From: Acetobacteraceae bacterium
GTDB taxonomy: Bacteria > Pseudomonadota > Alphaproteobacteria > Acetobacterales > Acetobacteraceae
Length of the DNA: 64,000 bases
Direction: 5' to 3'
NCBI GenBank assembly: GCA_003151425.1
Contig: PLXO01000023.1
Location: 1-64,000 of the forward strand
Shown: piece after piece, positions 1 through 64,000 of the stretch
Layout: each line of letters starts with the position of its first letter
Numbering within the stretch: position 1 is the first letter of the stretch
Notes under the pieces: generated by a model
Seen by the model: the letters and a program-made list of their open reading frames with translations, nothing else
Database searches by the model: none
What the model was told of the DNA's origin: nothing
Translations under genes and position numbers: made by a program

Positions 1-173
1 TCCCAAGTGACCATTCCATGGCGGCCCTGTCAGTCGGTTGCCGCCGGTTACTGAGTCGTACTCGCTCCGCGTCGCGCAAGCGAAATCTGCGGCGGGCGGA
101 TGAGGCGCGGGCGACATGACATGTGCGCATGCCCTAGCGCAAGCGCGGGAGAGGTGTACGGGTGACGCGGCGA

Positions 174-3168
174 TCAGGCGCCGGCGCGAACCAGCTTGCC
201 CGGCGTTGCCCCGGTATATGCGCCACGCTCGAACACCGGCGTGCCGGCGACAAACGTGGCCACATATCCATCCACCCGCTGCATCAGCCGGCGTCCGCCG
301 GCGGGCAGATTGTAGTGGACCTCCGGGATGCAGCCGCAGCGCATCGAAGTCGATCACGTTGACATCGGCGCGCAACCCAGGCGCCAGCCGCTCGCGATCA
401 CCCAGCCCGAAGAAATCCGCCGTCTCGCTGGTCTGGCGTTTCACCAGCAGCTCCAGCGGCAGGCCGGGCCCGCGCTTCCGGTCGCGCCCCCAGTGGATCA
501 ACATCCAGCTCGGCACGCCGGCATCGACGATTGAGGAGCAGTGGGCCCCGCCGTCGCTCAGCCCCAACACCGTTGCCGGATCCGTCAGCATGGTGCGGAT
601 GATGTCGTGGTTGGCCTCGGCGTAGCCGACGATCGGGAAGAACAGGAACCGGTCGGCGCCGCCCGCCAGATAGTCGTACGCCACCTCACCCGGCGTGTGA
701 TTGCCGCGCCTGGCGATGGCGCGATGCTGCTGCTTTCCGCCGGCTCGTAGTCCGGCGGATCACCCATCACGAACATGCGGTCCCAGCGCGTGGTGATCTG
801 CTGGCGGAACTGCGACAGCACGCGCACCAGTTCGCGTGACGGCCCCTCGCTCATCAATTTTTTCGGCTCTCCCACACCCGGACCTCAGCGATGGTACGAA
901 TAACTTGCATCATCAGCACGGCACCCATGATGGCTATGGCCGCGACGAGCGCCCATCTAACTTCAGGGCTGACAAACCACCCAGTCCTTGGCGCCCCGGT
1001 GGACGCGCTATGGAGCACGAGCACTAAGTCAACAAACGCGGCAAAGACGGGAAAAATCAAGACGGTCGTGACAAGCAATAGCATCCCCAGTACTGAACGT
1101 ACCACGCCTGGAAACACGGAATCCCGGATAGCCGTTTCATTCCCAGGAAATATGGAACGGATCTGCATCATATACGCGACAAGCGCGAGCTGAAGGCTGA
1201 AAACGACGACCGACGCCACAACCAATGCCAATGGCGCATCCAAGGAAGCGCCAAGAAAGTCAATCTTGAGCTTTGCTTTTTCACTTTCTTCGCGTTTCCT
1301 GGCATCGAGATACGCATTGGCACTTGGTATCTCTCTAGCGCTTACTTCCGACCAGACCTCTCGAATTGCTGGAACATATATGTCCCAACGGTCTTCCCAA
1401 TCTCCAAATTCTTCTCCCTTAAGGAAATCAGCAATATTATACTCATACAAGGGCAAGCTGTCCACGGCATCGACTATCACTGGCACGCCAGACTCCAGCA
1501 GAGGCACGCGCTTTGTGGCGTGGATCTTTCCGTATGTTTCGGTATATTCGATGCTTATAGAGCAGCGAAAATCGGTCTCTGATTTGGGCTCCAGGTTGGA
1601 GCCCCAGGCTCTAACGATGACTCGCCGTATTGCCATCGGAGCTTTAGCAGAAAATACCGAATCTAGGGCTGCTGTTGCGGTAGCTTTGTTAACTTCACAC
1701 AATATTAAAGGGATGCCTATACGGCCATGCGAGCCGTGAAAGGCCGTGTCGGCCCAAGCGACTTCCTCACCGACAGTGACCGTAGTATCTTTATCCGCAG
1801 TAGGGGTTGCCAAATCTCGTGGCAACAGAGTTTCAATCACGACGTTTTTTCCGGCATCTACGCCATGTTTTTTTGCCCAATCCGTGACTGCTTCATGTAA
1901 CTCGGACACATCATATATTTTTTGATAAGCCTCATTCATCTTGTCATAAGCGGACCTTAATGTGTTTTCAAGGTGAGTTAGTTCCTGTTGGGCTTCAGAA
2001 TATTTGGAATCAGACGGATTGATGGACATCCCCAGAATAACCAATGCAATGGTCGCTACAATTAGAAAACGATGAATAGCTTGGAGATTATCCAACAGCT
2101 TGTCCAAATTCACCCCCTGGGCGCCGGTTTTCAATAGATCTGCGAGCGCATCGCCGGATCGGCCAGCCGCTTGAGACGTTCCGCTGCCGGCAGTTGCAAC
2201 AGCGCCTGATAGCCGGGTCGGATCGAGAACGGATTGAGCGCGGCGTCGACGCCGAGCAGCACGCCGACCGGCCAGCCGGCAACCTGCGCGGTGACCATCG
2301 CGCCCTGCGCGCGCGCCGCGTGCACCGCCTGCATCGGCCGGCGCCAGCGCTGCGGATCGGCCATCCGATCGGTCAGCAGGAACCAGACCGGCCGACCAGT
2401 GTCCTGCGCCAGCCGCGTCATCCACGCCAGCTCTTCCGTCTCGTTGTCGAAATCGCTGTTCATGCCGAACGCGCCATAGCCGAGGCCCTTCAGCGCCGAA
2501 CCGAGCCCCATCAGCTCGTCTACCTCGGAGTAGCGGCCGGGCACCATCTCGCCGGTCAGCGTCTTGTGCGAGCTGGTGCGCGAGGTGGTGAAGCCGAACG
2601 CGCCCGCCTGCAGCGCCTGGCGCGTCAGTCGCTGCATCTCGGCGATATCATCCGCCGTGGCCGGTTCGCGATCGATCGCGCGATCGCCCATGACGAAAAC
2701 CCGCAGCGGATGGTGCGGGATCTGCGCACCGAAATCGATCGCGTGCGGAATGCGCTCCAGCGCATCGAGATATTCCGGGAAACTCTCCCAGTCCCATTTC
2801 AGGCCCTCGGCGAGCGCGATGCCGGGGATCTCCTCGACCGCCTCCATCAGGCCGATCAGCGCCTCGTGGTGCTCGTGCCGCACCGGGGCGAAGCCGACGC
2901 CGCAATTGCCGAACAGGATGGTGGAGACACCATGCCAGGACGACGGGGCCAGTTCCGAATCCCAGGTCGCCTGCCCATCGTAGTGCGTGTGCGCATCGAC
3001 CCAGCCGGGCGTGACGAGCAGTCCGTCAGCGTCGATCTCGCGCTTGCCCGGCCCAGCCTTGCCACCGACCTGGGCAATCTTTCCGTCCTTGACCGCAACG
3101 TCGCCGGAGAAGGCAGCGCTGCCGGTGCCGTCGATGATCGTGCCGCCACGGATGACCGTGTCGTGCAT
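174..3168 (-). pseudogene. D-aminoacylase / N-acyl-D-amino-acid deacylase family amidohydrolase, interrupted
   Basis: N-terminal part MHDTVIRGGTIIDGTGSAAF...GWVDAHTHYDGQ...RLADPAMRSQI is in 2131..3168(-). Homologous continuation SEGPSRELVRVLSQFRQQITTRWDRMFVMGDPPDYEPAESSSIA is at about 720..853, then in other frames AIARRGNHTPGEVAYDYLAGGADRFLFFP...LSDGGAHCSSIVDAGVPSWML and EVHYNLPAGGRRLMQRVDGYVATFVAGTPVF...KLVRAGA*. Split by a ~1.27 kb insertion plus two 1-nt-type frameshifts. Confidence 0.85.
854..2113 (-). CDS. Multi-pass membrane protein of unknown function with coiled-coil-like segment, inserted in the amidohydrolase gene
   Basis: ORF 854..2425(-); the part upstream of ~2134 is out-of-frame amidohydrolase sequence. 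Candidate starts GTG 2113 or TTG 2134. Four hydrophobic segments (FLIVATIALVILG, LALVVASVVVFSLQLALVAYMM, VLGMLLLVTTVLIFPVFAAFVDLVLVL, WALVAAIAIMGAVLMMQVI). AT-richer than flanks. Confidence 0.7.
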   Translation of the reverse strand: MNLDKLLDNLQAIHRFLIVATIALVILGMSINPSDSKYSEAQQELTHLENTLRSAYDKMNEAYQKIYDVSELHEAVTDWAKKHGVDAGKNVVIETLLPRDLATPTADKDTTVTVGEEVAWADTAFHGSHGRIGIPLILCEVNKATATAALDSVFSAKAPMAIRRVIVRAWGSNLEPKSETDFRCSISIEYTETYGKIHATKRVPLLESGVPVIVDAVDSLPLYEYNIADFLKGEEFGDWEDRWDIYVPAIREVWSEVSAREIPSANAYLDARKREESEKAKLKIDFLGASLDAPLALVVASVVVFSLQLALVAYMMQIRSIFPGNETAIRDSVFPGVVRSVLGMLLLVTTVLIFPVFAAFVDLVLVLHSASTGAPRTGWFVSPEVRWALVAAIAIMGAVLMMQVIRTIAEVRVWESRKN

Positions 3169-3259
3169 CGTCCCCTCCTGCGTTCTTTCCCGCTGGTATT
3201 GAGAGGCCGCACCACGGCGAACGTCAAGCATCGCATCAAGGGCCATCACCTGAACGAAG

Positions 3260-3345
3260 CAAGGCCGGGGCTTCGCCCCGGACCCCACCAAGGGGCGCTG
3301 CCCCTTGGAACCCCGCCAAGGGCAGCGGCCCTTGGAACCCTCTTT
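3260..3345. repeat. Intergenic palindromic repeat element
   Basis: Consecutive palindromes ggggcttcgcccc, aaggggcgctgcccctt, ccaagggcagcggcccttgg between two minus-strand genes. Confidence 0.7.
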
Positions 3346-3384
3346 TTGATTGGGTGTGAGGAAGGGGGGCCGACCTTCCTTCGC

Positions 3385-4452
3385 TCAGGCGGCGGCCTTG
3401 CGGTTGAGCTCCAGCCGCGCGTCGACCAGTGCGACGGTCGCGTCGAGCACGGCATTGTGCATGCCGTGTTGTGCCGCGATGCTCTGCACCAGGCGGTCCA
3501 CCCGTTCGATGTTCGGCGCACCGTTGAACAAAGCGCGCGCCGCCGAGGACGGCCGCACCAGGCCGTTGGCCGCCGCAGCGTATTTGTCGAACGGCACAAG
3601 ATCGTTCGGCGACGCGCCCAGTTTGACGCACAAGTCGCGCACCCAATCGTAGATCTGCCGGGATGCGTCGAGATCGGTGTGCACCGCTTCCTTGATGGTG
3701 ACCGCGGCGTCTTTCGTCACGCAGCGATAGTTGCCGGTCACCAGCATGGACCACTTGGCCAGCGGCACGAAGATCGAGTCGTGCACCTTGAGCTTGACCG
3801 GCAGGTCGATCGGGCCGTCGCCGGGGTCGTAACGGATCGCCTCGATCTGTGCCTGCATCTCACGCAGGATCGCGGTGTGCTCGTCGGACGCGAAGCGTGC
3901 CGCCTTGAAGTTGGTCGGCAGCGTGACTTGCAGGACGTTGATCTTCTCGCCCGGCGGCCGGATCGCCTGCGGGTCCGGGCTGCACAGCGTCAGCAGCCCC
4001 GGCTCGAAATTCTGCCAGACCGTTGCGTCAGTGTAGCAGTTCGTCAGCTTGTCGGTCGCGAGGCCCGGGATGCGCTTCAGATAGGGCAGTGGCGGCATGT
4101 TCATGATCGACATGCAGGGCACCTTGGAGAGGGCCACCGCATCCAGCAGTTCCCGCACGCCGGGCGAGCGATATTGCGGTTCCTGCATCGCCAGGCAGAT
4201 CAGATCGTACTCGGACGGATTGACCGCGCCCGGACCATCGGCGGACAGATGGCCGGGCAGCTTGCGCGAGTCGATCTCGACCGGGGCGGACCGGCCCTTG
4301 ATCGGAATGCGCACGCGGGCGCCCTCGGTGTTGAACGCCTCCGCCTCGGCCGGCAGGCAGACCAGTTTCACGTTGTTGCCGCCGAACAGCAACTTGGTTG
4401 CGAGCAGCGACCCGTAGGACGCACCCATGATCAGCACATTGTATGTGGTCAC
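3385..4452 (-). CDS. Ketopantoate reductase-like NAD(P)-binding protein
   Basis: VTTYNVLIMGASYGSLLATKLLFGGNNVKLVCLPAEA: Rossmann motif and ketopantoate-reductase-like N-terminus; GTG start at 4452. Confidence 0.6.
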   Translation of the reverse strand: MTTYNVLIMGASYGSLLATKLLFGGNNVKLVCLPAEAEAFNTEGARVRIPIKGRSAPVEIDSRKLPGHLSADGPGAVNPSEYDLICLAMQEPQYRSPGVRELLDAVALSKVPCMSIMNMPPLPYLKRIPGLATDKLTNCYTDATVWQNFEPGLLTLCSPDPQAIRPPGEKINVLQVTLPTNFKAARFASDEHTAILREMQAQIEAIRYDPGDGPIDLPVKLKVHDSIFVPLAKWSMLVTGNYRCVTKDAAVTIKEAVHTDLDASRQIYDWVRDLCVKLGASPNDLVPFDKYAAAANGLVRPSSAARALFNGAPNIERVDRLVQSIAAQHGMHNAVLDATVALVDARLELNRKAAA

Positions 4453-4770
4453 CTGAACTCCCTTCCCTGTCGCGGGGCATGCCGGATGACCGCCATACCC
4501 CATCGAGACATGCTTCGGCTCGCTTGCCGGCAAGTCTGGCACAGATGACGGCGCAGGTTAACTACCATCCTGGGGAACGGCAGGACGATGCGATAAAGAG
4601 ATGAAACGCCGCATCGGTGGTCGCCATCGAGCCGGTGGGTACCGACGCGCGAGGGTGCGGCTTGATTCCCCAATTTCATTCCCCAATGTGGCGACTGGTG
4701 GCCAACTTGCCGGCGCTGCCCATTTGCCGTTCGCTGTCCGCCAACGAACCCGAACCCCACGAGGCGGTGC

Positions 4771-6036
4771 ATGACTCAGATCCCCTTGCGGCACGGCGTC
4801 TTCCTGCCGCCGTTCCATCCGATGGATGAAAATCCGTCAGCCTGCCTCGACCGTGACCTGGAGCTGATGGAGTGGCTCGATCGGCTCGGCTTCCACGAGG
4901 CGTGGATCGGCGAACACCACTCCGCCGGTTGGGAGCTGATCAGCTCGCCGGAGCTGTTCATCGCGGTGGCCTCGCAGCGCACGCGATCGATCCGCTTCGG
5001 CACCGGGGTGATCTCGCTGCCGTACCACAACCCGCTGATGGTGGCGAACCGCATCATCCAGCTCGATCACCACACGCGCGGGCGGGTGATGTTCGGCGCC
5101 GGACCGGGGCTGCTGGCGTCCGACGCACTGATGCTGGGGATCGATCCGAATACCCAACGCGACCGCATGGCGGAGGCGCTGGATGTGATCCTGCGGTTGT
5201 TCCGTGGCGAGATCGTTACGGAAAAGACAGACTGGTACACGCTGGTCAACGCGCGGGCGCATCTGCTGCCGTATACGAAGCCGTATCCCGAGGTGGCGGT
5301 GGTCAGCGCGGTGACGCCCTCGGGCGGGCGGCTGGCGGGCAAATACGATCTGAGCATGATCTGCGTCGCGGCGACCAACCCGTTCGGCTACGACGCGCTG
5401 GCGGCGAACTGGAAGATCGCCAATGACCTCGCCGCGACGCGGGGACGGCGCATGGACCCGGCGCGGCTACGCCTGGTCGGGCCGATGCACATTGCCGAGA
5501 CGCGCGCCAAGGCGTTCGAGAACGTTCGTTTCGGCTTCGAGCGCTACCTGGGCTACCTGAACAACAACCAGCCGCGCTTCCTGGTGCCGGACGGACAGGA
5601 CGCGGCGGAATGGTTCGTGGAGAATCGGTTCGGCGTGATCGGCACGCCCGACGACGCGATCGCGCTGATCGAGCGGCTGTATGCGAAACAAGGCGCGTTC
5701 GGCGTGATGCTGCACCAGGCGCATAACTGGGCGGACTGGGACGCGACGAAGCGCTCCTACGAGCTGTATGCCCGCTACGTCATGCCGCGCTTCTCCGGCG
5801 ACAACGCGCCGCGGATCGAATCGTTCGATTGGTGCACCGAGCATCGCGACGAGCTGACCGAGAAGCGCTCGGCCGCGGCGCGTGCGATGTTCGACAAACA
5901 CGAGGCCGAGCAACTTGCGGTGCAGGCGCAGACGCCGGGGCCGACGCAAGCCCAGACCTTGGGACAGACGCCGGTGCGGACATCGGCACAGATGGGGGCC
6001 ATGGCGCGCCCGAAAACCGGGCGGGAGGCCTGGTGA
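4771..6036 (+). CDS. LLM class flavin-dependent oxidoreductase
   Basis: MTQIPLRHGVFLPPFHPMDENPSACLDRDLELMEWLDRLGFHEAWIGEHHSAGWE: bacterial luciferase-like family. Confidence 0.9.
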   Translation: MTQIPLRHGVFLPPFHPMDENPSACLDRDLELMEWLDRLGFHEAWIGEHHSAGWELISSPELFIAVASQRTRSIRFGTGVISLPYHNPLMVANRIIQLDHHTRGRVMFGAGPGLLASDALMLGIDPNTQRDRMAEALDVILRLFRGEIVTEKTDWYTLVNARAHLLPYTKPYPEVAVVSAVTPSGGRLAGKYDLSMICVAATNPFGYDALAANWKIANDLAATRGRRMDPARLRLVGPMHIAETRAKAFENVRFGFERYLGYLNNNQPRFLVPDGQDAAEWFVENRFGVIGTPDDAIALIERLYAKQGAFGVMLHQAHNWADWDATKRSYELYARYVMPRFSGDNAPRIESFDWCTEHRDELTEKRSAAARAMFDKHEAEQLAVQAQTPGPTQAQTLGQTPVRTSAQMGAMARPKTGREAW

Positions 6037-6356
6037 GCGACGGCAACCTGCTGGCGGAGGTCCCTGCTTCCCTGGCCGGGGAAGAGCTGCGCGCGCTGCT
6101 GACCACGCCCGAGCTGCGGATCGAGCGCATCGTCTCCACCGGCCAAGCCAGCCCGCCGGGATTCTGGTACGACCAGGACTGGGCGGAGTGGGTGCTGGTG
6201 GTGGCGGGGCAGGCCGGACTGCTGATCGAGGGCGAGGCGGGGCCGCGCGTGCTGGAACCCGGCAGCTACGTGCATCTGCCGGCGCATTGCCGCCATCGGG
6301 TGGAATGGACCTCGACGGAGGTGCCGACGGTGTGGCTGGCGGTGCATCATCGGTGA
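6033..6356 (+). CDS. Cupin-domain protein
   Basis: GTG start overlapping upstream stop; GFWYDQDWAEWVLVVAGQAGLLIEGEAGPRVLEPGSYVHLPAHCRHRVEWT cupin pattern. Confidence 0.75.
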   Translation: MSDGNLLAEVPASLAGEELRALLTTPELRIERIVSTGQASPPGFWYDQDWAEWVLVVAGQAGLLIEGEAGPRVLEPGSYVHLPAHCRHRVEWTSTEVPTVWLAVHHR

Positions 6357-6403
6357 GGCCTGTCCAGGCTGGTGGCCGGGTGCTCGACCTACGGCAAGAC
6401 AGC

Positions 6404-6499
6404 AAGATCCACCGCGGAACGCGCGGAGAAAGGGAAAAGACACTCGCTTCGCGCGGAACCGCCTAGCTTGCCTTCTCCGCATGCTTTGCGGTGGATCTT
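6404..6499. repeat. Non-coding element bounded by 12-bp inverted repeats
   Basis: AAGATCCACCGC (6404-6415) and GCGGTGGATCTT (6488-6499) bound ~96 bp with no convincing ORF. Confidence 0.6.
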
Positions 6500-6649
6500 T
6501 GTTGCGGACCATCCGAGGTCCCGGACGATTGTTGCCATCCGCCGCGTCCTGCCATTGCACATCAGCGACTCAATTTAACGGCTTGGAGTCGTTCGGAGTC
6601 TCGGCCGGCGGCACAATCTAGGACGGGAGTCCTCTTTCCCAGTCATTTT

Positions 6650-6664
6650 GTTCACCCTAAGTTC
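6650..6664 (+). promoter_or_regulatory. LexA (SOS) box, alphaproteobacterial type
   Basis: gttcaccctaagttc = GTTC-N7-GTTC exact match, 18 bp upstream of the imuA ATG (6682). Confidence 0.8.
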
Positions 6665-6681
6665 TCTTCCTGCATAAGCCG

Positions 6682-7536
6682 ATGCCCACCACACAGACCC
6701 ACGTGCTGACCGACCTCCGCTCCCGGATCGCGCGCATCGCCCGCGACCCGGTCCGCCGGCACGCGCCTGCCATCCGCTTCGGCATCCAGGCCCTCGACCG
6801 GCACCTGCCGGATGGCGGCCTCGCCATCGGCGCGTTGCATGAGGCCGCCGGGACTGGCCCGGATACCGAGCACGCCGCGGCCGCCGCGCTGTTCGCCGCC
6901 GGCGTGCTCGCCCGCCTGCGTGGCCCGGTGCTGTGGGTGCTGACGCGTGACGACCTGTTCGCCCCAGCGCTGGCCGGCGTCGGACTGCACCCGGACCGGC
7001 TGATTCTGGCCGAGGCGGGCAAGCAGGTCCTGTCGGTGATGGAGGAGGGGCTGCGCCATCGCGGCCTGGCCGGGGTGGTCGGCGAGCTCGACGGCAGGCT
7101 GACGCTGACCGCCTCGCGCCGGCTGCAGCTTGCCGCCGAGACGTCCGGCGTCACTGCCATCGTGCTGCGCCGGGCGCGCCGGCACGACGACCCCGCGCTG
7201 GCCGAGCCGAATGCCGCGGTGACGCGCTGGCGGCTCACCGCGCTGCCTTCGGCGCCACCGCTGGCGCAGGCGCCGCACTTGGCTGGCATGGGGGCTGGCA
7301 TGCGCGCCGGCGCCCAGGTGCTGCGTGCACCGGACATGCCGGGGCTGGGGCGGGCACGCTGGCGGTTGGAGCTGCTGCGTTGTCGTGGCGGCGAACCCGC
7401 AACCTGGATCGTGGAGGCGTGCGATGCGACGGGTCATCTCGCTCTGGTTGCCGAACTTCCCGACCGATCGGCTGCGCCGCTGCCGCCCCCCCTCACAAGG
7501 GACCGACGCGCTGTCGGCTGGCGCACCGCCGGCTGA
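6682..7536 (+). CDS. imuA: ImuA (RecA-like mutasome accessory protein)
   Basis: RFGIQALDRHLPDGGLAIGALHEAAG...; followed by ImuB in overlapping frame; LexA box upstream. Confidence 0.85.
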   Translation: MPTTQTHVLTDLRSRIARIARDPVRRHAPAIRFGIQALDRHLPDGGLAIGALHEAAGTGPDTEHAAAAALFAAGVLARLRGPVLWVLTRDDLFAPALAGVGLHPDRLILAEAGKQVLSVMEEGLRHRGLAGVVGELDGRLTLTASRRLQLAAETSGVTAIVLRRARRHDDPALAEPNAAVTRWRLTALPSAPPLAQAPHLAGMGAGMRAGAQVLRAPDMPGLGRARWRLELLRCRGGEPATWIVEACDATGHLALVAELPDRSAAPLPPPLTRDRRAVGWRTAG

Positions 7537-9070
7537 TAGTCCACCGGCTGGCACGCCATTTGTGACCTCGGCGCATGACGGGCACCGCCGGGTGATTGCC
7601 GCGGTCGATGCGGCGGCGCGCGCCCTGGGCCTGTGCCCCGGCCTGCCGTTGGCGCAAGCGCAGGCGCGCATCCCCGGCCTGGCGGTGACGGAGGCCGAGC
7701 CGGAGGCGGATGGGGCGACGCTCGGGCGGCTCGCGGCCTGGTGCCTGCGCTACGCGCCGCTGACCGCGCCCGATCCGCCGGACGGGGTGTGGATCGATGC
7801 CACCGGCGCCGCGCACCTGGCTGGCGGGGAGGCGGCGCTGCTGGCCGATTTGGTCGTGCGGTTGCAGCGGGTTGGATTTGCCGCGCGGGCAGCGATCGCT
7901 GATACGCCGGGTGCCGCGCATGCGGTGGTTCGGTATGGCGAGAAGATTAAGAAAGTTAAGAAGGTTCTCCCCCTCTCCTTGAGGGAGGGGGAGAATAACG
8001 CATCGCCATGCCCTCATCCTGCCTACATCGCCTACACAGCCATCGTGCCGCCGGGCGGCGCCGCAACCGCTCTGGCACCACTGCCGATCCGCGCGCTGCG
8101 GCTGAGCGACGAGGCCGTGGCGGCGCTGCACCGCCTCGGCCTGACACGCATCGGCCAGCTCATGGCTGCTCCCCGCGCGCCGTTGGCCCGCCGCTTCGGC
8201 GCCTCCCTGCTGCGCCGGCTGGACCAGGCGCTGGGCCAGGTGTTCGAGCCGATCGTCCCCCTCGACCCGCCGGAGGTGATCAGCCGCCGCCTGCCCTTCG
8301 TCGAACCGCTGTTCACCGCCGAGGCGTTCTCCGCCGTCATCGCCCGGCTGGCCCGCTCGGTCTGCCGCCGGTTGGAGCGGGCAGGCCTGGGTGCGCGCCG
8401 GCTGGACCTGCTGTTCGAGCGGGTGGACGGCAGCGTGCAGGCGATCCGTGTCGGCACCGCGCGGCCGGCGCGCGACCCCGCGCATCTCGCCCGGCTGCTC
8501 GACGAACGGCTGGAGACGGTGGATCCCGGCCCGGGGGTCGAGGCGATGCGGCTGACGCTGCCGCTGGTCGAGAAATTCGCCCAGACCCAGACGGCGACGC
8601 TGCTGGATGACGAGGCGGCCCCCGATCTCTCGGTGCTGCTGGACCGGCTGGCCAACCGGCTCGGCGCCGAGCTTGTCTATCGCGTCGCACCGGTGGAATC
8701 CGACGTGCCGGAACGCTCGGTGCGGCGCGTCCCCCCGCTTGCGCCACCCACGCGCCGGACCTGGCCGGCGGACCTGCCTCGCCCGGCGCGACTGCTGTCG
8801 CCACCGCAGCCGGTGCGGGCGCTGGCGCCGCTGCCCGACCACCCGCCGGTCGCCTTCACCTGGCGGCGCAAGCGCTTCCGCGTGCACCGCGCCGACGGGC
8901 CGGAACGCATCCACGGCGAGTGGTGGCGGCGCGATGCGGAGATGCTCGCCGTGCGCGACTATTTCCAGGTCGAGGACGAGGACGGGCGCCGGTTCTGGCT
9001 GTTCCGCCGCGGCGATGGGGTCGATGCGGAGACCGGCGATCTGAGCTGGTTCCTGCACGGGATTTTCTAG
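7424..9070 (+). CDS. imuB: ImuB, Y-family polymerase-like mutasome protein
   Basis: MRRVISLWLPNFPTDRLRR ... PLPIRALRLSDEAVAALHRLGLTRIGQLMAAPRAPLARRFG ... WWRRDAEMLAVRDYFQVEDEDGRRFWLFRRG...SWFLHGIF; carries an in-frame REP-like insertion. Confidence 0.9.
   Translation: MRRVISLWLPNFPTDRLRRCRPPSQGTDALSAGAPPADSPPAGTPFVTSAHDGHRRVIAAVDAAARALGLCPGLPLAQAQARIPGLAVTEAEPEADGATLGRLAAWCLRYAPLTAPDPPDGVWIDATGAAHLAGGEAALLADLVVRLQRVGFAARAAIADTPGAAHAVVRYGEKIKKVKKVLPLSLREGENNASPCPHPAYIAYTAIVPPGGAATALAPLPIRALRLSDEAVAALHRLGLTRIGQLMAAPRAPLARRFGASLLRRLDQALGQVFEPIVPLDPPEVISRRLPFVEPLFTAEAFSAVIARLARSVCRRLERAGLGARRLDLLFERVDGSVQAIRVGTARPARDPAHLARLLDERLETVDPGPGVEAMRLTLPLVEKFAQTQTATLLDDEAAPDLSVLLDRLANRLGAELVYRVAPVESDVPERSVRRVPPLAPPTRRTWPADLPRPARLLSPPQPVRALAPLPDHPPVAFTWRRKRFRVHRADGPERIHGEWWRRDAEMLAVRDYFQVEDEDGRRFWLFRRGDGVDAETGDLSWFLHGIF
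7964..7995. repeat. REP-like palindrome inside imuB
   Basis: ttctccccctctccttgagggagggggagaat; same core recurs at 56768-56797 and twice at 60269-60390. Confidence 0.8.
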
Positions 9071-9097
9071 GCTGGTTCAGTGTGGCGGGGCCAGCGT

Positions 9098-9618
9098 CCA
9101 TCGCACGCACCTTCCAGCACGTGAAGCTGCTGGCGAACCGCAGCGTGCTGGAAAACATCGCACTCGGGGCGCATCTGGCGGGTCGCGCCGGTTTGTTGCG
9201 CGCGATGCTGCGGCTGGATCGAGCCGAGGAAGCGCGGCTGCTCGCTGACGCGCGCGCGCAGGCCGCGCGGGTGGGGCTCGGCCGGGTGCTGGACATGCCG
9301 GCGGGCGATCTGCCGCTGGGTCAGCAGCGCGTGGTGGAGATCGCCCGCGCGCTGTGTCTGCGCCCACGCCTGCTGCTGCTGGATGAGCCCGCGGCCGGGC
9401 TGCGGCTGGCGGAAAAGCAACTCCTCGCGATCCTGCTGCGGCAGTTGCGCATCGAAGGCATCGGGGTGCTGCTGGTCGAGCATGATATGGATTTCGTCAT
9501 GCAGTTGGCGGATCGCGTCGTGGTGATGGATTTCGGGCAGAAGATCGCCGAAGGTCCGCCGGCACAGGTGCAGTCCGATCCGGCGGTGCAGGAAGCTTAT
9601 CTGGGCGGACTGGCATGA
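9098..9618 (+). pseudogene. livG: Branched-chain amino-acid ABC transporter ATP-binding protein LivG, 5'-truncated
   Basis: Begins at IARTFQHVKLLANRSVLENIALGAHL; Walker A and N-terminal ~third absent; rest intact (LLLLDEPAAGL, LLVEHDMDFVM). Confidence 0.8.
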
Positions 9619-10352
9619 CCATACCGCTACTGCAATTGGACGGGCTGTGTGCGGGCTACGGTCATGTGGAGGTGCTGCACGGGGTCAGCCTTTCGGTGCC
9701 GGAAGGAACCACGGTCGCCATCGTCGGGCCGAACGGCGCGGGCAAGACCACGTTGATGGGCGCCGTCATGGGTGTGTTGCCGCGGCGCGGCGGCGCGGTG
9801 CGCTATCTTGGCGAACAAGCCGGCGCGACCGAGGCGCTGGTGGCGGCGGGCGCGGTGCTGGTGCCTGAGCAGCGCGCGCTGTTTGCCGACATGAGCGTGG
9901 AGGACAACCTGCTGCTGGGCTTCTACCCGCGTCGGCGCGCGGGCGAGCGCGACGCAGGCCCGGGGATGCGCGAGGTATTCGCCATCTTCCCGCACCTGCA
10001 CTCGCGGCGGCGCCAGCTTGCCGGCACGCTGTCGGGCGGCGAGCGGCAGATGCTGGCACTCGGGCGAGCGCTGATGAGCCGGCCGCGCCTGCTACTACTG
10101 GACGAACCAACCCTTGGGCTCGCGCCGATGATCGTGCGCGAAATATACCGTGTGCTGATCGACCTGCGACGGCGCGGCCTGTCGATGCTGTTGGTGGAGC
10201 AGAACGTCCGCGCCGCGCTACAGGTCTCCGACTACGGGTATGTTTTGGAGATGGGCGAAGTGGTCGCCGAAGGGCCTAGCCCAGACTTGGCGCACGATCC
10301 GCGCATCCTGGAAACCTATCTGGGGCTCAGGCGTCGCGATGCCTGCGGATAA
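9615..10352 (+). CDS. livF: Branched-chain amino-acid ABC transporter ATP-binding protein LivF
   Basis: LLQLDGLCAGYGHVEVLHGVSLSVPEGTTVAIVGPNGAGKTTLMGAVMGVL ... LSGGERQMLALGRALMSRPRLLLLDEPTLGLAP. Confidence 0.9.
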   Translation: MTIPLLQLDGLCAGYGHVEVLHGVSLSVPEGTTVAIVGPNGAGKTTLMGAVMGVLPRRGGAVRYLGEQAGATEALVAAGAVLVPEQRALFADMSVEDNLLLGFYPRRRAGERDAGPGMREVFAIFPHLHSRRRQLAGTLSGGERQMLALGRALMSRPRLLLLDEPTLGLAPMIVREIYRVLIDLRRRGLSMLLVEQNVRAALQVSDYGYVLEMGEVVAEGPSPDLAHDPRILETYLGLRRRDACG

Positions 10353-10496
10353 CGCCGGGCCTGTGCCCGACAGCGAGGTCCCCGGTGCGTAGCACCATTG
10401 TGGATCGCCGCCACGCCGAGTATCGCAAGCCCGCAGACAACCACGTTGGCCCCGATTTGTGATACGCATGGACCAGTGCGGCTCGCGAACGAAAGG

Positions 10497-11360
10497 TCAC
10501 GCGCGGTCACGCTGTCGTGGATCGAGCACCAGACTGAGCCTGTCGCCGACGAGGTTCACGGCCATCACCGTTAGGAAGAGCGCGAGCCCCGGAAATATCA
10601 TCGTCCACGGCGCGTAGCGGACATATTCGCGCCCGGCATTCAACATCGCGCCCCACTCCGGTGTCGGCGGTTGTGCCCCTAGTCCCAGGAAGGAGAGCGT
10701 CGCCGTGAATAGCACCGCGCCGCCGAGATCGAGCGTGGTGATCACGATCAATATGGGGGCAAGATTGGGGAGCAGATGGCGTAGCACGATGCGCATGCGC
10801 CCGGATCCCACCGCACGCGCTGCCTCGACGAAGTCGCGTGCCACCAGCGACAGCGTGGCGGCACGCGTGATGCGGGCGAAGCGCGGAATGCCCGAAATGC
10901 CGACGGCGAGAGCCGCATTCCAGAGGCCGACACCGAGCACGGCCACGATCAGGATGGCGAGGATGATCGGGGGGAAGCAGAGCATCGCATCGATGAACCG
11001 TGCCCCGATCGCATCGATCCGGCCGCCGCCATAGGCGATGACGATTCCGAGCAGGCCACCGACCACCAGGCTGATCGCGACGGTCGAGACGCCCATGGCG
11101 AGGGAGAAGCGTGCGCCATACATGACGCGGCTCAGGATGTCTCGCCCGAACAGATCGCAGCCGAACCAATGTCCGGCGGATATCGGGGCCAGCCGCCGGC
11201 ATTGGCTGGTGGCGTTCCAGTCATAGGGGGCAACCACCGGCGCCAGGACGGCCAGCGTCAGAATGGAGACCAGCACAACGGTGCCGGCCAATGCACCGGG
11301 GGCGCCGAGCAGCCGCGAGATGACACCGTGTCCGCGCGGCCGCACCTGCGCCTGGCTCAC
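10497..11360 (-). CDS. ABC transporter permease, DppC type
   Basis: ISRLLGAPGALAGTVVLVSILTLAVLAPVVAPYDWN...GCDLFGRDILSRVMYGARFSLAMGV; GTG start overlapping upstream stop. Confidence 0.9.
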   Translation of the reverse strand: MSQAQVRPRGHGVISRLLGAPGALAGTVVLVSILTLAVLAPVVAPYDWNATSQCRRLAPISAGHWFGCDLFGRDILSRVMYGARFSLAMGVSTVAISLVVGGLLGIVIAYGGGRIDAIGARFIDAMLCFPPIILAILIVAVLGVGLWNAALAVGISGIPRFARITRAATLSLVARDFVEAARAVGSGRMRIVLRHLLPNLAPILIVITTLDLGGAVLFTATLSFLGLGAQPPTPEWGAMLNAGREYVRYAPWTMIFPGLALFLTVMAVNLVGDRLSLVLDPRQRDRA

Positions 11361-12277
11361 ACCTGCACCCGCGGATCGATGATGCCATAGGCAACGTCGA
11401 TCAGGAGATTGATCAGCACGTAGGCTGCCGTGGTAAGCACGACGACGCCTTGGACGACCGGGAAGTCCTTCTCCAGCACCGCAAGCACGAGCAAGTGACC
11501 GATGCCGGGGCGTGCGAAGACCGTTTCGGTGACGACGGCACCGCCGATCAACAACGCGAACTGGATGCCGAGCAGCGTCAGTGGCGGAATGACCGCGTTG
11601 CGCAGAGCGTGCTTGGTGACGACACGCACCGTGGTGAGGCCCTTGGCGTGCGCTGTGCGGATATAATCCTGCGTCATCACCTCGATAATGCTGTTGCGCA
11701 CCAGGCGCGCCAGTCCGCCGGCGAGAAACAGCCCAAGTGAGATGCTCGGCAAGATCAGCGCGTCGAACCCGGTGCCAAGGACCGGCACCCACCCAAGCTG
11801 GGTGGCGAAGACCTGGATCAGGATCATGCCGATCCAAAAGCTCGGCAGCGACAGCCCGGCAATTGCCAGCGTCATGCAGACGGTGTCGATCCAGCCGTTG
11901 GGCCAGACGCCGGCGACGATGCCGAGTGTGCCGCCGAGCAGCAGGCCGACCACGAAGCCGCCGATGGCGAGCTGCAGCGTGTAGGGGAATTCGTCAGCAA
12001 TGAGCTGCGTCACGGGCTGGCGGCTGCGGAAGCTTGCACCGAAATCGCCACGCCCGGCATTGGCCAGGAAGCTGACATATTGCACGACCAGCGGCCGGTC
12101 GAGGCCGAGCTTGGCGCGTGTCGCGTCCATGGCGGCATCGCTGATCGGCGTTCCCTGCAGCATCAACAGCACCGGATCGCCGGGCGCGAGCCGCATGGCG
12201 CCGAAGACGACGGTCCAGGTGATAAGGAGTGTCACAATGGCGCCGAACAGCCGCGTGAGGACGCGCGGCATCCTCAT
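11357..12277 (-). CDS. ABC transporter permease, DppB type
   Basis: RVLTRLFGAIVTLLITWTVVFGAMRLAPGDPVLLMLQG; classic DppB permease. Confidence 0.9.
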   Translation of the reverse strand: MRMPRVLTRLFGAIVTLLITWTVVFGAMRLAPGDPVLLMLQGTPISDAAMDATRAKLGLDRPLVVQYVSFLANAGRGDFGASFRSRQPVTQLIADEFPYTLQLAIGGFVVGLLLGGTLGIVAGVWPNGWIDTVCMTLAIAGLSLPSFWIGMILIQVFATQLGWVPVLGTGFDALILPSISLGLFLAGGLARLVRNSIIEVMTQDYIRTAHAKGLTTVRVVTKHALRNAVIPPLTLLGIQFALLIGGAVVTETVFARPGIGHLLVLAVLEKDFPVVQGVVVLTTAAYVLINLLIDVAYGIIDPRVQV

Positions 12278-12402
12278 CGGGACACCGACAAGCTGCCGGT
12301 TTCGGCGTTCAGCATCGGCCGCAAGCCCAGGTCAGCTTGTGCATCGAGGATCCATCTGGCCTGTTCGGGATGTGACTGTCTGCAAGAATAGCGATGCCGA
12401 AT

Positions 12403-12459
12403 GCCCGCACAAGCATGCCGGCGCAAGCATTGCCGACAAGCGTGCCCGACAAGCATGAA
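12403..12459. repeat. Degenerate short tandem repeats (~13-14 bp)
   Basis: ...cccgcacaagcatgccggcgcaagcattgccgacaagcgtgcccgacaagcatgaatg: recurring [g/a]caagc[a/g]tgcc. Confidence 0.6.
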
Positions 12460-12516
12460 TGTGCCGATTGCATGCCGCCGTTGGGCACCGCACAGTCCGC
12501 GGCAAATTAAACCCGC

Positions 12517-14169
12517 ATGGAGGCGGTTATGACCGGACGCAGACCCTCAGGCCTGACCCGCCGCGCGGTTGTTGGCAGCGCGCTTGCCGCACCGATGATT
12601 GCCACTGGGATCGCCTCTCGGGCCGCCCGCGCCGCCGCCGCGCAATCCGGTGACGGCCTCACGGTGACATGGGGCGAGGACGACGCAACCCCGCGCACCT
12701 ATGATCCCCGAGTCACCAGCTCCCGCCATGAGTATCAGGTGATCGCACAGATCTTCGACACGCTGATCGCCAGCGACGGATCGAACAAGCTGTTTCCCGG
12801 CCTCGCGACGGCATGGGAGGTCGCGCCGGACGGCAAGAGCGTGACACTCAAGCTGCGCAGCGATGTCGGCTTCCATGACGGCACGCCGTTCGATGCGGAA
12901 GCCGTGAAATTCACCTTCGACACGATTGCCGATCCGAAGACCGCGAGCGAAGGCGCGGTGACCCAGCTCGGCCCTTATGCCGGCACCGAGGTGATTGACC
13001 CCCACACGGCCCGCGTGACCTATTCGCAGCCCTTCGGAGCCGCGCTGGCGAGCTATGCCGAGGGCACGCTCGCGCCGGTTTCTCCCGCTGCGGTGAAACG
13101 CCTGGGCAACCAGGGCTTCGCCCGCGCGCCGGTGGGCGCTGGGCCGTTCCGCTTCGTCTCGTGGGAGGAAGGGCGGCAGGTGGTGCTGGAGCGCTTCGAC
13201 AAATACAATTGGGCGCCGGGCTACAATGCGAACCAGGGGCCCTCCCGCGTCCAGCGTGTCGTCAGCAGGTTCATTGCCGATGCCTCGACGCGCGTGGCTG
13301 CGCTGGAGGCGGGCGAGATCGATATTTCCGACGCCACACCGATCCTGGATATGAAACGGTATAGCGGCACGCACGACTACGGGACCATGATCGGCAACGC
13401 GGCCGGCATTCCATTCGGCCTCGAACTAAACGGCAGCCGCGGGATCTTCGCGGACGTTCGCGTTCGCCGCGCGCTGGCGATGGCGGTGGACCGCAAGGCA
13501 CTCAGCGACAACCTGTTCTTCGGCCTGATCGATCCGGCTTATGGGCCGTTGTCGAAGGGCACGCCCGGCTACTGGGCAGGCACCGAGGATATCTACAAGC
13601 CGGACCCTACTGCCGCGATGGCGCTGCTCGATCAGGCCGGTTGGAAGCCCGGGCCGGATGGCGTACGCATCAAGGATGGCCAACGGCTGAGCGGTTTCTA
13701 TGGCGCTCCGCCGCCGCTGGAACCTGATACGGCGGTTGAACTCCAGGCGGTTGCCCGGCGCGTCGGCTTCGACCTTAAGGTCGAAACGATCACGTTCGCG
13801 CGCAACCAGTCTCTCGTCTTCGACAACGCGTTCGACATGCTGCCGGTGCGCTGGATACAGGCCGATCCGATGTGCCTGGAAAATCTGTTCGCAAGCAGCA
13901 ACATCCCGAGCCCCGGTCGTTACAAATACAACTGGATGCAGCTCAACGATCCGAAGTTGGATGCGTTGTTCTCCGACGGCCGCGCGGTGACGGACCCGGC
14001 CAAGCGCGACGCGGTCTATGCCGACGCACAGAAGCGCATCATGGACACTGCCCTGTGGTTCCCGGTGCACAACCAGGTCCAGACGATTGCCTATCGCGCG
14101 GAGAAGCAGGGCTACCACTTCGCCCGGGCAAGCTGGGTGGCGCTGTTCTACGACGCGACGAAGTCGTGA
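12517..14169 (+). CDS. ABC transporter substrate-binding protein (peptide, family 5), Tat-like signal
   Basis: SGLTRRAVVGSALAAPMIATG signal; TPRTYDPRVTSSRHEYQVIAQIFDTLIASDGSNKLFPGLATAWEVAPDGKSVTLKLR. Confidence 0.9.
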   Translation: MEAVMTGRRPSGLTRRAVVGSALAAPMIATGIASRAARAAAAQSGDGLTVTWGEDDATPRTYDPRVTSSRHEYQVIAQIFDTLIASDGSNKLFPGLATAWEVAPDGKSVTLKLRSDVGFHDGTPFDAEAVKFTFDTIADPKTASEGAVTQLGPYAGTEVIDPHTARVTYSQPFGAALASYAEGTLAPVSPAAVKRLGNQGFARAPVGAGPFRFVSWEEGRQVVLERFDKYNWAPGYNANQGPSRVQRVVSRFIADASTRVAALEAGEIDISDATPILDMKRYSGTHDYGTMIGNAAGIPFGLELNGSRGIFADVRVRRALAMAVDRKALSDNLFFGLIDPAYGPLSKGTPGYWAGTEDIYKPDPTAAMALLDQAGWKPGPDGVRIKDGQRLSGFYGAPPPLEPDTAVELQAVARRVGFDLKVETITFARNQSLVFDNAFDMLPVRWIQADPMCLENLFASSNIPSPGRYKYNWMQLNDPKLDALFSDGRAVTDPAKRDAVYADAQKRIMDTALWFPVHNQVQTIAYRAEKQGYHFARASWVALFYDATKS

Positions 14170-14209
14170 TGATTAATTGTGGCACGTAGGAAGGCATGAG
14201 GGGACCGCG

Positions 14210-16384
14210 ATGCATGCATTGACCGGGTATGTCGACCGCTGGAGCGTGAAGCCGGGCGGCGCCATCCGCTTCATGGTTTCAAGTGCCGGCGGGCGGGATT
14301 TCACCCTGCGCTTTGTTCGCCATATCTGTGCCGACCCCAATCCTGCCGGACCGGGTTACGCCGAAATCCCGATGCCGAGCGCGCTCGACCGCGTGCACCC
14401 GGGCAAGGAACAGCCCGCCTATCTCGGCAGCTTCGGCCATGTTGCCTCGTTGCCGGTTGATGTGCAGGGCGGTGTGAGCCTGTCGGCGACGATCTGGCCG
14501 ACCACGCCGGGGAAGGGCCGGCAGGGCCTGGTCGCGCTGCGCCTCGACGGCTTCACGTTCGCACTCGGCATCGGCCCGGGCGGTGGTACCATGGCGGAGG
14601 TCACCGGTCCGGATGGGGCACGTGTGCGCACCGAAGTGCCGCGCCGGCTTTTGGAACGGCGATGGTACGACGTGAAGGCCACGCTCGATCTCGACGGCGC
14701 CGTAACGGTCACGCAGGTGCCGCACGCCCCGCTCGGCGATGCCGGCGAGGCCCGGGCGCCGGCGATGCGCCCACCTGGCGGCGCGCCGGAAATTTTTCTG
14801 GCGGCGCTGCCGAGGGAGGGCACCGCCCCGGCCGGCGGTCACTTCAACGGCAAGCTGCAACGCCCGACCATCCATCGCCCGGCGCCCTCGAACGCGACGC
14901 TGGCAGCCTGGGATTTCTCAATCGGCATCGCCACCCAGCTCGCCACCGACACTGGGCCGCACGCCGCGCATGCACGCCTGATCAATCTTCCCACGCGCGC
15001 CATGACGGGTTCGAACTGGACCGGCGCGGTGCATGACTGGAAGACTGCCCCCGATCAATACGGCGCCATCCATTTCCACGACGACGACCAAGGGCCGCTT
15101 GGCTGGACCGAGAGCGCCTGCCTCACTGTCCCGCCGGACTGGCCGAGCGGGTTCTACGCCGCGCATATCAAGAACGACGCCGGCGAGGACTACATCCCCT
15201 TCATCGTGCGACCGCGGGAGCCAAAGGCGGACGTGGTGCTGCTGGTGCCCACATTCAGCTACCAGGTCTATGGCTGTTTTGTTCGTCCGGGCCGTGGCGT
15301 CGAGATCGCGGACCGCGCCGCTGCGTGGGATGCGCTTCCCGAAACGCCCGACATGAACCCACAGTTCGGGCTTTCCTGCTATAACCTTCACAGCGACGGC
15401 TCAGGCGTGTCGCTGGTCACGCGGCTCCGTCCGATGCTCGACACTAGACCCCGGCAGATTTCATTGATGGACCCGGCCGAGGGGGGATCGGGCACGGGCC
15501 GCTGGGTGGCGGACAACTATATCGACCAGTTTCTGTCCACCACCGGAATGGCGCACGACGTCATCACCGATCACGACTTGCACGACGAGGGAATCGCGGC
15601 ATTGGCGTCCTATCGCGTCGTCATCGCCGCGCAGCATCCGGAATACCACTCCGAGCGCATGATGCAGGTATTCGAGGATTTTCTCGGCCAGGGCGGCCGC
15701 CTGATGTATCTCGGCGGCAACGGTTTCTACTGGCGTGCCGAACCGTCGCAGGACCAGCCCGATACGCTCGAAGTGCGCCGTGCCGAGGGCGGCATCCGCG
15801 TGTGGGAGACGATGCCCGGCGAGAGCTACCACGCATTCGGCGGCTATGGCGGGTTGTGGCGGCGTATTGGCCGATCGAGCCACAAGCTCCTCGGCATCAG
15901 CTTTTCCAGCCAGGGCCGCCACCTTGGCTTCCCATACCATTTTGTTGATGGAATTAACGATCCGCGCGTGGCGTTCATGACCACGGGTCTCGATACGCGA
16001 GCAGGCACGATATTCGGTGATGCCGGCTACATGGGCGGCGGCGCGGCTGGCTTCGAGCTCGACAGCGTCAATCCAAAATACGGCACCCCACCGCACGCGC
16101 TTGTTGTGGCAAAGGGCATCGTCATTCACCCGGACTACGGGTGGGTGAACGAGGACATGCTGATACAGCGCCACCCGCTGCCGCAGCAGGACTGGTCCTG
16201 CGCCGACATGACTTTTTTTGAAACCGCCGCCGGCGGCGTGGTGTTTTCGGTCGGTTCGATGACCTATGCAGGCAGCCTGATGATCGACGGCGGGGCCAGC
16301 CCGCTCGGCCAGCTCACGGCCAATGTCGTCCGCCGCTTCGCCGATCCCGTGCCATTCGAACTGCCGGCGGCACTGACGCAGTGA
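14210..16384 (+). CDS. N,N-dimethylformamidase large (beta) subunit-like protein
   Basis: MHALTGYVDRWSVKPGGAIRFMVSS...RFVRHICADPNPAGPGY; LVPTFSYQVYGCFVRPG; GGRLMYLGGNGFYWRAE: DMFase beta-subunit-like pattern, 725 aa. Confidence 0.75.
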   Translation: MHALTGYVDRWSVKPGGAIRFMVSSAGGRDFTLRFVRHICADPNPAGPGYAEIPMPSALDRVHPGKEQPAYLGSFGHVASLPVDVQGGVSLSATIWPTTPGKGRQGLVALRLDGFTFALGIGPGGGTMAEVTGPDGARVRTEVPRRLLERRWYDVKATLDLDGAVTVTQVPHAPLGDAGEARAPAMRPPGGAPEIFLAALPREGTAPAGGHFNGKLQRPTIHRPAPSNATLAAWDFSIGIATQLATDTGPHAAHARLINLPTRAMTGSNWTGAVHDWKTAPDQYGAIHFHDDDQGPLGWTESACLTVPPDWPSGFYAAHIKNDAGEDYIPFIVRPREPKADVVLLVPTFSYQVYGCFVRPGRGVEIADRAAAWDALPETPDMNPQFGLSCYNLHSDGSGVSLVTRLRPMLDTRPRQISLMDPAEGGSGTGRWVADNYIDQFLSTTGMAHDVITDHDLHDEGIAALASYRVVIAAQHPEYHSERMMQVFEDFLGQGGRLMYLGGNGFYWRAEPSQDQPDTLEVRRAEGGIRVWETMPGESYHAFGGYGGLWRRIGRSSHKLLGISFSSQGRHLGFPYHFVDGINDPRVAFMTTGLDTRAGTIFGDAGYMGGGAAGFELDSVNPKYGTPPHALVVAKGIVIHPDYGWVNEDMLIQRHPLPQQDWSCADMTFFETAAGGVVFSVGSMTYAGSLMIDGGASPLGQLTANVVRRFADPVPFELPAALTQ

Positions 16385-16414
16385 TGCGCTCTTCGACGCT
16401 TCCGCCGACTGGTA

Positions 16415-17614
16415 TCAGAACAGCGGCAGCGCCGGGACCCAGTCCGGTCGGGCGGGGTCGTAGAACTCGCTGATGCCACCTTCCTTTTCATAGAGCGCGT
16501 GGTAGCGAGCGAGCTTGTCGCGATCGAGCTCGACACCGAGGCCCGGGCCGTCCGGCACCCGCATGGAGCCGCTTTCGTAGACAAATGGCTCGGTGATAAG
16601 GTCGTCGAGCTGGTCGTGATAATGGCTGTCGATGGCATAGGTTATGTAGGGCGTGGCGGCGGCCAGATGCAGCATGGCCGAGGTGGAGATGCCGAGCTCG
16701 CGGTCGCTGTGCATGCCGATGCCGAGATTGAAGGCCTCGGCCACCGCGATCATCTTGCGGTTCTGCTGGAAACCACCCCAGTAATGCAGGTCGCTGAGAA
16801 TGACATCCACCGCACGCATGCGGATGCCCGGCGCCAGCTGGTCCCAGGCGACGAGGCACATGTTGGTCGCAAGCGGAATCGACACCGCCTTGCGGACCTG
16901 ACTCATGCCCTCGAGTGTCGCTGTCGGATCCTCGAGATATTCGAGGTCGATCCCGCTCGCCATCAGGCGGTGTCCGATGCGGATCGAGGTTTCCACCGAC
17001 CACGCGGCATTGGGATCCCAGCGCAGCGGGGCATCGGGGAAATCGGCGCGGATCAGCTCCAGCGCCTTGAATTCCTCGGCGGGGCGGTAGACGCCGCCCT
17101 TCAGCTTGATGGCGCGGAAGCCGTGCCGGGCGCAGAGCTCGCGGGTGCGCGCGGCGATGGCTTGCGGCGAGTCCTCGCCGCCAATGCCGGTCTTCGGATC
17201 GCGGTAGCGATAGAAGACATAGGCGCCAAACTCGATTCGGTCGCGCGTCTTGCCGCCGAGTAGCCGATAGACGGGCACGCCGAGGCTCTTGCCTGCCGCA
17301 TCGAGGCAGGCCATTTCGATGCCGGCGCGCACCACGGCGGGAATGGCCGTTTCGTAGCCGATGCAGAACACCGCAAAGCGACGCATCAGCAGGCCGACAT
17401 CGAGCGCGTCGAGGCCGATGACGAAGGGACGCGCCGTTTCGATGGCGTGCTCGATGCCGGCGCCGCCATATGTCTCCCCGAGGCCGATGATGCCGTCCTC
17501 GGTGACGACCTCGATGATGCCGCGCGTGGTGCCGGTCTCCACGCCGCAGGCCCAGCGCAGCGTGGCCTCAAACGGGACGTTCACCGACGTTATGCGGAGG
17601 TCAACGATCTTCAT
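16415..17614 (-). CDS. Mandelate racemase/muconate lactonizing enzyme family (enolase superfamily dehydratase)
   Basis: MKIVDLRITSVNVPFEATLRWACGVETGTTRGIIEVVTEDGIIGLGETYGG ... AIKLKGG ... RWDPNAAWSVETSIRIG. Confidence 0.85.
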   Translation of the reverse strand: MKIVDLRITSVNVPFEATLRWACGVETGTTRGIIEVVTEDGIIGLGETYGGAGIEHAIETARPFVIGLDALDVGLLMRRFAVFCIGYETAIPAVVRAGIEMACLDAAGKSLGVPVYRLLGGKTRDRIEFGAYVFYRYRDPKTGIGGEDSPQAIAARTRELCARHGFRAIKLKGGVYRPAEEFKALELIRADFPDAPLRWDPNAAWSVETSIRIGHRLMASGIDLEYLEDPTATLEGMSQVRKAVSIPLATNMCLVAWDQLAPGIRMRAVDVILSDLHYWGGFQQNRKMIAVAEAFNLGIGMHSDRELGISTSAMLHLAAATPYITYAIDSHYHDQLDDLITEPFVYESGSMRVPDGPGLGVELDRDKLARYHALYEKEGGISEFYDPARPDWVPALPLF

Positions 17615-19092
17615 TGGCCAGCCTCGTTGTAGTCGACGGGATAGAGCGGGCGCGTGACGTTGCGAAAACGGAGCCGCCGCATGTTGCCCGCCGTGGCGCC
17701 AGGCGTATCAGCGGCGACAATGCGGTCGGCATGCGGGCCGAAGGCGACGCGGAAATGGGACGAGGATTTCACGAACACCAGCGCCGCTTGCCGCAGCGGC
17801 AGGCCGACCGAGGTGTACATGCCCGTGTCCCACTCGAAGCTTGGCAGGGTGCGCAGCGCCAGGCGGATGTCGCCGATGGCGACGACGGCCGTTGGCCCGA
17901 AATTCGCGTCGAGCCCCTGCGCGCCGGCATCGTGCTGGGTGAACACGCCGTCGGTAAGCGCGCGAACGCGGCCGGTGACGCGGACGGGCTCGCCGTCGCC
18001 AGAGAGCCTGTGTCCGACGCTGAGCGTGACGGTGACCCCGATCCCCGCCGCGACCGCCTGCGCAACGGCTTCGGCATCGACAAGTGCCAGATACGAAAGC
18101 CGCCCGGCCCTGTCGGCACCGGCGGAAAGCAGCGCGCGCAGTACCGCGGTGTTGTCGCCCGCCGCGCCGCCCGACGGCCCATCCCCGGTGTCCCCGACGA
18201 TGGTGGTGCCCTCGCTGGTGAGGCCGATGCGCACAGCCTCGTCGAGCGGCGTAAGATCGGGGATGAACGCTTGGCGCGCGTCCCACGCCGTGGCGGCAAG
18301 CTCCTCCGCGGCGTCACGCGCGGCCTCGGCATCGCCGTCGGTGCAGACGAGGGCAGCGAAACCGAGATCGGGCACATCGATCCAGGGCTGGACGGGAAAC
18401 AACGAGGCGTGCAGCACGCGCCCGGCATCCTCCATGGCGCGGGCGGCGGCGACGATGTCCGACAGCGGCGGCTCGGCCGTGCGGGCATTGACGGGGCTGA
18501 CGATCATGTGCCGCTTGGCCAGCGCCATCGTCGGCCGCCGGCGCCCGGCGAGCGTATCCAGCATCAGCCCGGCGACGCGCTCACCGGTTTCGTACATGTC
18601 GATGTGCGGATATTCGCGGTAGCCGATGAGGAACGTTCCGGGCTGCAGCATGCGCGCCGTGATGTGGCCGTGCAGATCGAGCGACACGCCGATCGGCCGC
18701 CCGGTGGGAAGGATGGCGCGCATCCGCTCGATGATCTCGCCCTCGGCATCGGGATTGTCCTCCACGACCATGGCGCCGTGCAGCGCCAGCAGCAGCCCGT
18801 CCAACCGCCCCGCGTCCCGCAGGCGCTGCTCCATTTCGCCCACCAGCGTATCGAACGCGGCGCGCGTGACCGGACCGTTGGACCCGGCATGTCCGGCGAG
18901 CAGTGGAACTGCCTCGGCGCCGGCTGCGCGGAGCACCTCGAAGAACGCGGGAACCTCGACGCGTGCGGCGCCGTAGCCGGTGAGCATCTCCGCCCCGCGA
19001 TGCAGGTAGACTGAACGGAAGGTGTCGAGATCCGTACGGAAGGGGACAAAGGTGTTGGCTTCCTGCATGAGGGAGCCGACGGCGATGCGCAT
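17611..19092 (-). CDS. M81 family metallopeptidase (MlrC-like)
   Basis: MRIAVGSLMQEANTFVPFRTDLDTF ... LLLALHGAMVVEDNPDAEGEIIERMRAILP ... GDTGDGPSGGAAGDNTAVLRALL. Confidence 0.9.
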   Translation of the reverse strand: MRIAVGSLMQEANTFVPFRTDLDTFRSVYLHRGAEMLTGYGAARVEVPAFFEVLRAAGAEAVPLLAGHAGSNGPVTRAAFDTLVGEMEQRLRDAGRLDGLLLALHGAMVVEDNPDAEGEIIERMRAILPTGRPIGVSLDLHGHITARMLQPGTFLIGYREYPHIDMYETGERVAGLMLDTLAGRRRPTMALAKRHMIVSPVNARTAEPPLSDIVAAARAMEDAGRVLHASLFPVQPWIDVPDLGFAALVCTDGDAEAARDAAEELAATAWDARQAFIPDLTPLDEAVRIGLTSEGTTIVGDTGDGPSGGAAGDNTAVLRALLSAGADRAGRLSYLALVDAEAVAQAVAAGIGVTVTLSVGHRLSGDGEPVRVTGRVRALTDGVFTQHDAGAQGLDANFGPTAVVAIGDIRLALRTLPSFEWDTGMYTSVGLPLRQAALVFVKSSSHFRVAFGPHADRIVAADTPGATAGNMRRLRFRNVTRPLYPVDYNEAGQ

Positions 19093-19335
19093 GGGTTCCT
19101 GTCTCCCTCGGCCGGCAGGCTGGTTGGGGCGAAAGTTGCGGTTGGAAGGATGGGAGTCAATGCGGGCGCGTGGATCGCGCCGGCATCCATCACCGAAGCT
19201 GCGGCGCCCGCCCCACGTTCCACGCGGCTGCAATCGGATCGTAATTGGATTCCAGGCCGCGATGGCGCGTCCCTGGCGCGCCGACACGCTTGCGCGTCAC
19301 CGCGGCCGATTAATACGACTCACCTGAACGTAATA

Positions 19336-20892
19336 TTACGCCGTCAGCTTGACGTTCCAGAAGGCGGGCGGCTGTGCGGACGTAAAGTTCTCCAGCTTCG
19401 TGCTGATGCCGTACAGCAGCTGATAATACCCGACCAACAGGCTCGGCACCTCCCGGTAGAACAACTCGTGCATCTTCGTCCATGCCGCCAACCGCGCCGT
19501 GTTGTCCGCGGCGGAGGTGAAAGCTTGCACTGCTGCGTGGATCCCCGGGGTATCCCACCAGCCCGCATAGTTGCGGTTGAACGGGCTGAACAGTGTCGGG
19601 TCCGGAAAGATCGGGCTGGAGGTCACGAAAGCCTCCCAGATACTGGCATCATTACGCCGTTGCAGCAGCGTCGCCCAGTCCATCACCTGCAGGTCCACTT
19701 TGAACCCGACCTCGGTCAGATTGGCCTCGGCGACCTGCGCGATCTTGAACATGTAGTCGTATTGCGCTGTGGTAAAGATACGGAACGGCTGGCCCTTGTA
19801 GCCGGCCTCCTTCAGCATCGCCGCCGCCTTTACCGGATCGTGCGCGTTGTAGCCCGGCGCATCCGCAATGTACAGTTCGGTGCCTTTCGGGTAGATCGAT
19901 CCTTCCAGCGTCCACACCGACGGTGGACCGAAGGCGGCCGCCATCATGTCAGACGGCGAGATCGCCGCCAGCGCGGCTCGGCGGATGCGCAGGTCGGCGG
20001 TAAGCCCCACTTTCGTGTTCATCACGATGATCGCCCAGCCCGGGACGATCATCGTACCCTGCTTGACGTTGGGCTTGTCCGCGAGCTTCGCATAGCTCTC
20101 GATCGTCAGCCCGTCGGCGAAATGGTACTGACCCGTGATCAGCCCATCCACCCGCGTCGTCGTGTTCGGAACCGGAATGAATCGCAGCTCGTCGATCAGC
20201 GCCTTCCGCTCGCCGAGGAAGCCGTTTGGCTTGCCCGTGGGGGAGGCGTATTTGTCGAAAGGGACAACGCGGATATAGCGGTCCGGCGCGTGCTCCACGA
20301 GCCGGTACGGGCCGGTACCGACAAACTCCTTGATCGGATCCATCGAGGACACGATGCGCTTCGGCATCACCGCGGCCGCTCCGTTGAACAGCGACAGCAG
20401 CGTCATCAGCGGGGAATAGGGCTGCTTCAGCGTGATGACCACGGTCTTTGCGTTCGACGCGGTGATGGTATCAACGAATGGTGCTGCCGCCTTCGCGCGC
20501 GCCGACAGTGTGAGCCAACGCTGCAACGTGGCAACGACATCGTCGGCCACCATGATCGTGCCGTCATGAAACGGCACGTTCTCGCGCAACGGAATGGTGT
20601 AGCGCATTCCGTCGGGTGAGATGTCGGGCATCGCCGCGGCCAGCACGGGGCCGATATGGAACAACGGATCCATATAATACAGAGTTTCGAACAAGTGCTG
20701 GTCGATCTGGTTCACCAGGTCGGCCAGCGTCAGCATCGGGTCGATCGAGCCGGGCTCTCCGATTACCGCGATATTGCCGGCACGTGCCGCGGCCGCCGGG
20801 CTGCTCTGTGCCAAGGTCGCGTGCACCGGCAGCAGCGAGGCTGCGGTCACGGCAAGGAATCGGCGGCGTTCCGGCGAGACGACCTTGTCCAT
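19336..20892 (-). CDS. ABC transporter substrate-binding protein (peptide, family 5)
   Basis: SPERRRFLAVTAASLLPVHATLAQSS signal; SIDPMLTLADLVNQIDQHLFETLYYMDP...IPLRENVPFHDGTIMVADDVVATLQRW. Confidence 0.9.
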   Translation of the reverse strand: MDKVVSPERRRFLAVTAASLLPVHATLAQSSPAAAARAGNIAVIGEPGSIDPMLTLADLVNQIDQHLFETLYYMDPLFHIGPVLAAAMPDISPDGMRYTIPLRENVPFHDGTIMVADDVVATLQRWLTLSARAKAAAPFVDTITASNAKTVVITLKQPYSPLMTLLSLFNGAAAVMPKRIVSSMDPIKEFVGTGPYRLVEHAPDRYIRVVPFDKYASPTGKPNGFLGERKALIDELRFIPVPNTTTRVDGLITGQYHFADGLTIESYAKLADKPNVKQGTMIVPGWAIIVMNTKVGLTADLRIRRAALAAISPSDMMAAAFGPPSVWTLEGSIYPKGTELYIADAPGYNAHDPVKAAAMLKEAGYKGQPFRIFTTAQYDYMFKIAQVAEANLTEVGFKVDLQVMDWATLLQRRNDASIWEAFVTSSPIFPDPTLFSPFNRNYAGWWDTPGIHAAVQAFTSAADNTARLAAWTKMHELFYREVPSLLVGYYQLLYGISTKLENFTSAQPPAFWNVKLTA

Positions 20893-20950
20893 GCACTCCT
20901 CCGTATGTGCGCCGAAAGCCCGATTCTCCGCCTGACCGCCTGAAATCGTT

Positions 20951-21026
20951 TGGCGTCCCGTGCGGGATTCGAACCCGCGTTGCCGCCGTGAGAGGGCGGC
21001 GTCCTGGGCCTCTAGACGAACGGGAC
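20951..21026 (-). tRNA. tRNA-Glu (anticodon CTC), CCA encoded
   Basis: Reverse complement GTCCCGTTCGTCTAGAGGCCCAGGACGCCGCCCTCTCACGGCGGCAACGCGGGTTCGAATCCCGCACGGGACGCCA folds as a cloverleaf; anticodon loop CTCTCAC. Confidence 0.95.
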
Positions 21027-21178
21027 CACGGCCAAGGCGCGGGTTCTAGGCCAGAGGCGGGATGACTTCAAGCCGCAGCTTGTGCCGGGTTCCCGAACAC
21101 ACCAATGGCCGCGGCTTGCGCAGCGCGGCACCGCGACGCAGCATCACGCGAAACGCCGCCCGGAGGTAAGCCGTCCCC

Positions 21179-22159
21179 ATGCCCACCATCGTCCTGTGTC
21201 GCCCGCTGCACGCTAGCGGCATGGCATTGCTCGAAGCCCGCCACGACGTGACCCTTCGCCAGCTCGCCCGTCCCGGTCCCGCCGAGCTGGCGGCTGCCGT
21301 TCCGGGCGCGCACGCCGTCCTGGTGGGTCTGGAGAAGGTCGACGAGAAGCTGCTCGATCGGGCACCCGAGTTGAAAGTCGTCTCTCGTTTCGGCGTCGGC
21401 TACGACACGGTGGACATCGCGGCCTGCACGCGCCGCGGCGTCGTGGTCGGCGTCACCAACGGCGGCAACGATCTTGCGGTCGCCGAGCACACGATGATGC
21501 TGCTGCTAGCGGTGGCACGCCGCACCATCGAGATGGACGCCAGCGTGCGTGCCGGCGGCTGGATGATCCGCGAAGGCCGGCCGATGGGCGAGCTGGCCGG
21601 CCGCACCGTCCTGGTGGTCGGCTATGGCCGCATCGGCACCCGCGTCGCTCGCCTCTGCGCCGCGTTCGGCATGCGGGTCATGGTCCGCGACCCCGCCTTC
21701 CCGGTGCCGCGCATTGCTGCCGACGGCCACATCCCGGTGACCGACGTCGCCGCCGCGCTGCCGGAGGTCGATGTGCTGACGCTGCACTGTCCGCTCGACG
21801 AAACGACCCACCATATGATCAACCGCGAGATGCTTGGGCTGATGAAGCCGACCGCCTGGCTGATCAATGCCGCGCGTGGCCCGCTGGTGGATGAGGCGGC
21901 GCTGGTCGCGGCGCTGAGCACTGGAAGGCTGGAGGCGGCCGGCCTGGACGTGCAACTGCGCGAGCCGCCGGACCCGGCGAACAAGCTGCTGCACCTGAAA
22001 AACGTCGTACTAAGCCCGCACAATGCCGCCGCGCCGATCGAATGCTACGAGAAGATGTCGATCCGCGCGGCGAAGAACATGCTGGAGGCATTCGACGGCG
22101 TGCTGGACCCGGGCTACGTGGTGAACCCGGAGACGTTGCCGAATCGTCGCAACGTTTGA
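21179..22159 (+). CDS. D-isomer-specific 2-hydroxyacid dehydrogenase
   Basis: GRTVLVVGYGRIGTRVARLCAAFGMRVMVRDP ... INAARGPLVDEAALVAAL. Confidence 0.9.
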   Translation: MPTIVLCRPLHASGMALLEARHDVTLRQLARPGPAELAAAVPGAHAVLVGLEKVDEKLLDRAPELKVVSRFGVGYDTVDIAACTRRGVVVGVTNGGNDLAVAEHTMMLLLAVARRTIEMDASVRAGGWMIREGRPMGELAGRTVLVVGYGRIGTRVARLCAAFGMRVMVRDPAFPVPRIAADGHIPVTDVAAALPEVDVLTLHCPLDETTHHMINREMLGLMKPTAWLINAARGPLVDEAALVAALSTGRLEAAGLDVQLREPPDPANKLLHLKNVVLSPHNAAAPIECYEKMSIRAAKNMLEAFDGVLDPGYVVNPETLPNRRNV

Positions 22160-22196
22160 TCCCTGCGTCCGACCCGCCGTGTTCCGACTCGCAGTA

Positions 22197-22945
22197 TCAG
22201 ACGCCGCGCAGGAAGAAGCTCAGGGTGATGGCGCCGGAGATCGCTATCACGCCGGCGCCAACCAACGCTCGTCCAGCCGCAGCGCCACCCACGCGCCGAC
22301 ATAGCCGCCGATCGCAGCGGTGAACAGCATGGCCAGCGTCTGCGGCCAGACCACTGCGCCGGCGCCGACGAAATACAGCACCGCTACCCCGTTCATCGCG
22401 CCGACCAGCACGGTCTTCGTCGGGTTCATCTGCCGCAGGTCGCCGGCACCCAGTAGTCCCCAGACCGCCATCATCGTGATTCCAACCGCGCCGCCGAAAT
22501 AGCCGCCATAGACGGCGAGCATGAACTGTGCGGCGAGTGTCGTGCCGCGGCCGATGCGCAGTACGCGCCGCAACGCCGTGCCGACCCGGCGGCCGAACGC
22601 GAAGGCCAGGGTCGCCAGCAGCAGCCACGGTACCAGTACGTTGAAGGCGCCCGGTGGTGTCGCCAGCAGCAGCACCGCACCCAAAAGGCCGCCCGCCACG
22701 CTCACCGTCAGCAGAACCGGCAGCGTCACGCCGCCGATCCCCGACAGCGCGTGGCGATAGGTCCAGCCGCTGGTGACGGCGCCGGGGAACAGCGCCACGC
22801 TGGAGGCATTGGCATAGACCGGTGGGACGCCGGTAACGATCAGGGCGGGGAAACTGACGAACGAGCCGCCGCTGGCCGCCGCGTTCATCGCACCGGCCAG
22901 GAAGCCCGCTCCGGCCAGCAGCAAGGTTCGCATGGACGCGTGCAT
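22197..22945 (-). pseudogene. TauE/SafE family sulfite/organosulfonate exporter, C-terminal frameshift
   Basis: MHASMRTLLLAGAGFLAGAMNAAASGGSFVSFPALIVTG ... GYVGAWVALRLDERWLAPA* (22247); the last helix VGAGVIAISGAITLSFFLRGV* continues in another frame to 22197. Confidence 0.7.
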
Positions 22946-22989
22946 GCACGCAGCGCGGGCGCGCAGCAATCCCGGATAGCGCCGTCTCG

Positions 22990-23085
22990 TTTCGGAGGTT
23001 GTCGAACGATCGGGGTTGAACGATCTGGGTCGAACCGGGATCGTGCCCGATACGGGATGGCGTCCGATACGGGATGGCGGTTGGT
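22990..23085. repeat. Degenerate tandem repeats (15-17 bp)
   Basis: cgatacgggatggcgtc/cgatacgggatggcggt perfect-core pair preceded by degenerate gtcgaacgatcggg/gttgaacgatctggg/tcgaaccgggatc. Confidence 0.6.
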
Positions 23086-23249
23086 AGTATGTTTGGCGGC
23101 GTGTTCGCGCGGCAAGCCGAGTTAGCATTACGATTTGGCCAGAGTTATGGGAAAATTTGTCATGGCGGGCCGGCAGGTCGGGTTCGCCGTGAGCACCGCC
23201 GCGCCGGGTCGGTCCCACCACGCACGGCCCGGCGCGACGCACAAGCGCG

Positions 23250-23774
23250 TTACGCCTGCGATACCACCTCGCGCAGGGCCGCCTGCAATGCACCCAGCAC
23301 CTCGGCGCTGAAGCCCACGAACACCACGCACATGATCGATGCTTCGTCGCGCAGCACCGCGGTCGTTTCGGCCACGGCGATCCGCGCCGCCGCCTGGATC
23401 GGATAGCCATACACGCCGCAACTGATCGCCGGGAAGGCGATCGAGCCGACGCCATGCGCGATGGCGAGTTTCAGGCTCTCGCGGTAGCAACTGGCAAGCA
23501 GGTCGGGCTCGCCGTGACTGCCGCCGCGCCAGATCGGTCCGACCGTGTGGATGACATGGCGCGCCGGCAGCCGATAACCCTTGGTGATGCGTGCCTGGCC
23601 GGTCGGGCAGCCGCCGAGTGTGCGGCATTCGGCCAGTAGCTCGGGGCCGGCGGCGCGATGGATCGCCCCGTCCACGCCGCCGCCGCCCAACAGCGTCTGG
23701 TTGGCGGCGTTGACGATCGCATCCACCGCGAGGCGAGTGATGTCGGCCGCCAGCACCGCGAGCTGTGTGCTCAT
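23250..23774 (-). CDS. Macro domain protein (O-acetyl-ADP-ribose deacetylase-like)
   Basis: [78 protein letters not shown]. Confidence 0.95.
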
Positions 23775-24060
23775 GTCAGACGTCGTTCGCGGTAAAGACG
23801 TTCGTGACGTTGTGGTCAAGCAGGCCAGCGCAAGAGCCGGCTGCGGCTGCACACCGACGAAAGCCGCATGTATGACGCAGCCGGCCAAGTTTGCCACGCA
23901 TGAGGCGGTGAGGTGGTGGGTCGGCTTGGAAGTCGACCGCCGAGCCATTGCGGACATTGGCCCGTCGGCCCACGTAGCCGACCGGTGGAAAGCAGCGTCA
24001 TGGTTGCTTCCGATCTTCGCTGTAGACTAGGATCGGTAGCGATATGTGAGGGGATCGCGT

Positions 24061-24522
24061 ATGCCGCTTTCGCTGGACCGCCGTAGCTTCCTGCAACGCT
24101 CGGCCGAGGTTGGCGGTTCGCTGCTGACATGCAGCATTCCGCTTGATCGCTCCGGCCATGCCGCTCCCGTACGGATCGATGCGCCGGTGGTTGACCAGAT
24201 CATTGTCCGCGAGATCACCGACAATACGCACGACATCTTCCTCCGCGGGGCGGAACTGCCCGGTCTTGCGGTCGGCCGCGTGGGATTTCCTGAGGCGCCG
24301 CAAGGCAAGACCCTCGAGAGTGAGTGGGGGTTGACATTGCACGTCCGGTCCCGAAAAGGCCAGGAGACGCACCGCTATCTGCTCGACTTCGGCTTCACCC
24401 CCGACGCCGGGCGAACCAAGCCGGCCAACACCACCTCTACCGAGACCCTGCGCAGCATGGTCTTAAGCGCCGATATATCAACGAGCCGCAGATCGTTGAT
24501 GCTTTCGACAAACATGTCGTGA
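24061..24522 (+). pseudogene. Truncated Tat-signal metallo-beta-lactamase-like protein
   Basis: MPLSLDRRSFLQRSAEVGGSLLTC...ETHRYLLDFGFTPDA resembles the pre-HxHxDH part of MBL-fold proteins, but no HxHxDH follows. Confidence 0.45.
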
Positions 24523-24550
24523 AAGTGGTCCTGTGTCGTGCAACCGCGCC

Positions 24551-26245
24551 CTATGCCGTCGCCGCTTCCTGCACCCCCAGCTCCGCCGTCATCCGCTCAC
24601 GCATGATGAATTTCTGCATCTTGCCGGTCACCGTCATCGGGAAGTCGTCGACGAAACGAATGTGCCGCGGCACCTTGTAGTGCGCGATCTGGTCGCGGCA
24701 GAACTCACGCACCTCATCCGCCGTCAACGTCTCCCCAGCACGGACCTTGACCCAGGCGCACAGCTCCTCACCGAGCCGCGTATCCGGCACGCCGAACACC
24801 TGCACATCCTGGATCTTCGGGTGACGGTACAGAAACTCCTCGACCTCGCGCGGATAGATGTTCTCCCCGCCCCTGATCACCATGTCCTTGATGCGCCCGA
24901 CGATGTTGACGTAGCCCTCGGCATCCATCGTCGCCAGATCGCCGGTGTGCATCCAGCGCGCCGCGTCGATCGCCTGCTCGGTGCGCTCCGGCTCGTCCCA
25001 ATAGCCGCGCATCACCGAATAACCGCGCGTGCACAGCTCGCCCGAGGTGCCGCGCGGAACGATCCGGCCCTCGGCATCCACGATCTTCACCTCCACGTGC
25101 GGGTGCACCCGTCCGACCGTGCTGGTCCGCCGCGCCACCGGATCGTCGGTCGTGGTTTGCGTGCTGACCGGGCTCGTTTCGGTCATGCCATAGGCGATGG
25201 TGATTTCCGACAGGTGCATCTGCGCCATGCAGCGGCGCATGACCTCGATCGGACAGGGCGCACCGGCCATGATGCCGGTACGCAACGACGACAGGTCGAA
25301 GCCGGCGAACTCCGGATGTTCCAGTTGCGCGATGAACATCGTCGGCACGCCGTGCAGACCGGTGCAGCGTTCCTCGGCCACCGTCTGCAACGTCACCAGC
25401 GGATCGAAACCCTCGCCTGGATAGACCATCGCCGTGCCGTGCGTGGTGCAGGCCAGGTTGCCCAGCACCATGCCGAAGCAATGATACAGCGGCACCGGAA
25501 TGCACAAACTGTCCTGCGGCGTCAGCTTCATCGCCTCGCCGATGAAGAAGCCGTTGTTGATGATGTTGTGATGCGTCAGCGTCGCCCCTTTCGGCGCGCC
25601 GGTCGTGCCTGACGTGAACTGGATATTGATCGGCTCGTCGAATTGCAGCTTCGGCGCCAGCGCGGCCAGGTGCGCGCGGTGCGAGGCGGCGCCCATATCA
25701 TACAGGCTGTCGAAGCCGATGAACCCCGGCGCGGCGGCGGGACCGATCTGGATTGCCATCTCCAACTTCGGAAACTTCGCAGCACTCAGCCGACCGGCCT
25801 GTGCCGAGGCCAGTTCCGGCGCCAGTGTGGTGAGCATGCCGACATAGTCCGAGCTCTTGAACGACGTCGCGGTAATCAGTGCGCGGCAGCCGACCTTGTT
25901 CAGCGCGTAGTCCAGCTCCGCCAGGCGATAGGCGGGGTTGATGTTCACCAGGATCAGCCCGGCCTTGGCGGTGGCGAACTGGGTCACCACCCACTCGGCG
26001 TTGTTGGGCGACCAGATGCCGACGCGCTCGCCGGGCTGCAGCCCCAGCGCGACCAGGCCCGCCGCGAAGGCATCGACTTTCTCCCCCAGCTCGCGATAGC
26101 TCCAGCGAATGCCCTGCTGGCGCACGATCAGCCCGGGGCGATCGCCCCAGGTGGCCACGGTACGATCGAAGCTGGCGCCGATCGTTTCGCCAATCAGCGG
26201 GATGTCGCTGGCGCCGTGCGCGTAGCTCTCGATGGACGCGGACAT
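24551..26245 (-). CDS. AMP-binding acyl-CoA synthetase
   Basis: [77 protein letters not shown]. Confidence 0.95.
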
Positions 26246-26430
26246 GGACGTGCTCCCCGGCAGAAATGCGTTGCGAGGCATTGTGCGGCGGGTGCGGGGG
26301 CGGTTCAATCAGGCTGTTGAAACTGTCCTTGGCGCAACCCTCACCCGGCGACATCCCGCGCGCCGCCTAGATCCGCTTGGCGGCCGAAGCCCGCAAAAAG
26401 CAACGGCGGTGTACGCAGTCCCTGCTTGGT

Positions 26431-27165
26431 TTAGGCGGGCTGTTCCGCCCGATGCGCCTCTACCATCGCCGCCATGCTGGGAAAGCGGAAATCGTAGGCA
26501 GCTCCCTCGGGCGGGGCCATCGTCGCGCCCCAGCCTTGCTGGTCGTGCCGCCGATCGATCCACGCCGACGCGAGACCGAACCGTTTCGCCGGCGCATGGT
26601 CGTGGAACAGGCTCTGCGCCGTGTGCAGGATGTCCGCCTTGGCGACACCGCGCTGCGCGAGGTGCGTGAGCAAGTACTCGAAGTTCTTCGAGCTCGGCTT
26701 GTAGGACCCGACATCCTGCGCGGTGTAGATCGCGTCGAACACAACGCCCAGGCGGCGGTTGCTGCCCTTGAAGCTCTCGCGATCGACATTGGACAGGATC
26801 ACGAGCTGGTAGTGCTGCTTCAGGTAGGCGAGCGCGACCGCGGAATCCGGAAACGCGGGCCAATCGGGCACCGACGCGCCGAACCGCGCATGGTCCCCGT
26901 CTTCCATCGCAACGTTCCATTCGCGCGCCAGGCGCCGATGCACCGTTGCCAGCAGCTCCGAATAGACCATCGCCGGCGTCGCGTCCTCCTGCGCCGACTC
27001 ATGGCGCGCAAAGGTTTCCAGTGCGGCGTCGCGCGACAGCGTTTGGCCCACGGTTTGCTTGGCTTTTTGCAACAGCGGCTGCAGCGCGGCGTAGATGCCG
27101 GCCTCCCAGTCGATCAGCGTGCCGTAGCAATCGAAGGTCAGGACACGGAAATCGGACAGTCTCAT
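26431..27165 (-). CDS. HAD family hydrolase / haloacid dehalogenase type II
   Basis: MRLSDFRVLTFDCYGTLIDWEAGIYAAL ... LVILSNVDRESF ... YKPSSKNFEYLL. Confidence 0.9.
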   Translation of the reverse strand: MRLSDFRVLTFDCYGTLIDWEAGIYAALQPLLQKAKQTVGQTLSRDAALETFARHESAQEDATPAMVYSELLATVHRRLAREWNVAMEDGDHARFGASVPDWPAFPDSAVALAYLKQHYQLVILSNVDRESFKGSNRRLGVVFDAIYTAQDVGSYKPSSKNFEYLLTHLAQRGVAKADILHTAQSLFHDHAPAKRFGLASAWIDRRHDQQGWGATMAPPEGAAYDFRFPSMAAMVEAHRAEQPA

Positions 27166-27253
27166 TTGTGCGGTCTCCAGGGTGCCGGAACGCCGGCGGG
27201 AACGATAGAGTGGCTCATGCGCAAGGGGACAAGGGCGGGATGACGAGGATCGC

Positions 27254-28207
27254 ATGACGATGACACATGGGCTTCTGTTGGTGAAATCCGGCGGCGACGA
27301 AGCGGTGCCGGAATGGCAGACGGGGTTTCGCGAGGTGGCGCCCGACCTTCAGGTGCGTGGTTGGAACGATCCGTCGGTCGATCCGGGCGCGGTGACCTAC
27401 GTGCTGGTGTGGGAGCCGGAGCCCGGCCGCATCGCGGGCTATCGCAACCTGCGCGCGATTTTCAGCAGCGCGGCCGGGGTCGATCATATCGTGCGCGATC
27501 CGACGGTGCCCGCGCATCTGCCGATCGTGCGCATGGTCAGCGAGGAAACCTCGCAGACGCTGGGCGAATATTGCTGCCTGGCGGCGCTGTCGATCCTGCG
27601 CGACTACCCCAGGATGATCGCCGCGCAGACCGAACGGCGCTGGGACACGTTCGAGCCACCGCACACCGCGTGGGACAAACGTGTCGGGATCATGGGATTC
27701 GGCACGATCGGCCAGGTCGCCGCGCGCATGCTGGGCGGCCTGGGCTTTCAGCTCGCCGGCTGGGCACGCAGCCATAAAGCCGTGCACGGCGTCACCATGT
27801 TCGCCGGCGACGAAGAGCTTCCGGCGTTCTTGTCGAGCTGCGACATCCTGGTGAACCTGCTGCCCGACACGCCGGAGACGCGCGGCATCCTGGATGCGCG
27901 GCGCCTCGCCATGCTGCCGCGGGGCGCCGGCGTGGTGAACGGCGGTCGCGGCACGGCGATCGTGCTGCCCGACCTGATCGCGGCGTTGGACAGCGGACAG
28001 ATCGGTGCCGCGGTGCTGGACGTCTTCGAGGAGGAGCCATTGCCCGCCGAGCATCCGGCTTGGGCGCACCCACACATCACGGTGACGGCGCACCTGGCCG
28101 GCTATGCCTCGCGCCGTGCCCGCGCGGCCTCGGTGGCCGCCACGTTGGCTGCGCTGGAGCGTGGTGAGACGGTGCCGCATCTGTACGATCCTGTCCGCGG
28201 GTACTGA
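27254..28207 (+). CDS. Glyoxylate/hydroxypyruvate reductase A-like 2-hydroxyacid dehydrogenase
   Basis: VGIMGFGTIGQVAARMLGGLGFQLAGWARS ... VVNGGRGTAIVLPDLIAAL ... HITVTAHLAGYASR. Confidence 0.9.
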   Translation: MTMTHGLLLVKSGGDEAVPEWQTGFREVAPDLQVRGWNDPSVDPGAVTYVLVWEPEPGRIAGYRNLRAIFSSAAGVDHIVRDPTVPAHLPIVRMVSEETSQTLGEYCCLAALSILRDYPRMIAAQTERRWDTFEPPHTAWDKRVGIMGFGTIGQVAARMLGGLGFQLAGWARSHKAVHGVTMFAGDEELPAFLSSCDILVNLLPDTPETRGILDARRLAMLPRGAGVVNGGRGTAIVLPDLIAALDSGQIGAAVLDVFEEEPLPAEHPAWAHPHITVTAHLAGYASRRARAASVAATLAALERGETVPHLYDPVRGY

Positions 28208-28298
28208 TCTACAGAACATCTGATCTACACGACATCTGATCTACCAGGCATCCGACTATAGGGCATCCGATCTGTAGGGAATCCGATCTATAGGGCGC
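28203..28298. repeat. Six-unit degenerate 16-bp tandem array
   Basis: tgatctacagaacatc/tgatctacacgacatc/tgatctaccaggcatc/cgactatagggcatc/cgatctgtagggaatc/cgatctatagggcgct; spans the gap between two convergent stop codons. Confidence 0.85.
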
Positions 28299-30357
28299 TG
28301 CACAGACGCAGCGCGTCGTAGACCGCGCCGTGCACGTTGCGGCTGGTCACCGCGTCGCCGATGCGATGCAGCTCGAACGCGCCGCCGCGCGGCGGTGACG
28401 CCAGTTGCGGCCTTCGTTCCAGCAACGCCTCGATGTCGGTGACGCCGTCGTTGGCGGAGTCGGCGCGCAGCGCGTCGAACACGTCGTTCACCGGTACGGT
28501 GCCGTGCTCGATCACGATCTGCGACGCCGACAGGTCCGTGGTCACGCCGGTCAGTTCGTGGCGGAACGTCGCGATCAGCCGGTTGCCGCTTTTCCGCACG
28601 CGCAGCAGCGCGTTGTCGGTGGTGACGCGCGCACCATTCTCCGCGAAGCGCTTGCGGTAGACAGTACGCGACGGATATTCCATCTCCATAGCGACATACT
28701 CGTCGATCGTGACGAATTGCACCTCGCGGCCATGTTCCGCCAAATGCAGCGCGCAGGACACCGCCTGGTGTCGGCCGGTCCCGTCATAGACCAACACATC
28801 ATCCTTCGCCTGTGATGCGTCTACCAGCATGTCCCACACCGTCGTGCAGTGCTCGGCACCGTCCAGCCACTCGGTGTCGGGCAGACCACCGGTGGCGATG
28901 ATGACCGCGCCGGGCTCCTCGGCCAGAACATCGGCGGCTTCAGCGTAGCGGTTCAAGCGCACATCGACGCCCAGTCGTTCCAGCTCCGCCGCGCGCCAGT
29001 CGACGATGGCGATCAGGTCGCGCCGCCAGGTGGCGCGCACCGCGGACAGCAACTGGCCGCCAAGTTTTGTACCGGCTTCGAACAGCACCACATTGTGCCC
29101 GCGCTCGGCACTGACGCGCGCCGCTTCCAACCCCGCCGGCCCGCCACCGACGACGACGACCTTTCGCCCGGGCGCGGCGGCGGGTTCGACGATTTGCGGC
29201 AGCCGGTCCTCGCGGCCGGTCGCCGGATTGTGCAGGCAGGCGACCTTCTTGTACATGCAGTACGACGCGCCGACGCAGGGACGGATGCGTTCCTCCTCGC
29301 CGCGCATCAGCTTGTTGACGATCTGCGGGTCGGCCATGTGCGCGCGCGTCATCGCCACCATGTCCAATAGACCCTCGGCGATCGCGTAGCGCGCCGTGGC
29401 GATGTCCTGGATGCGCGCGGCGTGGAATACTGGCAGTTTGATCTCGCGCTTGAACGCCCCGACGGTGCGCAGAAACGGCGCCACCGGCTGCGACATGCCG
29501 GGCATGTTGTGCTCGGCCAGCGCCAGGTCGGTGTCCATCCGTCCGAAGATGGCGTTGAAGAAATCGATCTGACCCTCGCGCTCGAACATGCGTGCCAGGC
29601 GCAGGCATTCGTCGAAGTCGATGCCGTCTTCAGTGGCCTCATCGACAACGAAACGGATGCCGACCAGCCAGTTGTCGCCGACGGCTTTGCGAATTGCCTC
29701 GTGCACCATCAGACCGAAGCGCGCGCGGTTCTCGGTCGAGCCGCCGAACGCGTCAGTGCGACGGTTGGTGCGCGGCGAGAGGAACTGCCCGATCAGGTGA
29801 CCACCGGTGACCGTTTCGATGCCGTCCAGCCCACCCTCCTGGCAACGTATCGCCGCGGCGGCGTATTCCTTGACGATGCGGGCGATGTCGTGCGCGTCCA
29901 TCTCGCGCGGAAAGTTACGATGCCGAGTCTCGCGGATCGGCGACGGACCGACCGTCGGCAGCCAGTTCCATCCCATCGCGTCAGCGCGACGGCCGAGATG
30001 CGAGATCTGGCACATGATCGCCGCGCCGTGGCCATGGATGCGTTCGGAAAACTCCCTCAGGTACGGAATGACCTCGTCGCCGGAGACGTCGATCTGACCG
30101 CCGCCCCAGCTTGAATCGCGAGACACCATCGAGGACCCGCCGAACATCGTTAGCGCGATGCCGCCCTTCGCCTTCTCCTCGTGGTAGCGCTGATAGCGCT
30201 CCTTCGGGATGCCGGCGTCGTCCAGAGTGGAGGCGTGGCTGGTGCTCATGATCCTGTTACGGAACAACACATTCTTGATCCGGAATGGCTGCAGCAGCGG
30301 GTCGCTCTTGCGCGCGCCGGTTTCGCCTTGGTGGGTGGACGTGGTGACGACGTTCAT
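28288..30357 (-). CDS. NADH:flavin oxidoreductase fused to FAD/NAD(P) domain (OYE / 2,4-dienoyl-CoA reductase-like)
   Basis: LLQPFRIKNVLFRNRIMSTSHASTL; NPATGRED; VVVVGGGPAGLEAARVSAERGHNVVLFEAGTKLGGQL. Confidence 0.9.
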   Translation of the reverse strand: MNVVTTSTHQGETGARKSDPLLQPFRIKNVLFRNRIMSTSHASTLDDAGIPKERYQRYHEEKAKGGIALTMFGGSSMVSRDSSWGGGQIDVSGDEVIPYLREFSERIHGHGAAIMCQISHLGRRADAMGWNWLPTVGPSPIRETRHRNFPREMDAHDIARIVKEYAAAAIRCQEGGLDGIETVTGGHLIGQFLSPRTNRRTDAFGGSTENRARFGLMVHEAIRKAVGDNWLVGIRFVVDEATEDGIDFDECLRLARMFEREGQIDFFNAIFGRMDTDLALAEHNMPGMSQPVAPFLRTVGAFKREIKLPVFHAARIQDIATARYAIAEGLLDMVAMTRAHMADPQIVNKLMRGEEERIRPCVGASYCMYKKVACLHNPATGREDRLPQIVEPAAAPGRKVVVVGGGPAGLEAARVSAERGHNVVLFEAGTKLGGQLLSAVRATWRRDLIAIVDWRAAELERLGVDVRLNRYAEAADVLAEEPGAVIIATGGLPDTEWLDGAEHCTTVWDMLVDASQAKDDVLVYDGTGRHQAVSCALHLAEHGREVQFVTIDEYVAMEMEYPSRTVYRKRFAENGARVTTDNALLRVRKSGNRLIATFRHELTGVTTDLSASQIVIEHGTVPVNDVFDALRADSANDGVTDIEALLERRPQLASPPRGGAFELHRIGDAVTSRNVHGAVYDALRLCSAL

Positions 30358-30367
30358 GACGGACCCT

Positions 30368-32254
30368 TTATTCGGTTCGTTCGTAGAGTGTGTTGTGCGA
30401 CGTTGGCGCGGGTGCCGCCGGGGTGGGGCCGGTTTGCGCCGCCAGCAGCTCCTGCTCGGTGCGATGGCAGTGGATCGCGGTGCCCTTCGGCAGGTGGCGC
30501 ACGGGGGGCAGTTGCGTCTCGCACACACCCGGGATGCGCATGGCGCAGCGGCTGACGAAGGCGCACGGCGACGTGGCGGAGCGCACCGCTGTGCCGTCCA
30601 AGGCTTCATTCAGATGAAACCTGCTGATCCCGTCCAGCCAGCCGGTCCGCAGCTCAGGCACCGAGGAGATCAGCAAATCGGTGTAGGGATGGCGCGGCGG
30701 CGTCAACAGCGCGCTGCGATGACCGTATTCCACCGCCTGGCCGGCATAGAGGATCATCACCTCGTCGCAGATCGCGCGCACGGTGGACAGGTCGTGGCTG
30801 ATGAACATGTAGGCCAGACCTAGCTCGCGGCGAAGTTCCGACAGCAATTCCAAAATGGCAGCGCCGACCACGGTGTCCAGCGCCGAGGTCACCTCGTCGC
30901 ACAGGATCAGCCGCGGCTCGGCGGCGAGCGCGCGCGCCAGGTTCACCCGCTGTTTCTGTCCGCCGGACAGCTCGGCCGGGTAACGATCAGCAAGCGCCGG
31001 CGACAGCCGCACCATGTCGAGCAGCGTGCGCACGCGACGTGACGCGTCGGCGTCGGACAGGCCGTGGTAGAATCGCAACGGCCGCGCCAGGATGCGCGTA
31101 ACGCGATGCGCCGGGTTCAGCGCCACGTCGGCGCTCTGGAATACGATCTGGATGCGGCGAAGTTGCTCGCGCGTGCGCTGTGCCGCCTGGGCCGGCAGCA
31201 CCTGTCCGTCCAGCGTGATCGTTCCGCGGGCGGCGGGCAGCAGGCCGGCGACGACGCGCGCCAAGGTGCTCTTGCCGGAGCCCGATTCGCCGATGATGCC
31301 CAGCACCGAGCCCGGCTGGATCGTCAGATCGATATCGTGCAGCACAGGCAGTTGCGGCAGCCCCTGCGAGGTGCAGCCGCCATAGCCGGCAATCAGCCCC
31401 TTCACCTGCAGCAGTGGCGGGTCGCGCGGCGGCGGCGGCGCGGACGGCGTGGAATGGGACGCGGGATCGGCCGCGGCCAGCAGGCTTTGCGTATAGGTGT
31501 GCGTGGGTGCGCTCAGGATCCGCGCCGTCGGACCGACCTCCTGGATGGCGCCGTCGCGCAGCACAATGATACGATCGGCTATCTGCGCCACCACTGACAG
31601 GTCATGCGAAACGTACAGCGCGGTCGTATGGTGCTGCTTCACCACCGATTTGAACGCGCGTAAAACCTCGATCTGCGTGGTCACGTCCAGCGCCGTGGTG
31701 GGCTCGTCCATGATCACCAGCTCGGGGTCGGTGATCAGCGCCATCGCGGCCATCAGGCGCTGCAACTGTCCGCCGGAGACCTGGTGCGGGAAGCGGCGCC
31801 CAACATGGTCCGGATCCGGCAACGCCAGAGCGCGGAACAGCGACTTTGCCTTCGCCTCGGCCGCATGGCGCGTCAGCAGGTGATGGATGCGCGCGCTCTC
31901 GATCACCTGCGCCATGACGCGCTGGAACGGATTGAACGACGCGGCGGCGCTTTGCGCGATGTAGCTGACCTGACGGCCGCGGATCTGCGCCAATCCGGAT
32001 GGTGACAGCGCGTGCACCATGGTGTTTCCAACGCGGATCGATCCGGCATCGATGCGGCAGCCAGGGCGGGCGTAGCCCAGTAGCGACAGCGCGATGGTGG
32101 TCTTGCCGGAGCCGGATTCGCCGATCAGCGCCACCACCTCGCCGCGCGCAATCTTGAAGCTGACATCATCGACGATGACGGTTTCGCCCCGCGCGCCCCG
32201 CGCTGTGACGCGCAGGCCGACGACGTCAACCAACGGGGCGCCTTCACCGTTCAT
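30368..32254 (-). CDS. Fused dipeptide ABC transporter ATP-binding protein (DppD-DppF)
   Basis: Two Walker A motifs GESGSGKTT and GESGSGKST; two LSGGQ-type signatures; C-terminal HP..TDLLISSVPE. Confidence 0.9.
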   Translation of the reverse strand: MNGEGAPLVDVVGLRVTARGARGETVIVDDVSFKIARGEVVALIGESGSGKTTIALSLLGYARPGCRIDAGSIRVGNTMVHALSPSGLAQIRGRQVSYIAQSAAASFNPFQRVMAQVIESARIHHLLTRHAAEAKAKSLFRALALPDPDHVGRRFPHQVSGGQLQRLMAAMALITDPELVIMDEPTTALDVTTQIEVLRAFKSVVKQHHTTALYVSHDLSVVAQIADRIIVLRDGAIQEVGPTARILSAPTHTYTQSLLAAADPASHSTPSAPPPPRDPPLLQVKGLIAGYGGCTSQGLPQLPVLHDIDLTIQPGSVLGIIGESGSGKSTLARVVAGLLPAARGTITLDGQVLPAQAAQRTREQLRRIQIVFQSADVALNPAHRVTRILARPLRFYHGLSDADASRRVRTLLDMVRLSPALADRYPAELSGGQKQRVNLARALAAEPRLILCDEVTSALDTVVGAAILELLSELRRELGLAYMFISHDLSTVRAICDEVMILYAGQAVEYGHRSALLTPPRHPYTDLLISSVPELRTGWLDGISRFHLNEALDGTAVRSATSPCAFVSRCAMRIPGVCETQLPPVRHLPKGTAIHCHRTEQELLAAQTGPTPAAPAPTSHNTLYERTE

Positions 32255-33083
32255 GGCTGGCGCCGCGCCGCGTCGGCAGATTGTCGATCAGCAAGTTCAC
32301 CGCGATGGTCAGCGTGGCGATCGCCACCGCCGGCATGATCACGGCGGGGGAACCGTCGACCAGGCCCTCCAGGTTTTCGCGCACCAGCGAGCCCCAGTCG
32401 GCATCGGGCGGCTGGACACCAAGACCGAGGAACGACAGGCCGCTCAACAGCAGTACGACATAGACGAAGCGCAGGCCGAAGTCGGTCAGCACTGGCAGCA
32501 GCAGATTGGGCAGGATTTCCTCGCGCATGATGAACAACGTGCCCTCACCGCGGGCGCGCGCGACGGCGACGAAGTCCAGCGCGTTGATGTTGACCGCGAG
32601 GGCGCGCGCGGTTCGATACGCGCCCGGCGTGTAGATCACCGCGGCGGTGGTGATCAGCACACCCATGGAGGCACCGAGCGAGGCCACCACGACGAGGCCG
32701 AACAGCAGGCTGGGCAGCGAGATCACGGCATCGAGCACGCGGCTGAGCACGGCATCGAGCCAGCCGCCCCGCGCCGCGGCGGCAAGCGCCAGCGAGACCC
32801 CGGCCAGACAGGCCAGCACGGTCGCGACCAGCGACACGCCGACGGTGATGCGCGCGCCCAGCAGCACGCGGCTCAACATGTCGCGACCGAGATAATCGGT
32901 GCCGAACGGGAAGGCCCAGGTCATCGGCGCCAGAATGTTCGGACTGACAATGTGGCCGGCGGAATAGGGTGCGATCCACGGTGCCAGCACGGCAACGACG
33001 AGCCAGAATGTGAGCACATTCGCACCGATTGCGCCGGTGAGTGGCAATCGCAGACGGCGCATGGGAGAGACGATGCCGCTCAT
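32244..33083 (-). CDS. ABC transporter permease, DppC type
   Basis: PFGTDYLGRDMLSRVLLGARITVGVSLVAT. Confidence 0.9.
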   Translation of the reverse strand: MSGIVSPMRRLRLPLTGAIGANVLTFWLVVAVLAPWIAPYSAGHIVSPNILAPMTWAFPFGTDYLGRDMLSRVLLGARITVGVSLVATVLACLAGVSLALAAAARGGWLDAVLSRVLDAVISLPSLLFGLVVVASLGASMGVLITTAAVIYTPGAYRTARALAVNINALDFVAVARARGEGTLFIMREEILPNLLLPVLTDFGLRFVYVVLLLSGLSFLGLGVQPPDADWGSLVRENLEGLVDGSPAVIMPAVAIATLTIAVNLLIDNLPTRRGASHER

Positions 33084-34036
33084 CGATAGCGCAGGCGCGG
33101 GTTTGACAAGATGGCGGCGATGTCGGCGAGGGTGGTCAGCAGCAAGTAGCCGGCGCAGAAGATCATCGCGCAGGCTTGGACCACCGGCATGTCGCGCGTC
33201 GAGACAGCATCCACCATCAGCTTGGCAAGACCGGGATAGTTGAAGATCGTCTCGATGATGATGACGCCGCCGAGCAGGAACGACAGGCTCAATGCGACCG
33301 CGTTGACGATCGGCCCCAGCGCGTTCGGCAGCGCGTGGCGCAGCACGATGCGCACCGGCCGGGCGCCCTTCAGCCGCGCCATCTCGACATAGGACGAATC
33401 CAGCGTGCCGATCAGCGCCGCGCGGCTCATGCGCGCCATCTGCGCCATGACAACGAAGCTCAATGAAACCACGGGCATCGCAAAGCTGCGGAACAGTTGT
33501 TCAATCGTATGGACGTCGCGGATCGACGAAAGTGCCGGCAGCCAGTGCAGTTTCACCGCGAAGATCAGCACGGCCAGTGTGGCGACGAGGAACTCCGGAA
33601 CCGAAACGACACCGACCGTGACCAGGCTGGTGATGCGGTCGTACAGCGAGCCGCGTTTCACCGCCGCAGTGATGCCGAGGGTCAGTGCCAACGGTACCGA
33701 GAAAGCCGCGGTCAGCGCCGCCAGCAGCAGGGAATTCGGCAGTCGGCTGCCGATCAGGTTGGCGACCGGCAGGTGGTTGACGAGCGAGCGGCCGGGGTCG
33801 CCATGCAGCAATCCACCAAGCCAGATAAGATAGCGCAACCATCCCGGCTGATCGAGATGCAGCGCGGCGCGCAGCCCGGCAACGGCCTCGGGGGTCGCCG
33901 CCTGGCCCAGCACCGCCTGCGCCACGTCGCCCGGCAGCAACTCGGTGGCGCCGAACACCAGAACGGAGACGATCCAAAGGGTGAGAAGGCTAATCGCGAT
34001 GCGGGTCACGATCAGCCGTAGCATCACCGGGTTCAT
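33080..34036 (-). CDS. ABC transporter permease, DppB type
   Basis: MNPVMLRLIVTRIAISLLTLWIVSVLVFGATELLPGDVAQAVLG; start could also be 34054. Confidence 0.9.
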   Translation of the reverse strand: MNPVMLRLIVTRIAISLLTLWIVSVLVFGATELLPGDVAQAVLGQAATPEAVAGLRAALHLDQPGWLRYLIWLGGLLHGDPGRSLVNHLPVANLIGSRLPNSLLLAALTAAFSVPLALTLGITAAVKRGSLYDRITSLVTVGVVSVPEFLVATLAVLIFAVKLHWLPALSSIRDVHTIEQLFRSFAMPVVSLSFVVMAQMARMSRAALIGTLDSSYVEMARLKGARPVRIVLRHALPNALGPIVNAVALSLSFLLGGVIIIETIFNYPGLAKLMVDAVSTRDMPVVQACAMIFCAGYLLLTTLADIAAILSNPRLRYR

Positions 34037-34046
34037 GGCGCGCGCG

Positions 34047-35645
34047 TCAGGCATCCACCCAGATGTTTTCGGCGAAGTCGTAGCCCATTAGGCCGCCGGT
34101 GGGGATCGGGCGCAGCCCCTTGATCTTGCTGCTGTGCGCGTCCAGCAACGAAACGAACAGCGGGATGCCGATGCCGCTGTCGTCGTGGATCATGCGCTGC
34201 ATGTCGCAGTACATCTGCTTGCGCCTCGTCAGATCGGTTTCGGTACGGGCAGCCAGCAGCAACTGGTCGAACTGCGGGTTCTTCCATGCGCTTTCGTTCC
34301 ATGGCGCGTCGGACTTGAAGAACAGCGTCAGCAGGATGTCGGCGCTGGGGCGCGGATTGATGTTGCCGAATCCGAGCGGCGCCTTCATCCAGTAATTCGC
34401 CCAATAGCCGTCCGCCGGCACGCGTTTGATGTCCAGGTTCAGGCCGATCTTCTGCGCGGCGTCCTGCATCAGAACCGCCATGTCGACCGATGACGACGCG
34501 GCGGGCGAGGCGACGATCGGCACCGCGGTGTTGCCGATGCCGGATTTCTGGAAATGGAACTTCGCCTTGTCCAGATCAAATGGGCGCTGCGGGATGTCGG
34601 TGCAATAGAACCGGTTGGTGGGATCGACCGGCTGGTCATTGCCCAGCACGGCGTAGCCCTGGAAGACGGCGGTGCGCATCTGCTCACGGTCGAGTAGGTA
34701 TTTCATCCCAAGGACGAAGTCGGGATTCTTTGTCGGCTCGGCGTCCAGGCGCATCACCAGGTCGGTGTAGTTGCCGGACTTCGTCTCGAAGATCTCGAAG
34801 CCGTCGGTGGCCTTGATCTGGCGCGTAGCGCGTGGGCTGATGCCGCCGGCGATCTGGATGTCGCCCGAGAGTAGCGCGTTCACCCTCGCGGTCTCGTCCG
34901 GGATGCCGAAGAATTCTATCTGGTCGATATAGGGCTGGCCCGGCTTCCAATAGTGCTCGTTGCGTACCCCGATGGAACGCACGCCGGGGTTGAATTCCTT
35001 GCACTTGTAGGGCCCGGTGCCGACCGCGGTGGTGAAGTCGGTGGTGCCATCCTTGACGATCAGGAAGTGGAAGGTGCCGAGCACGACAGGGAAGTCGGCA
35101 TTCGGCGCCGACAGCGTGACCTGCACCTCGTTCGGGCCGGTCGCCTTCACCTCCTGCATCTGCGCGGCCAGCGTCTTGGCGATGGAGCCGACCTTGGGAT
35201 CCTTGTGACGCAGCAGCGAGTAGACCACGTCGGCCGGGGTGAGCGGCTTGCCGTCGTGGAAGGCGACGCCCTGGCGCAGTTTGAAAGTCCAGATAGTGGC
35301 TCTGTCGTTTTCGATCGTCGCAGCCAGTTCGGGCTGCGGCGTGAGCGTTTCATCGAGTCGTGTCATCCCGTTGTAAAACATCAGACAGCGCGCGTAATCG
35401 GTCGACAGCGTCTGCTTCGCCGGGTCCACCGTATCCGCGGTGGACGAGGAATAGCCGGCGACGCGGATGCTGCCGCCCCGCTTGGGCGTCTCCGCCAGTG
35501 CCTTGCCGGCACGCGTCAGGATCGTGCCGGCGGTCGCCAGGCCCATGCCCGCGCCGGCGAGCCAGCCGATCGCTTCACGTCGCGTGGCACCGCGGTGCAG
35601 CATTTCCCGTATAGCGGTCTCGGCGTCCCTGGTGTGGTTGTTCAT
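34047..35645 (-). CDS. ABC transporter substrate-binding protein (peptide, family 5), Tat-like signal
   Basis: ATRREAIGWLAGAGMGLATAGTILTRAGKALA ... FKLRQGVAFHDGKPLTPADVVYSLLRH. Confidence 0.9.
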   Translation of the reverse strand: MNNHTRDAETAIREMLHRGATRREAIGWLAGAGMGLATAGTILTRAGKALAETPKRGGSIRVAGYSSSTADTVDPAKQTLSTDYARCLMFYNGMTRLDETLTPQPELAATIENDRATIWTFKLRQGVAFHDGKPLTPADVVYSLLRHKDPKVGSIAKTLAAQMQEVKATGPNEVQVTLSAPNADFPVVLGTFHFLIVKDGTTDFTTAVGTGPYKCKEFNPGVRSIGVRNEHYWKPGQPYIDQIEFFGIPDETARVNALLSGDIQIAGGISPRATRQIKATDGFEIFETKSGNYTDLVMRLDAEPTKNPDFVLGMKYLLDREQMRTAVFQGYAVLGNDQPVDPTNRFYCTDIPQRPFDLDKAKFHFQKSGIGNTAVPIVASPAASSSVDMAVLMQDAAQKIGLNLDIKRVPADGYWANYWMKAPLGFGNINPRPSADILLTLFFKSDAPWNESAWKNPQFDQLLLAARTETDLTRRKQMYCDMQRMIHDDSGIGIPLFVSLLDAHSSKIKGLRPIPTGGLMGYDFAENIWVDA

Positions 35646-35747
35646 TGCATTCCTCTGCCCTCTTTGCACGGTCCGACAGGTAACTGTCCCATAGGCGTGG
35701 CCCTTCGGACAGCTTGACAATACGAAGGGGGGATATACGGTCAGCGT

Positions 35748-36680
35748 ATGCCCGGTCTCGCCAAACTGATTCCCTCACCGCGCGCCCTGCTGATCTTTGA
35801 GGCGGCGGCGCGGGCCGGAACATGCAGCGAAGCGGCGCGCGAGTTCAATCTGACACAGCCATCCGTCAGTCGGAATATCGCACAGCTCGAGCAGCATCTG
35901 GGTGTCATTTTGTTCACCCGCAGTCCGGTCGGGCTGGAGCTGACGCCGGAAGGGCAGTTCCTGTATCGCGCTTTGTCGGACGGGCTGCAGAAGGTCGAGG
36001 CGGCGCTGCGCGAGCTGATCGCGGAACGAACACGCAAGCAGGTGGTGGAACTGTCGCTGTCGACGGCCTTCGTCACGCACTGGCTGATCCCGCGCCTGAG
36101 CGAGTTCCATCGAGCATTTCCCGAGGTCGATCTGCGCTTCCAGTTAATCTCCGGCACGTTGCGCGGGACGCCGGGCAACGTCGACCTGGCGATGCGGATG
36201 CACACGACGGAGCACGATGCCGACCATCACTCCTGGCGGTTCGCGCCGGAAATCGTGATGCCGGTGTGTAGCCCTTCCTATGCGGCGGCGCACGGCACGC
36301 TGGAGGCGCCGCAGCAGGCCGGGGGGCATGTGCTGCTGCATTTGGCCGATCCGTTGCTGGACTGGGATATGCTCTGGGGTGGCGTGGTGCGGTGGCGGAC
36401 GAAGCGGGCGATCTGGCTGGAGTTCACCGACTATGCCGTGGTGCTGCAGGGTGCAATGAACGGCGAAGGCATCGCGTTGGGTTGGATCACCGTGGTGGCG
36501 CGGGCGTTGGGCGAGGGCAAGCTGGTGCCGGCGTCGGAGCGGCGCGTGCGCACCGGGCGGCACTATCATTTGTTCGCGCCGCGCGCGAAGCCGGTGCGCG
36601 ACGTGGTGCTGGCGATCCGCGACTGGATGATCACGCAGATGCAGGTCGACATGGAGAGGGTTGGCGATTTCTTGCGGTGA
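35748..36680 (+). CDS. LysR family transcriptional regulator (GcvA-like)
   Basis: SPRALLIFEAAARAGTCSEAAREFNLTQPSVSRNIAQLEQHLGVILFTRSPVGLELTPEG; divergent from the 28-35 kb transport cluster. Confidence 0.9.
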   Translation: MPGLAKLIPSPRALLIFEAAARAGTCSEAAREFNLTQPSVSRNIAQLEQHLGVILFTRSPVGLELTPEGQFLYRALSDGLQKVEAALRELIAERTRKQVVELSLSTAFVTHWLIPRLSEFHRAFPEVDLRFQLISGTLRGTPGNVDLAMRMHTTEHDADHHSWRFAPEIVMPVCSPSYAAAHGTLEAPQQAGGHVLLHLADPLLDWDMLWGGVVRWRTKRAIWLEFTDYAVVLQGAMNGEGIALGWITVVARALGEGKLVPASERRVRTGRHYHLFAPRAKPVRDVVLAIRDWMITQMQVDMERVGDFLR

Positions 36681-36912
36681 GCAGGACGTCAAACGAGTGA
36701 TGCGAACGGCGATCGTCGATCATGCGGCCAAACCGGCTCCCGGTGCGCGGTTCATCACCCGATTGCCACCCCCCCCACCCAGGGCACCGCGGAGAATAGT
36801 TGCACATTCGCACGCATCAGCGCAGTGTTGCCTCGCTGTGACGGCTGAGAAACCCGACCTCGCACCTGACAAAAGCCGGGGATGGTTGCTTCATGAGAGG
36901 TTAACCAGCGCC

Positions 36913-37464
36913 ATGTGCGATTTCACTATCAAGCAGTCGAGGACGCCGACACAGGGGAACGACGTCACATACTCCGTTGATCCGCCCGTTTCGGCCCCGT
37001 GTAGGGTAGACGTTCGGGTCAACCGCGCGACGGTGACCAGTCTCGGTGACAACGGCCAACTCCGGGTCATCGGGATTGGCGCGGCGGGCACCGTAACGGT
37101 CCGACCGCTGACCGATCCGCCCGCCGGCAGCGTCATGTTCATCGTGACGTGCCCGGAGCCACCGAGCCGGGTCTATACGCGAGAATACGTGATCGGCATC
37201 GGCGTCGTCGCTATCCCTGAGCCGTCGGGCGATCCACCAATCGAGCTTCCCAAGACGGCATGGAAACCCAAGATCTCGCAGGAAGCCGAGGACCACAACC
37301 GAGCCGTCGCGGCTCGCGAAGATGCGGAACGCGAGCGCTACGGCGAGCCCAAAGGGCGGGAGGAAAAAGGGCGCATCGTCGTGCCAATCCCGCTCATTCC
37401 CAATCCGTTCGGCGACGATGACCAGAAGAGGAGACACCCCACAGACGACGAAGAGACGAGGTGA
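36913..37464 (+). CDS. Hypothetical protein, no family recognised
   Basis: MCDFTIKQSRTPTQGNDVTYSVDPPVSAPCRVDVRVNRATVTSLG... with charged C-terminal tail; purine-rich gagagg upstream of the ATG. Confidence 0.5.
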   Translation: MCDFTIKQSRTPTQGNDVTYSVDPPVSAPCRVDVRVNRATVTSLGDNGQLRVIGIGAAGTVTVRPLTDPPAGSVMFIVTCPEPPSRVYTREYVIGIGVVAIPEPSGDPPIELPKTAWKPKISQEAEDHNRAVAAREDAERERYGEPKGREEKGRIVVPIPLIPNPFGDDDQKRRHPTDDEETR

Positions 37465-37818
37465 CGCGCAGGTCGCGTGATCGACGGTAACCGCTGGCTT
37501 TGAATCCATCGGCGAGGGCTGCTAGGGTGCCTCGGGCTGTCATCCCAGCGTGGAGGCCACGCGGGATCGGATGCCAGGAGCAATGATGCGGCAACGTCAT
37601 CCCATGTGGCGACGCAAGTTCATTCGGGTGCTGCGCAATCCGGTTTCGTACGATCCGGATCGCAAACGGAACGCAACCTCCGCCGGCGCGGACCGGCACC
37701 GCATCCGGCTGCTCGATCCGCTGCCCCACCACTTGACCTGTCTCGATGCCACGCGTCGGCGCGCATCCGCCCAGCGTCTGCCGGAACAAGCTTGCTGAAC
37801 ACACAAGGAGAAAACCCC

Positions 37819-39015
37819 ATGTCAGGACGGTATCCCGAGATCGTCTACACCGAAGAAGGCATGCGCGAGGGCATGCAGATCGAGGATGCCAACATCCCGG
37901 TCAGCGCCAAGGTGGAACTGCTGGATGCCCTGTCGGAAACGGGACTGAAGCAGATCGTGATCGGCTCCTTCGTCAGTCCGAAATACACCCCGCAAATGGC
38001 GCGGATCGACGAGATCGTCACCAAGTTCCACCCGAAGCCGGGCGTGATGTACACCGCGCTGGCGCTGAACGAGAAGGGGGTGGAGCGCGCCAAGCAATAC
38101 GCGCCGCCGCTGACCATCGTGCGCAGCAAGCGGCCGCAGTTGCGCGTGCATCAGTGCGACGTGTTCGCGCGGCGCAACACCAACCGCTCGCAGATGCAGG
38201 AGATGGCTGCGTGGGCGAAGGTGATCGACAGTGCGGTACAGAACGGCGTGAAGGAGGCGGGCATCGGCACCAACGCGACGTTCGGCTCCAACTTTGTCGG
38301 CGACTTCAGCGTCGATATGACAATGAAGTTCCTGGAGAAGCAGCACGATCTGTGGGACGCGGTCGGCATCAAGGTGACCTCGGTCAGCATCGGCGATCCG
38401 ATGGGCTGGTGCCATCCCGTGAAGGTCGAGGAGATCTTCGGCCGCGTGAAGCGCAAATGGCCGGAGATCACCACCTTCAGCGCGCATCTGCACAACAGCC
38501 GCGGGATGGCAATCACCTCGGCCTATGCGGCGATCAAGGCGCTGGACGGCGATGACACGCTGCACTTGCAAGGCACCATCGGCGGGATCGGCGGATGTCC
38601 GTATTGCGGCAACGGCCGTTCCACCGGCATGGCACCAACCGAGGACTTCATGCACATGCTGGAGGGCATGGGCATCGAGACCGGGGTCGATCTCGGCAAG
38701 TTGATCGATTGCGTCTGGATGCTGGAGAAGATGATCGGCCGGTATGCCTGGGGCCACGTGTCGCGCTGCGGCCCGCGACCGATCAAGCGCGAGCAGTTCT
38801 TCGACGCCAACGCGCCGTTCGTCGAGACGGTGGAGCAGGCGCATCACTTCCGTCGGGGCAAGCAGCTTTATGAGGGCTGCATCTATCCGTGGGACAAGCC
38901 GATCAGCAGTCCGTATCTCGATCGGGCGCTGCAGGGCCTGCCGACCTACGAGCCGGATGGTGCCTGGCCGTGGGAGGAAGCGTTCTTCCCGAAGGCGATG
39001 GTGCCGGCGAAGTAG
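37819..39015 (+). CDS. HMG-CoA lyase-like / pyruvate carboxyltransferase family protein
   Basis: IVYTEEGMREGMQIEDANIPVSAKVELLDALSETGLKQIVIGSFVSPKYTPQMAR ... FSAHLHNSRGMAITSAYAAI...GTIGGIGGCPYCGNGRSTGMAPTED; AAGGAG RBS. Confidence 0.85.
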   Translation: MSGRYPEIVYTEEGMREGMQIEDANIPVSAKVELLDALSETGLKQIVIGSFVSPKYTPQMARIDEIVTKFHPKPGVMYTALALNEKGVERAKQYAPPLTIVRSKRPQLRVHQCDVFARRNTNRSQMQEMAAWAKVIDSAVQNGVKEAGIGTNATFGSNFVGDFSVDMTMKFLEKQHDLWDAVGIKVTSVSIGDPMGWCHPVKVEEIFGRVKRKWPEITTFSAHLHNSRGMAITSAYAAIKALDGDDTLHLQGTIGGIGGCPYCGNGRSTGMAPTEDFMHMLEGMGIETGVDLGKLIDCVWMLEKMIGRYAWGHVSRCGPRPIKREQFFDANAPFVETVEQAHHFRRGKQLYEGCIYPWDKPISSPYLDRALQGLPTYEPDGAWPWEEAFFPKAMVPAK

Positions 39016-39140
39016 TTTCTTCCGGGCTCCGCCGGGAAGTTGACCGTTGCGGTGGCGGACTGGGGCAGCGATGCCCCGGGCCGTCGATGCTCAGAACCCG
39101 TTTGCGCTCACGATCCGTACGGGCTGACAAGGAGAGTTGC

Positions 39141-39710
39141 ATGAGCGAGACGACAAACCCGCTGACCGATGCGATCAAGGCACTGATCGGCGTAGCGGCG
39201 GAGAAGGTGGAGGCGAGCCCGCCGTGGGGTATCGAGCGCGAGGGCCTGCGTATCTTCACCAACGCGATCATGGACCCCGACCCGCGCTACTGGGACGACG
39301 AATTCGCCAAAACAACGAAGTTCGGCGGGATCATCACGCCGCCGATTTATTGCTCGTATATCGGACGGAAGACGCTCGCCGGCGTCGAGGATCCGATCAG
39401 CCGCGCGTTCCGCGAGAACCCGGAGTCCGACGGCATTGGCGGAGTGCGCGAGGGCGGCGCGGACCGCAAGGGCGCGCTGCCGCCGATCCCGACGCCGCTG
39501 AAACGGATTCTGAACGCCGGCAACGAGATCGAGCTGTACAAATACCCGGCGCTTGGCGACCATATCTTCAGCCAGGCCAAGTATTCCGACATCAAGGGGC
39601 GGGTCACCAAGGACGGCACGCCGATGCTGGTTGTCACGACCCAGACGACCTACACCAACCAGAACGACGACGTGCTGTGCATCCTGCGCGCGTCGTCCAT
39701 CCGCCGTTAG
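39141..39710 (+). CDS. FAS1-like/MaoC N-terminal hot-dog dehydratase subunit
   Basis: DPRYWDDEFAKTTKFGGIITPPIYCSYIGR; paired with the next MaoC gene; paralogue at 46784. Confidence 0.8.
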   Translation: MSETTNPLTDAIKALIGVAAEKVEASPPWGIEREGLRIFTNAIMDPDPRYWDDEFAKTTKFGGIITPPIYCSYIGRKTLAGVEDPISRAFRENPESDGIGGVREGGADRKGALPPIPTPLKRILNAGNEIELYKYPALGDHIFSQAKYSDIKGRVTKDGTPMLVVTTQTTYTNQNDDVLCILRASSIRR

Positions 39711-39738
39711 GCCGGGTCGCACCGGAGGGAATTCAGTC

Positions 39739-40242
39739 ATGGTGACCGCAGACGAGCTTAGAAACAAGGCGCAGCTCCATTACGATGACGTTCAGGTGGG
39801 GCAGGAGATGCCGCCGCTGGTGATTGGCCCGATGACGCCGACGCATCTGTTCCGCTGGAGTGCCGCGATCGAGAACTGGCATCGTATCCATTACGACCAG
39901 AACTTTGCGGTCTACCACGACGGTCTGCCGAACATTCTGGCGCAGGGCTCCTGGAAGCAGAGCATCCTGCCGCGCTACCTGAAGGATATCTGCTTGCCGG
40001 ATGGCTGGCCGTGGAAGGTGCAGTTCCAGCACCGCGCGATGATCGTGCCGGGCGACACGATCACAGTCTGGGCCAAGGTGACCGGCATGCGCGAAGCCGA
40101 GGGCCTCGGCCTGATCGACATGGAGGTGGGGATGAAACTGCAATCCGACGTCGAGACCTGCCCGGGCACGGCGACCATCGTGCTGCCGATCCGCGGCGGC
40201 CGGGCAGTGCCCTATCCGTTCGTAGCTCCGAAGGGGGCGTAG
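39739..40242 (+). CDS. MaoC-like hot-dog dehydratase subunit
   Basis: HLFRWSAAIENWHRIHYDQNFAVYHDGLPNILAQGSWKQSILPRYL...; paralogue at 46285. Confidence 0.85.
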   Translation: MVTADELRNKAQLHYDDVQVGQEMPPLVIGPMTPTHLFRWSAAIENWHRIHYDQNFAVYHDGLPNILAQGSWKQSILPRYLKDICLPDGWPWKVQFQHRAMIVPGDTITVWAKVTGMREAEGLGLIDMEVGMKLQSDVETCPGTATIVLPIRGGRAVPYPFVAPKGA

Positions 40243-40312
40243 CAGCGGCACCGCCGTCCGGCTGGGCGGGGTTGAGTGTTTCAGGAAATGCCAGTCGGCA
40301 ACAGGAGGCGAT

Positions 40313-40585
40313 ATGGGACGCTGGATCGCAATCGGCAAGGCGCCGGGATGGGATGACCTTGCGACGTTCACCGATGAACTGAAGGCGACGACGAAGTGGC
40401 GCGTCGATCCGCGGACGACGATCACGTCGGTGATCGCGCTGGCAGACGGCCGCATGCTGGCGGAGTGCCATGCCAACCAGCAGGCGGATTTCGATGCTTG
40501 GCTGCAACAGAAGGGCTGGCAAGTGGAGAGCGTAACGCCGATCACGCACCTGGCGCGGACCGGGGAGATCTGGCAGGTCGGCTAG
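40313..40585 (+). CDS. Small uncharacterised protein (90 aa)
   Basis: MGRWIAIGKAPGWDDLATFTDELKATTKWRVDPRTTITSVIALADGRMLAECHANQ; co-directional with the MaoC pair, aacaggagg RBS. Confidence 0.65.
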   Translation: MGRWIAIGKAPGWDDLATFTDELKATTKWRVDPRTTITSVIALADGRMLAECHANQQADFDAWLQQKGWQVESVTPITHLARTGEIWQVG

Positions 40586-40597
40586 GCCCAAGTAATA

Positions 40598-41993
40598 TCA
40601 GTCCTGAATTCCCAACCGCTCCTTGTAGTCCGGGTCCCAGTAGGCCAGGCGACCTTGGCGGATGCGTTCCTCCATGGTCATGCGCAGGACCGGGCGTAAG
40701 ACGGTGGGGCGCGTCCCTATGACGCCGGATCGTTCCATCTCCGCATACCGCGCGTCGTCGTAGCCCAGGAGATCTTGCAGGATCTCGCGGTTGTGCTGAC
40801 CGAGTGTCGGTGCGGGACCACGGGTGGCGAGCGGCGTTCTGCTCAGGCGCCAGGGGCGACCGACGATGACGCGCTTGCCCAGGCCGCGCTCGGGGGGGAA
40901 CTGCACGGTTTCCAACAGGCCCCGCGCCCTGGCGTGCGGATCCAGATGCATATCGCGTGCATCGAACACGGCGCCGGCACGCACGCCAGCTGCCTGCAGG
41001 CGCTCCATCGCCTCGGTCTTCGGGAATCCGGCCGTCCACGCACCGATGATCGGATCGATCGCATCGTGGTTTCGCATGCGTGCATCGTTGCTGGCGAACC
41101 GCGCATCCCGCGCGAGGTCCGGCCTGTTGATCGCCCGGCACAGCGCCGCCCATTCCTCGTCGTCGTGCACCGACACGACGCACCACGCATCGTCGCCAGC
41201 GCAGCGGTAGCAGCCTTGCGGCGCCAGCCACGGATGGCGATTGCCGATCCGCTCGCCAAGGCGCCTGTTGGCTTCCCAATCCAGAATGCGGTCCGCCACC
41301 ATATAGCAGCCGAGCTGATACATTGCGACATCGACCCAAAGACCCTTGCCGAAACGATGCCGGTAGCGCAACGCCAGCGTGGTGCCCATGACCAACGCCC
41401 AGGTGGCGAGGAAATCGACAAAGGACTGGCCGGCCTTGGAAGGCACGCCGCCACGATAGCCAGTCACATGCGCGAGCCCGTGCGTCGCTTCCTGCGTGGT
41501 TGCCTGAGCCGGGTACTGGGCATACGGCCCGTGCGGACCATAGCCGCTGCAGGACAGCATGATCACGTTCGGATTGAGTTTCCGTGCGTTTGGGTAATCC
41601 AGCTCCCAGCCCCGCATCACCCGCGGCGTGAAATTCTCCGTCAGGACGTCACTGACCCGGATCAGATCTTTCAGGATCTCGCGCCCCTCGGGCCGGCGCA
41701 AATCGAGCGCTAGGGATTTCTTGCCGCGGTTCAGCAGGTTGAAGGTGCTGGTGCGATTCCACGGATCCTCGCCCGGGTCGTTGTCCGGATACACTCCCGA
41801 AAAAGCCCCGCCGCGCGAAACATCCAGCCGCGCCGGCCCTTCGATCTTAATGACCTCGGCGCCAAGATCAGCCAACAGGCCGCCAGCATACGGCAGCGAG
41901 AACACGTTGCTGATATCGAGGATTCGCACACCCGCCAACGGCAGTGTCGTCTCGCGCCCCGCAGTCTGCTGTTCAGTTGTCATTCGTCGCCTG
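40598..41993 (-). CDS. CaiB/BaiF family (type III) CoA-transferase
   Basis: LPLAGVRILDISNVFSLPYAGGLLADLGAEVIKIEGPARLD ... RGKKSLALDLRRPEGREILKDLIRVSDVLTENFTPRVM. Confidence 0.95.
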
Positions 41994-41997
41994 CACC

Positions 41998-43194
41998 TCA
42001 GATGACGCCACATTCGCGCAACGAAGTGATCTCTGACGCCGAGCATCCGAGCTGCGTGAGCACTTCCGTGGTGTGCTGCCCGAGCAGCGGAGCCGGCCGG
42101 CGGCATGACGCGCCGGCGATGCTCATGTTCCACAAACGGAATGGTACGCGGATCCTGCCGATCACCGGATGCTCCACGTCCTCATAGAATCCCCTGGCTT
42201 CAAGTTGTGCGCAGGTCGCAAGGTCCTCCGGCGTCTGCACGATGCCGAACAGCATCCGATATTGCTCGGATGCCGTCTTGAACATCTCGGCCATGGTGCG
42301 ATCCTTGGTCGCGTCCAGGATGATGGCATCCAGTTCGTGACCGTTGCGTAGGCGTTGCGTCGGGTCGGCGAAACGCTGGTCCTTCAGTTCCTCGCTGCCA
42401 AAGAAATCGGCGATCCCGTCCCAGGTGACACCGCCGCCCTCCTGGGTGACGAAGAAGCCGTCCTTGCAGGGGGTTACGTGACCGAACGAACTGCCTTCCG
42501 CCCGCCGCCTGCCCTGCACGCCGCCGGCAAAGCTGTAGTAGGGTTGGTTGATCACCAGTGACGAGGTCACCACGTCCTGCATCGATACATCGATGTGCTG
42601 ACCAACGCCGTTCAGGTCGCGCGTCAGCAGCGCAACGTTCGTCGCTAGCATGCCGTTCATCGCGGTCTCGTACTCCGCCGGGAAGCCGCCGTGCTGTAGC
42701 GGCTCACGGTCCGCGGTGCCGCTGATCGCCATGATGCCGCTGGTCGCATAGGCAACGATCTCATTGCCCTTGTAGTGGCTGTACGGCCCGGTCTGGCCGA
42801 ACGGCGTGATGGAGGTCATCACCAGGCCGGGATTGTCCTGTTCCAACGTCGCGTGATCGAGCCCGAGTGAAGCGAGGTAGCCGGGTGGGAAGCTTTCCAC
42901 GATCACATCGGCGGTGCGGGCCAGCCGGCGGAATAGCTCGGCACCCTCGGGATGCTGCAGATCCAGGCTGACGCCGCGCTTGTTCAGGTTGGCCAGCAGG
43001 AAGAACAGGCTCTTTTCCGGGTCCGGATCATCCTGGAAAAACGGCGGCATGCACCGGCCGCACTCCCCGCCTGGCGGCTCGAGCTTGATGACGTCGGCAC
43101 CGTAATCACCCAGCAGCCGCGCGCACAGCGGACCCGCGATCCCCTGACTGAGATCCAGCACGAGCAGATCGTCCAGCGCCGCGGGCAGCATCAT
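41998..43194 (-). CDS. CaiB/BaiF family (type III) CoA-transferase
   Basis: LDDLLVLDLSQGIAGPLCARLLGDYGADVIKLEPPGGECGR ... LNKRGVSLDLQHPEGAELFRRLARTADVIVESFPPGYL. Confidence 0.95.
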   Translation of the reverse strand: MMLPAALDDLLVLDLSQGIAGPLCARLLGDYGADVIKLEPPGGECGRCMPPFFQDDPDPEKSLFFLLANLNKRGVSLDLQHPEGAELFRRLARTADVIVESFPPGYLASLGLDHATLEQDNPGLVMTSITPFGQTGPYSHYKGNEIVAYATSGIMAISGTADREPLQHGGFPAEYETAMNGMLATNVALLTRDLNGVGQHIDVSMQDVVTSSLVINQPYYSFAGGVQGRRRAEGSSFGHVTPCKDGFFVTQEGGGVTWDGIADFFGSEELKDQRFADPTQRLRNGHELDAIILDATKDRTMAEMFKTASEQYRMLFGIVQTPEDLATCAQLEARGFYEDVEHPVIGRIRVPFRLWNMSIAGASCRRPAPLLGQHTTEVLTQLGCSASEITSLRECGVI

Positions 43195-43218
43195 CGTTTC
43201 TCCCGATTATCGGCTGAT

Positions 43219-43422
43219 CTATGCCGTACGCGTATACTGCTCGGGGTTGGTCAGAAACTTGCTGCGGCATTCTAGGCTGTCGAAATAGACCCACTTGCCG
43301 TCGTGGAACTGCCTGGTTCCCTTGGTCGGATCCGTTTCGGAGGCGCCGTGTGCGGTGAATCCCGTGGACTGCCGCGCTGCCACCTCGTCAACGGTGCGGC
43401 CGCATATCGGACATTGAGCCAT
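43219..43422 (-). CDS. Small YHS/TRASH-like zinc-binding protein (67 aa)
   Basis: MAQCPICGRTVDE...GKWVYFDSLECRSKFLTNPEQYTRTA; CPIC plus YFxSxxCRxKFxxNPEQY. Confidence 0.7.
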   Translation of the reverse strand: MAQCPICGRTVDEVAARQSTGFTAHGASETDPTKGTRQFHDGKWVYFDSLECRSKFLTNPEQYTRTA

Positions 43423-43449
43423 GCCTGTTCTCCTTCTGCTGATGACGCC

Positions 43450-44631
43450 CTAGGCCTCGGCCACGACGGGCACCGGGCGTCCTAAAATGACCTGCCCCGG
43501 GCGGTCTAGCAGCGCGCGCGCCACCTTGGCACGATGCTCATAGGCGGTGCCCAGCCGCATGGTCCAGGCGCAGACGCGGCGGTACCAAAGCTGCAGGTCG
43601 AACTCCATCATGAAGCCGATGCCGCCATGAATGCCCTGGCAGATGCGCACCACTGCCTCGCATTTTTCGTTGCAGAAGGCCTTCGCCTGCGATGCCTCGA
43701 CGCCAGCAGGCAGACCTTGGTCCATCTTCCACAGCGCCTCGTAGGTCAGCAGGTTGCCGCCATCGATCCACATCAGCATGTCGGCGCACATATGTTGGAT
43801 CGATTGGAATGCAGCGATCGGCTGGCCAAATGCCTTACGGTATTTGGACCACTCGACGGCCATCTCGGCGTCCTTGCGCGTCGCCCCCAGCATCTGGGCG
43901 CACAGCAACGCGGTGGCCCGTTCCAGCATGCGCTCGGCGATCGGCCAACCCTGGTGCAGCGCGCCGATCAGATTTCCCCGCGGCACGCGGACGTCGGCGA
44001 AGCGGACCTCGCTCTGCTTGTCTTTTGCGAGCGTAACAAATGGCACCTGCGAGAGGCCGGCGCTTTTGGTGTCCACCAGGAACAGCGACAGACCGGCACT
44101 GGCGGCGGACGTCGGGGCCGTGCGACAAACCACAAGGCAGTGGTCGGCGGCGACATAGTTGTCGACGAACAGCTTGCTGCCGTTGATGACGAAGTCGTTG
44201 CCCGCTGCGACCGCCTGGCACTGCACCGCCTCGGGAAGCAGGCGCGGGTCCTGTTCGTGGAATGCCCAGGTCAGCACGGTATCACCCGCGGCCACGCCCG
44301 GCAGGACCGCCGAGCGCAATTCCTCGGTTGCGTCCTGGGCGATTGTCAGTGCCGGCACCACCGTGCTGTGCAGCGGCAGCGGCGCCAGCGCACGCCCCAC
44401 CTCCTCCAACACCAAGCCCAGATAGGTCAGTGGCATTGCGCTGCCACCGTATTGTTCCGGCAGTGCTAGACCCTGCCAGCCGAGCTCCGCGACCTGCCGC
44501 CACAGTGCCGGCGAATAGCCCTTCGCGTCCTTCTCCATCTCGCGCACCAGCTTCGTCGGGCACTGCGTCTCAAGAAATTTCCGGGCGGTTTCCCGGACCA
44601 TTACTTCTTCTTCGCTCAGCGTCGTATCCAT
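43450..44631 (-). CDS. Acyl-CoA dehydrogenase family protein
   Basis: MDTTLSEEEVMVRETARKFLETQCPTKLVREMEKDAKGYSPALWRQVAELGWQGLALPEQYGGSAMPLTYLGLVLEEVGRAL. Confidence 0.9.
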   Translation of the reverse strand: MDTTLSEEEVMVRETARKFLETQCPTKLVREMEKDAKGYSPALWRQVAELGWQGLALPEQYGGSAMPLTYLGLVLEEVGRALAPLPLHSTVVPALTIAQDATEELRSAVLPGVAAGDTVLTWAFHEQDPRLLPEAVQCQAVAAGNDFVINGSKLFVDNYVAADHCLVVCRTAPTSAASAGLSLFLVDTKSAGLSQVPFVTLAKDKQSEVRFADVRVPRGNLIGALHQGWPIAERMLERATALLCAQMLGATRKDAEMAVEWSKYRKAFGQPIAAFQSIQHMCADMLMWIDGGNLLTYEALWKMDQGLPAGVEASQAKAFCNEKCEAVVRICQGIHGGIGFMMEFDLQLWYRRVCAWTMRLGTAYEHRAKVARALLDRPGQVILGRPVPVVAEA

Positions 44632-44724
44632 TGTCCATCCTCCACGGCGCCGCGATCCGGCGGATTCACCAGGCGCGGCACGAGGCGTGCATTTCGACGT
44701 CGATCCATCGTTGGTGTGGCCGCG

Positions 44725-45948
44725 TCACTTCCTGGGCATGTCGAGGCCGCGGCGGGCGACCTGGTCCCGCATCACTTGGGTGCTGCCGTGATTGATGCCG
44801 GACTGGAAGGCGCCCATCAGGTTGTGCGCGAACACGCCACGCTCGACCGCATACGGCGAGCCGTTCAGCAACTGGCCATAGGGGCCGAGCATCTGGCTGA
44901 TCGCTTCCGTGGTCCGCACACCATGTTCCGGCGCCCAAACTTTTTCGGCCGAGCCCTCGTAGGTGAAATTGCCGCCGTGCTCCACGATGGACATGCTGCG
45001 CATTGTCATCAGCCGGCAGACCTGCGCCTCGATCCACAGTTCCGCGATCTTGTCGCGGATCGCCGGATCGCTCGCCGGGGAATAGCCGTCGAACTTGTTC
45101 GACTTGACGAAGTTCACGATGTCCTCATCGCGGCGCACCGAGATCAAGTAGCGGGCGGCGCCGACGCGATCGAGGTTCAGCCCGAGGGCGCCGACGCGCC
45201 AGCCCTCATTTTCTTTTCCCAGCATGCAGCTTGCGGGGATGCGCACATCGTCGAAGAACGTTTCGTTGGTGCGTGGCGTGCCGTAGGTGGTGCCGATCGG
45301 CGCCGGCGGATCGTTCTGGATGGTCCACAGCGGGCGCACGGTGATGCCCGGCGTGTCCATCGGGAACAGAAAGATCGAGATGCCGCGGTGTTTGGGTAAA
45401 TTAGGATTGGTCCGCGCCATCAGGTAGATGTGCGTCGCCATGTGGGCGGCCGAGGTGTACATCTTCTGCCCGTTGATGACATACTCATCGCCGTCGCGCA
45501 CCGCCCGGCACTGCAGCGATGCCAGGTCGGCGCCGGCCTGCGGCTCGGTGAAGCCGAGCGCGAACGAGAACTCGCCAGTGATCAACTTCGGAATGAAGTG
45601 CCGCCTCTGCTCCTCGGTGCCGGCGGCCAGAATCGCCGGCGCGCCGCTGCCCCCCAGCCCCAGGGAGATGTTCGCGCGGGCGAATTCCTCCTCAACGATA
45701 TACTGCGTCATGCGGTCGCCGCCCTGGCCGCCGTACTCCTTCGGATAGCTGATCCCCAGCCATCCGCGCGCACCGATCTTCTTGAACAGGTCGTTGATCA
45801 GGGTGCCAGTATGGCGGCCGGGGCTGACACCGAAGCCCTCGCTCAGCCCGTCCATCTCGGCGCGGACGGCGGCGGTCATGTGCTCGGCGATGAAGACGCG
45901 GACGTCGCGTCGCAGCGTCTCCTGTTCGGGCGAATATCCGAAATCCAT
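44725..45948 (-). CDS. Acyl-CoA dehydrogenase family protein
   Basis: MDFGYSPEQETLRRDVRVFIAEHM ... GFTEPQAGADLASLQCRAVRDGDEYVINGQKMYTSAAHMA. Confidence 0.95.
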   Translation of the reverse strand: MDFGYSPEQETLRRDVRVFIAEHMTAAVRAEMDGLSEGFGVSPGRHTGTLINDLFKKIGARGWLGISYPKEYGGQGGDRMTQYIVEEEFARANISLGLGGSGAPAILAAGTEEQRRHFIPKLITGEFSFALGFTEPQAGADLASLQCRAVRDGDEYVINGQKMYTSAAHMATHIYLMARTNPNLPKHRGISIFLFPMDTPGITVRPLWTIQNDPPAPIGTTYGTPRTNETFFDDVRIPASCMLGKENEGWRVGALGLNLDRVGAARYLISVRRDEDIVNFVKSNKFDGYSPASDPAIRDKIAELWIEAQVCRLMTMRSMSIVEHGGNFTYEGSAEKVWAPEHGVRTTEAISQMLGPYGQLLNGSPYAVERGVFAHNLMGAFQSGINHGSTQVMRDQVARRGLDMPRK

Positions 45949-46284
45949 GTCCGTTCATCTCCCTCGTCCGCAGCCTGACGCGGCCGGTGTGCTGGCTGGC
46001 CGCATATTTACAGAGACGCCCTGTTCCCATACGACGGGATACTGCGTCACGCAACGTGCGCGCCGGTGGCGCGGTGGTCATTGGGGCAGGCGAAGCCATG
46101 TGCGTCGTGCCTCTGGCGGACGCGGTTTCGAGTGCGCCCTGCCGTTCCGTGTGGGCATCGATGTGCTTGCATTGGCAACAATATGATCAACCAGGGATTG
46201 TAGAATTTCCCTGGACAACGGACATGATCATGCGATGCGAACAGGTTCGCCAAGGCTCCGCTGATCGCACACGCCTGCGCGGTC

Positions 46285-46770
46285 TCACGTCGCCGGGCCG
46301 AGGCAGGTTGGGTCGAACGGGTACGGCACCGCGGGGCCACCACGCAGAGGCAGCACCACCGCCGCGGTGCCGGGCGTGCCTTCCGCGCCCTTGTCGTTGC
46401 GTAACCCGATATTGAGCCGAACCACGCCGTACTCGCCGCGTCGCTCCGTGGCAGTGACATGGCCCCAGGCGGTGAGCAGGTCACCCGGCACGTTCATGCC
46501 GCGAAACTGGAAGCCGATCTTCCACAGCCAGCCGCTCTCGCCCACCCAGTCGGTCAGCAACTGGATCAGCACGTGCTGCTTCCATGATCCGTTGACCATC
46601 ACGTCCGGCAGCTTGTCGTGCTCGGTGGCGAATTTCCAGTCGTAGTGGATGCGGTGCCAGTTCTCCATCGCCGAGGACCAACGCATAATATGCGCGGTGC
46701 TCATCGGCCCCTTGACCACATTCGGGATGTCCTGCCCGACGGTGACGTCCTCGAAACAAATGTCACTCAT
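46285..46770 (-). CDS. MaoC-like hot-dog dehydratase subunit
   Basis: HIMRWSSAMENWHRIHYDWKFATEHDKLPDVMVNGSWKQHVL...; paralogous to 39739..40242. Confidence 0.85.
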   Translation of the reverse strand: MSDICFEDVTVGQDIPNVVKGPMSTAHIMRWSSAMENWHRIHYDWKFATEHDKLPDVMVNGSWKQHVLIQLLTDWVGESGWLWKIGFQFRGMNVPGDLLTAWGHVTATERRGEYGVVRLNIGLRNDKGAEGTPGTAAVVLPLRGGPAVPYPFDPTCLGPAT

Positions 46771-46783
46771 GGCGGAATCTCCC

Positions 46784-47320
46784 TCAGCGCAGGATGGTGG
46801 TGGTGGTGACGGTGATCAGCGGGATGGTGCCATCCGTGCGGCCATCCGTCGTGAACGTGTCGGCGGCGATGACGAACACCATCGGCCCGCTGCGGCCTTC
46901 GCGCTGGTAGATATCGAGATAGGTGCTGCTGCGGTAGATCCGCTCGCCGACCCTGGCGTAGCGGAGAAATTCGTATTCGTAACCACCGTTCAACAGGCGT
47001 GGCAGCGGCACCTTCACCGGCGGCAGGCCGCGGAAGGCGCGCACCATACCGTCGAAGTCGGGCTCACCCATGTGGTCGAGTGGGTCCGGATCGGTTGGCG
47101 CACGGCGGAAGGCCAGCGGCGGGAACGCCGGCGGGGCGACCAAGCCACCATAGCGGCTGGATTTGGCCCATGCCTCGTCCCAGTAGCGCGGGGCCGGGTC
47201 CATGGTGGCCTGGAAAAATCGGCGCACCTCGCTTGCTTCCACCGGGTGGTAGGCCAGGACCGGGCCATTGTGCGCGCCGATCACGGCCTTCACCTCATCG
47301 GTGATATAATTCACATGCAT
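46784..47320 (-). CDS. FAS1-like/MaoC N-terminal hot-dog dehydratase subunit
   Basis: FFQATMDPAPRYWDEAWAKSSRYGGLVAPPAFPPLAF; paralogous to 39141..39710. Confidence 0.8.
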   Translation of the reverse strand: MHVNYITDEVKAVIGAHNGPVLAYHPVEASEVRRFFQATMDPAPRYWDEAWAKSSRYGGLVAPPAFPPLAFRRAPTDPDPLDHMGEPDFDGMVRAFRGLPPVKVPLPRLLNGGYEYEFLRYARVGERIYRSSTYLDIYQREGRSGPMVFVIAADTFTTDGRTDGTIPLITVTTTTILR

Positions 47321-47766
47321 GCTCGATCACCTTTCGATCCGGTGTTGTCCAGGCTGGATGCGGGCGGCAGGGCGGCGGGTTGGATGACGTCGCGACCGGT
47401 ACGGCCATGCACGCATGGCCGACCGGCCAGTCCGCTACGAACCGGCAGCATTGGGGCCGTCACGTTATCCTCCACCGGTGTTCCTTCAGCCACCGAGCGG
47501 GATCATGGCATTGATCCACGTCAAAGCGCCACTGCCCGCGGTCGTGGGTCGGTTTGGGCGGCACGGTTTCCCTGTCGTCATGGCTGTCCCGCCTCTTGAC
47601 CCGAGGATCAACCCGGCCATCCGGCGCGGCACTGTGCTGGCCGGGTTGATTCCGGGGCAAGCCCGGGACGCCCATGACGTCGGGAGGCTGCGGATGATCG
47701 GCAAGGAGTTGCCGCGTGGCGATTGCATCGTGCATTATTTCGCCACATGACATTTCCGGTACGCGC

Positions 47767-48633
47767 ATGAGCGATATGATCCAAGCCGAGCCGATCGCCG
47801 ATGCCGCGACGGCTCAGGCCCTGCTGAAGCGCCTCGATCGCTCCGCACGGCACTGGCAGACGCCGTGCGGCGACGGGACGATGGTGTGGCGCGGGTGGGG
47901 CAGCGGCCCCGTCGTGCTGCTGGTGCATGGCGGCGCCGGGTCATGGCGGCATTGGGTGCGCAACCTGGCGCCCCTCAGCCTCGGCCACACCGTCATTGCG
48001 CCGGACCTGCCGGGGCTGGGCGACTCGGCGCGCGCGCCGGATCCGATCAGTGCGGAGTCGGTGGCCGCACTTGTGGGCCAGGGCCTCGACCAGGTTGTTG
48101 GGGCGGACACGCCGATCGACGTGGCAGGATTCTCCTACGGCGGGGTCATTGCCGGGCTGGTTGCGGCGAACGCCGCCGACCGCGTCCGTTCGCTTACAGT
48201 GATCGGCACCGGCGGACTTGGCCCGCCCAACCGCTCGGTCGAACTGGTTCGCGTGCGTGACAAGACGGGAGCGGAACGGCTGGCGGCGCACCGCGACAAT
48301 CTGTTGCGCATGATGCTTGCCGATCCCGCCAACATCGATGCCCTGGCGTTGGAGATTCAGGAGCAGAACACGAAACGAGCCCGGCTCAACAGCGGATTCA
48401 TGTGGATGTCCCGGGTGCTGCATGACGCGTTGCCACTGGTGCATGGTCACGTGCATGCTTTCTGGGGCGAGCACGAAATGCCCGACCGCGCGATGCTGGA
48501 CGTGCGCCTCGCGTTGCTGCGGCAGGCCCGTCCCGATGTCGAGGTCGAGGTTATTCCGCACGCCGGCCACTGGGTCTTCTACGAGGCAGCCGCGCGGTTC
48601 AATGCGGCGCTGCTGCGGATTCTGGCGAGGTAG
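47767..48633 (+). CDS. Alpha/beta-fold hydrolase
   Basis: PVVLLVHGGAGSWRHWVRNLAPL ... VIAPDLPGLGDS ... DVAGFSYGGVIAGLVA. Confidence 0.9.
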   Translation: MSDMIQAEPIADAATAQALLKRLDRSARHWQTPCGDGTMVWRGWGSGPVVLLVHGGAGSWRHWVRNLAPLSLGHTVIAPDLPGLGDSARAPDPISAESVAALVGQGLDQVVGADTPIDVAGFSYGGVIAGLVAANAADRVRSLTVIGTGGLGPPNRSVELVRVRDKTGAERLAAHRDNLLRMMLADPANIDALALEIQEQNTKRARLNSGFMWMSRVLHDALPLVHGHVHAFWGEHEMPDRAMLDVRLALLRQARPDVEVEVIPHAGHWVFYEAAARFNAALLRILAR

Positions 48634-48850
48634 AAGTGGGAGCGGCAAAGGGAGCGCGGCAGGCTCTGGACGCGCTGCGCACCAGCGAGGGACGCGAGCG
48701 GCCGCCGCAACGTCAAACGACGATCGTGCAAATCCTGCGGCGGCCTGAAGGCATGCGCCGGCATGACGGGTTGGCATGCGCCCTGCTATACTCTGTAATA
48801 CCCGAACCAGTTATTTGCAAACGAGCTGAAACGATCAAGGGAGAACTGCA

Positions 48851-49801
48851 ATGTCGCTGACCATCCCGCCGCGGCGCACGCCCGGAACGTTCCTGTATTC
48901 CGAACCAGCGACCTCGCTGGACAACCTTGCGGCCGACATCGCCTATCTCGGTGTGCCCTACGCGCAGGCGTACACCTACGAGGACATCACCAACGACCAG
49001 AGCAACGGGCCGACCGCGATGCGCGAGGCGTCGACCCGCATCATCCGCTCGATCGAGCGCTACGACTTCGATCTTGGCGGTCCGCTCTACGCCGGCAAGC
49101 CGATCCGGGCGGTGGATTGCGGCGACATCCGCACGGAGCTTGGCGATCCAGGCGCGCATGCGCGCTACACCGAGCAGGCGGTGCGCAAGATTTTGCAGGC
49201 GGGCGCTCTGCCGATCGTGCTGGGCGGTGATCATGGCGTGCCGATCCCGGTGCTGAAAGCGTACGAGGGCCAAGGCCCGATCACGCTGGTCCAGATCGAT
49301 CAGCACATCGACTGGCGAGACGAGGTCAACGGCGTGCGCGAGGGGCTGTCCAGCCCGATCCGTCGCGCTTCCGAAATGGCGCATATCGGCCAGATCTTCC
49401 AGATCGGCCTGCGTGCCTCCGGCAGCGCGCGGATCGAAGAAGCCGAGGCCGCGCGTGCCTATGGCGCACACCTGATCACCGCGTGGGAACTGCACGACGT
49501 CGGCATGGACGCGATCCTGGCACGCATCCCCGATGGGGGACGCTACTACCTGACGGTCGATCTCGACGGCATGGACCCGGCAATCGCGCCGGCGGTTGCG
49601 GCGCCTTGCCCGGGCGGCGTAACGTTCCACCAAGCGCGCAAGCTGGTTCACGGTCTGGTGCGCAAGGGGCGCGTCGTCGGAATGGATGTAGTCGAGATCA
49701 CGCCACGCGACGACGTCAACCAGATCACCTGCATCACCGCCGGCAGGCTGATCGTCAACCTGATCGGCATGGCGGTCCGCGCCGGCTACTTCGACCGCTA
49801 A
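48851..49801 (+). CDS. Arginase/agmatinase family ureohydrolase
   Basis: ADIAYLGVPY; LPIVLGGDHGVPIP; QIDQHIDWRDE; LTVDLDGMDPAIAPAVAAPCPGG. Confidence 0.9.
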   Translation: MSLTIPPRRTPGTFLYSEPATSLDNLAADIAYLGVPYAQAYTYEDITNDQSNGPTAMREASTRIIRSIERYDFDLGGPLYAGKPIRAVDCGDIRTELGDPGAHARYTEQAVRKILQAGALPIVLGGDHGVPIPVLKAYEGQGPITLVQIDQHIDWRDEVNGVREGLSSPIRRASEMAHIGQIFQIGLRASGSARIEEAEAARAYGAHLITAWELHDVGMDAILARIPDGGRYYLTVDLDGMDPAIAPAVAAPCPGGVTFHQARKLVHGLVRKGRVVGMDVVEITPRDDVNQITCITAGRLIVNLIGMAVRAGYFDR

Positions 49802-49828
49802 CTCGAACCCGAAGCCGGAGACACTTGC

Positions 49829-51370
49829 ATGCCCGCATCGCTGATCCGCAGCCGAACGATGATCACCCACGCAGTTGATCGTCACACCTGGAACGAAATC
49901 GCCGACGGCGCGGTGCTGCAAGAAGACGGCGTCATCACTGCCATCGGCAGCTTCGCCGACCTGCATCGCCTGCACCCGACCGTGCAGGTGATCGGCACCG
50001 GCAACGAGATCATGCTACCCGGCTTCATCAACGGGCATCACCATGTCGGCCTGACCCCGGTGCAGCTAGGCTCGCCCGACATGCCGCTCGAGCTATGGTT
50101 CGTCACCCGCATGGTGATGCGCAGCGTGAACCTGTATCTCGACACGCTTTATTCGGCGTTCGAGATGATCGCCTCCGGCGTCACCACCGTGCAGCACATC
50201 CACGGCTGGGCACCCGGCCGGCTCGCCGAGGTCGAAGGCCGCGCCGACGAAGTGATCCGCGCCTACGAAGATATCGGCATGCGCGTGTCCTACTGCTTTG
50301 CGGTGCGCGACCAGAACCGGCTGGTCTACCAGCGCGACGAGGACTTCCTGGCCAGCCTGCCGGCCGAACTGCGCGGCCCGGCGCAACGCTGGTTCGCCCG
50401 CCTGCAACTGACGCTCGATGACTATGTCGCGCTGTTCGAGAATCTGTATCACCGGCATCAGAACAAAAGCCGCGTGCAAATCCAGCTCGCGCCGGCCAAT
50501 CTGCACTGGTGTTCCGATGCGGCGCTGACGCGGCTGGCGGAGCTGTCGCAGCGTTACAACGTGCCATTGCACATGCATCTCGTGGAAACCGCCTACCAGA
50601 AGGAATACGCGCGCCGGCGGGGCGGCGGCACCGCGCTGGAGTACATCGACAGATTCGGCCTGCTCGGCCCGAAGATGACATTGGGCCACGGCGTCTGGCT
50701 GAACGAGGCGGATATCGACCGCGTTGCCGAAACGGGTACCTGTATCTGCCATAACTGTTCATCGAATTTCCGGCTCCGCTCCGGCGTTGCGGCGCTGAAC
50801 GTGTTCGAGGCCAAGGGCATCAACACCGCGATCGGCATCGACGAAGCCGGCATCAACGACGATCGAGACATGCTGCAGGAGATGCGCATGGTCCTGCGCG
50901 CGCATCGCGTGCCGGGCATGGTGGACGATGACGTGCCGACGATGGCCCAGGTGTTTCGCATGGCGACCTCGGGCGGGGCAAAAACGACGGCGTTTGGCAA
51001 GCGGCTGGGTGTGCTCGCGCCGGGCAAGGCCGCGGACCTCGTGCTGATCGACTGGCGGCAGATCGCCTTTCCGTATCTGGACGCGGAGACGCCGGTGCTG
51101 GATGCCGTGTTGCAGCGGGGTAAGGCGGGCGGCGTGCGGACGGTGGTTTGCGACGGCGAGGTGATCTACGCCGACGGCAAATTCACCAAGGTCGACCGCG
51201 ACGCCGCGCTGATCGCGCTGCATCAGGATTTGCAGAAGGCGCTAGCCGATGATGAGGTGGAACGGCGGAATTTGTCGAAGGCGCTGCTGCCGCATGTCCG
51301 TGCGTTTTACGCCAACTACATCGACCCGGCCCGGCATGAACCGTTCTATCGGCCGAGTTCGCGAGTTTGA
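49829..51370 (+). CDS. Amidohydrolase / cyclic deaminase-like
   Basis: IMLPGFINGHHHVGLTPVQLG ... MHLVETAYQKEYA ... TLGHGVWLNEADIDRVAETGTCICHNCSSNFRLRSGVAAL ... IGIDEAGINDDRDMLQEMRM. Confidence 0.85.
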   Translation: MPASLIRSRTMITHAVDRHTWNEIADGAVLQEDGVITAIGSFADLHRLHPTVQVIGTGNEIMLPGFINGHHHVGLTPVQLGSPDMPLELWFVTRMVMRSVNLYLDTLYSAFEMIASGVTTVQHIHGWAPGRLAEVEGRADEVIRAYEDIGMRVSYCFAVRDQNRLVYQRDEDFLASLPAELRGPAQRWFARLQLTLDDYVALFENLYHRHQNKSRVQIQLAPANLHWCSDAALTRLAELSQRYNVPLHMHLVETAYQKEYARRRGGGTALEYIDRFGLLGPKMTLGHGVWLNEADIDRVAETGTCICHNCSSNFRLRSGVAALNVFEAKGINTAIGIDEAGINDDRDMLQEMRMVLRAHRVPGMVDDDVPTMAQVFRMATSGGAKTTAFGKRLGVLAPGKAADLVLIDWRQIAFPYLDAETPVLDAVLQRGKAGGVRTVVCDGEVIYADGKFTKVDRDAALIALHQDLQKALADDEVERRNLSKALLPHVRAFYANYIDPARHEPFYRPSSRV

Positions 51371-51423
51371 TACTACACCTGTATTCACCTCGCCCGCACT
51401 ACGCGGGTCGCGGAGCAGTTGCG

Positions 51424-51527
51424 ACGCGGGTGAGGGTCGTGTCAGTGATGTGCCCGGTTGCACAGCGGGCACCACCCTCACCCGTCTCGCTGCGCTCGCC
51501 GACCTCTCCCGCGAAAAGCGGGAGAGG
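51424..51527. repeat. Palindromic intergenic element between convergent genes (likely also acts as bidirectional terminator)
   Basis: Perfect hairpin CCTCTCCCGC-gaaaa-GCGGGAGAGG (51503-51527) plus inverted CGGGTGAGGGT/ACCCTCACCCG arms. Confidence 0.65.
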
Positions 51528-51542
51528 TATACTCGGCTCTGG

Positions 51543-52232
51543 TCAGCCTTGCCCGCGCATCCCGATCACCAGGGGGCGCTTGGTGATATCCACCTTCATC
51601 TCGATCCATTCGACGAACTTCGCTGTCGGGTAGCTGATCAGGAAGTAGATCACCGCCACCTCCGCGAAGATCTCGAAATGTTTGTAGGTCGCCGAGGCCA
51701 GCAACTGTCCGCTGAACATCAGGTCGCGCATGGTGATCACCGACACCAGCGCGGAATCCTTGAAGATCGACACAAAGAAATTGCCGATCGACGGGATGAT
51801 GATGCGGAACGCCTGCGGCAGGATGATCCGGCGCATCAGCAGCCGGCGTGACATCCCGACCGACTGGCCCGCCTCCGACTGGCCCTTCGGGATCGCCTGG
51901 ATGCCGGAGCGGAACACCTCCGCCATGTACGCCGCGTAGTTGAGCGTCAGTCCCATCGCGCCGGACACAAACGGTGTCAGAACGATCCCGACGTAAGGCA
52001 GCACGTAGTAGATGAAGAACAGTTGCAGCAGCAGCGGCGTGCCGCGGATGAACTGGATGTAGCACGCCGCCACCACGCGCAGCGGCAGCAGGCGCGAGAG
52101 GCGGGCCAGCCCGGTCGCCAGGCCCAGCACCAGCGCCAGGCCAAACGCCAGCAACGAGACCGCGATGGTCAGCATCGCGCCGTGCAGCAGCGACGGCAGG
52201 AAGGCAATCATGTCGTCGAGAGAAAAGATCAT
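51543..52232 (-). CDS. Polar amino-acid ABC transporter permease
   Basis: LLHGAMLTIAVSLLAFGLALVLGLATGLARL ... QFIRGTPLLLQLFFIYYVLPYVG ... AYMAEVFRSGIQAIPKGQSEAGQSVGMS. Confidence 0.95.
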   Translation of the reverse strand: MIFSLDDMIAFLPSLLHGAMLTIAVSLLAFGLALVLGLATGLARLSRLLPLRVVAACYIQFIRGTPLLLQLFFIYYVLPYVGIVLTPFVSGAMGLTLNYAAYMAEVFRSGIQAIPKGQSEAGQSVGMSRRLLMRRIILPQAFRIIIPSIGNFFVSIFKDSALVSVITMRDLMFSGQLLASATYKHFEIFAEVAVIYFLISYPTAKFVEWIEMKVDITKRPLVIGMRGQG

Positions 52233-52271
52233 CTGTCCTGCCGTTCGCCGTACGAAACCAGGCCGAGCCGT

Positions 52272-53195
52272 CTAGTTGTTGTAACCGGTCAGGCCCCACT
52301 TCGCGAGGATGTCCTTCGCCTTGTCGTTGTACTCCATCCATTCAAATACCGAGGACACCGCGGAGACCCACTGGATGTCGCCCTGGCGGAAGGCGTACCT
52401 GCTGTAGCCAGTCGGATTCTTGAACGTGCGTGGCGAATAATCGTCCACCAGTTCGATCTTCCATTCCGGATGTTGCTTCATCAGCGCCGCCACCACCGGC
52501 TGATCATACAGCGCCGCGTCGGTGCGCCCGATCGCCAGTTCCGGAATGATCTGCGCCCAGTCCTTGTAGCCCTGGAACTTCACGTCCGGCACCGCCTGCA
52601 GCCACTCCGCATAGTTGGTGCCCAGCAGCGTGCCCACCGTGTAGCCCTTCAGGTCGGCGAGCTGGTGCAGCTTGTGCGGATTGCCCGCAGGCACCACCAG
52701 ACCCTCGGCGTAGTAGTAGTTGGGGAAGGAGAAGCTCACCACCTTCGAGCGGTTCTTGGTGTAGTGGATCGAATCGCCGACGATATCGAAGCGTCCGTCC
52801 AGCAGGCCGGGGATCAGTCCGTCGAACGTCACCGTCTGCACCGAAACCTTTTCGATCTTCAGCATCTTGCAGGCGTAGTTGATGAAGTCGGCGTCCAGCC
52901 CGGTCCACTCGTTGGTCTTCGGATCCAGGAACGAGTACGGCCAGTCGTTCGACGTGCCGACCACCAGCCCCTTCTTCTGTATCTTCGCCAGCGAGTCGTC
53001 GTCGGAGTTGATCTTGATCAAGGAGAAGTCGGGGTAGCCCTTGTCGTCTACCGGCGGCGGTGCCAGCGCGGCGGCGCGCGCGGTGCCGATGCCGGCCGCC
53101 AGCAGCGCCGCCGCGCCGCCGATCGCGCCCGATCTGATCAGGCCGCGCCGGCCCAACGGATTGCCGTTCGCGTCGATTAGGGGTTTGTTGGTCAT
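52272..53195 (-). CDS. Amino-acid ABC transporter substrate-binding protein
   Basis: RRGLIRSGAIGGAAALLAAGIGTARA signal; KGLVVGTSNDWPYSFLDPKTNEWTGLDADFINYACKML. Confidence 0.9.
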   Translation of the reverse strand: MTNKPLIDANGNPLGRRGLIRSGAIGGAAALLAAGIGTARAAALAPPPVDDKGYPDFSLIKINSDDDSLAKIQKKGLVVGTSNDWPYSFLDPKTNEWTGLDADFINYACKMLKIEKVSVQTVTFDGLIPGLLDGRFDIVGDSIHYTKNRSKVVSFSFPNYYYAEGLVVPAGNPHKLHQLADLKGYTVGTLLGTNYAEWLQAVPDVKFQGYKDWAQIIPELAIGRTDAALYDQPVVAALMKQHPEWKIELVDDYSPRTFKNPTGYSRYAFRQGDIQWVSAVSSVFEWMEYNDKAKDILAKWGLTGYNN

Positions 53196-53241
53196 TGTTT
53201 GTTGCCTCCTGTTGCTTGGTCCGTAGCGTCCGCACGCATCT

Positions 53242-54072
53242 TCACGCCGCCGCCTCCGCGGCGCCGTTCCGATTCAAGATCGATTGCAAGAACTGCCTTG
53301 TCCGCGGGCTGCGCGGATTGGTGAACACCGCCCCGGGCGGCCCATCCTCGACGATGTTGCCGTTGTCCATGAACACCACGCGATCGGCCACCTCGCGCGC
53401 GAAGTCCATCTCGTGGGTGACCACGATCATCGTCATGCCCTCGTTGGCGAGTTGCCGCATCACCCGCAGCACGTCGCCCACCAGCTCCGGGTCCAGCGCC
53501 GAGGTCGCCTCGTCGAACAGCATCAGCTTGGGATTCATCGCCAGCGCCCGCGCGATCGCCACCCGCTGCTGCTGGCCGCCGCTCATTTGGTGCGGATAGG
53601 CATCAGCCTTGTCCATCAGCCCGACCTTGCCGAGCAGCGCCAATCCCCGCGCCTGCGCCGCGGCCGCCGGCTCGCGCAGCACGTAGATCGGTGCCTCGAT
53701 CACGTTGCCCAGCGCGGTCAAATGCGGGAACAGGTTGAACGACTGGAACACCATGCCGATCTGCGCCCGCACGGCTTCGACGCGCCGCTCGGGGTCGATA
53801 TGGACCTTGCCGTTCAGCATATAGCGGTAGACCGGCTTGCCCTCGAAGTAGATGGTGCCGTCGTTGATCGCCTCCAGGTGGTTGACGCAGCGCAGCAGCG
53901 TGGACTTGCCGGCGCCGGATGGGCCGATGATGCACACCACCTCGCCCTTCGGCACCGACAGCGAGACGTCGGTCAACACCTCCAGCCGGCCGAAGGATTT
54001 CCACACATGCTCCAGGCGCACGATCGGCACGGCGTCATCGCCGGAGACCGCATCCACACTCGTCTTACTCAT
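53242..54072 (-). CDS. Amino-acid ABC transporter ATP-binding protein
   Basis: [23 protein letters not shown] ... [37 protein letters not shown]. Confidence 0.95.
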
Positions 54073-54105
54073 CCAGCGCCCTTCGAATGGCCGACGTGTT
54101 GATAT

Positions 54106-54250
54106 CGCTCAGCCCGTCTTATCAGTCAGCCCGTCTTAATCACTCAGCCCGTCTTAGTCACCCCAGCCTGGCTTATTACCTAGCCTGGCTCATCACGTAG
54201 CAAGGCACGTACCACGCGCCTGATCCGTCACCTATCACGCGCCTGGTGCG
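54106..54250. repeat. Degenerate ~18-bp tandem repeat array
   Basis: gctcagcccgtcttatca/gtcagcccgtcttaatca/ctcagcccgtcttagtca, then degenerating (agcctggcttattacct/agcctggctcatcacgt; acgcgcctgatccgtcacctatc/acgcgcctggtgcgtcac). Confidence 0.85.
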
Positions 54251-54411
54251 TCACGGACCACCAGCCGAGCGGGACCGTGCTCGGTTTTGGGGCACCAAGG
54301 TCGCGCCAAGCCGCAAATTTCGCCATCGCGCCACCAACGCGATCGTTGGCATACTGACGGCGGGGCGATGGAAAAGGGAAGCCCCCCAGGGAGGTCACTG
54401 CATGCGGATCG

Positions 54412-55253
54412 CGATCACCGGCGGGCTCGGCCGCCTCGGCCAGTATGTCGTGCGGGCGCTGGCGGAGCATACGCCGCGCGTGCTCGACATCGGCGCGCCA
54501 GCCGACCCACCCGCCAACTATCATCGGGCCGACCTGCGCGATCTCGCCGCGCTGGTCGCAGCGCTGCAAGGCATCGACGTGGTTGTGCATCTGGGCGCGA
54601 TCGATCGCTCCTTTGCCACCGACGATGCGGCGACCATGCAGGTCAATGCGATGGGGACATGGAACCTGTTCGAGGCGAGCCGCCGGGCCGGCATCCGCCG
54701 CGTGGTGCACTGCTCCTCCAGTTCGGCGACCGGCCTCGACGCCAGCAACCCCGGGTTGCCGCCCTGCTACCTGCCGATCGACGAGGCGCACCCGACGCAT
54801 CCCACCGATGCCTATGGCCTCAGCAAGCTGTGCGGCGAGCGGATCGCCGAGGCGTTCTCGCGTCGAGGCATGGAGGTGCTGGTGATCCGCCCCTGCTTCG
54901 TTGCCTTCCCGGAGATGGCCGAATTCATGGCGGGCAAACCCGGCCCGGAAGGCCGAGCCGAACCGATGCCGTATCTGCGCGCCTATGTCGGCCCGGAGGA
55001 CTGCGCGCGTGGTTTCGCCGCCGCGGCAACGGTTGACTACGCCGGCTTCGAGGTTTTCTTCCTCGCCGCGGAGGACGTCTTCGCCACCGAAGCAACGATC
55101 CCCCGCATTCATGCGCTGTATGGCGCCGCCATCCCCGTGCGCGACGCGGCGCTGTACGAGCGGTTCCCGTGCGCCTCGCCGGTCAGCCACGCGGCGGCGC
55201 GGGCACGGCTGGGCTGGATGCCGACGACGCGCTGGCCCGAAGAGGCGACGTAG
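54412..55253 (+). CDS. NAD-dependent epimerase/dehydratase family protein
   Basis: MRIAITGGLGRLGQYVVRALAEHTPRVLDIGAPADPPANYHRADLRDLAALVAAL ... YGLSKLCGERI. Confidence 0.9.
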
Positions 55254-55358
55254 GGCGGATAAGCCTTGCCCCCGGACTTGATCCGGGGGGAAGCGCAATC
55301 CGCCGCCTTCGCACGAAGGTGGCGGATTGCGCTTCGCTTATCCGCCCTACGTCGCCTC
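55242..55358. repeat. Perfect 23-bp inverted repeat bounding an intergenic palindromic element
   Basis: GAGGCGACGTAGGGCGGATAAGC (55242-55264) and its exact reverse complement (55336-55358); inner IR aagcgcaatccgcc.../ggcggattgcgctt. Confidence 0.9.
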
Positions 55359-55997
55359 GTAGATCCCCACATGCAGATCGGTCGGATACCAGCCGGCCAC
55401 CGGGTTGAAGTCCTGCGGGCACGCCGACAGCGCAACGACGCAGTCGATCCACGCCTTGAACACGACGCAGTCGCCCGGCTTCGACGGGCAGGCGCCGGTC
55501 TCCACCCGCCCATCGGGGAACACGCCGACGTTCATGAACAGGTTGACCGGCTACGGAATGAACGGCGCCTGCCCCAGCACCGCCAGCATCACCGCGCGGA
55601 AGTTGGCGGCGCAGCTCGCATGCTCGCCGTGCACGCCGTACAATCGGTAGCGGTGCTCGTCGCACGGCGCGGTCAGCAGGTCGTGCACGCCGCAGGTGTC
55701 CTGCACCAGTTGCAGGATCGGCCTTCGATGGTTGGTGTGGAACGATTCCCCCGGAACGGGACACAGCCGGTTCACCCAGACGCGGGTGTGCATCGCCGAC
55801 AGATGCTCCGCGGGATCGGCGGCGTTGAACGCCCAGAAATCGCCGGCCTGCTTGTCGCGGGGATCGACAATCTTAAGGAACTGCCCCGCCGCCAGGCGGT
55901 CCGACCAGCCGGTCCGCGCCGCCACCACCGACGCGCACAGCAGATGCAAGGGCAGCGTCAGCTTGCCGTTCAGATCGATCTCGATCCGCTCATCCAT
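55347..55997 (-). pseudogene. DUF1989 / urea carboxylase-associated family protein with in-frame TAG
   Basis: MDERIEIDLNGKLTLPLHLLCASVVAARTGWSDRLAAGQFLKIVDPRDKQAGDFWAFN...GQAPFIP*PVNLFMNVGVFPDGRVETGACPSKPGDCVVFKAWIDCVVALSACPQDFNPVAG...; amber codon at 55551-55553. Confidence 0.85.
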
Positions 55998-56004
55998 CGT
56001 GTTC

Positions 56005-56055
56005 CCCCCACGTTTCCCTCGGGCGTTCCCCCGCGTGTTTCCCTCGGGCGTTTCC
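56005..56055. repeat. ~25-bp tandem duplication 5' of the DUF1989 pseudogene
   Basis: ttccccccacgtttccctcgggcg / ttcccccgcgtgtttccctcgggcg / tttcccc; begins a few bases upstream of the ATG at 55997 (-). Confidence 0.8.
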
Positions 56056-56163
56056 CCGGTTGCCTTTGTGCTGCAGGCGGGAGACCCTGGCACGCCCTAT
56101 GCCAAAGGGATCGCCCAAGCCAGGACGATTGCCACGCCATCCCAGAACAGGAGTGCACCACGC

Positions 56164-56763
56164 ATGCCGGACAGCCCCATCTCCATCCCCGCCCGCCACG
56201 GCAAGGCCGCCTTCGTCGCCAAGGGCCAGACCATCAAGGTGATCAACACCCATGGCGAGCAGGTGGTCGACACCTGGGCGTTCAACCGCGCCGACCTGAC
56301 CGAGTTCATGTCGATGGAACACAGCCGCGCCGGCATGCAGCGGATGATCCCCAAAGTCGGCGACGCGCTGCTGACCAACCACCGCCGGCCGATCCTGACG
56401 GTGCTGGCGGACACCTCCGGCGGCATCCACGACACGCTGATGGCAGCCTGCGACATCTATCGCTACCAGGGGTTTGGCGTCACCGAATATCACGACAACT
56501 GCACCGACAATCTGGCGCAAGGCATGCGCGACCTCGGCTTGACCCCGCCCGAGACACCCAGCCCGCTCAACCTGTTCATGAACATTCCCTGGACGATCGA
56601 GGGCGCGCTGGCGTTCGATCCGCCGGTATCTACCCCGGGGTCCTACATCGCGCTGCGGGCGGAGATGGACCTGGTCATCGCGTTCTCCGCCTGCCCGCAG
56701 GACATGCTGCCGATCAACGGGCGCGACGGTAAACCGACCGAGGCGCATTTTACCATCGTTTGA
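56164..56763 (+). CDS. DUF1989 / urea carboxylase-associated family protein
   Basis: ARHGKAAFVAKGQTIKVINTHGEQVVDTWAFNRADLTEFMSMEHSRAGMQRMIPKVGDALLTNHRRPILTVLADTSGGIHDTLMAACD ... PSPLNLFMNIPW ... DLVIAFSACPQDMLPING. Confidence 0.9.
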   Translation: MPDSPISIPARHGKAAFVAKGQTIKVINTHGEQVVDTWAFNRADLTEFMSMEHSRAGMQRMIPKVGDALLTNHRRPILTVLADTSGGIHDTLMAACDIYRYQGFGVTEYHDNCTDNLAQGMRDLGLTPPETPSPLNLFMNIPWTIEGALAFDPPVSTPGSYIALRAEMDLVIAFSACPQDMLPINGRDGKPTEAHFTIV

Positions 56764-56767
56764 AAAT

Positions 56768-56797
56768 TACTCCCCCTCCTCTTGAGGGAGGGGGAGA
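56768..56797. repeat. REP-like palindrome (single copy)
   Basis: tactccccctcctcttgagggagggggagaatg immediately downstream of the DUF1989 stop. Confidence 0.75.
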
Positions 56798-56890
56798 ATG
56801 GTTTTTGGCCGTGACGCTTGAGGGAAATCGTCAGCCAACTGATGATCTGCACAGCCCCGATGCATCCGGTGGGCAGATTATGTGCACAAA

Positions 56891-57853
56891 CTATGAAGCC
56901 GCCGTCGCCAGCCTCTTGCGGTAACCGAACGACCGTTCAATCCGTCCGACGATGTGTTCGCCGGCCAGGATCGGCTCATAGCGGCACGCCGCCTCCGGCG
57001 TCCCCAGATCGCGCGGATCGACCACCGCCTTGTAGTCTGGGTCATGGAACGTCGCGATCGACAGCCGCTCGCGCCCGGAGCGGTTGATCACCCGGTGCGG
57101 CGTCGAGGCGTAGCGGTCGTTCGTCCAGCGCGCCAGCAGATCGGCGACATTGATCACCAGTGTCCCCGGGATCGGCGGCGCCGGAATCCAGCGCTGCGTC
57201 GAGCGCTCCAGCACCTCCAGCCCGCCATTGGTATCCTGCCACAGCAGCGTGATGCAGCCGAAGTCGCTGTGCGGTGCGACGCCGAACTGATCCTCGCCCA
57301 GATCAGCCGGCTGCGGCGGGTAGTAGACGATCTGCGTCCGTTGCAGTGGCTTGCGGTAGCGCGAGACGAAGAACTCCACATCGAGCTCGAGCGAGACCGC
57401 CACCGCGCGCATCAGGTCGGCGCCACAGGCCAGCATAGCCGCGTAATACGCCACCAGCGCCGCGCGGAACGCCGGCATGTCCGGCGGCCAGTTGTTCGGC
57501 CCACGCAGCTTCTCGCCGGCCAGCACGTCGGGATCGTCCTCCGGCAGATCGAGGCCGATGGTGAAGAACTCCTTGTGGTCCGGTTTGCGCGCCTCGTACA
57601 TGTGCGCATCGCCGAGCGCGTTGAAGCCGCGATGCCGCGCATTCACCGCGGCCTGGCGCTTCACCTCGGGCGGTTGGCGGAAGAAGCGCTGGCCCTCGGC
57701 GTGCACCGTCTCGATCACCGCCTCCGGCACGCCGTGGTTGGCGATGTAAAAGAATCCGTCGGTCAGGCAGGCATCGCGGATCGCCTGTGCCGCGCGCTGC
57801 GTGCCCGCGGCGTCGTGGGCGCGAACGGCGGCGAAGTCGATGACCGGAAGCAT
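56891..57853 (-). CDS. Isopenicillin N synthase family 2OG/Fe(II)-type dioxygenase
   Basis: MLPVIDFAAVRAHDAAGTQRAAQAIRDACLTDGFFYIANHGVPEAVIE ... GVAPHSDFGCITLLWQDTNGGLEVL ... STPHRVINRSGRERLSIATFHDPDY. Confidence 0.9.
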   Translation of the reverse strand: MLPVIDFAAVRAHDAAGTQRAAQAIRDACLTDGFFYIANHGVPEAVIETVHAEGQRFFRQPPEVKRQAAVNARHRGFNALGDAHMYEARKPDHKEFFTIGLDLPEDDPDVLAGEKLRGPNNWPPDMPAFRAALVAYYAAMLACGADLMRAVAVSLELDVEFFVSRYRKPLQRTQIVYYPPQPADLGEDQFGVAPHSDFGCITLLWQDTNGGLEVLERSTQRWIPAPPIPGTLVINVADLLARWTNDRYASTPHRVINRSGRERLSIATFHDPDYKAVVDPRDLGTPEAACRYEPILAGEHIVGRIERSFGYRKRLATAAS

Positions 57854-57867
57854 GGCGGCCCCTGCTG

Positions 57868-59178
57868 TCAGAACTCCGTCAGTGTCTGCCGCAACGTGCC
57901 GCCTGTATAGGCCGTGCGCGCCAGGCCACGACGTTGCAGTGCCGGCACCAGCCCCTCGGTCACCTCGATGATGAAGCGACGGCTGGTGCGCTGGAATGGC
58001 GTGCTGATCAGGAACCCGTCGCCGCCAACCGCCTCCGCCACCTGGCCCATGCGCTCGGCGATCGTCTCGGGCGAGCCAACGAAGTCCACGTCCGACCCCA
58101 CCACGCCGAACCGGTCCATCGTCAATTGACGCAGCGTCTTGCCGCTGCCCCATTGCGCGAACTTGTCGAGCGAGCCCTGCTCGCCGTTGGTGGTGAGAGG
58201 CGGCAATGGCTCATCCAACGGGAACTTCGAGAAATCGATGTCGGTGACTGTGCCGATGCTGGCCAGCGCGCGCTCGATGGCGCGTGGATCCGAGACCAGG
58301 CGCAGGCGCTTGGCCTGCGCTTCCGCGTCGGTCTCGGCCAGGATCGGATAGACCAGGAACAGCACCTTGATGTCGTCCGGATTGCGCCCGAACGACACCG
58401 CGTGGCGACGCACATCGTCGCGGTACTGTTTCATGCCGTCGATGCCGTTGGCCACGGCGATAATCGAATCGGCATGCTTCGCCGCGGACGCCCGCCCGCG
58501 CGGCGAACCGCCGGCCTGCACGAACACCGGCTGGCCCTGCGGCGCGCGCACCGTGTTCAGCGGCCCACGCACCTTGAAGAACTTACCCTCGAAATTGATC
58601 GGCCGCACCTTGCGATAATCCGCGTAGGTGCCGGTCTCGCGGTCCATCACCACCGCATCCGCGTCCCAGGAGTTGAACAATTGGCAGACCAGGTCGACAT
58701 ATTCGTCGGCCATAGCGTAGCGCTGCTCGCGCGGCGGCAGCTTGTCCATGCCGAAGTTCTGCGCCGCCGCGTCCTCGCCTGACGTGACGATGTTCCAGCC
58801 GAACCGGCCGCCGGCGATGTGGTCCAGCGTCGCGCACAGCCGCGCCAGCATGAACGGCGGATAAGCGAGCGTGGAGAACGTTGCCACCACGCCCAGGTGG
58901 CGCGTTGCCGCGGCGATGATCGCGGCCAGCGGCGAGGGGTCGTGCTTCGGCACCTGCAACGCGTGCTTCATCGTGATCTCGGCGGTGCCGCCATAGGCCT
59001 CGGACACCATCAGCGTGTCCTCGATCATGATGTAGTCGAAGCAGGCGCGCTCCAGCGCCTGGGCCATGTCGACGTAGAACCGACCGTCCCAGGGCGCGCC
59101 GCCGACCGCCAGCGGACTGTCCCATTCGCCGGGGGTGAAGTTCACGAACCAACCCAGATGCAGCGGCTTGCCGGCCAT
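57868..59178 (-). CDS. LLM class flavin-dependent monooxygenase (NtaA/SnaA/DszA type)
   Basis: MAGKPLHLGWFVNFTPGEWDSPLAVGGAPWDGRFYVDMAQALERACFDYIMIEDTLMV ... GRFGWNIVTSGEDAAAQNFGMD. Confidence 0.9.
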   Translation of the reverse strand: MAGKPLHLGWFVNFTPGEWDSPLAVGGAPWDGRFYVDMAQALERACFDYIMIEDTLMVSEAYGGTAEITMKHALQVPKHDPSPLAAIIAAATRHLGVVATFSTLAYPPFMLARLCATLDHIAGGRFGWNIVTSGEDAAAQNFGMDKLPPREQRYAMADEYVDLVCQLFNSWDADAVVMDRETGTYADYRKVRPINFEGKFFKVRGPLNTVRAPQGQPVFVQAGGSPRGRASAAKHADSIIAVANGIDGMKQYRDDVRRHAVSFGRNPDDIKVLFLVYPILAETDAEAQAKRLRLVSDPRAIERALASIGTVTDIDFSKFPLDEPLPPLTTNGEQGSLDKFAQWGSGKTLRQLTMDRFGVVGSDVDFVGSPETIAERMGQVAEAVGGDGFLISTPFQRTSRRFIIEVTEGLVPALQRRGLARTAYTGGTLRQTLTEF

Positions 59179-59296
59179 CTTCAGCCTCGTTTGTGTTGTG
59201 CGGGAGCCGGCCCAAACCCAGCAATTTCCAGGCCAGCGCGCCGCCCTGGTAGGATGACCGCGGTCCCACATCACGCACCGCCGCAGGAGGCTCGCC

Positions 59297-60252
59297 ATGC
59301 ACCAGGTCAACCGGCCCTTCGTGGGCATCCCGTCGTTCCTGCGCGCCCCGGTCTGCGACGATCTGAGTAAGCTGACCGCAGCGATCGCCGTGCTCGGCGT
59401 GCCGTTCGACGAGGGCTCGCCCTTCCTGCCCGGCACACGCATGGCGCCGCGCGCGCTGCGCGAGCACTCGCTGCGCTTCGGGACCGAGGGTTACTATGAC
59501 CCGGAGACGCGCCGGCAATATCTGGAACCGGAGATGACCGGCGGGCTGATCGCCGACCTGGGCGATGTCGATATCCGCCCGACCAATGTGGAGCTGAGCT
59601 TCGAGCTGATCACCAGCGCCGTCGCCGGCGTGTTGGCGCGCGGCGCGCTGCCGGTGGTGCTGGGCGGCGACCACTCGATCACCTACCCGGTGGTCCGCGC
59701 GTTCTCCAAGCCGCTGCATGTGCTGCATTTCGACGCGCACACCGACTATGCACCGTTTGTGCACGGGCTGCGTCACACCAACGGCCACGCCTTCCGCCAT
59801 GTCGCGGCGATGACCCATGTGCTGGGCCTGACGCAGGTCGGCATCCGCAGTCTGCGCCACGGCAAGGAACAGATCGAGGATGTGTCCGCGACGGCAACCG
59901 CATCGTCACCATGTCGGAATTCCGCCGGCTCGGTCCCGCCGGCATCGCCGCGCTGCTGCCCGAGGGCGCTGCCTGCTACGTGAGCATCGATGTCGACGTG
60001 ATGGACATGTCGCTGGTGCCCGGCTGCGTCTCGGCCGAGCCGAATGGCATGAGCTACGCCGAACTACGCGACACGCTGGGCGCCGTTGCCGAGCGGCTGG
60101 AGGTGGTTGGGTTCGACTTCGTCGAGGTCAATCCGCTGTTGGATGTGGGCACCGGGGTGACCGCCTATCTCGGCGCGCACACCGTGATCGAGTTCCTCGG
60201 CCGCATCTGCGACCAGCCGCGCTGGCGCGACCACCTGGCGGCGCGGGGGTGA
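59297..60252 (+). pseudogene. Arginase/agmatinase family ureohydrolase, frameshifted
   Basis: First part MHQVNRPFVGIPSF...GGDHSITYPVV...HFDAHTDYAPF...LRHGKEQIED in 59297..~59882; second part RDGNRIVTMSEFRRLGPAG...SIDVDVMDMSLVPG... in another frame to 60252. Confidence 0.85.
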
Positions 60253-60268
60253 GGCACGAGAGACAAAG

Positions 60269-60390
60269 CTACTCCCCCTCCCCTTGAGGGAGGGGGTGGG
60301 GGGGTGGGGTCGGCTCCAGTATCGCACCGAACTTGCCACCGCGAACCCCTCCCCCCATCCCCCTCCCTCAAGGGGAGGGGGAATAGCTAA
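60269..60390. repeat. Inverted pair of REP-like palindromes (REPIN/BIME-like)
   Basis: gctactccccctccccttgagggagggggtgggggggt ... ccccccatccccctccctcaaggggagggggaatagct separated by ~45 bp. Confidence 0.85.
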
Positions 60391-60475
60391 ACTTCTGCCC
60401 CACCGCGCCACGCCCCAAACTGGCACGCGGGTTGCTACGGTTCGGGCAATCAATACCAGACCTGGGGGTCGCTTC

Positions 60476-61312
60476 ATGTACAGACGAACACTGCTCACCG
60501 GCGCCGGCGCGGCTGGCCTTATCGGCCTGTCCTCGGTTCGTCCGGCCCGTGCCGACACCATGGACGAGGTCAAGAAGCGCGGCACGCTGATCGTGGGCAT
60601 GGAAGTCGCCTACGTGCCCTATGAATTCTTCAAGGATGGCAACATCGTCGGCTACGATCCGGACATCATCGCGATGGCGATGCCGAAGCTCGGCGTAAAA
60701 GCCCAACTCGTCGACACGGCGTGGAACGGCATCATCCCGGCGCTGTATGCCAAGAAGTTCGACTGCATCATCTCCGCCATGACGATCACCAAGGAGCGGA
60801 CGGAGAAGGTGCTGTTCTCCATGCCCTACGCGGACGCCAGCAACGTCATGTTCCTGCGCGCCGACGAGACGCGGATCAAATCCGGCGACGACCTGTCCGG
60901 CAAGGTCATCGGGGTGCAGCTTGGCAGTGCCGCGGCGGTGATCAGCAAGACGTTCGAGGACAAGATGAAGGCCAAGGGCCTGGCCGGCTACAAGGAAGTG
61001 AAGCAGTACGAGCACTACCCCGAGGCGTATCAGGACCTGCTCAACAAGCGGGTCGACGCGGTGGTGAATTCAAAGTCCACGCTGATGGTGGTGATGAACG
61101 ATGCCCCGGGGAAGTTCAAGATGCTGCCTGGCGTTTCCGACGTCACCGCGTATTTCGGCATGGCCTTCCGCAAGGAGGACGCCGCGCTGCAGGGCTTCTT
61201 CAACACCCAGCTTGCCGAGATGAAGAAGGACGGAAGCCTGGACAAGCTGCAGGAGAAATGGTTCGGCAGCACGATGCCGACCCCGAACACCATCCCCGAC
61301 GTGCTGCCCTGA
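60476..61312 (+). CDS. Amino-acid ABC transporter substrate-binding protein
   Basis: MYRRTLLTGAGAAGLIGLSSVRPARADTMDEVKKRGTLIVGMEVAYVPYEFFKDGNIVGYDPDIIAMAMPKLG. Confidence 0.95.
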   Translation: MYRRTLLTGAGAAGLIGLSSVRPARADTMDEVKKRGTLIVGMEVAYVPYEFFKDGNIVGYDPDIIAMAMPKLGVKAQLVDTAWNGIIPALYAKKFDCIISAMTITKERTEKVLFSMPYADASNVMFLRADETRIKSGDDLSGKVIGVQLGSAAAVISKTFEDKMKAKGLAGYKEVKQYEHYPEAYQDLLNKRVDAVVNSKSTLMVVMNDAPGKFKMLPGVSDVTAYFGMAFRKEDAALQGFFNTQLAEMKKDGSLDKLQEKWFGSTMPTPNTIPDVLP

Positions 61313-61337
61313 TATCCAGCCGACACTGACACCGCGC

Positions 61338-61368
61338 CGCCCCGGCATCACGTAACCCCGGCATCACG
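61338..61368. repeat. Short direct repeat ccccggcatcacg x2
   Basis: ccccggcatcacgtaaccccggcatcacgcag just upstream of the permease start. Confidence 0.6.
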
Positions 61369-61373
61369 CAGAC

Positions 61374-62024
61374 ATGGATGGCTTCGACTGGGGCGCCATT
61401 TGGTATGCCGTCCCCTACATGCTCCAGGGTACGGTGGTGACCCTGGAGATCTCGCTCCTGGCAATGGCTTTGGCCACGCTGGCCGGCGTGGTCTTCGGCC
61501 TGATCAGCGCGTCGGACCTCGGCATACTGAAGGCGGTGATCCGCGCCTATGTCTATTTCGTTCGCGGCACGCCGGCGCTGGTGCAGATCTTCCTGATCTA
61601 CTTCGCGCTGCCGCGCATCGGCCTGGAGCTCACGTCGTTCTGGAGCGGTGTCGTCGCGCTGGCGTTCAACTCGGCGGGCTTCATCGCCGAGATCGTGCGC
61701 GCCGGCCTGCAATCGATCGATGCCGGACAGGCCGAGGCAGCCTTGTCGATCGGCATGACCAACCGCCAGTCGATCCTGTTCATCCTGCTGCCGCAATCAT
61801 TGCGCCGGATCACCCCGCCGCTGACCAACGAGGTGATCACGCTGGTGAAGAGCTCCTCGCTGCTGTCGGTGATCTCGGTCACCGAGCTGACGCGTTCGGC
61901 GCAGGTCATCATCGCCGCGAAATTCGTGCCGTTCGAGCTGTACGCGGAGCTCGCGGTGTTCTATCTGGTGATCATCTCGGTGCTGTCCTGGTTCTCTGAG
62001 TTCGTCGAGAAGCGTCTGGCATGA
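61374..62024 (+). CDS. Amino-acid ABC transporter permease
   Basis: MLQGTVVTLEISLLAMALATLAGVVFGLI ... YFVRGTPALVQIFLIYFALPRIG ... GFIAEIVRAGLQSIDAGQAEAALSIGMT. Confidence 0.95.
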   Translation: MDGFDWGAIWYAVPYMLQGTVVTLEISLLAMALATLAGVVFGLISASDLGILKAVIRAYVYFVRGTPALVQIFLIYFALPRIGLELTSFWSGVVALAFNSAGFIAEIVRAGLQSIDAGQAEAALSIGMTNRQSILFILLPQSLRRITPPLTNEVITLVKSSSLLSVISVTELTRSAQVIIAAKFVPFELYAELAVFYLVIISVLSWFSEFVEKRLA

Positions 62025-62818
62025 GCGCGACGCCACCCGTGAGCGCCGCGCCGCTGCTGCAAATCCACGCCCTGTCGAAGATCTTCGGTGAGATACCGGT
62101 GGTCGATCGCGTCGAGCTGAGCGTGATGCAGAGCGAGATCGTCATGATTGTCGGTCCGAGCGGGGCCGGGAAGTCCACGCTGCTGCGCTGCGTGAACCGG
62201 ATCGAGACCCCGTCGGAAGGCGAGGTGCTGCTCGAAGGCGTCAACATGGCGGGCGAGTTGCGCGGCGGCAAGCTAATGCCGGACCGCCCCACCGTGACCG
62301 CACGCAAGCGCCGGCGCATCGGCATGGTATTCCAGCGGTTCAATCTGTTTGCGCATCTGTCCGCCCTGGACAACGTCGCGATCGGTCCGCGGCGCGTGCT
62401 GGGGATGAAGCTGTCCGTCGCCCGCGCGCTGGCCGCGGAGCAGCTTGCCCGGGTGCGCCTGTCGGATCACGCGATGAAGAAGCCGGCGCAACTGTCCGGC
62501 GGCCAGCAGCAGCGCGTGGCGATCGCGCGCGCGATGGCGATGCGCCCGGTGCTGATGCTGTTCGACGAACCGACCTCGGCGCTGGATCCCGAGCTGGTGG
62601 GCGAGGTGCTGGAGGTGATCCGCGCACTCGCCGAGGACGGCATGACGATGCTGGTGGTGACGCACGAGATGCAGTTCTGCCGCGAGGTGGGAACGCGCGT
62701 GCTGTTCATGGACAGCGGGCGCGTGCTGGAGGATACGTCGCCGAAGGAATTCTTCCGTGCCCCGCAGCACACGCGGGCGAAGGAATTCCTGCGGCGGATT
62801 CACGCCGTGCCAGAATAG
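62021..62818 (+). CDS. Amino-acid ABC transporter ATP-binding protein
   Basis: [34 protein letters not shown] ... [40 protein letters not shown]. Confidence 0.95.
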   Translation: MSATPPVSAAPLLQIHALSKIFGEIPVVDRVELSVMQSEIVMIVGPSGAGKSTLLRCVNRIETPSEGEVLLEGVNMAGELRGGKLMPDRPTVTARKRRRIGMVFQRFNLFAHLSALDNVAIGPRRVLGMKLSVARALAAEQLARVRLSDHAMKKPAQLSGGQQQRVAIARAMAMRPVLMLFDEPTSALDPELVGEVLEVIRALAEDGMTMLVVTHEMQFCREVGTRVLFMDSGRVLEDTSPKEFFRAPQHTRAKEFLRRIHAVPE

Positions 62819-62885
62819 CACGCCGCTGTTTCCCGTCATGGCCGGCGAAGGCTGGCGCCCGGGGACCAACCTCACAGGCATCACG

Positions 62886-62915
62886 ATGGAGGCGTGCGGC
62901 ATGGAGGCGTGCGGC
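62886..62915. repeat. Exact 15-bp tandem duplication
   Basis: atggaggcgtgcggc x2. Confidence 0.8.
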
Positions 62916-63210
62916 AGACTATGCCGTCGCACGAGGCCACCGCGATGGGTGGCCTTGCACGCCGGACCCGCATCATTCCGCGCAAAGATAGACGCGACGA
63001 AAAATATCGCGGATTGATCCAGATCAAAGCAGCGCCGCCCGCGCCGCGCTTTGATACGGCCATTGGCGCGCCTGTCCCCCTCCTTCCCAAGCGCGCGAAC
63101 TGGGCGCGGAGGGCGTTATGCCCTCCGCGCCAATTTTCGCCTGACGACCGCGTGGTATGCCGCACGACGGCGCCGCACACCGCGCGATCAGTGGCACGCC
63201 GCACGATCGG

Positions 63211-63993
63211 TCAAGCCCGGAACGCGCGTGCGATCAGGACCATCGCCAGCACCGATAGAATCGTCAGCGCGATGCGCCGATGGTAGTGCGGCTTGGCACG
63301 GTGAAATGCCCAGGCACCCAGATGGGTCCCCACCAACAGCACGGGCCAGCTCAGCAGCGCGAACAGCAGCGTCTGTCGATCGATCAACCCCGCCACCGCC
63401 AACGGCACCATCGCGACGACCGCCGTGAGGGTGAAAAACACCAGCGAGGTCGCGCGCACCACCATCGCGCTATGCGGCAGCGCCATCAGATACGCGACCA
63501 CCGGTGGCCCGGACATCGCCGCCACCCCGTTCATCACGCCGGAGACCACCCCGACCAGGCCGATCATCCAATTCGCCGGCCGCGCCGGCAGCCGCAGGCC
63601 ACGCCCCAGCAGCATCGCCGAGCCAAGGATCAGCACGCCGATGGTGAGCCGCGCATCATTCGCCGACAGCCGCGTCAATAGAAACAGACCCAGTGGCGTG
63701 CCCACCACCATCCCAGGCGTCAGCCACACCATCGAACGCCAATCGGTGATCCGCGAGGCGGCGCGCAAATCAACCAAACTCGCCAACACCTGCAGCACCA
63801 CGGTGAGCGGCACGACGCGCGCCGGCGGCAGCACGAGGCTGAGCAGCGGCACCGCGGCAATCGCGAAGCCAAAGCCGGTGAAACCGCGCAGCAGCGCGGC
63901 CAGGAACGCGCTGAACACCACGAGCAGCAATTGCTGCTTCGCCAGCCAGTAGGGGTATTCGGGGTCGAGGAAAGCGAGCGGTGCCGCGAGCAC
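63211..63993 (-). CDS. TauE/SafE family sulfite/organosulfonate exporter (may extend past window edge)
   Basis: LVVFSAFLAALLRGFTGFGFAIAAVPLLSLVLPPARVVPLTVVLQVLASLVDLR ... VSGVMNGVAAMSGPPVVAYLMA. Confidence 0.85.
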   Translation of the reverse strand: MLAAPLAFLDPEYPYWLAKQQLLLVVFSAFLAALLRGFTGFGFAIAAVPLLSLVLPPARVVPLTVVLQVLASLVDLRAASRITDWRSMVWLTPGMVVGTPLGLFLLTRLSANDARLTIGVLILGSAMLLGRGLRLPARPANWMIGLVGVVSGVMNGVAAMSGPPVVAYLMALPHSAMVVRATSLVFFTLTAVVAMVPLAVAGLIDRQTLLFALLSWPVLLVGTHLGAWAFHRAKPHYHRRIALTILSVLAMVLIARAFRA

Positions 63994-64000
63994 GAACAGC

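Follow-up and report, generated by a model that had tools for sequence, protein, structure and literature searches.

How did a palindromic DNA repeat come to be translated within imuB, a gene of the SOS mutasome, and does its presence matter to the protein? The gene lies in a 64,000-nucleotide stretch of an Acetobacteraceae genome (contig PLXO01000023.1, positions 1 to 64,000), called the window here. An earlier note on this DNA had claimed that a REP-like core sits in frame in the middle of imuB and leaves the reading frame open, and both points were borne out.

An in-frame palindrome in imuB

The likely start codon of imuB is the ATG at 7424, and a profile search identified the Pfam domains IMS, IMS_C and DUF6504 in its product. 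The core CTCCCCCTCTCCTTGAGGGAGGGGGAG is a perfect hairpin at 7967-7993, in frame with the imuB ORF (Table 1), and its RNA is predicted to form a stem of 14 bp (-26.4 kcal/mol). It is embedded in an extra segment of 33 residues (EKIKKVKKVLPLSLREGENNASPCPHPAYIAYT, 99 nt) where homologues have about 3, which agrees with the proposal of roughly 30 added residues in place of a short linker. The repeat proper, at ∼31 bp, is a small part of this segment. Because the ∼90 added nucleotides are a multiple of three and contain no stop, the frame is kept open throughout. Similarity to ImuB homologues is alike on either side of the insert, and conserved ImuB motifs continue beyond it to the C-terminus.

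Table 1. Coordinates of imuB, its palindromic insert and related features. Positions are those of the window unless a locus is named.
Feature	Position	Strand	Basis or remark
imuA, overlaps imuB	6682-7536	+	ImuA profile E 7e-12, below curated cut-off
imuB	7424-9070	+	Y-family polymerase homologue, presumably inactive, DUF6504 C-terminus
ImuB extra segment, residues 175-207 (numbering from 7418)	7940-8038	+	alignment, family survey, AlphaFold
Solo palindrome in imuB, TT-CTCCCCCTCTCCTTGAGGGAGGGGGAG-AA	7965-7995	+	encodes LPLSLREGE
15-mer AGGATGAGGGCATGG in right flank of imuB copy	8006-8020	-	matches flank of another copy
livG-like ATPase, 5'-truncated, without Walker A half, directly after imuB	9071-9618		lacks first 80 profile positions
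Intergenic solo copy	56770-56796	+	pattern match, copy alignment
Intergenic inverted pair, REPIN-like (arms 60272 and 60357)	60272-60383	.	pattern match, copy alignment
Iron ABC transporter permease with in-frame solo copy	L163 987-3239	-	alignment
DUF255/thioredoxin-domain protein with whole inverted pair translated	L221 638-2782	-	alignment
In-frame CGTC-type REP dimer at ImuB loop (Sphingomonas)	L139 3345-3557; L142 3339-3551; L257 (G662)		

An artefact of assembly or binning is scarcely credible as a source of the segment. The genome is a draft of 368 contigs with 6% contamination, but the parts of ImuB on either side of the insert find the same relatives with comparable identity, the palindrome belongs to the genome itself, and the frame is maintained.

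ImuB homologues at the junction

ImuB was aligned with 105 further sequences, and the span from the palm motif (ADTPGAAHAV..RYG) to the thumb motif (AIVPPGG..) was measured. This stretch is 46 residues long here against a usual 17 among ∼104 homologues, in which its length varies. A junction search in 250 genomes of the family gave 197 matched genomes; among the matches listed, this genome alone is interrupted at the junction, and the other family matches listed cross it in one piece with at most ∼12 extra residues. Similarly, no insert this long was present at the junction in the best 60 of 734 plasmid records with ImuB. The earlier note had asked whether the added residues are confined to this strain; within the relatives searched and the matches listed they are, and the opposite outcome that it had named, an insert conserved as protein, was not found among the homologues searched. 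Two ImuB proteins (L056 and L131) carry long, non-palindromic loops at the same junction.

Structure and neighborhood of ImuB

An AlphaFold model of ImuB based on 32 homologues has a mean pLDDT of 82. Residues 177-202, between a helix (164-176) and a strand (206-209), fall below 50, and in this model the insert is a predicted disordered loop between the last palm helix and the thumb. The structural neighbors of the model are Y-family polymerases, with low global TM-scores that indicate fold class only; a sequence search found no solved ImuB structure. The protein resembles known ImuB, which is described as catalytically dead (PMC6511836), in its Y-family fold, its ImuB C-terminal domain and the adjacent imuA; it differs in the ∼30 extra residues of the palm-thumb loop and in lacking an adjacent dnaE2.

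In the relative L065, dnaE2 follows imuB. Here an intact DnaE2 (77% identity, 1071 aa) is encoded on another contig (C341). With imuA adjacent and dnaE2 intact elsewhere, ImuB is probably functional; the mutasome, judged from its genes, is probably complete. Split mutasome cassettes work in mycobacteria (PMC6511836).

The separation of imuAB from dnaE2 makes relaxed selection on imuB possible. The gene could even be dying, or have been under relaxed selection since the locus lost dnaE2, and the insertion would then mean little. The missing dnaE2 neighbor and the 5'-truncated livG after the imuB stop, a sign of local rearrangement, are consistent with such decay. However, the frame is open over its full length, both sides of the insert are similarly close to homologues and motifs are kept to the C-terminus; the intact dnaE2 elsewhere and the mycobacterial precedent also argue against it. 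We regard this explanation as quite unlikely.

A high-copy palindrome family

A search with the palindrome core gave 4 matches in the window; shuffled sequence gave 0. The earlier note had located the same core in intergenic DNA at 56768 and 60269-60390, and near-copies are indeed found at 56770, 60272 and 60357; the last two, however, are the arms of one inverted pair; in imuB the hairpin stands alone. Genome-wide, a loose pattern detected 151 palindromes, compared with 2 for a reversed-pattern control, and a strict pattern detected 122. The strict pattern found no palindrome in any of 119 other genomes of the family.

Retrieval and alignment of 88 genome stretches defined 100 loci. Of these, 43 are inverted pairs, their arms separated by ∼75-107 bp and GGGGGGAGGGG conserved on the inner side. 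At another 37 a single palindrome was detected, mostly with the pair-type inner flank GGGGGGAGGGG, and 20 are solos, with both ends of the CTCC type, among which is the imuB copy. We infer that a solo is the remnant of a pair after loss of everything between the outer arms. Aligned palindrome ends are mostly N-T-T or N-C-T beside CTCC, and lack both the GTAG and the CGTC tag. A second palindrome variant, with an internal CTTGGGCCGCGAAGCGGACCAAG hairpin, often forms one half of a pair (L148, L157, L165, L166, L167, L169 and others).

High copy number (∼150 sites) and mostly extragenic placement (∼97 of the 100 loci are not coding insertions) are as in REP elements. A RAYT (TnpA_REP) gene, the presence of which the earlier note had asked about, did not emerge: PF01797, the RAYT/Y1 transposase profile, had no match in the genome (96.6% complete), with control genomes positive, and the gene is likely absent. 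The label REP holds for the palindrome by structure, not by mobilizer. Insertion into hairpin loops, signaled by inverted flanks, was also considered and rejected as the general mechanism; inverted flanks of at least 7 bp occur at 5 of 63 loci, a real effect against the 0.3 expected but limited to a minority.

Copies inside genes

Intragenic copies were counted by coding-potential and ORF scans followed by alignments, with a home-made codon model that may have missed one or two cases. The first pass required clear same-frame coding on both sides and left imuB as the sole intragenic copy; this result was discarded when a second pass, which tolerated short flanks and an undetected second palindrome, added an iron ABC permease (L163) and a DUF255 protein (L221). 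Most other checked ORFs spanning a copy were rejected, either because the copy lies upstream of the first domain or because the ORF appears to be in the wrong frame. The proposed genome-wide search for the core in other ORFs thus put in-frame copies at ∼3 of 100 loci, imuB included.

In the permease, a segment between two N-terminal hydrophobic stretches is missing from the Roseomonas protein. In the DUF255/thioredoxin protein, the inverted pair is translated in the C-terminal part. The peptides differ with the reading frame (LPLSLREGE in imuB, SPPP-type in L163 and L221), and all three copies occupy loop-like or poorly conserved protein regions.

Bacterial genomes are mostly coding. Under random insertion alone, the majority of copies would lie within genes, and the shortfall points to the removal of most gene insertions. 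The ∼3 coding loci per 100 speak for tolerance and against recruitment. The earlier note had drawn a parallel with the Rickettsia palindromic elements (RPE, reviewed in PMC10969869), which likewise are palindromes that a gene takes up in its reading frame and translates. This parallel did not survive as a description of the family: RPE copies are to a large extent coding and share a conserved peptide, whereas here the three coding copies differ in frame and the great majority are not coding insertions.

Flanks and origin of the imuB insert

The right flank of the imuB palindrome links it to another copy. Read towards the core, AGGATGAGGGCATGG differs by one mismatch from AGGATAAGGGCATGG at L160, and both lie 12 from the core; matches as good at equal offset are uncommon among 162 flanks. 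The left flank AAGATTAAGAAAGTTAAGAAGG is Lys-rich, with 30% GC, and has no second occurrence genome-wide at up to 2 mismatches. Since only ∼31 of the ∼90 extra nucleotides are repeat and the left flank is unmatched, the event behind the segment may be more complex than a plain insertion.

A longer loop could also have come first, through local low-complexity expansion, with the palindrome arising or entering later. The small tandem repeats in the flanks, the uniqueness of the left flank and the long loops of L056 and L131 are all compatible with this order of events. It would leave unexplained, though, why the 31-bp hairpin matches a high-copy family almost perfectly and why the right-flank 15-mer is shared at equal distance with another copy, and we consider it unlikely.

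The explanation that we favor, with a probability of about 80%, is that a non-autonomous palindrome of the genome's own inserted in a permissive imuB loop, giving ImuB ∼30 disordered residues, and is most likely a neutral passenger. A REPIN/MITE-like repeat would have entered imuB at the loop leading from the final palm helix into the thumb, presumably moved by a transposase acting in trans, perhaps since lost. The ∼90 nt would have been added with the frame preserved and the ∼30 disordered residues placed at the protein surface. ImuB with the insert would still work, and the effect would be close to neutral.

A different repeat at the same loop in Sphingomonas

By the same measure, two Sphingomonas ImuB proteins (L139 and L142) have 49 residues at the junction. 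At the DNA level the insert consists of two CGTCACCCCCGCGAAAGCGGGG-type repeats in inverted orientation, members of a family present dozens of times in each genome. Between the two loci, both arms differ in matched fashion (AAAGC against AACGC). In 250 Sphingomonas genomes, three among the matches listed break at the ImuB junction (G630, G631 and G662). In G662 the insert is the same but one of its arms has decayed, and the closest relatives among the matches listed (G847, G693 and G793) cross the junction unbroken. Presence in three related species suggests that these inserts share descent. Because the element is different and the lineages are distant, the Sphingomonas and Acetobacteraceae inserts are independent events in one loop.

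Unrelated repeats at one ImuB loop in two orders mark the site as permissive, and it could serve for tagging ImuB. The insert could instead be adaptive, changing ImuB contacts (with the clamp, ImuA or DnaE2) and hence the rate of SOS mutagenesis, and an adaptive effect of REP-tagged repair genes has been the subject of speculation (PMC3733652). The striking of the same loop by different repeats in two orders would fit, as would the frequency with which REPs have been reported inside repair genes, among them dnaE2, uvrA and recB (PMC3733652). Against this, the insert is predicted to be disordered in a loop of variable length among homologues, the other two intragenic copies lie in unrelated genes, and decay of the insert is seen in one of the three Sphingomonas species. 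We judge adaptation very unlikely, and find it most improbable that the palm-thumb loop is a recurrent landing site through which unrelated REP-type elements tune the mutasome and selfish repeats thereby reset the mutation rate of the host again and again. The shared loop provides a natural experiment on whether chance or selection brings such repeats into repair genes.

Relation to known repeats

Intragenic REPs, including those in error-prone polymerase genes, have been on record since 2013: REPs lie within genes in several species, many of them in DNA synthesis and repair genes such as dnaE2, and in recB of two Xanthomonas, REPs that differ from one another occupy nearly the same position (PMC3733652). 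The main text of that paper does not mention ImuB, and a literature search found no paper treating imuB together with REP. What is new is that ImuB joins the repair proteins with in-frame palindromic repeats, and that in three Sphingomonas an unrelated REP dimer of the CGTC type is read in frame at this same junction. The imuB palindrome resembles the intragenic GTAG/CGTC REPs (PMC3733652) in being short, in frame and single or dimeric, in adding 20-30 aa, and in its target class, repair and error-prone polymerase genes; its family, unlike theirs, has no GTAG or CGTC tag.

In arrangement the family resembles the REPINs of Pseudomonas fluorescens SBW25 (PMC3116915), which also form inverted pairs around a spacer of lower conservation and lie mostly outside genes, and whose singlets have been read as remnants. 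Here, unlike in SBW25, no RAYT gene was found, and the solos are symmetric hairpins, as though the outer arms had been joined.

CGTC repeats have been reported as missing from Acetobacteraceae (PMC3733652). At L191, L207, L210 and L222, copies of the palindrome are found next to or inside a repeat of the CGTC type, CGTCATGGCCGGG, as though one had landed in the other.
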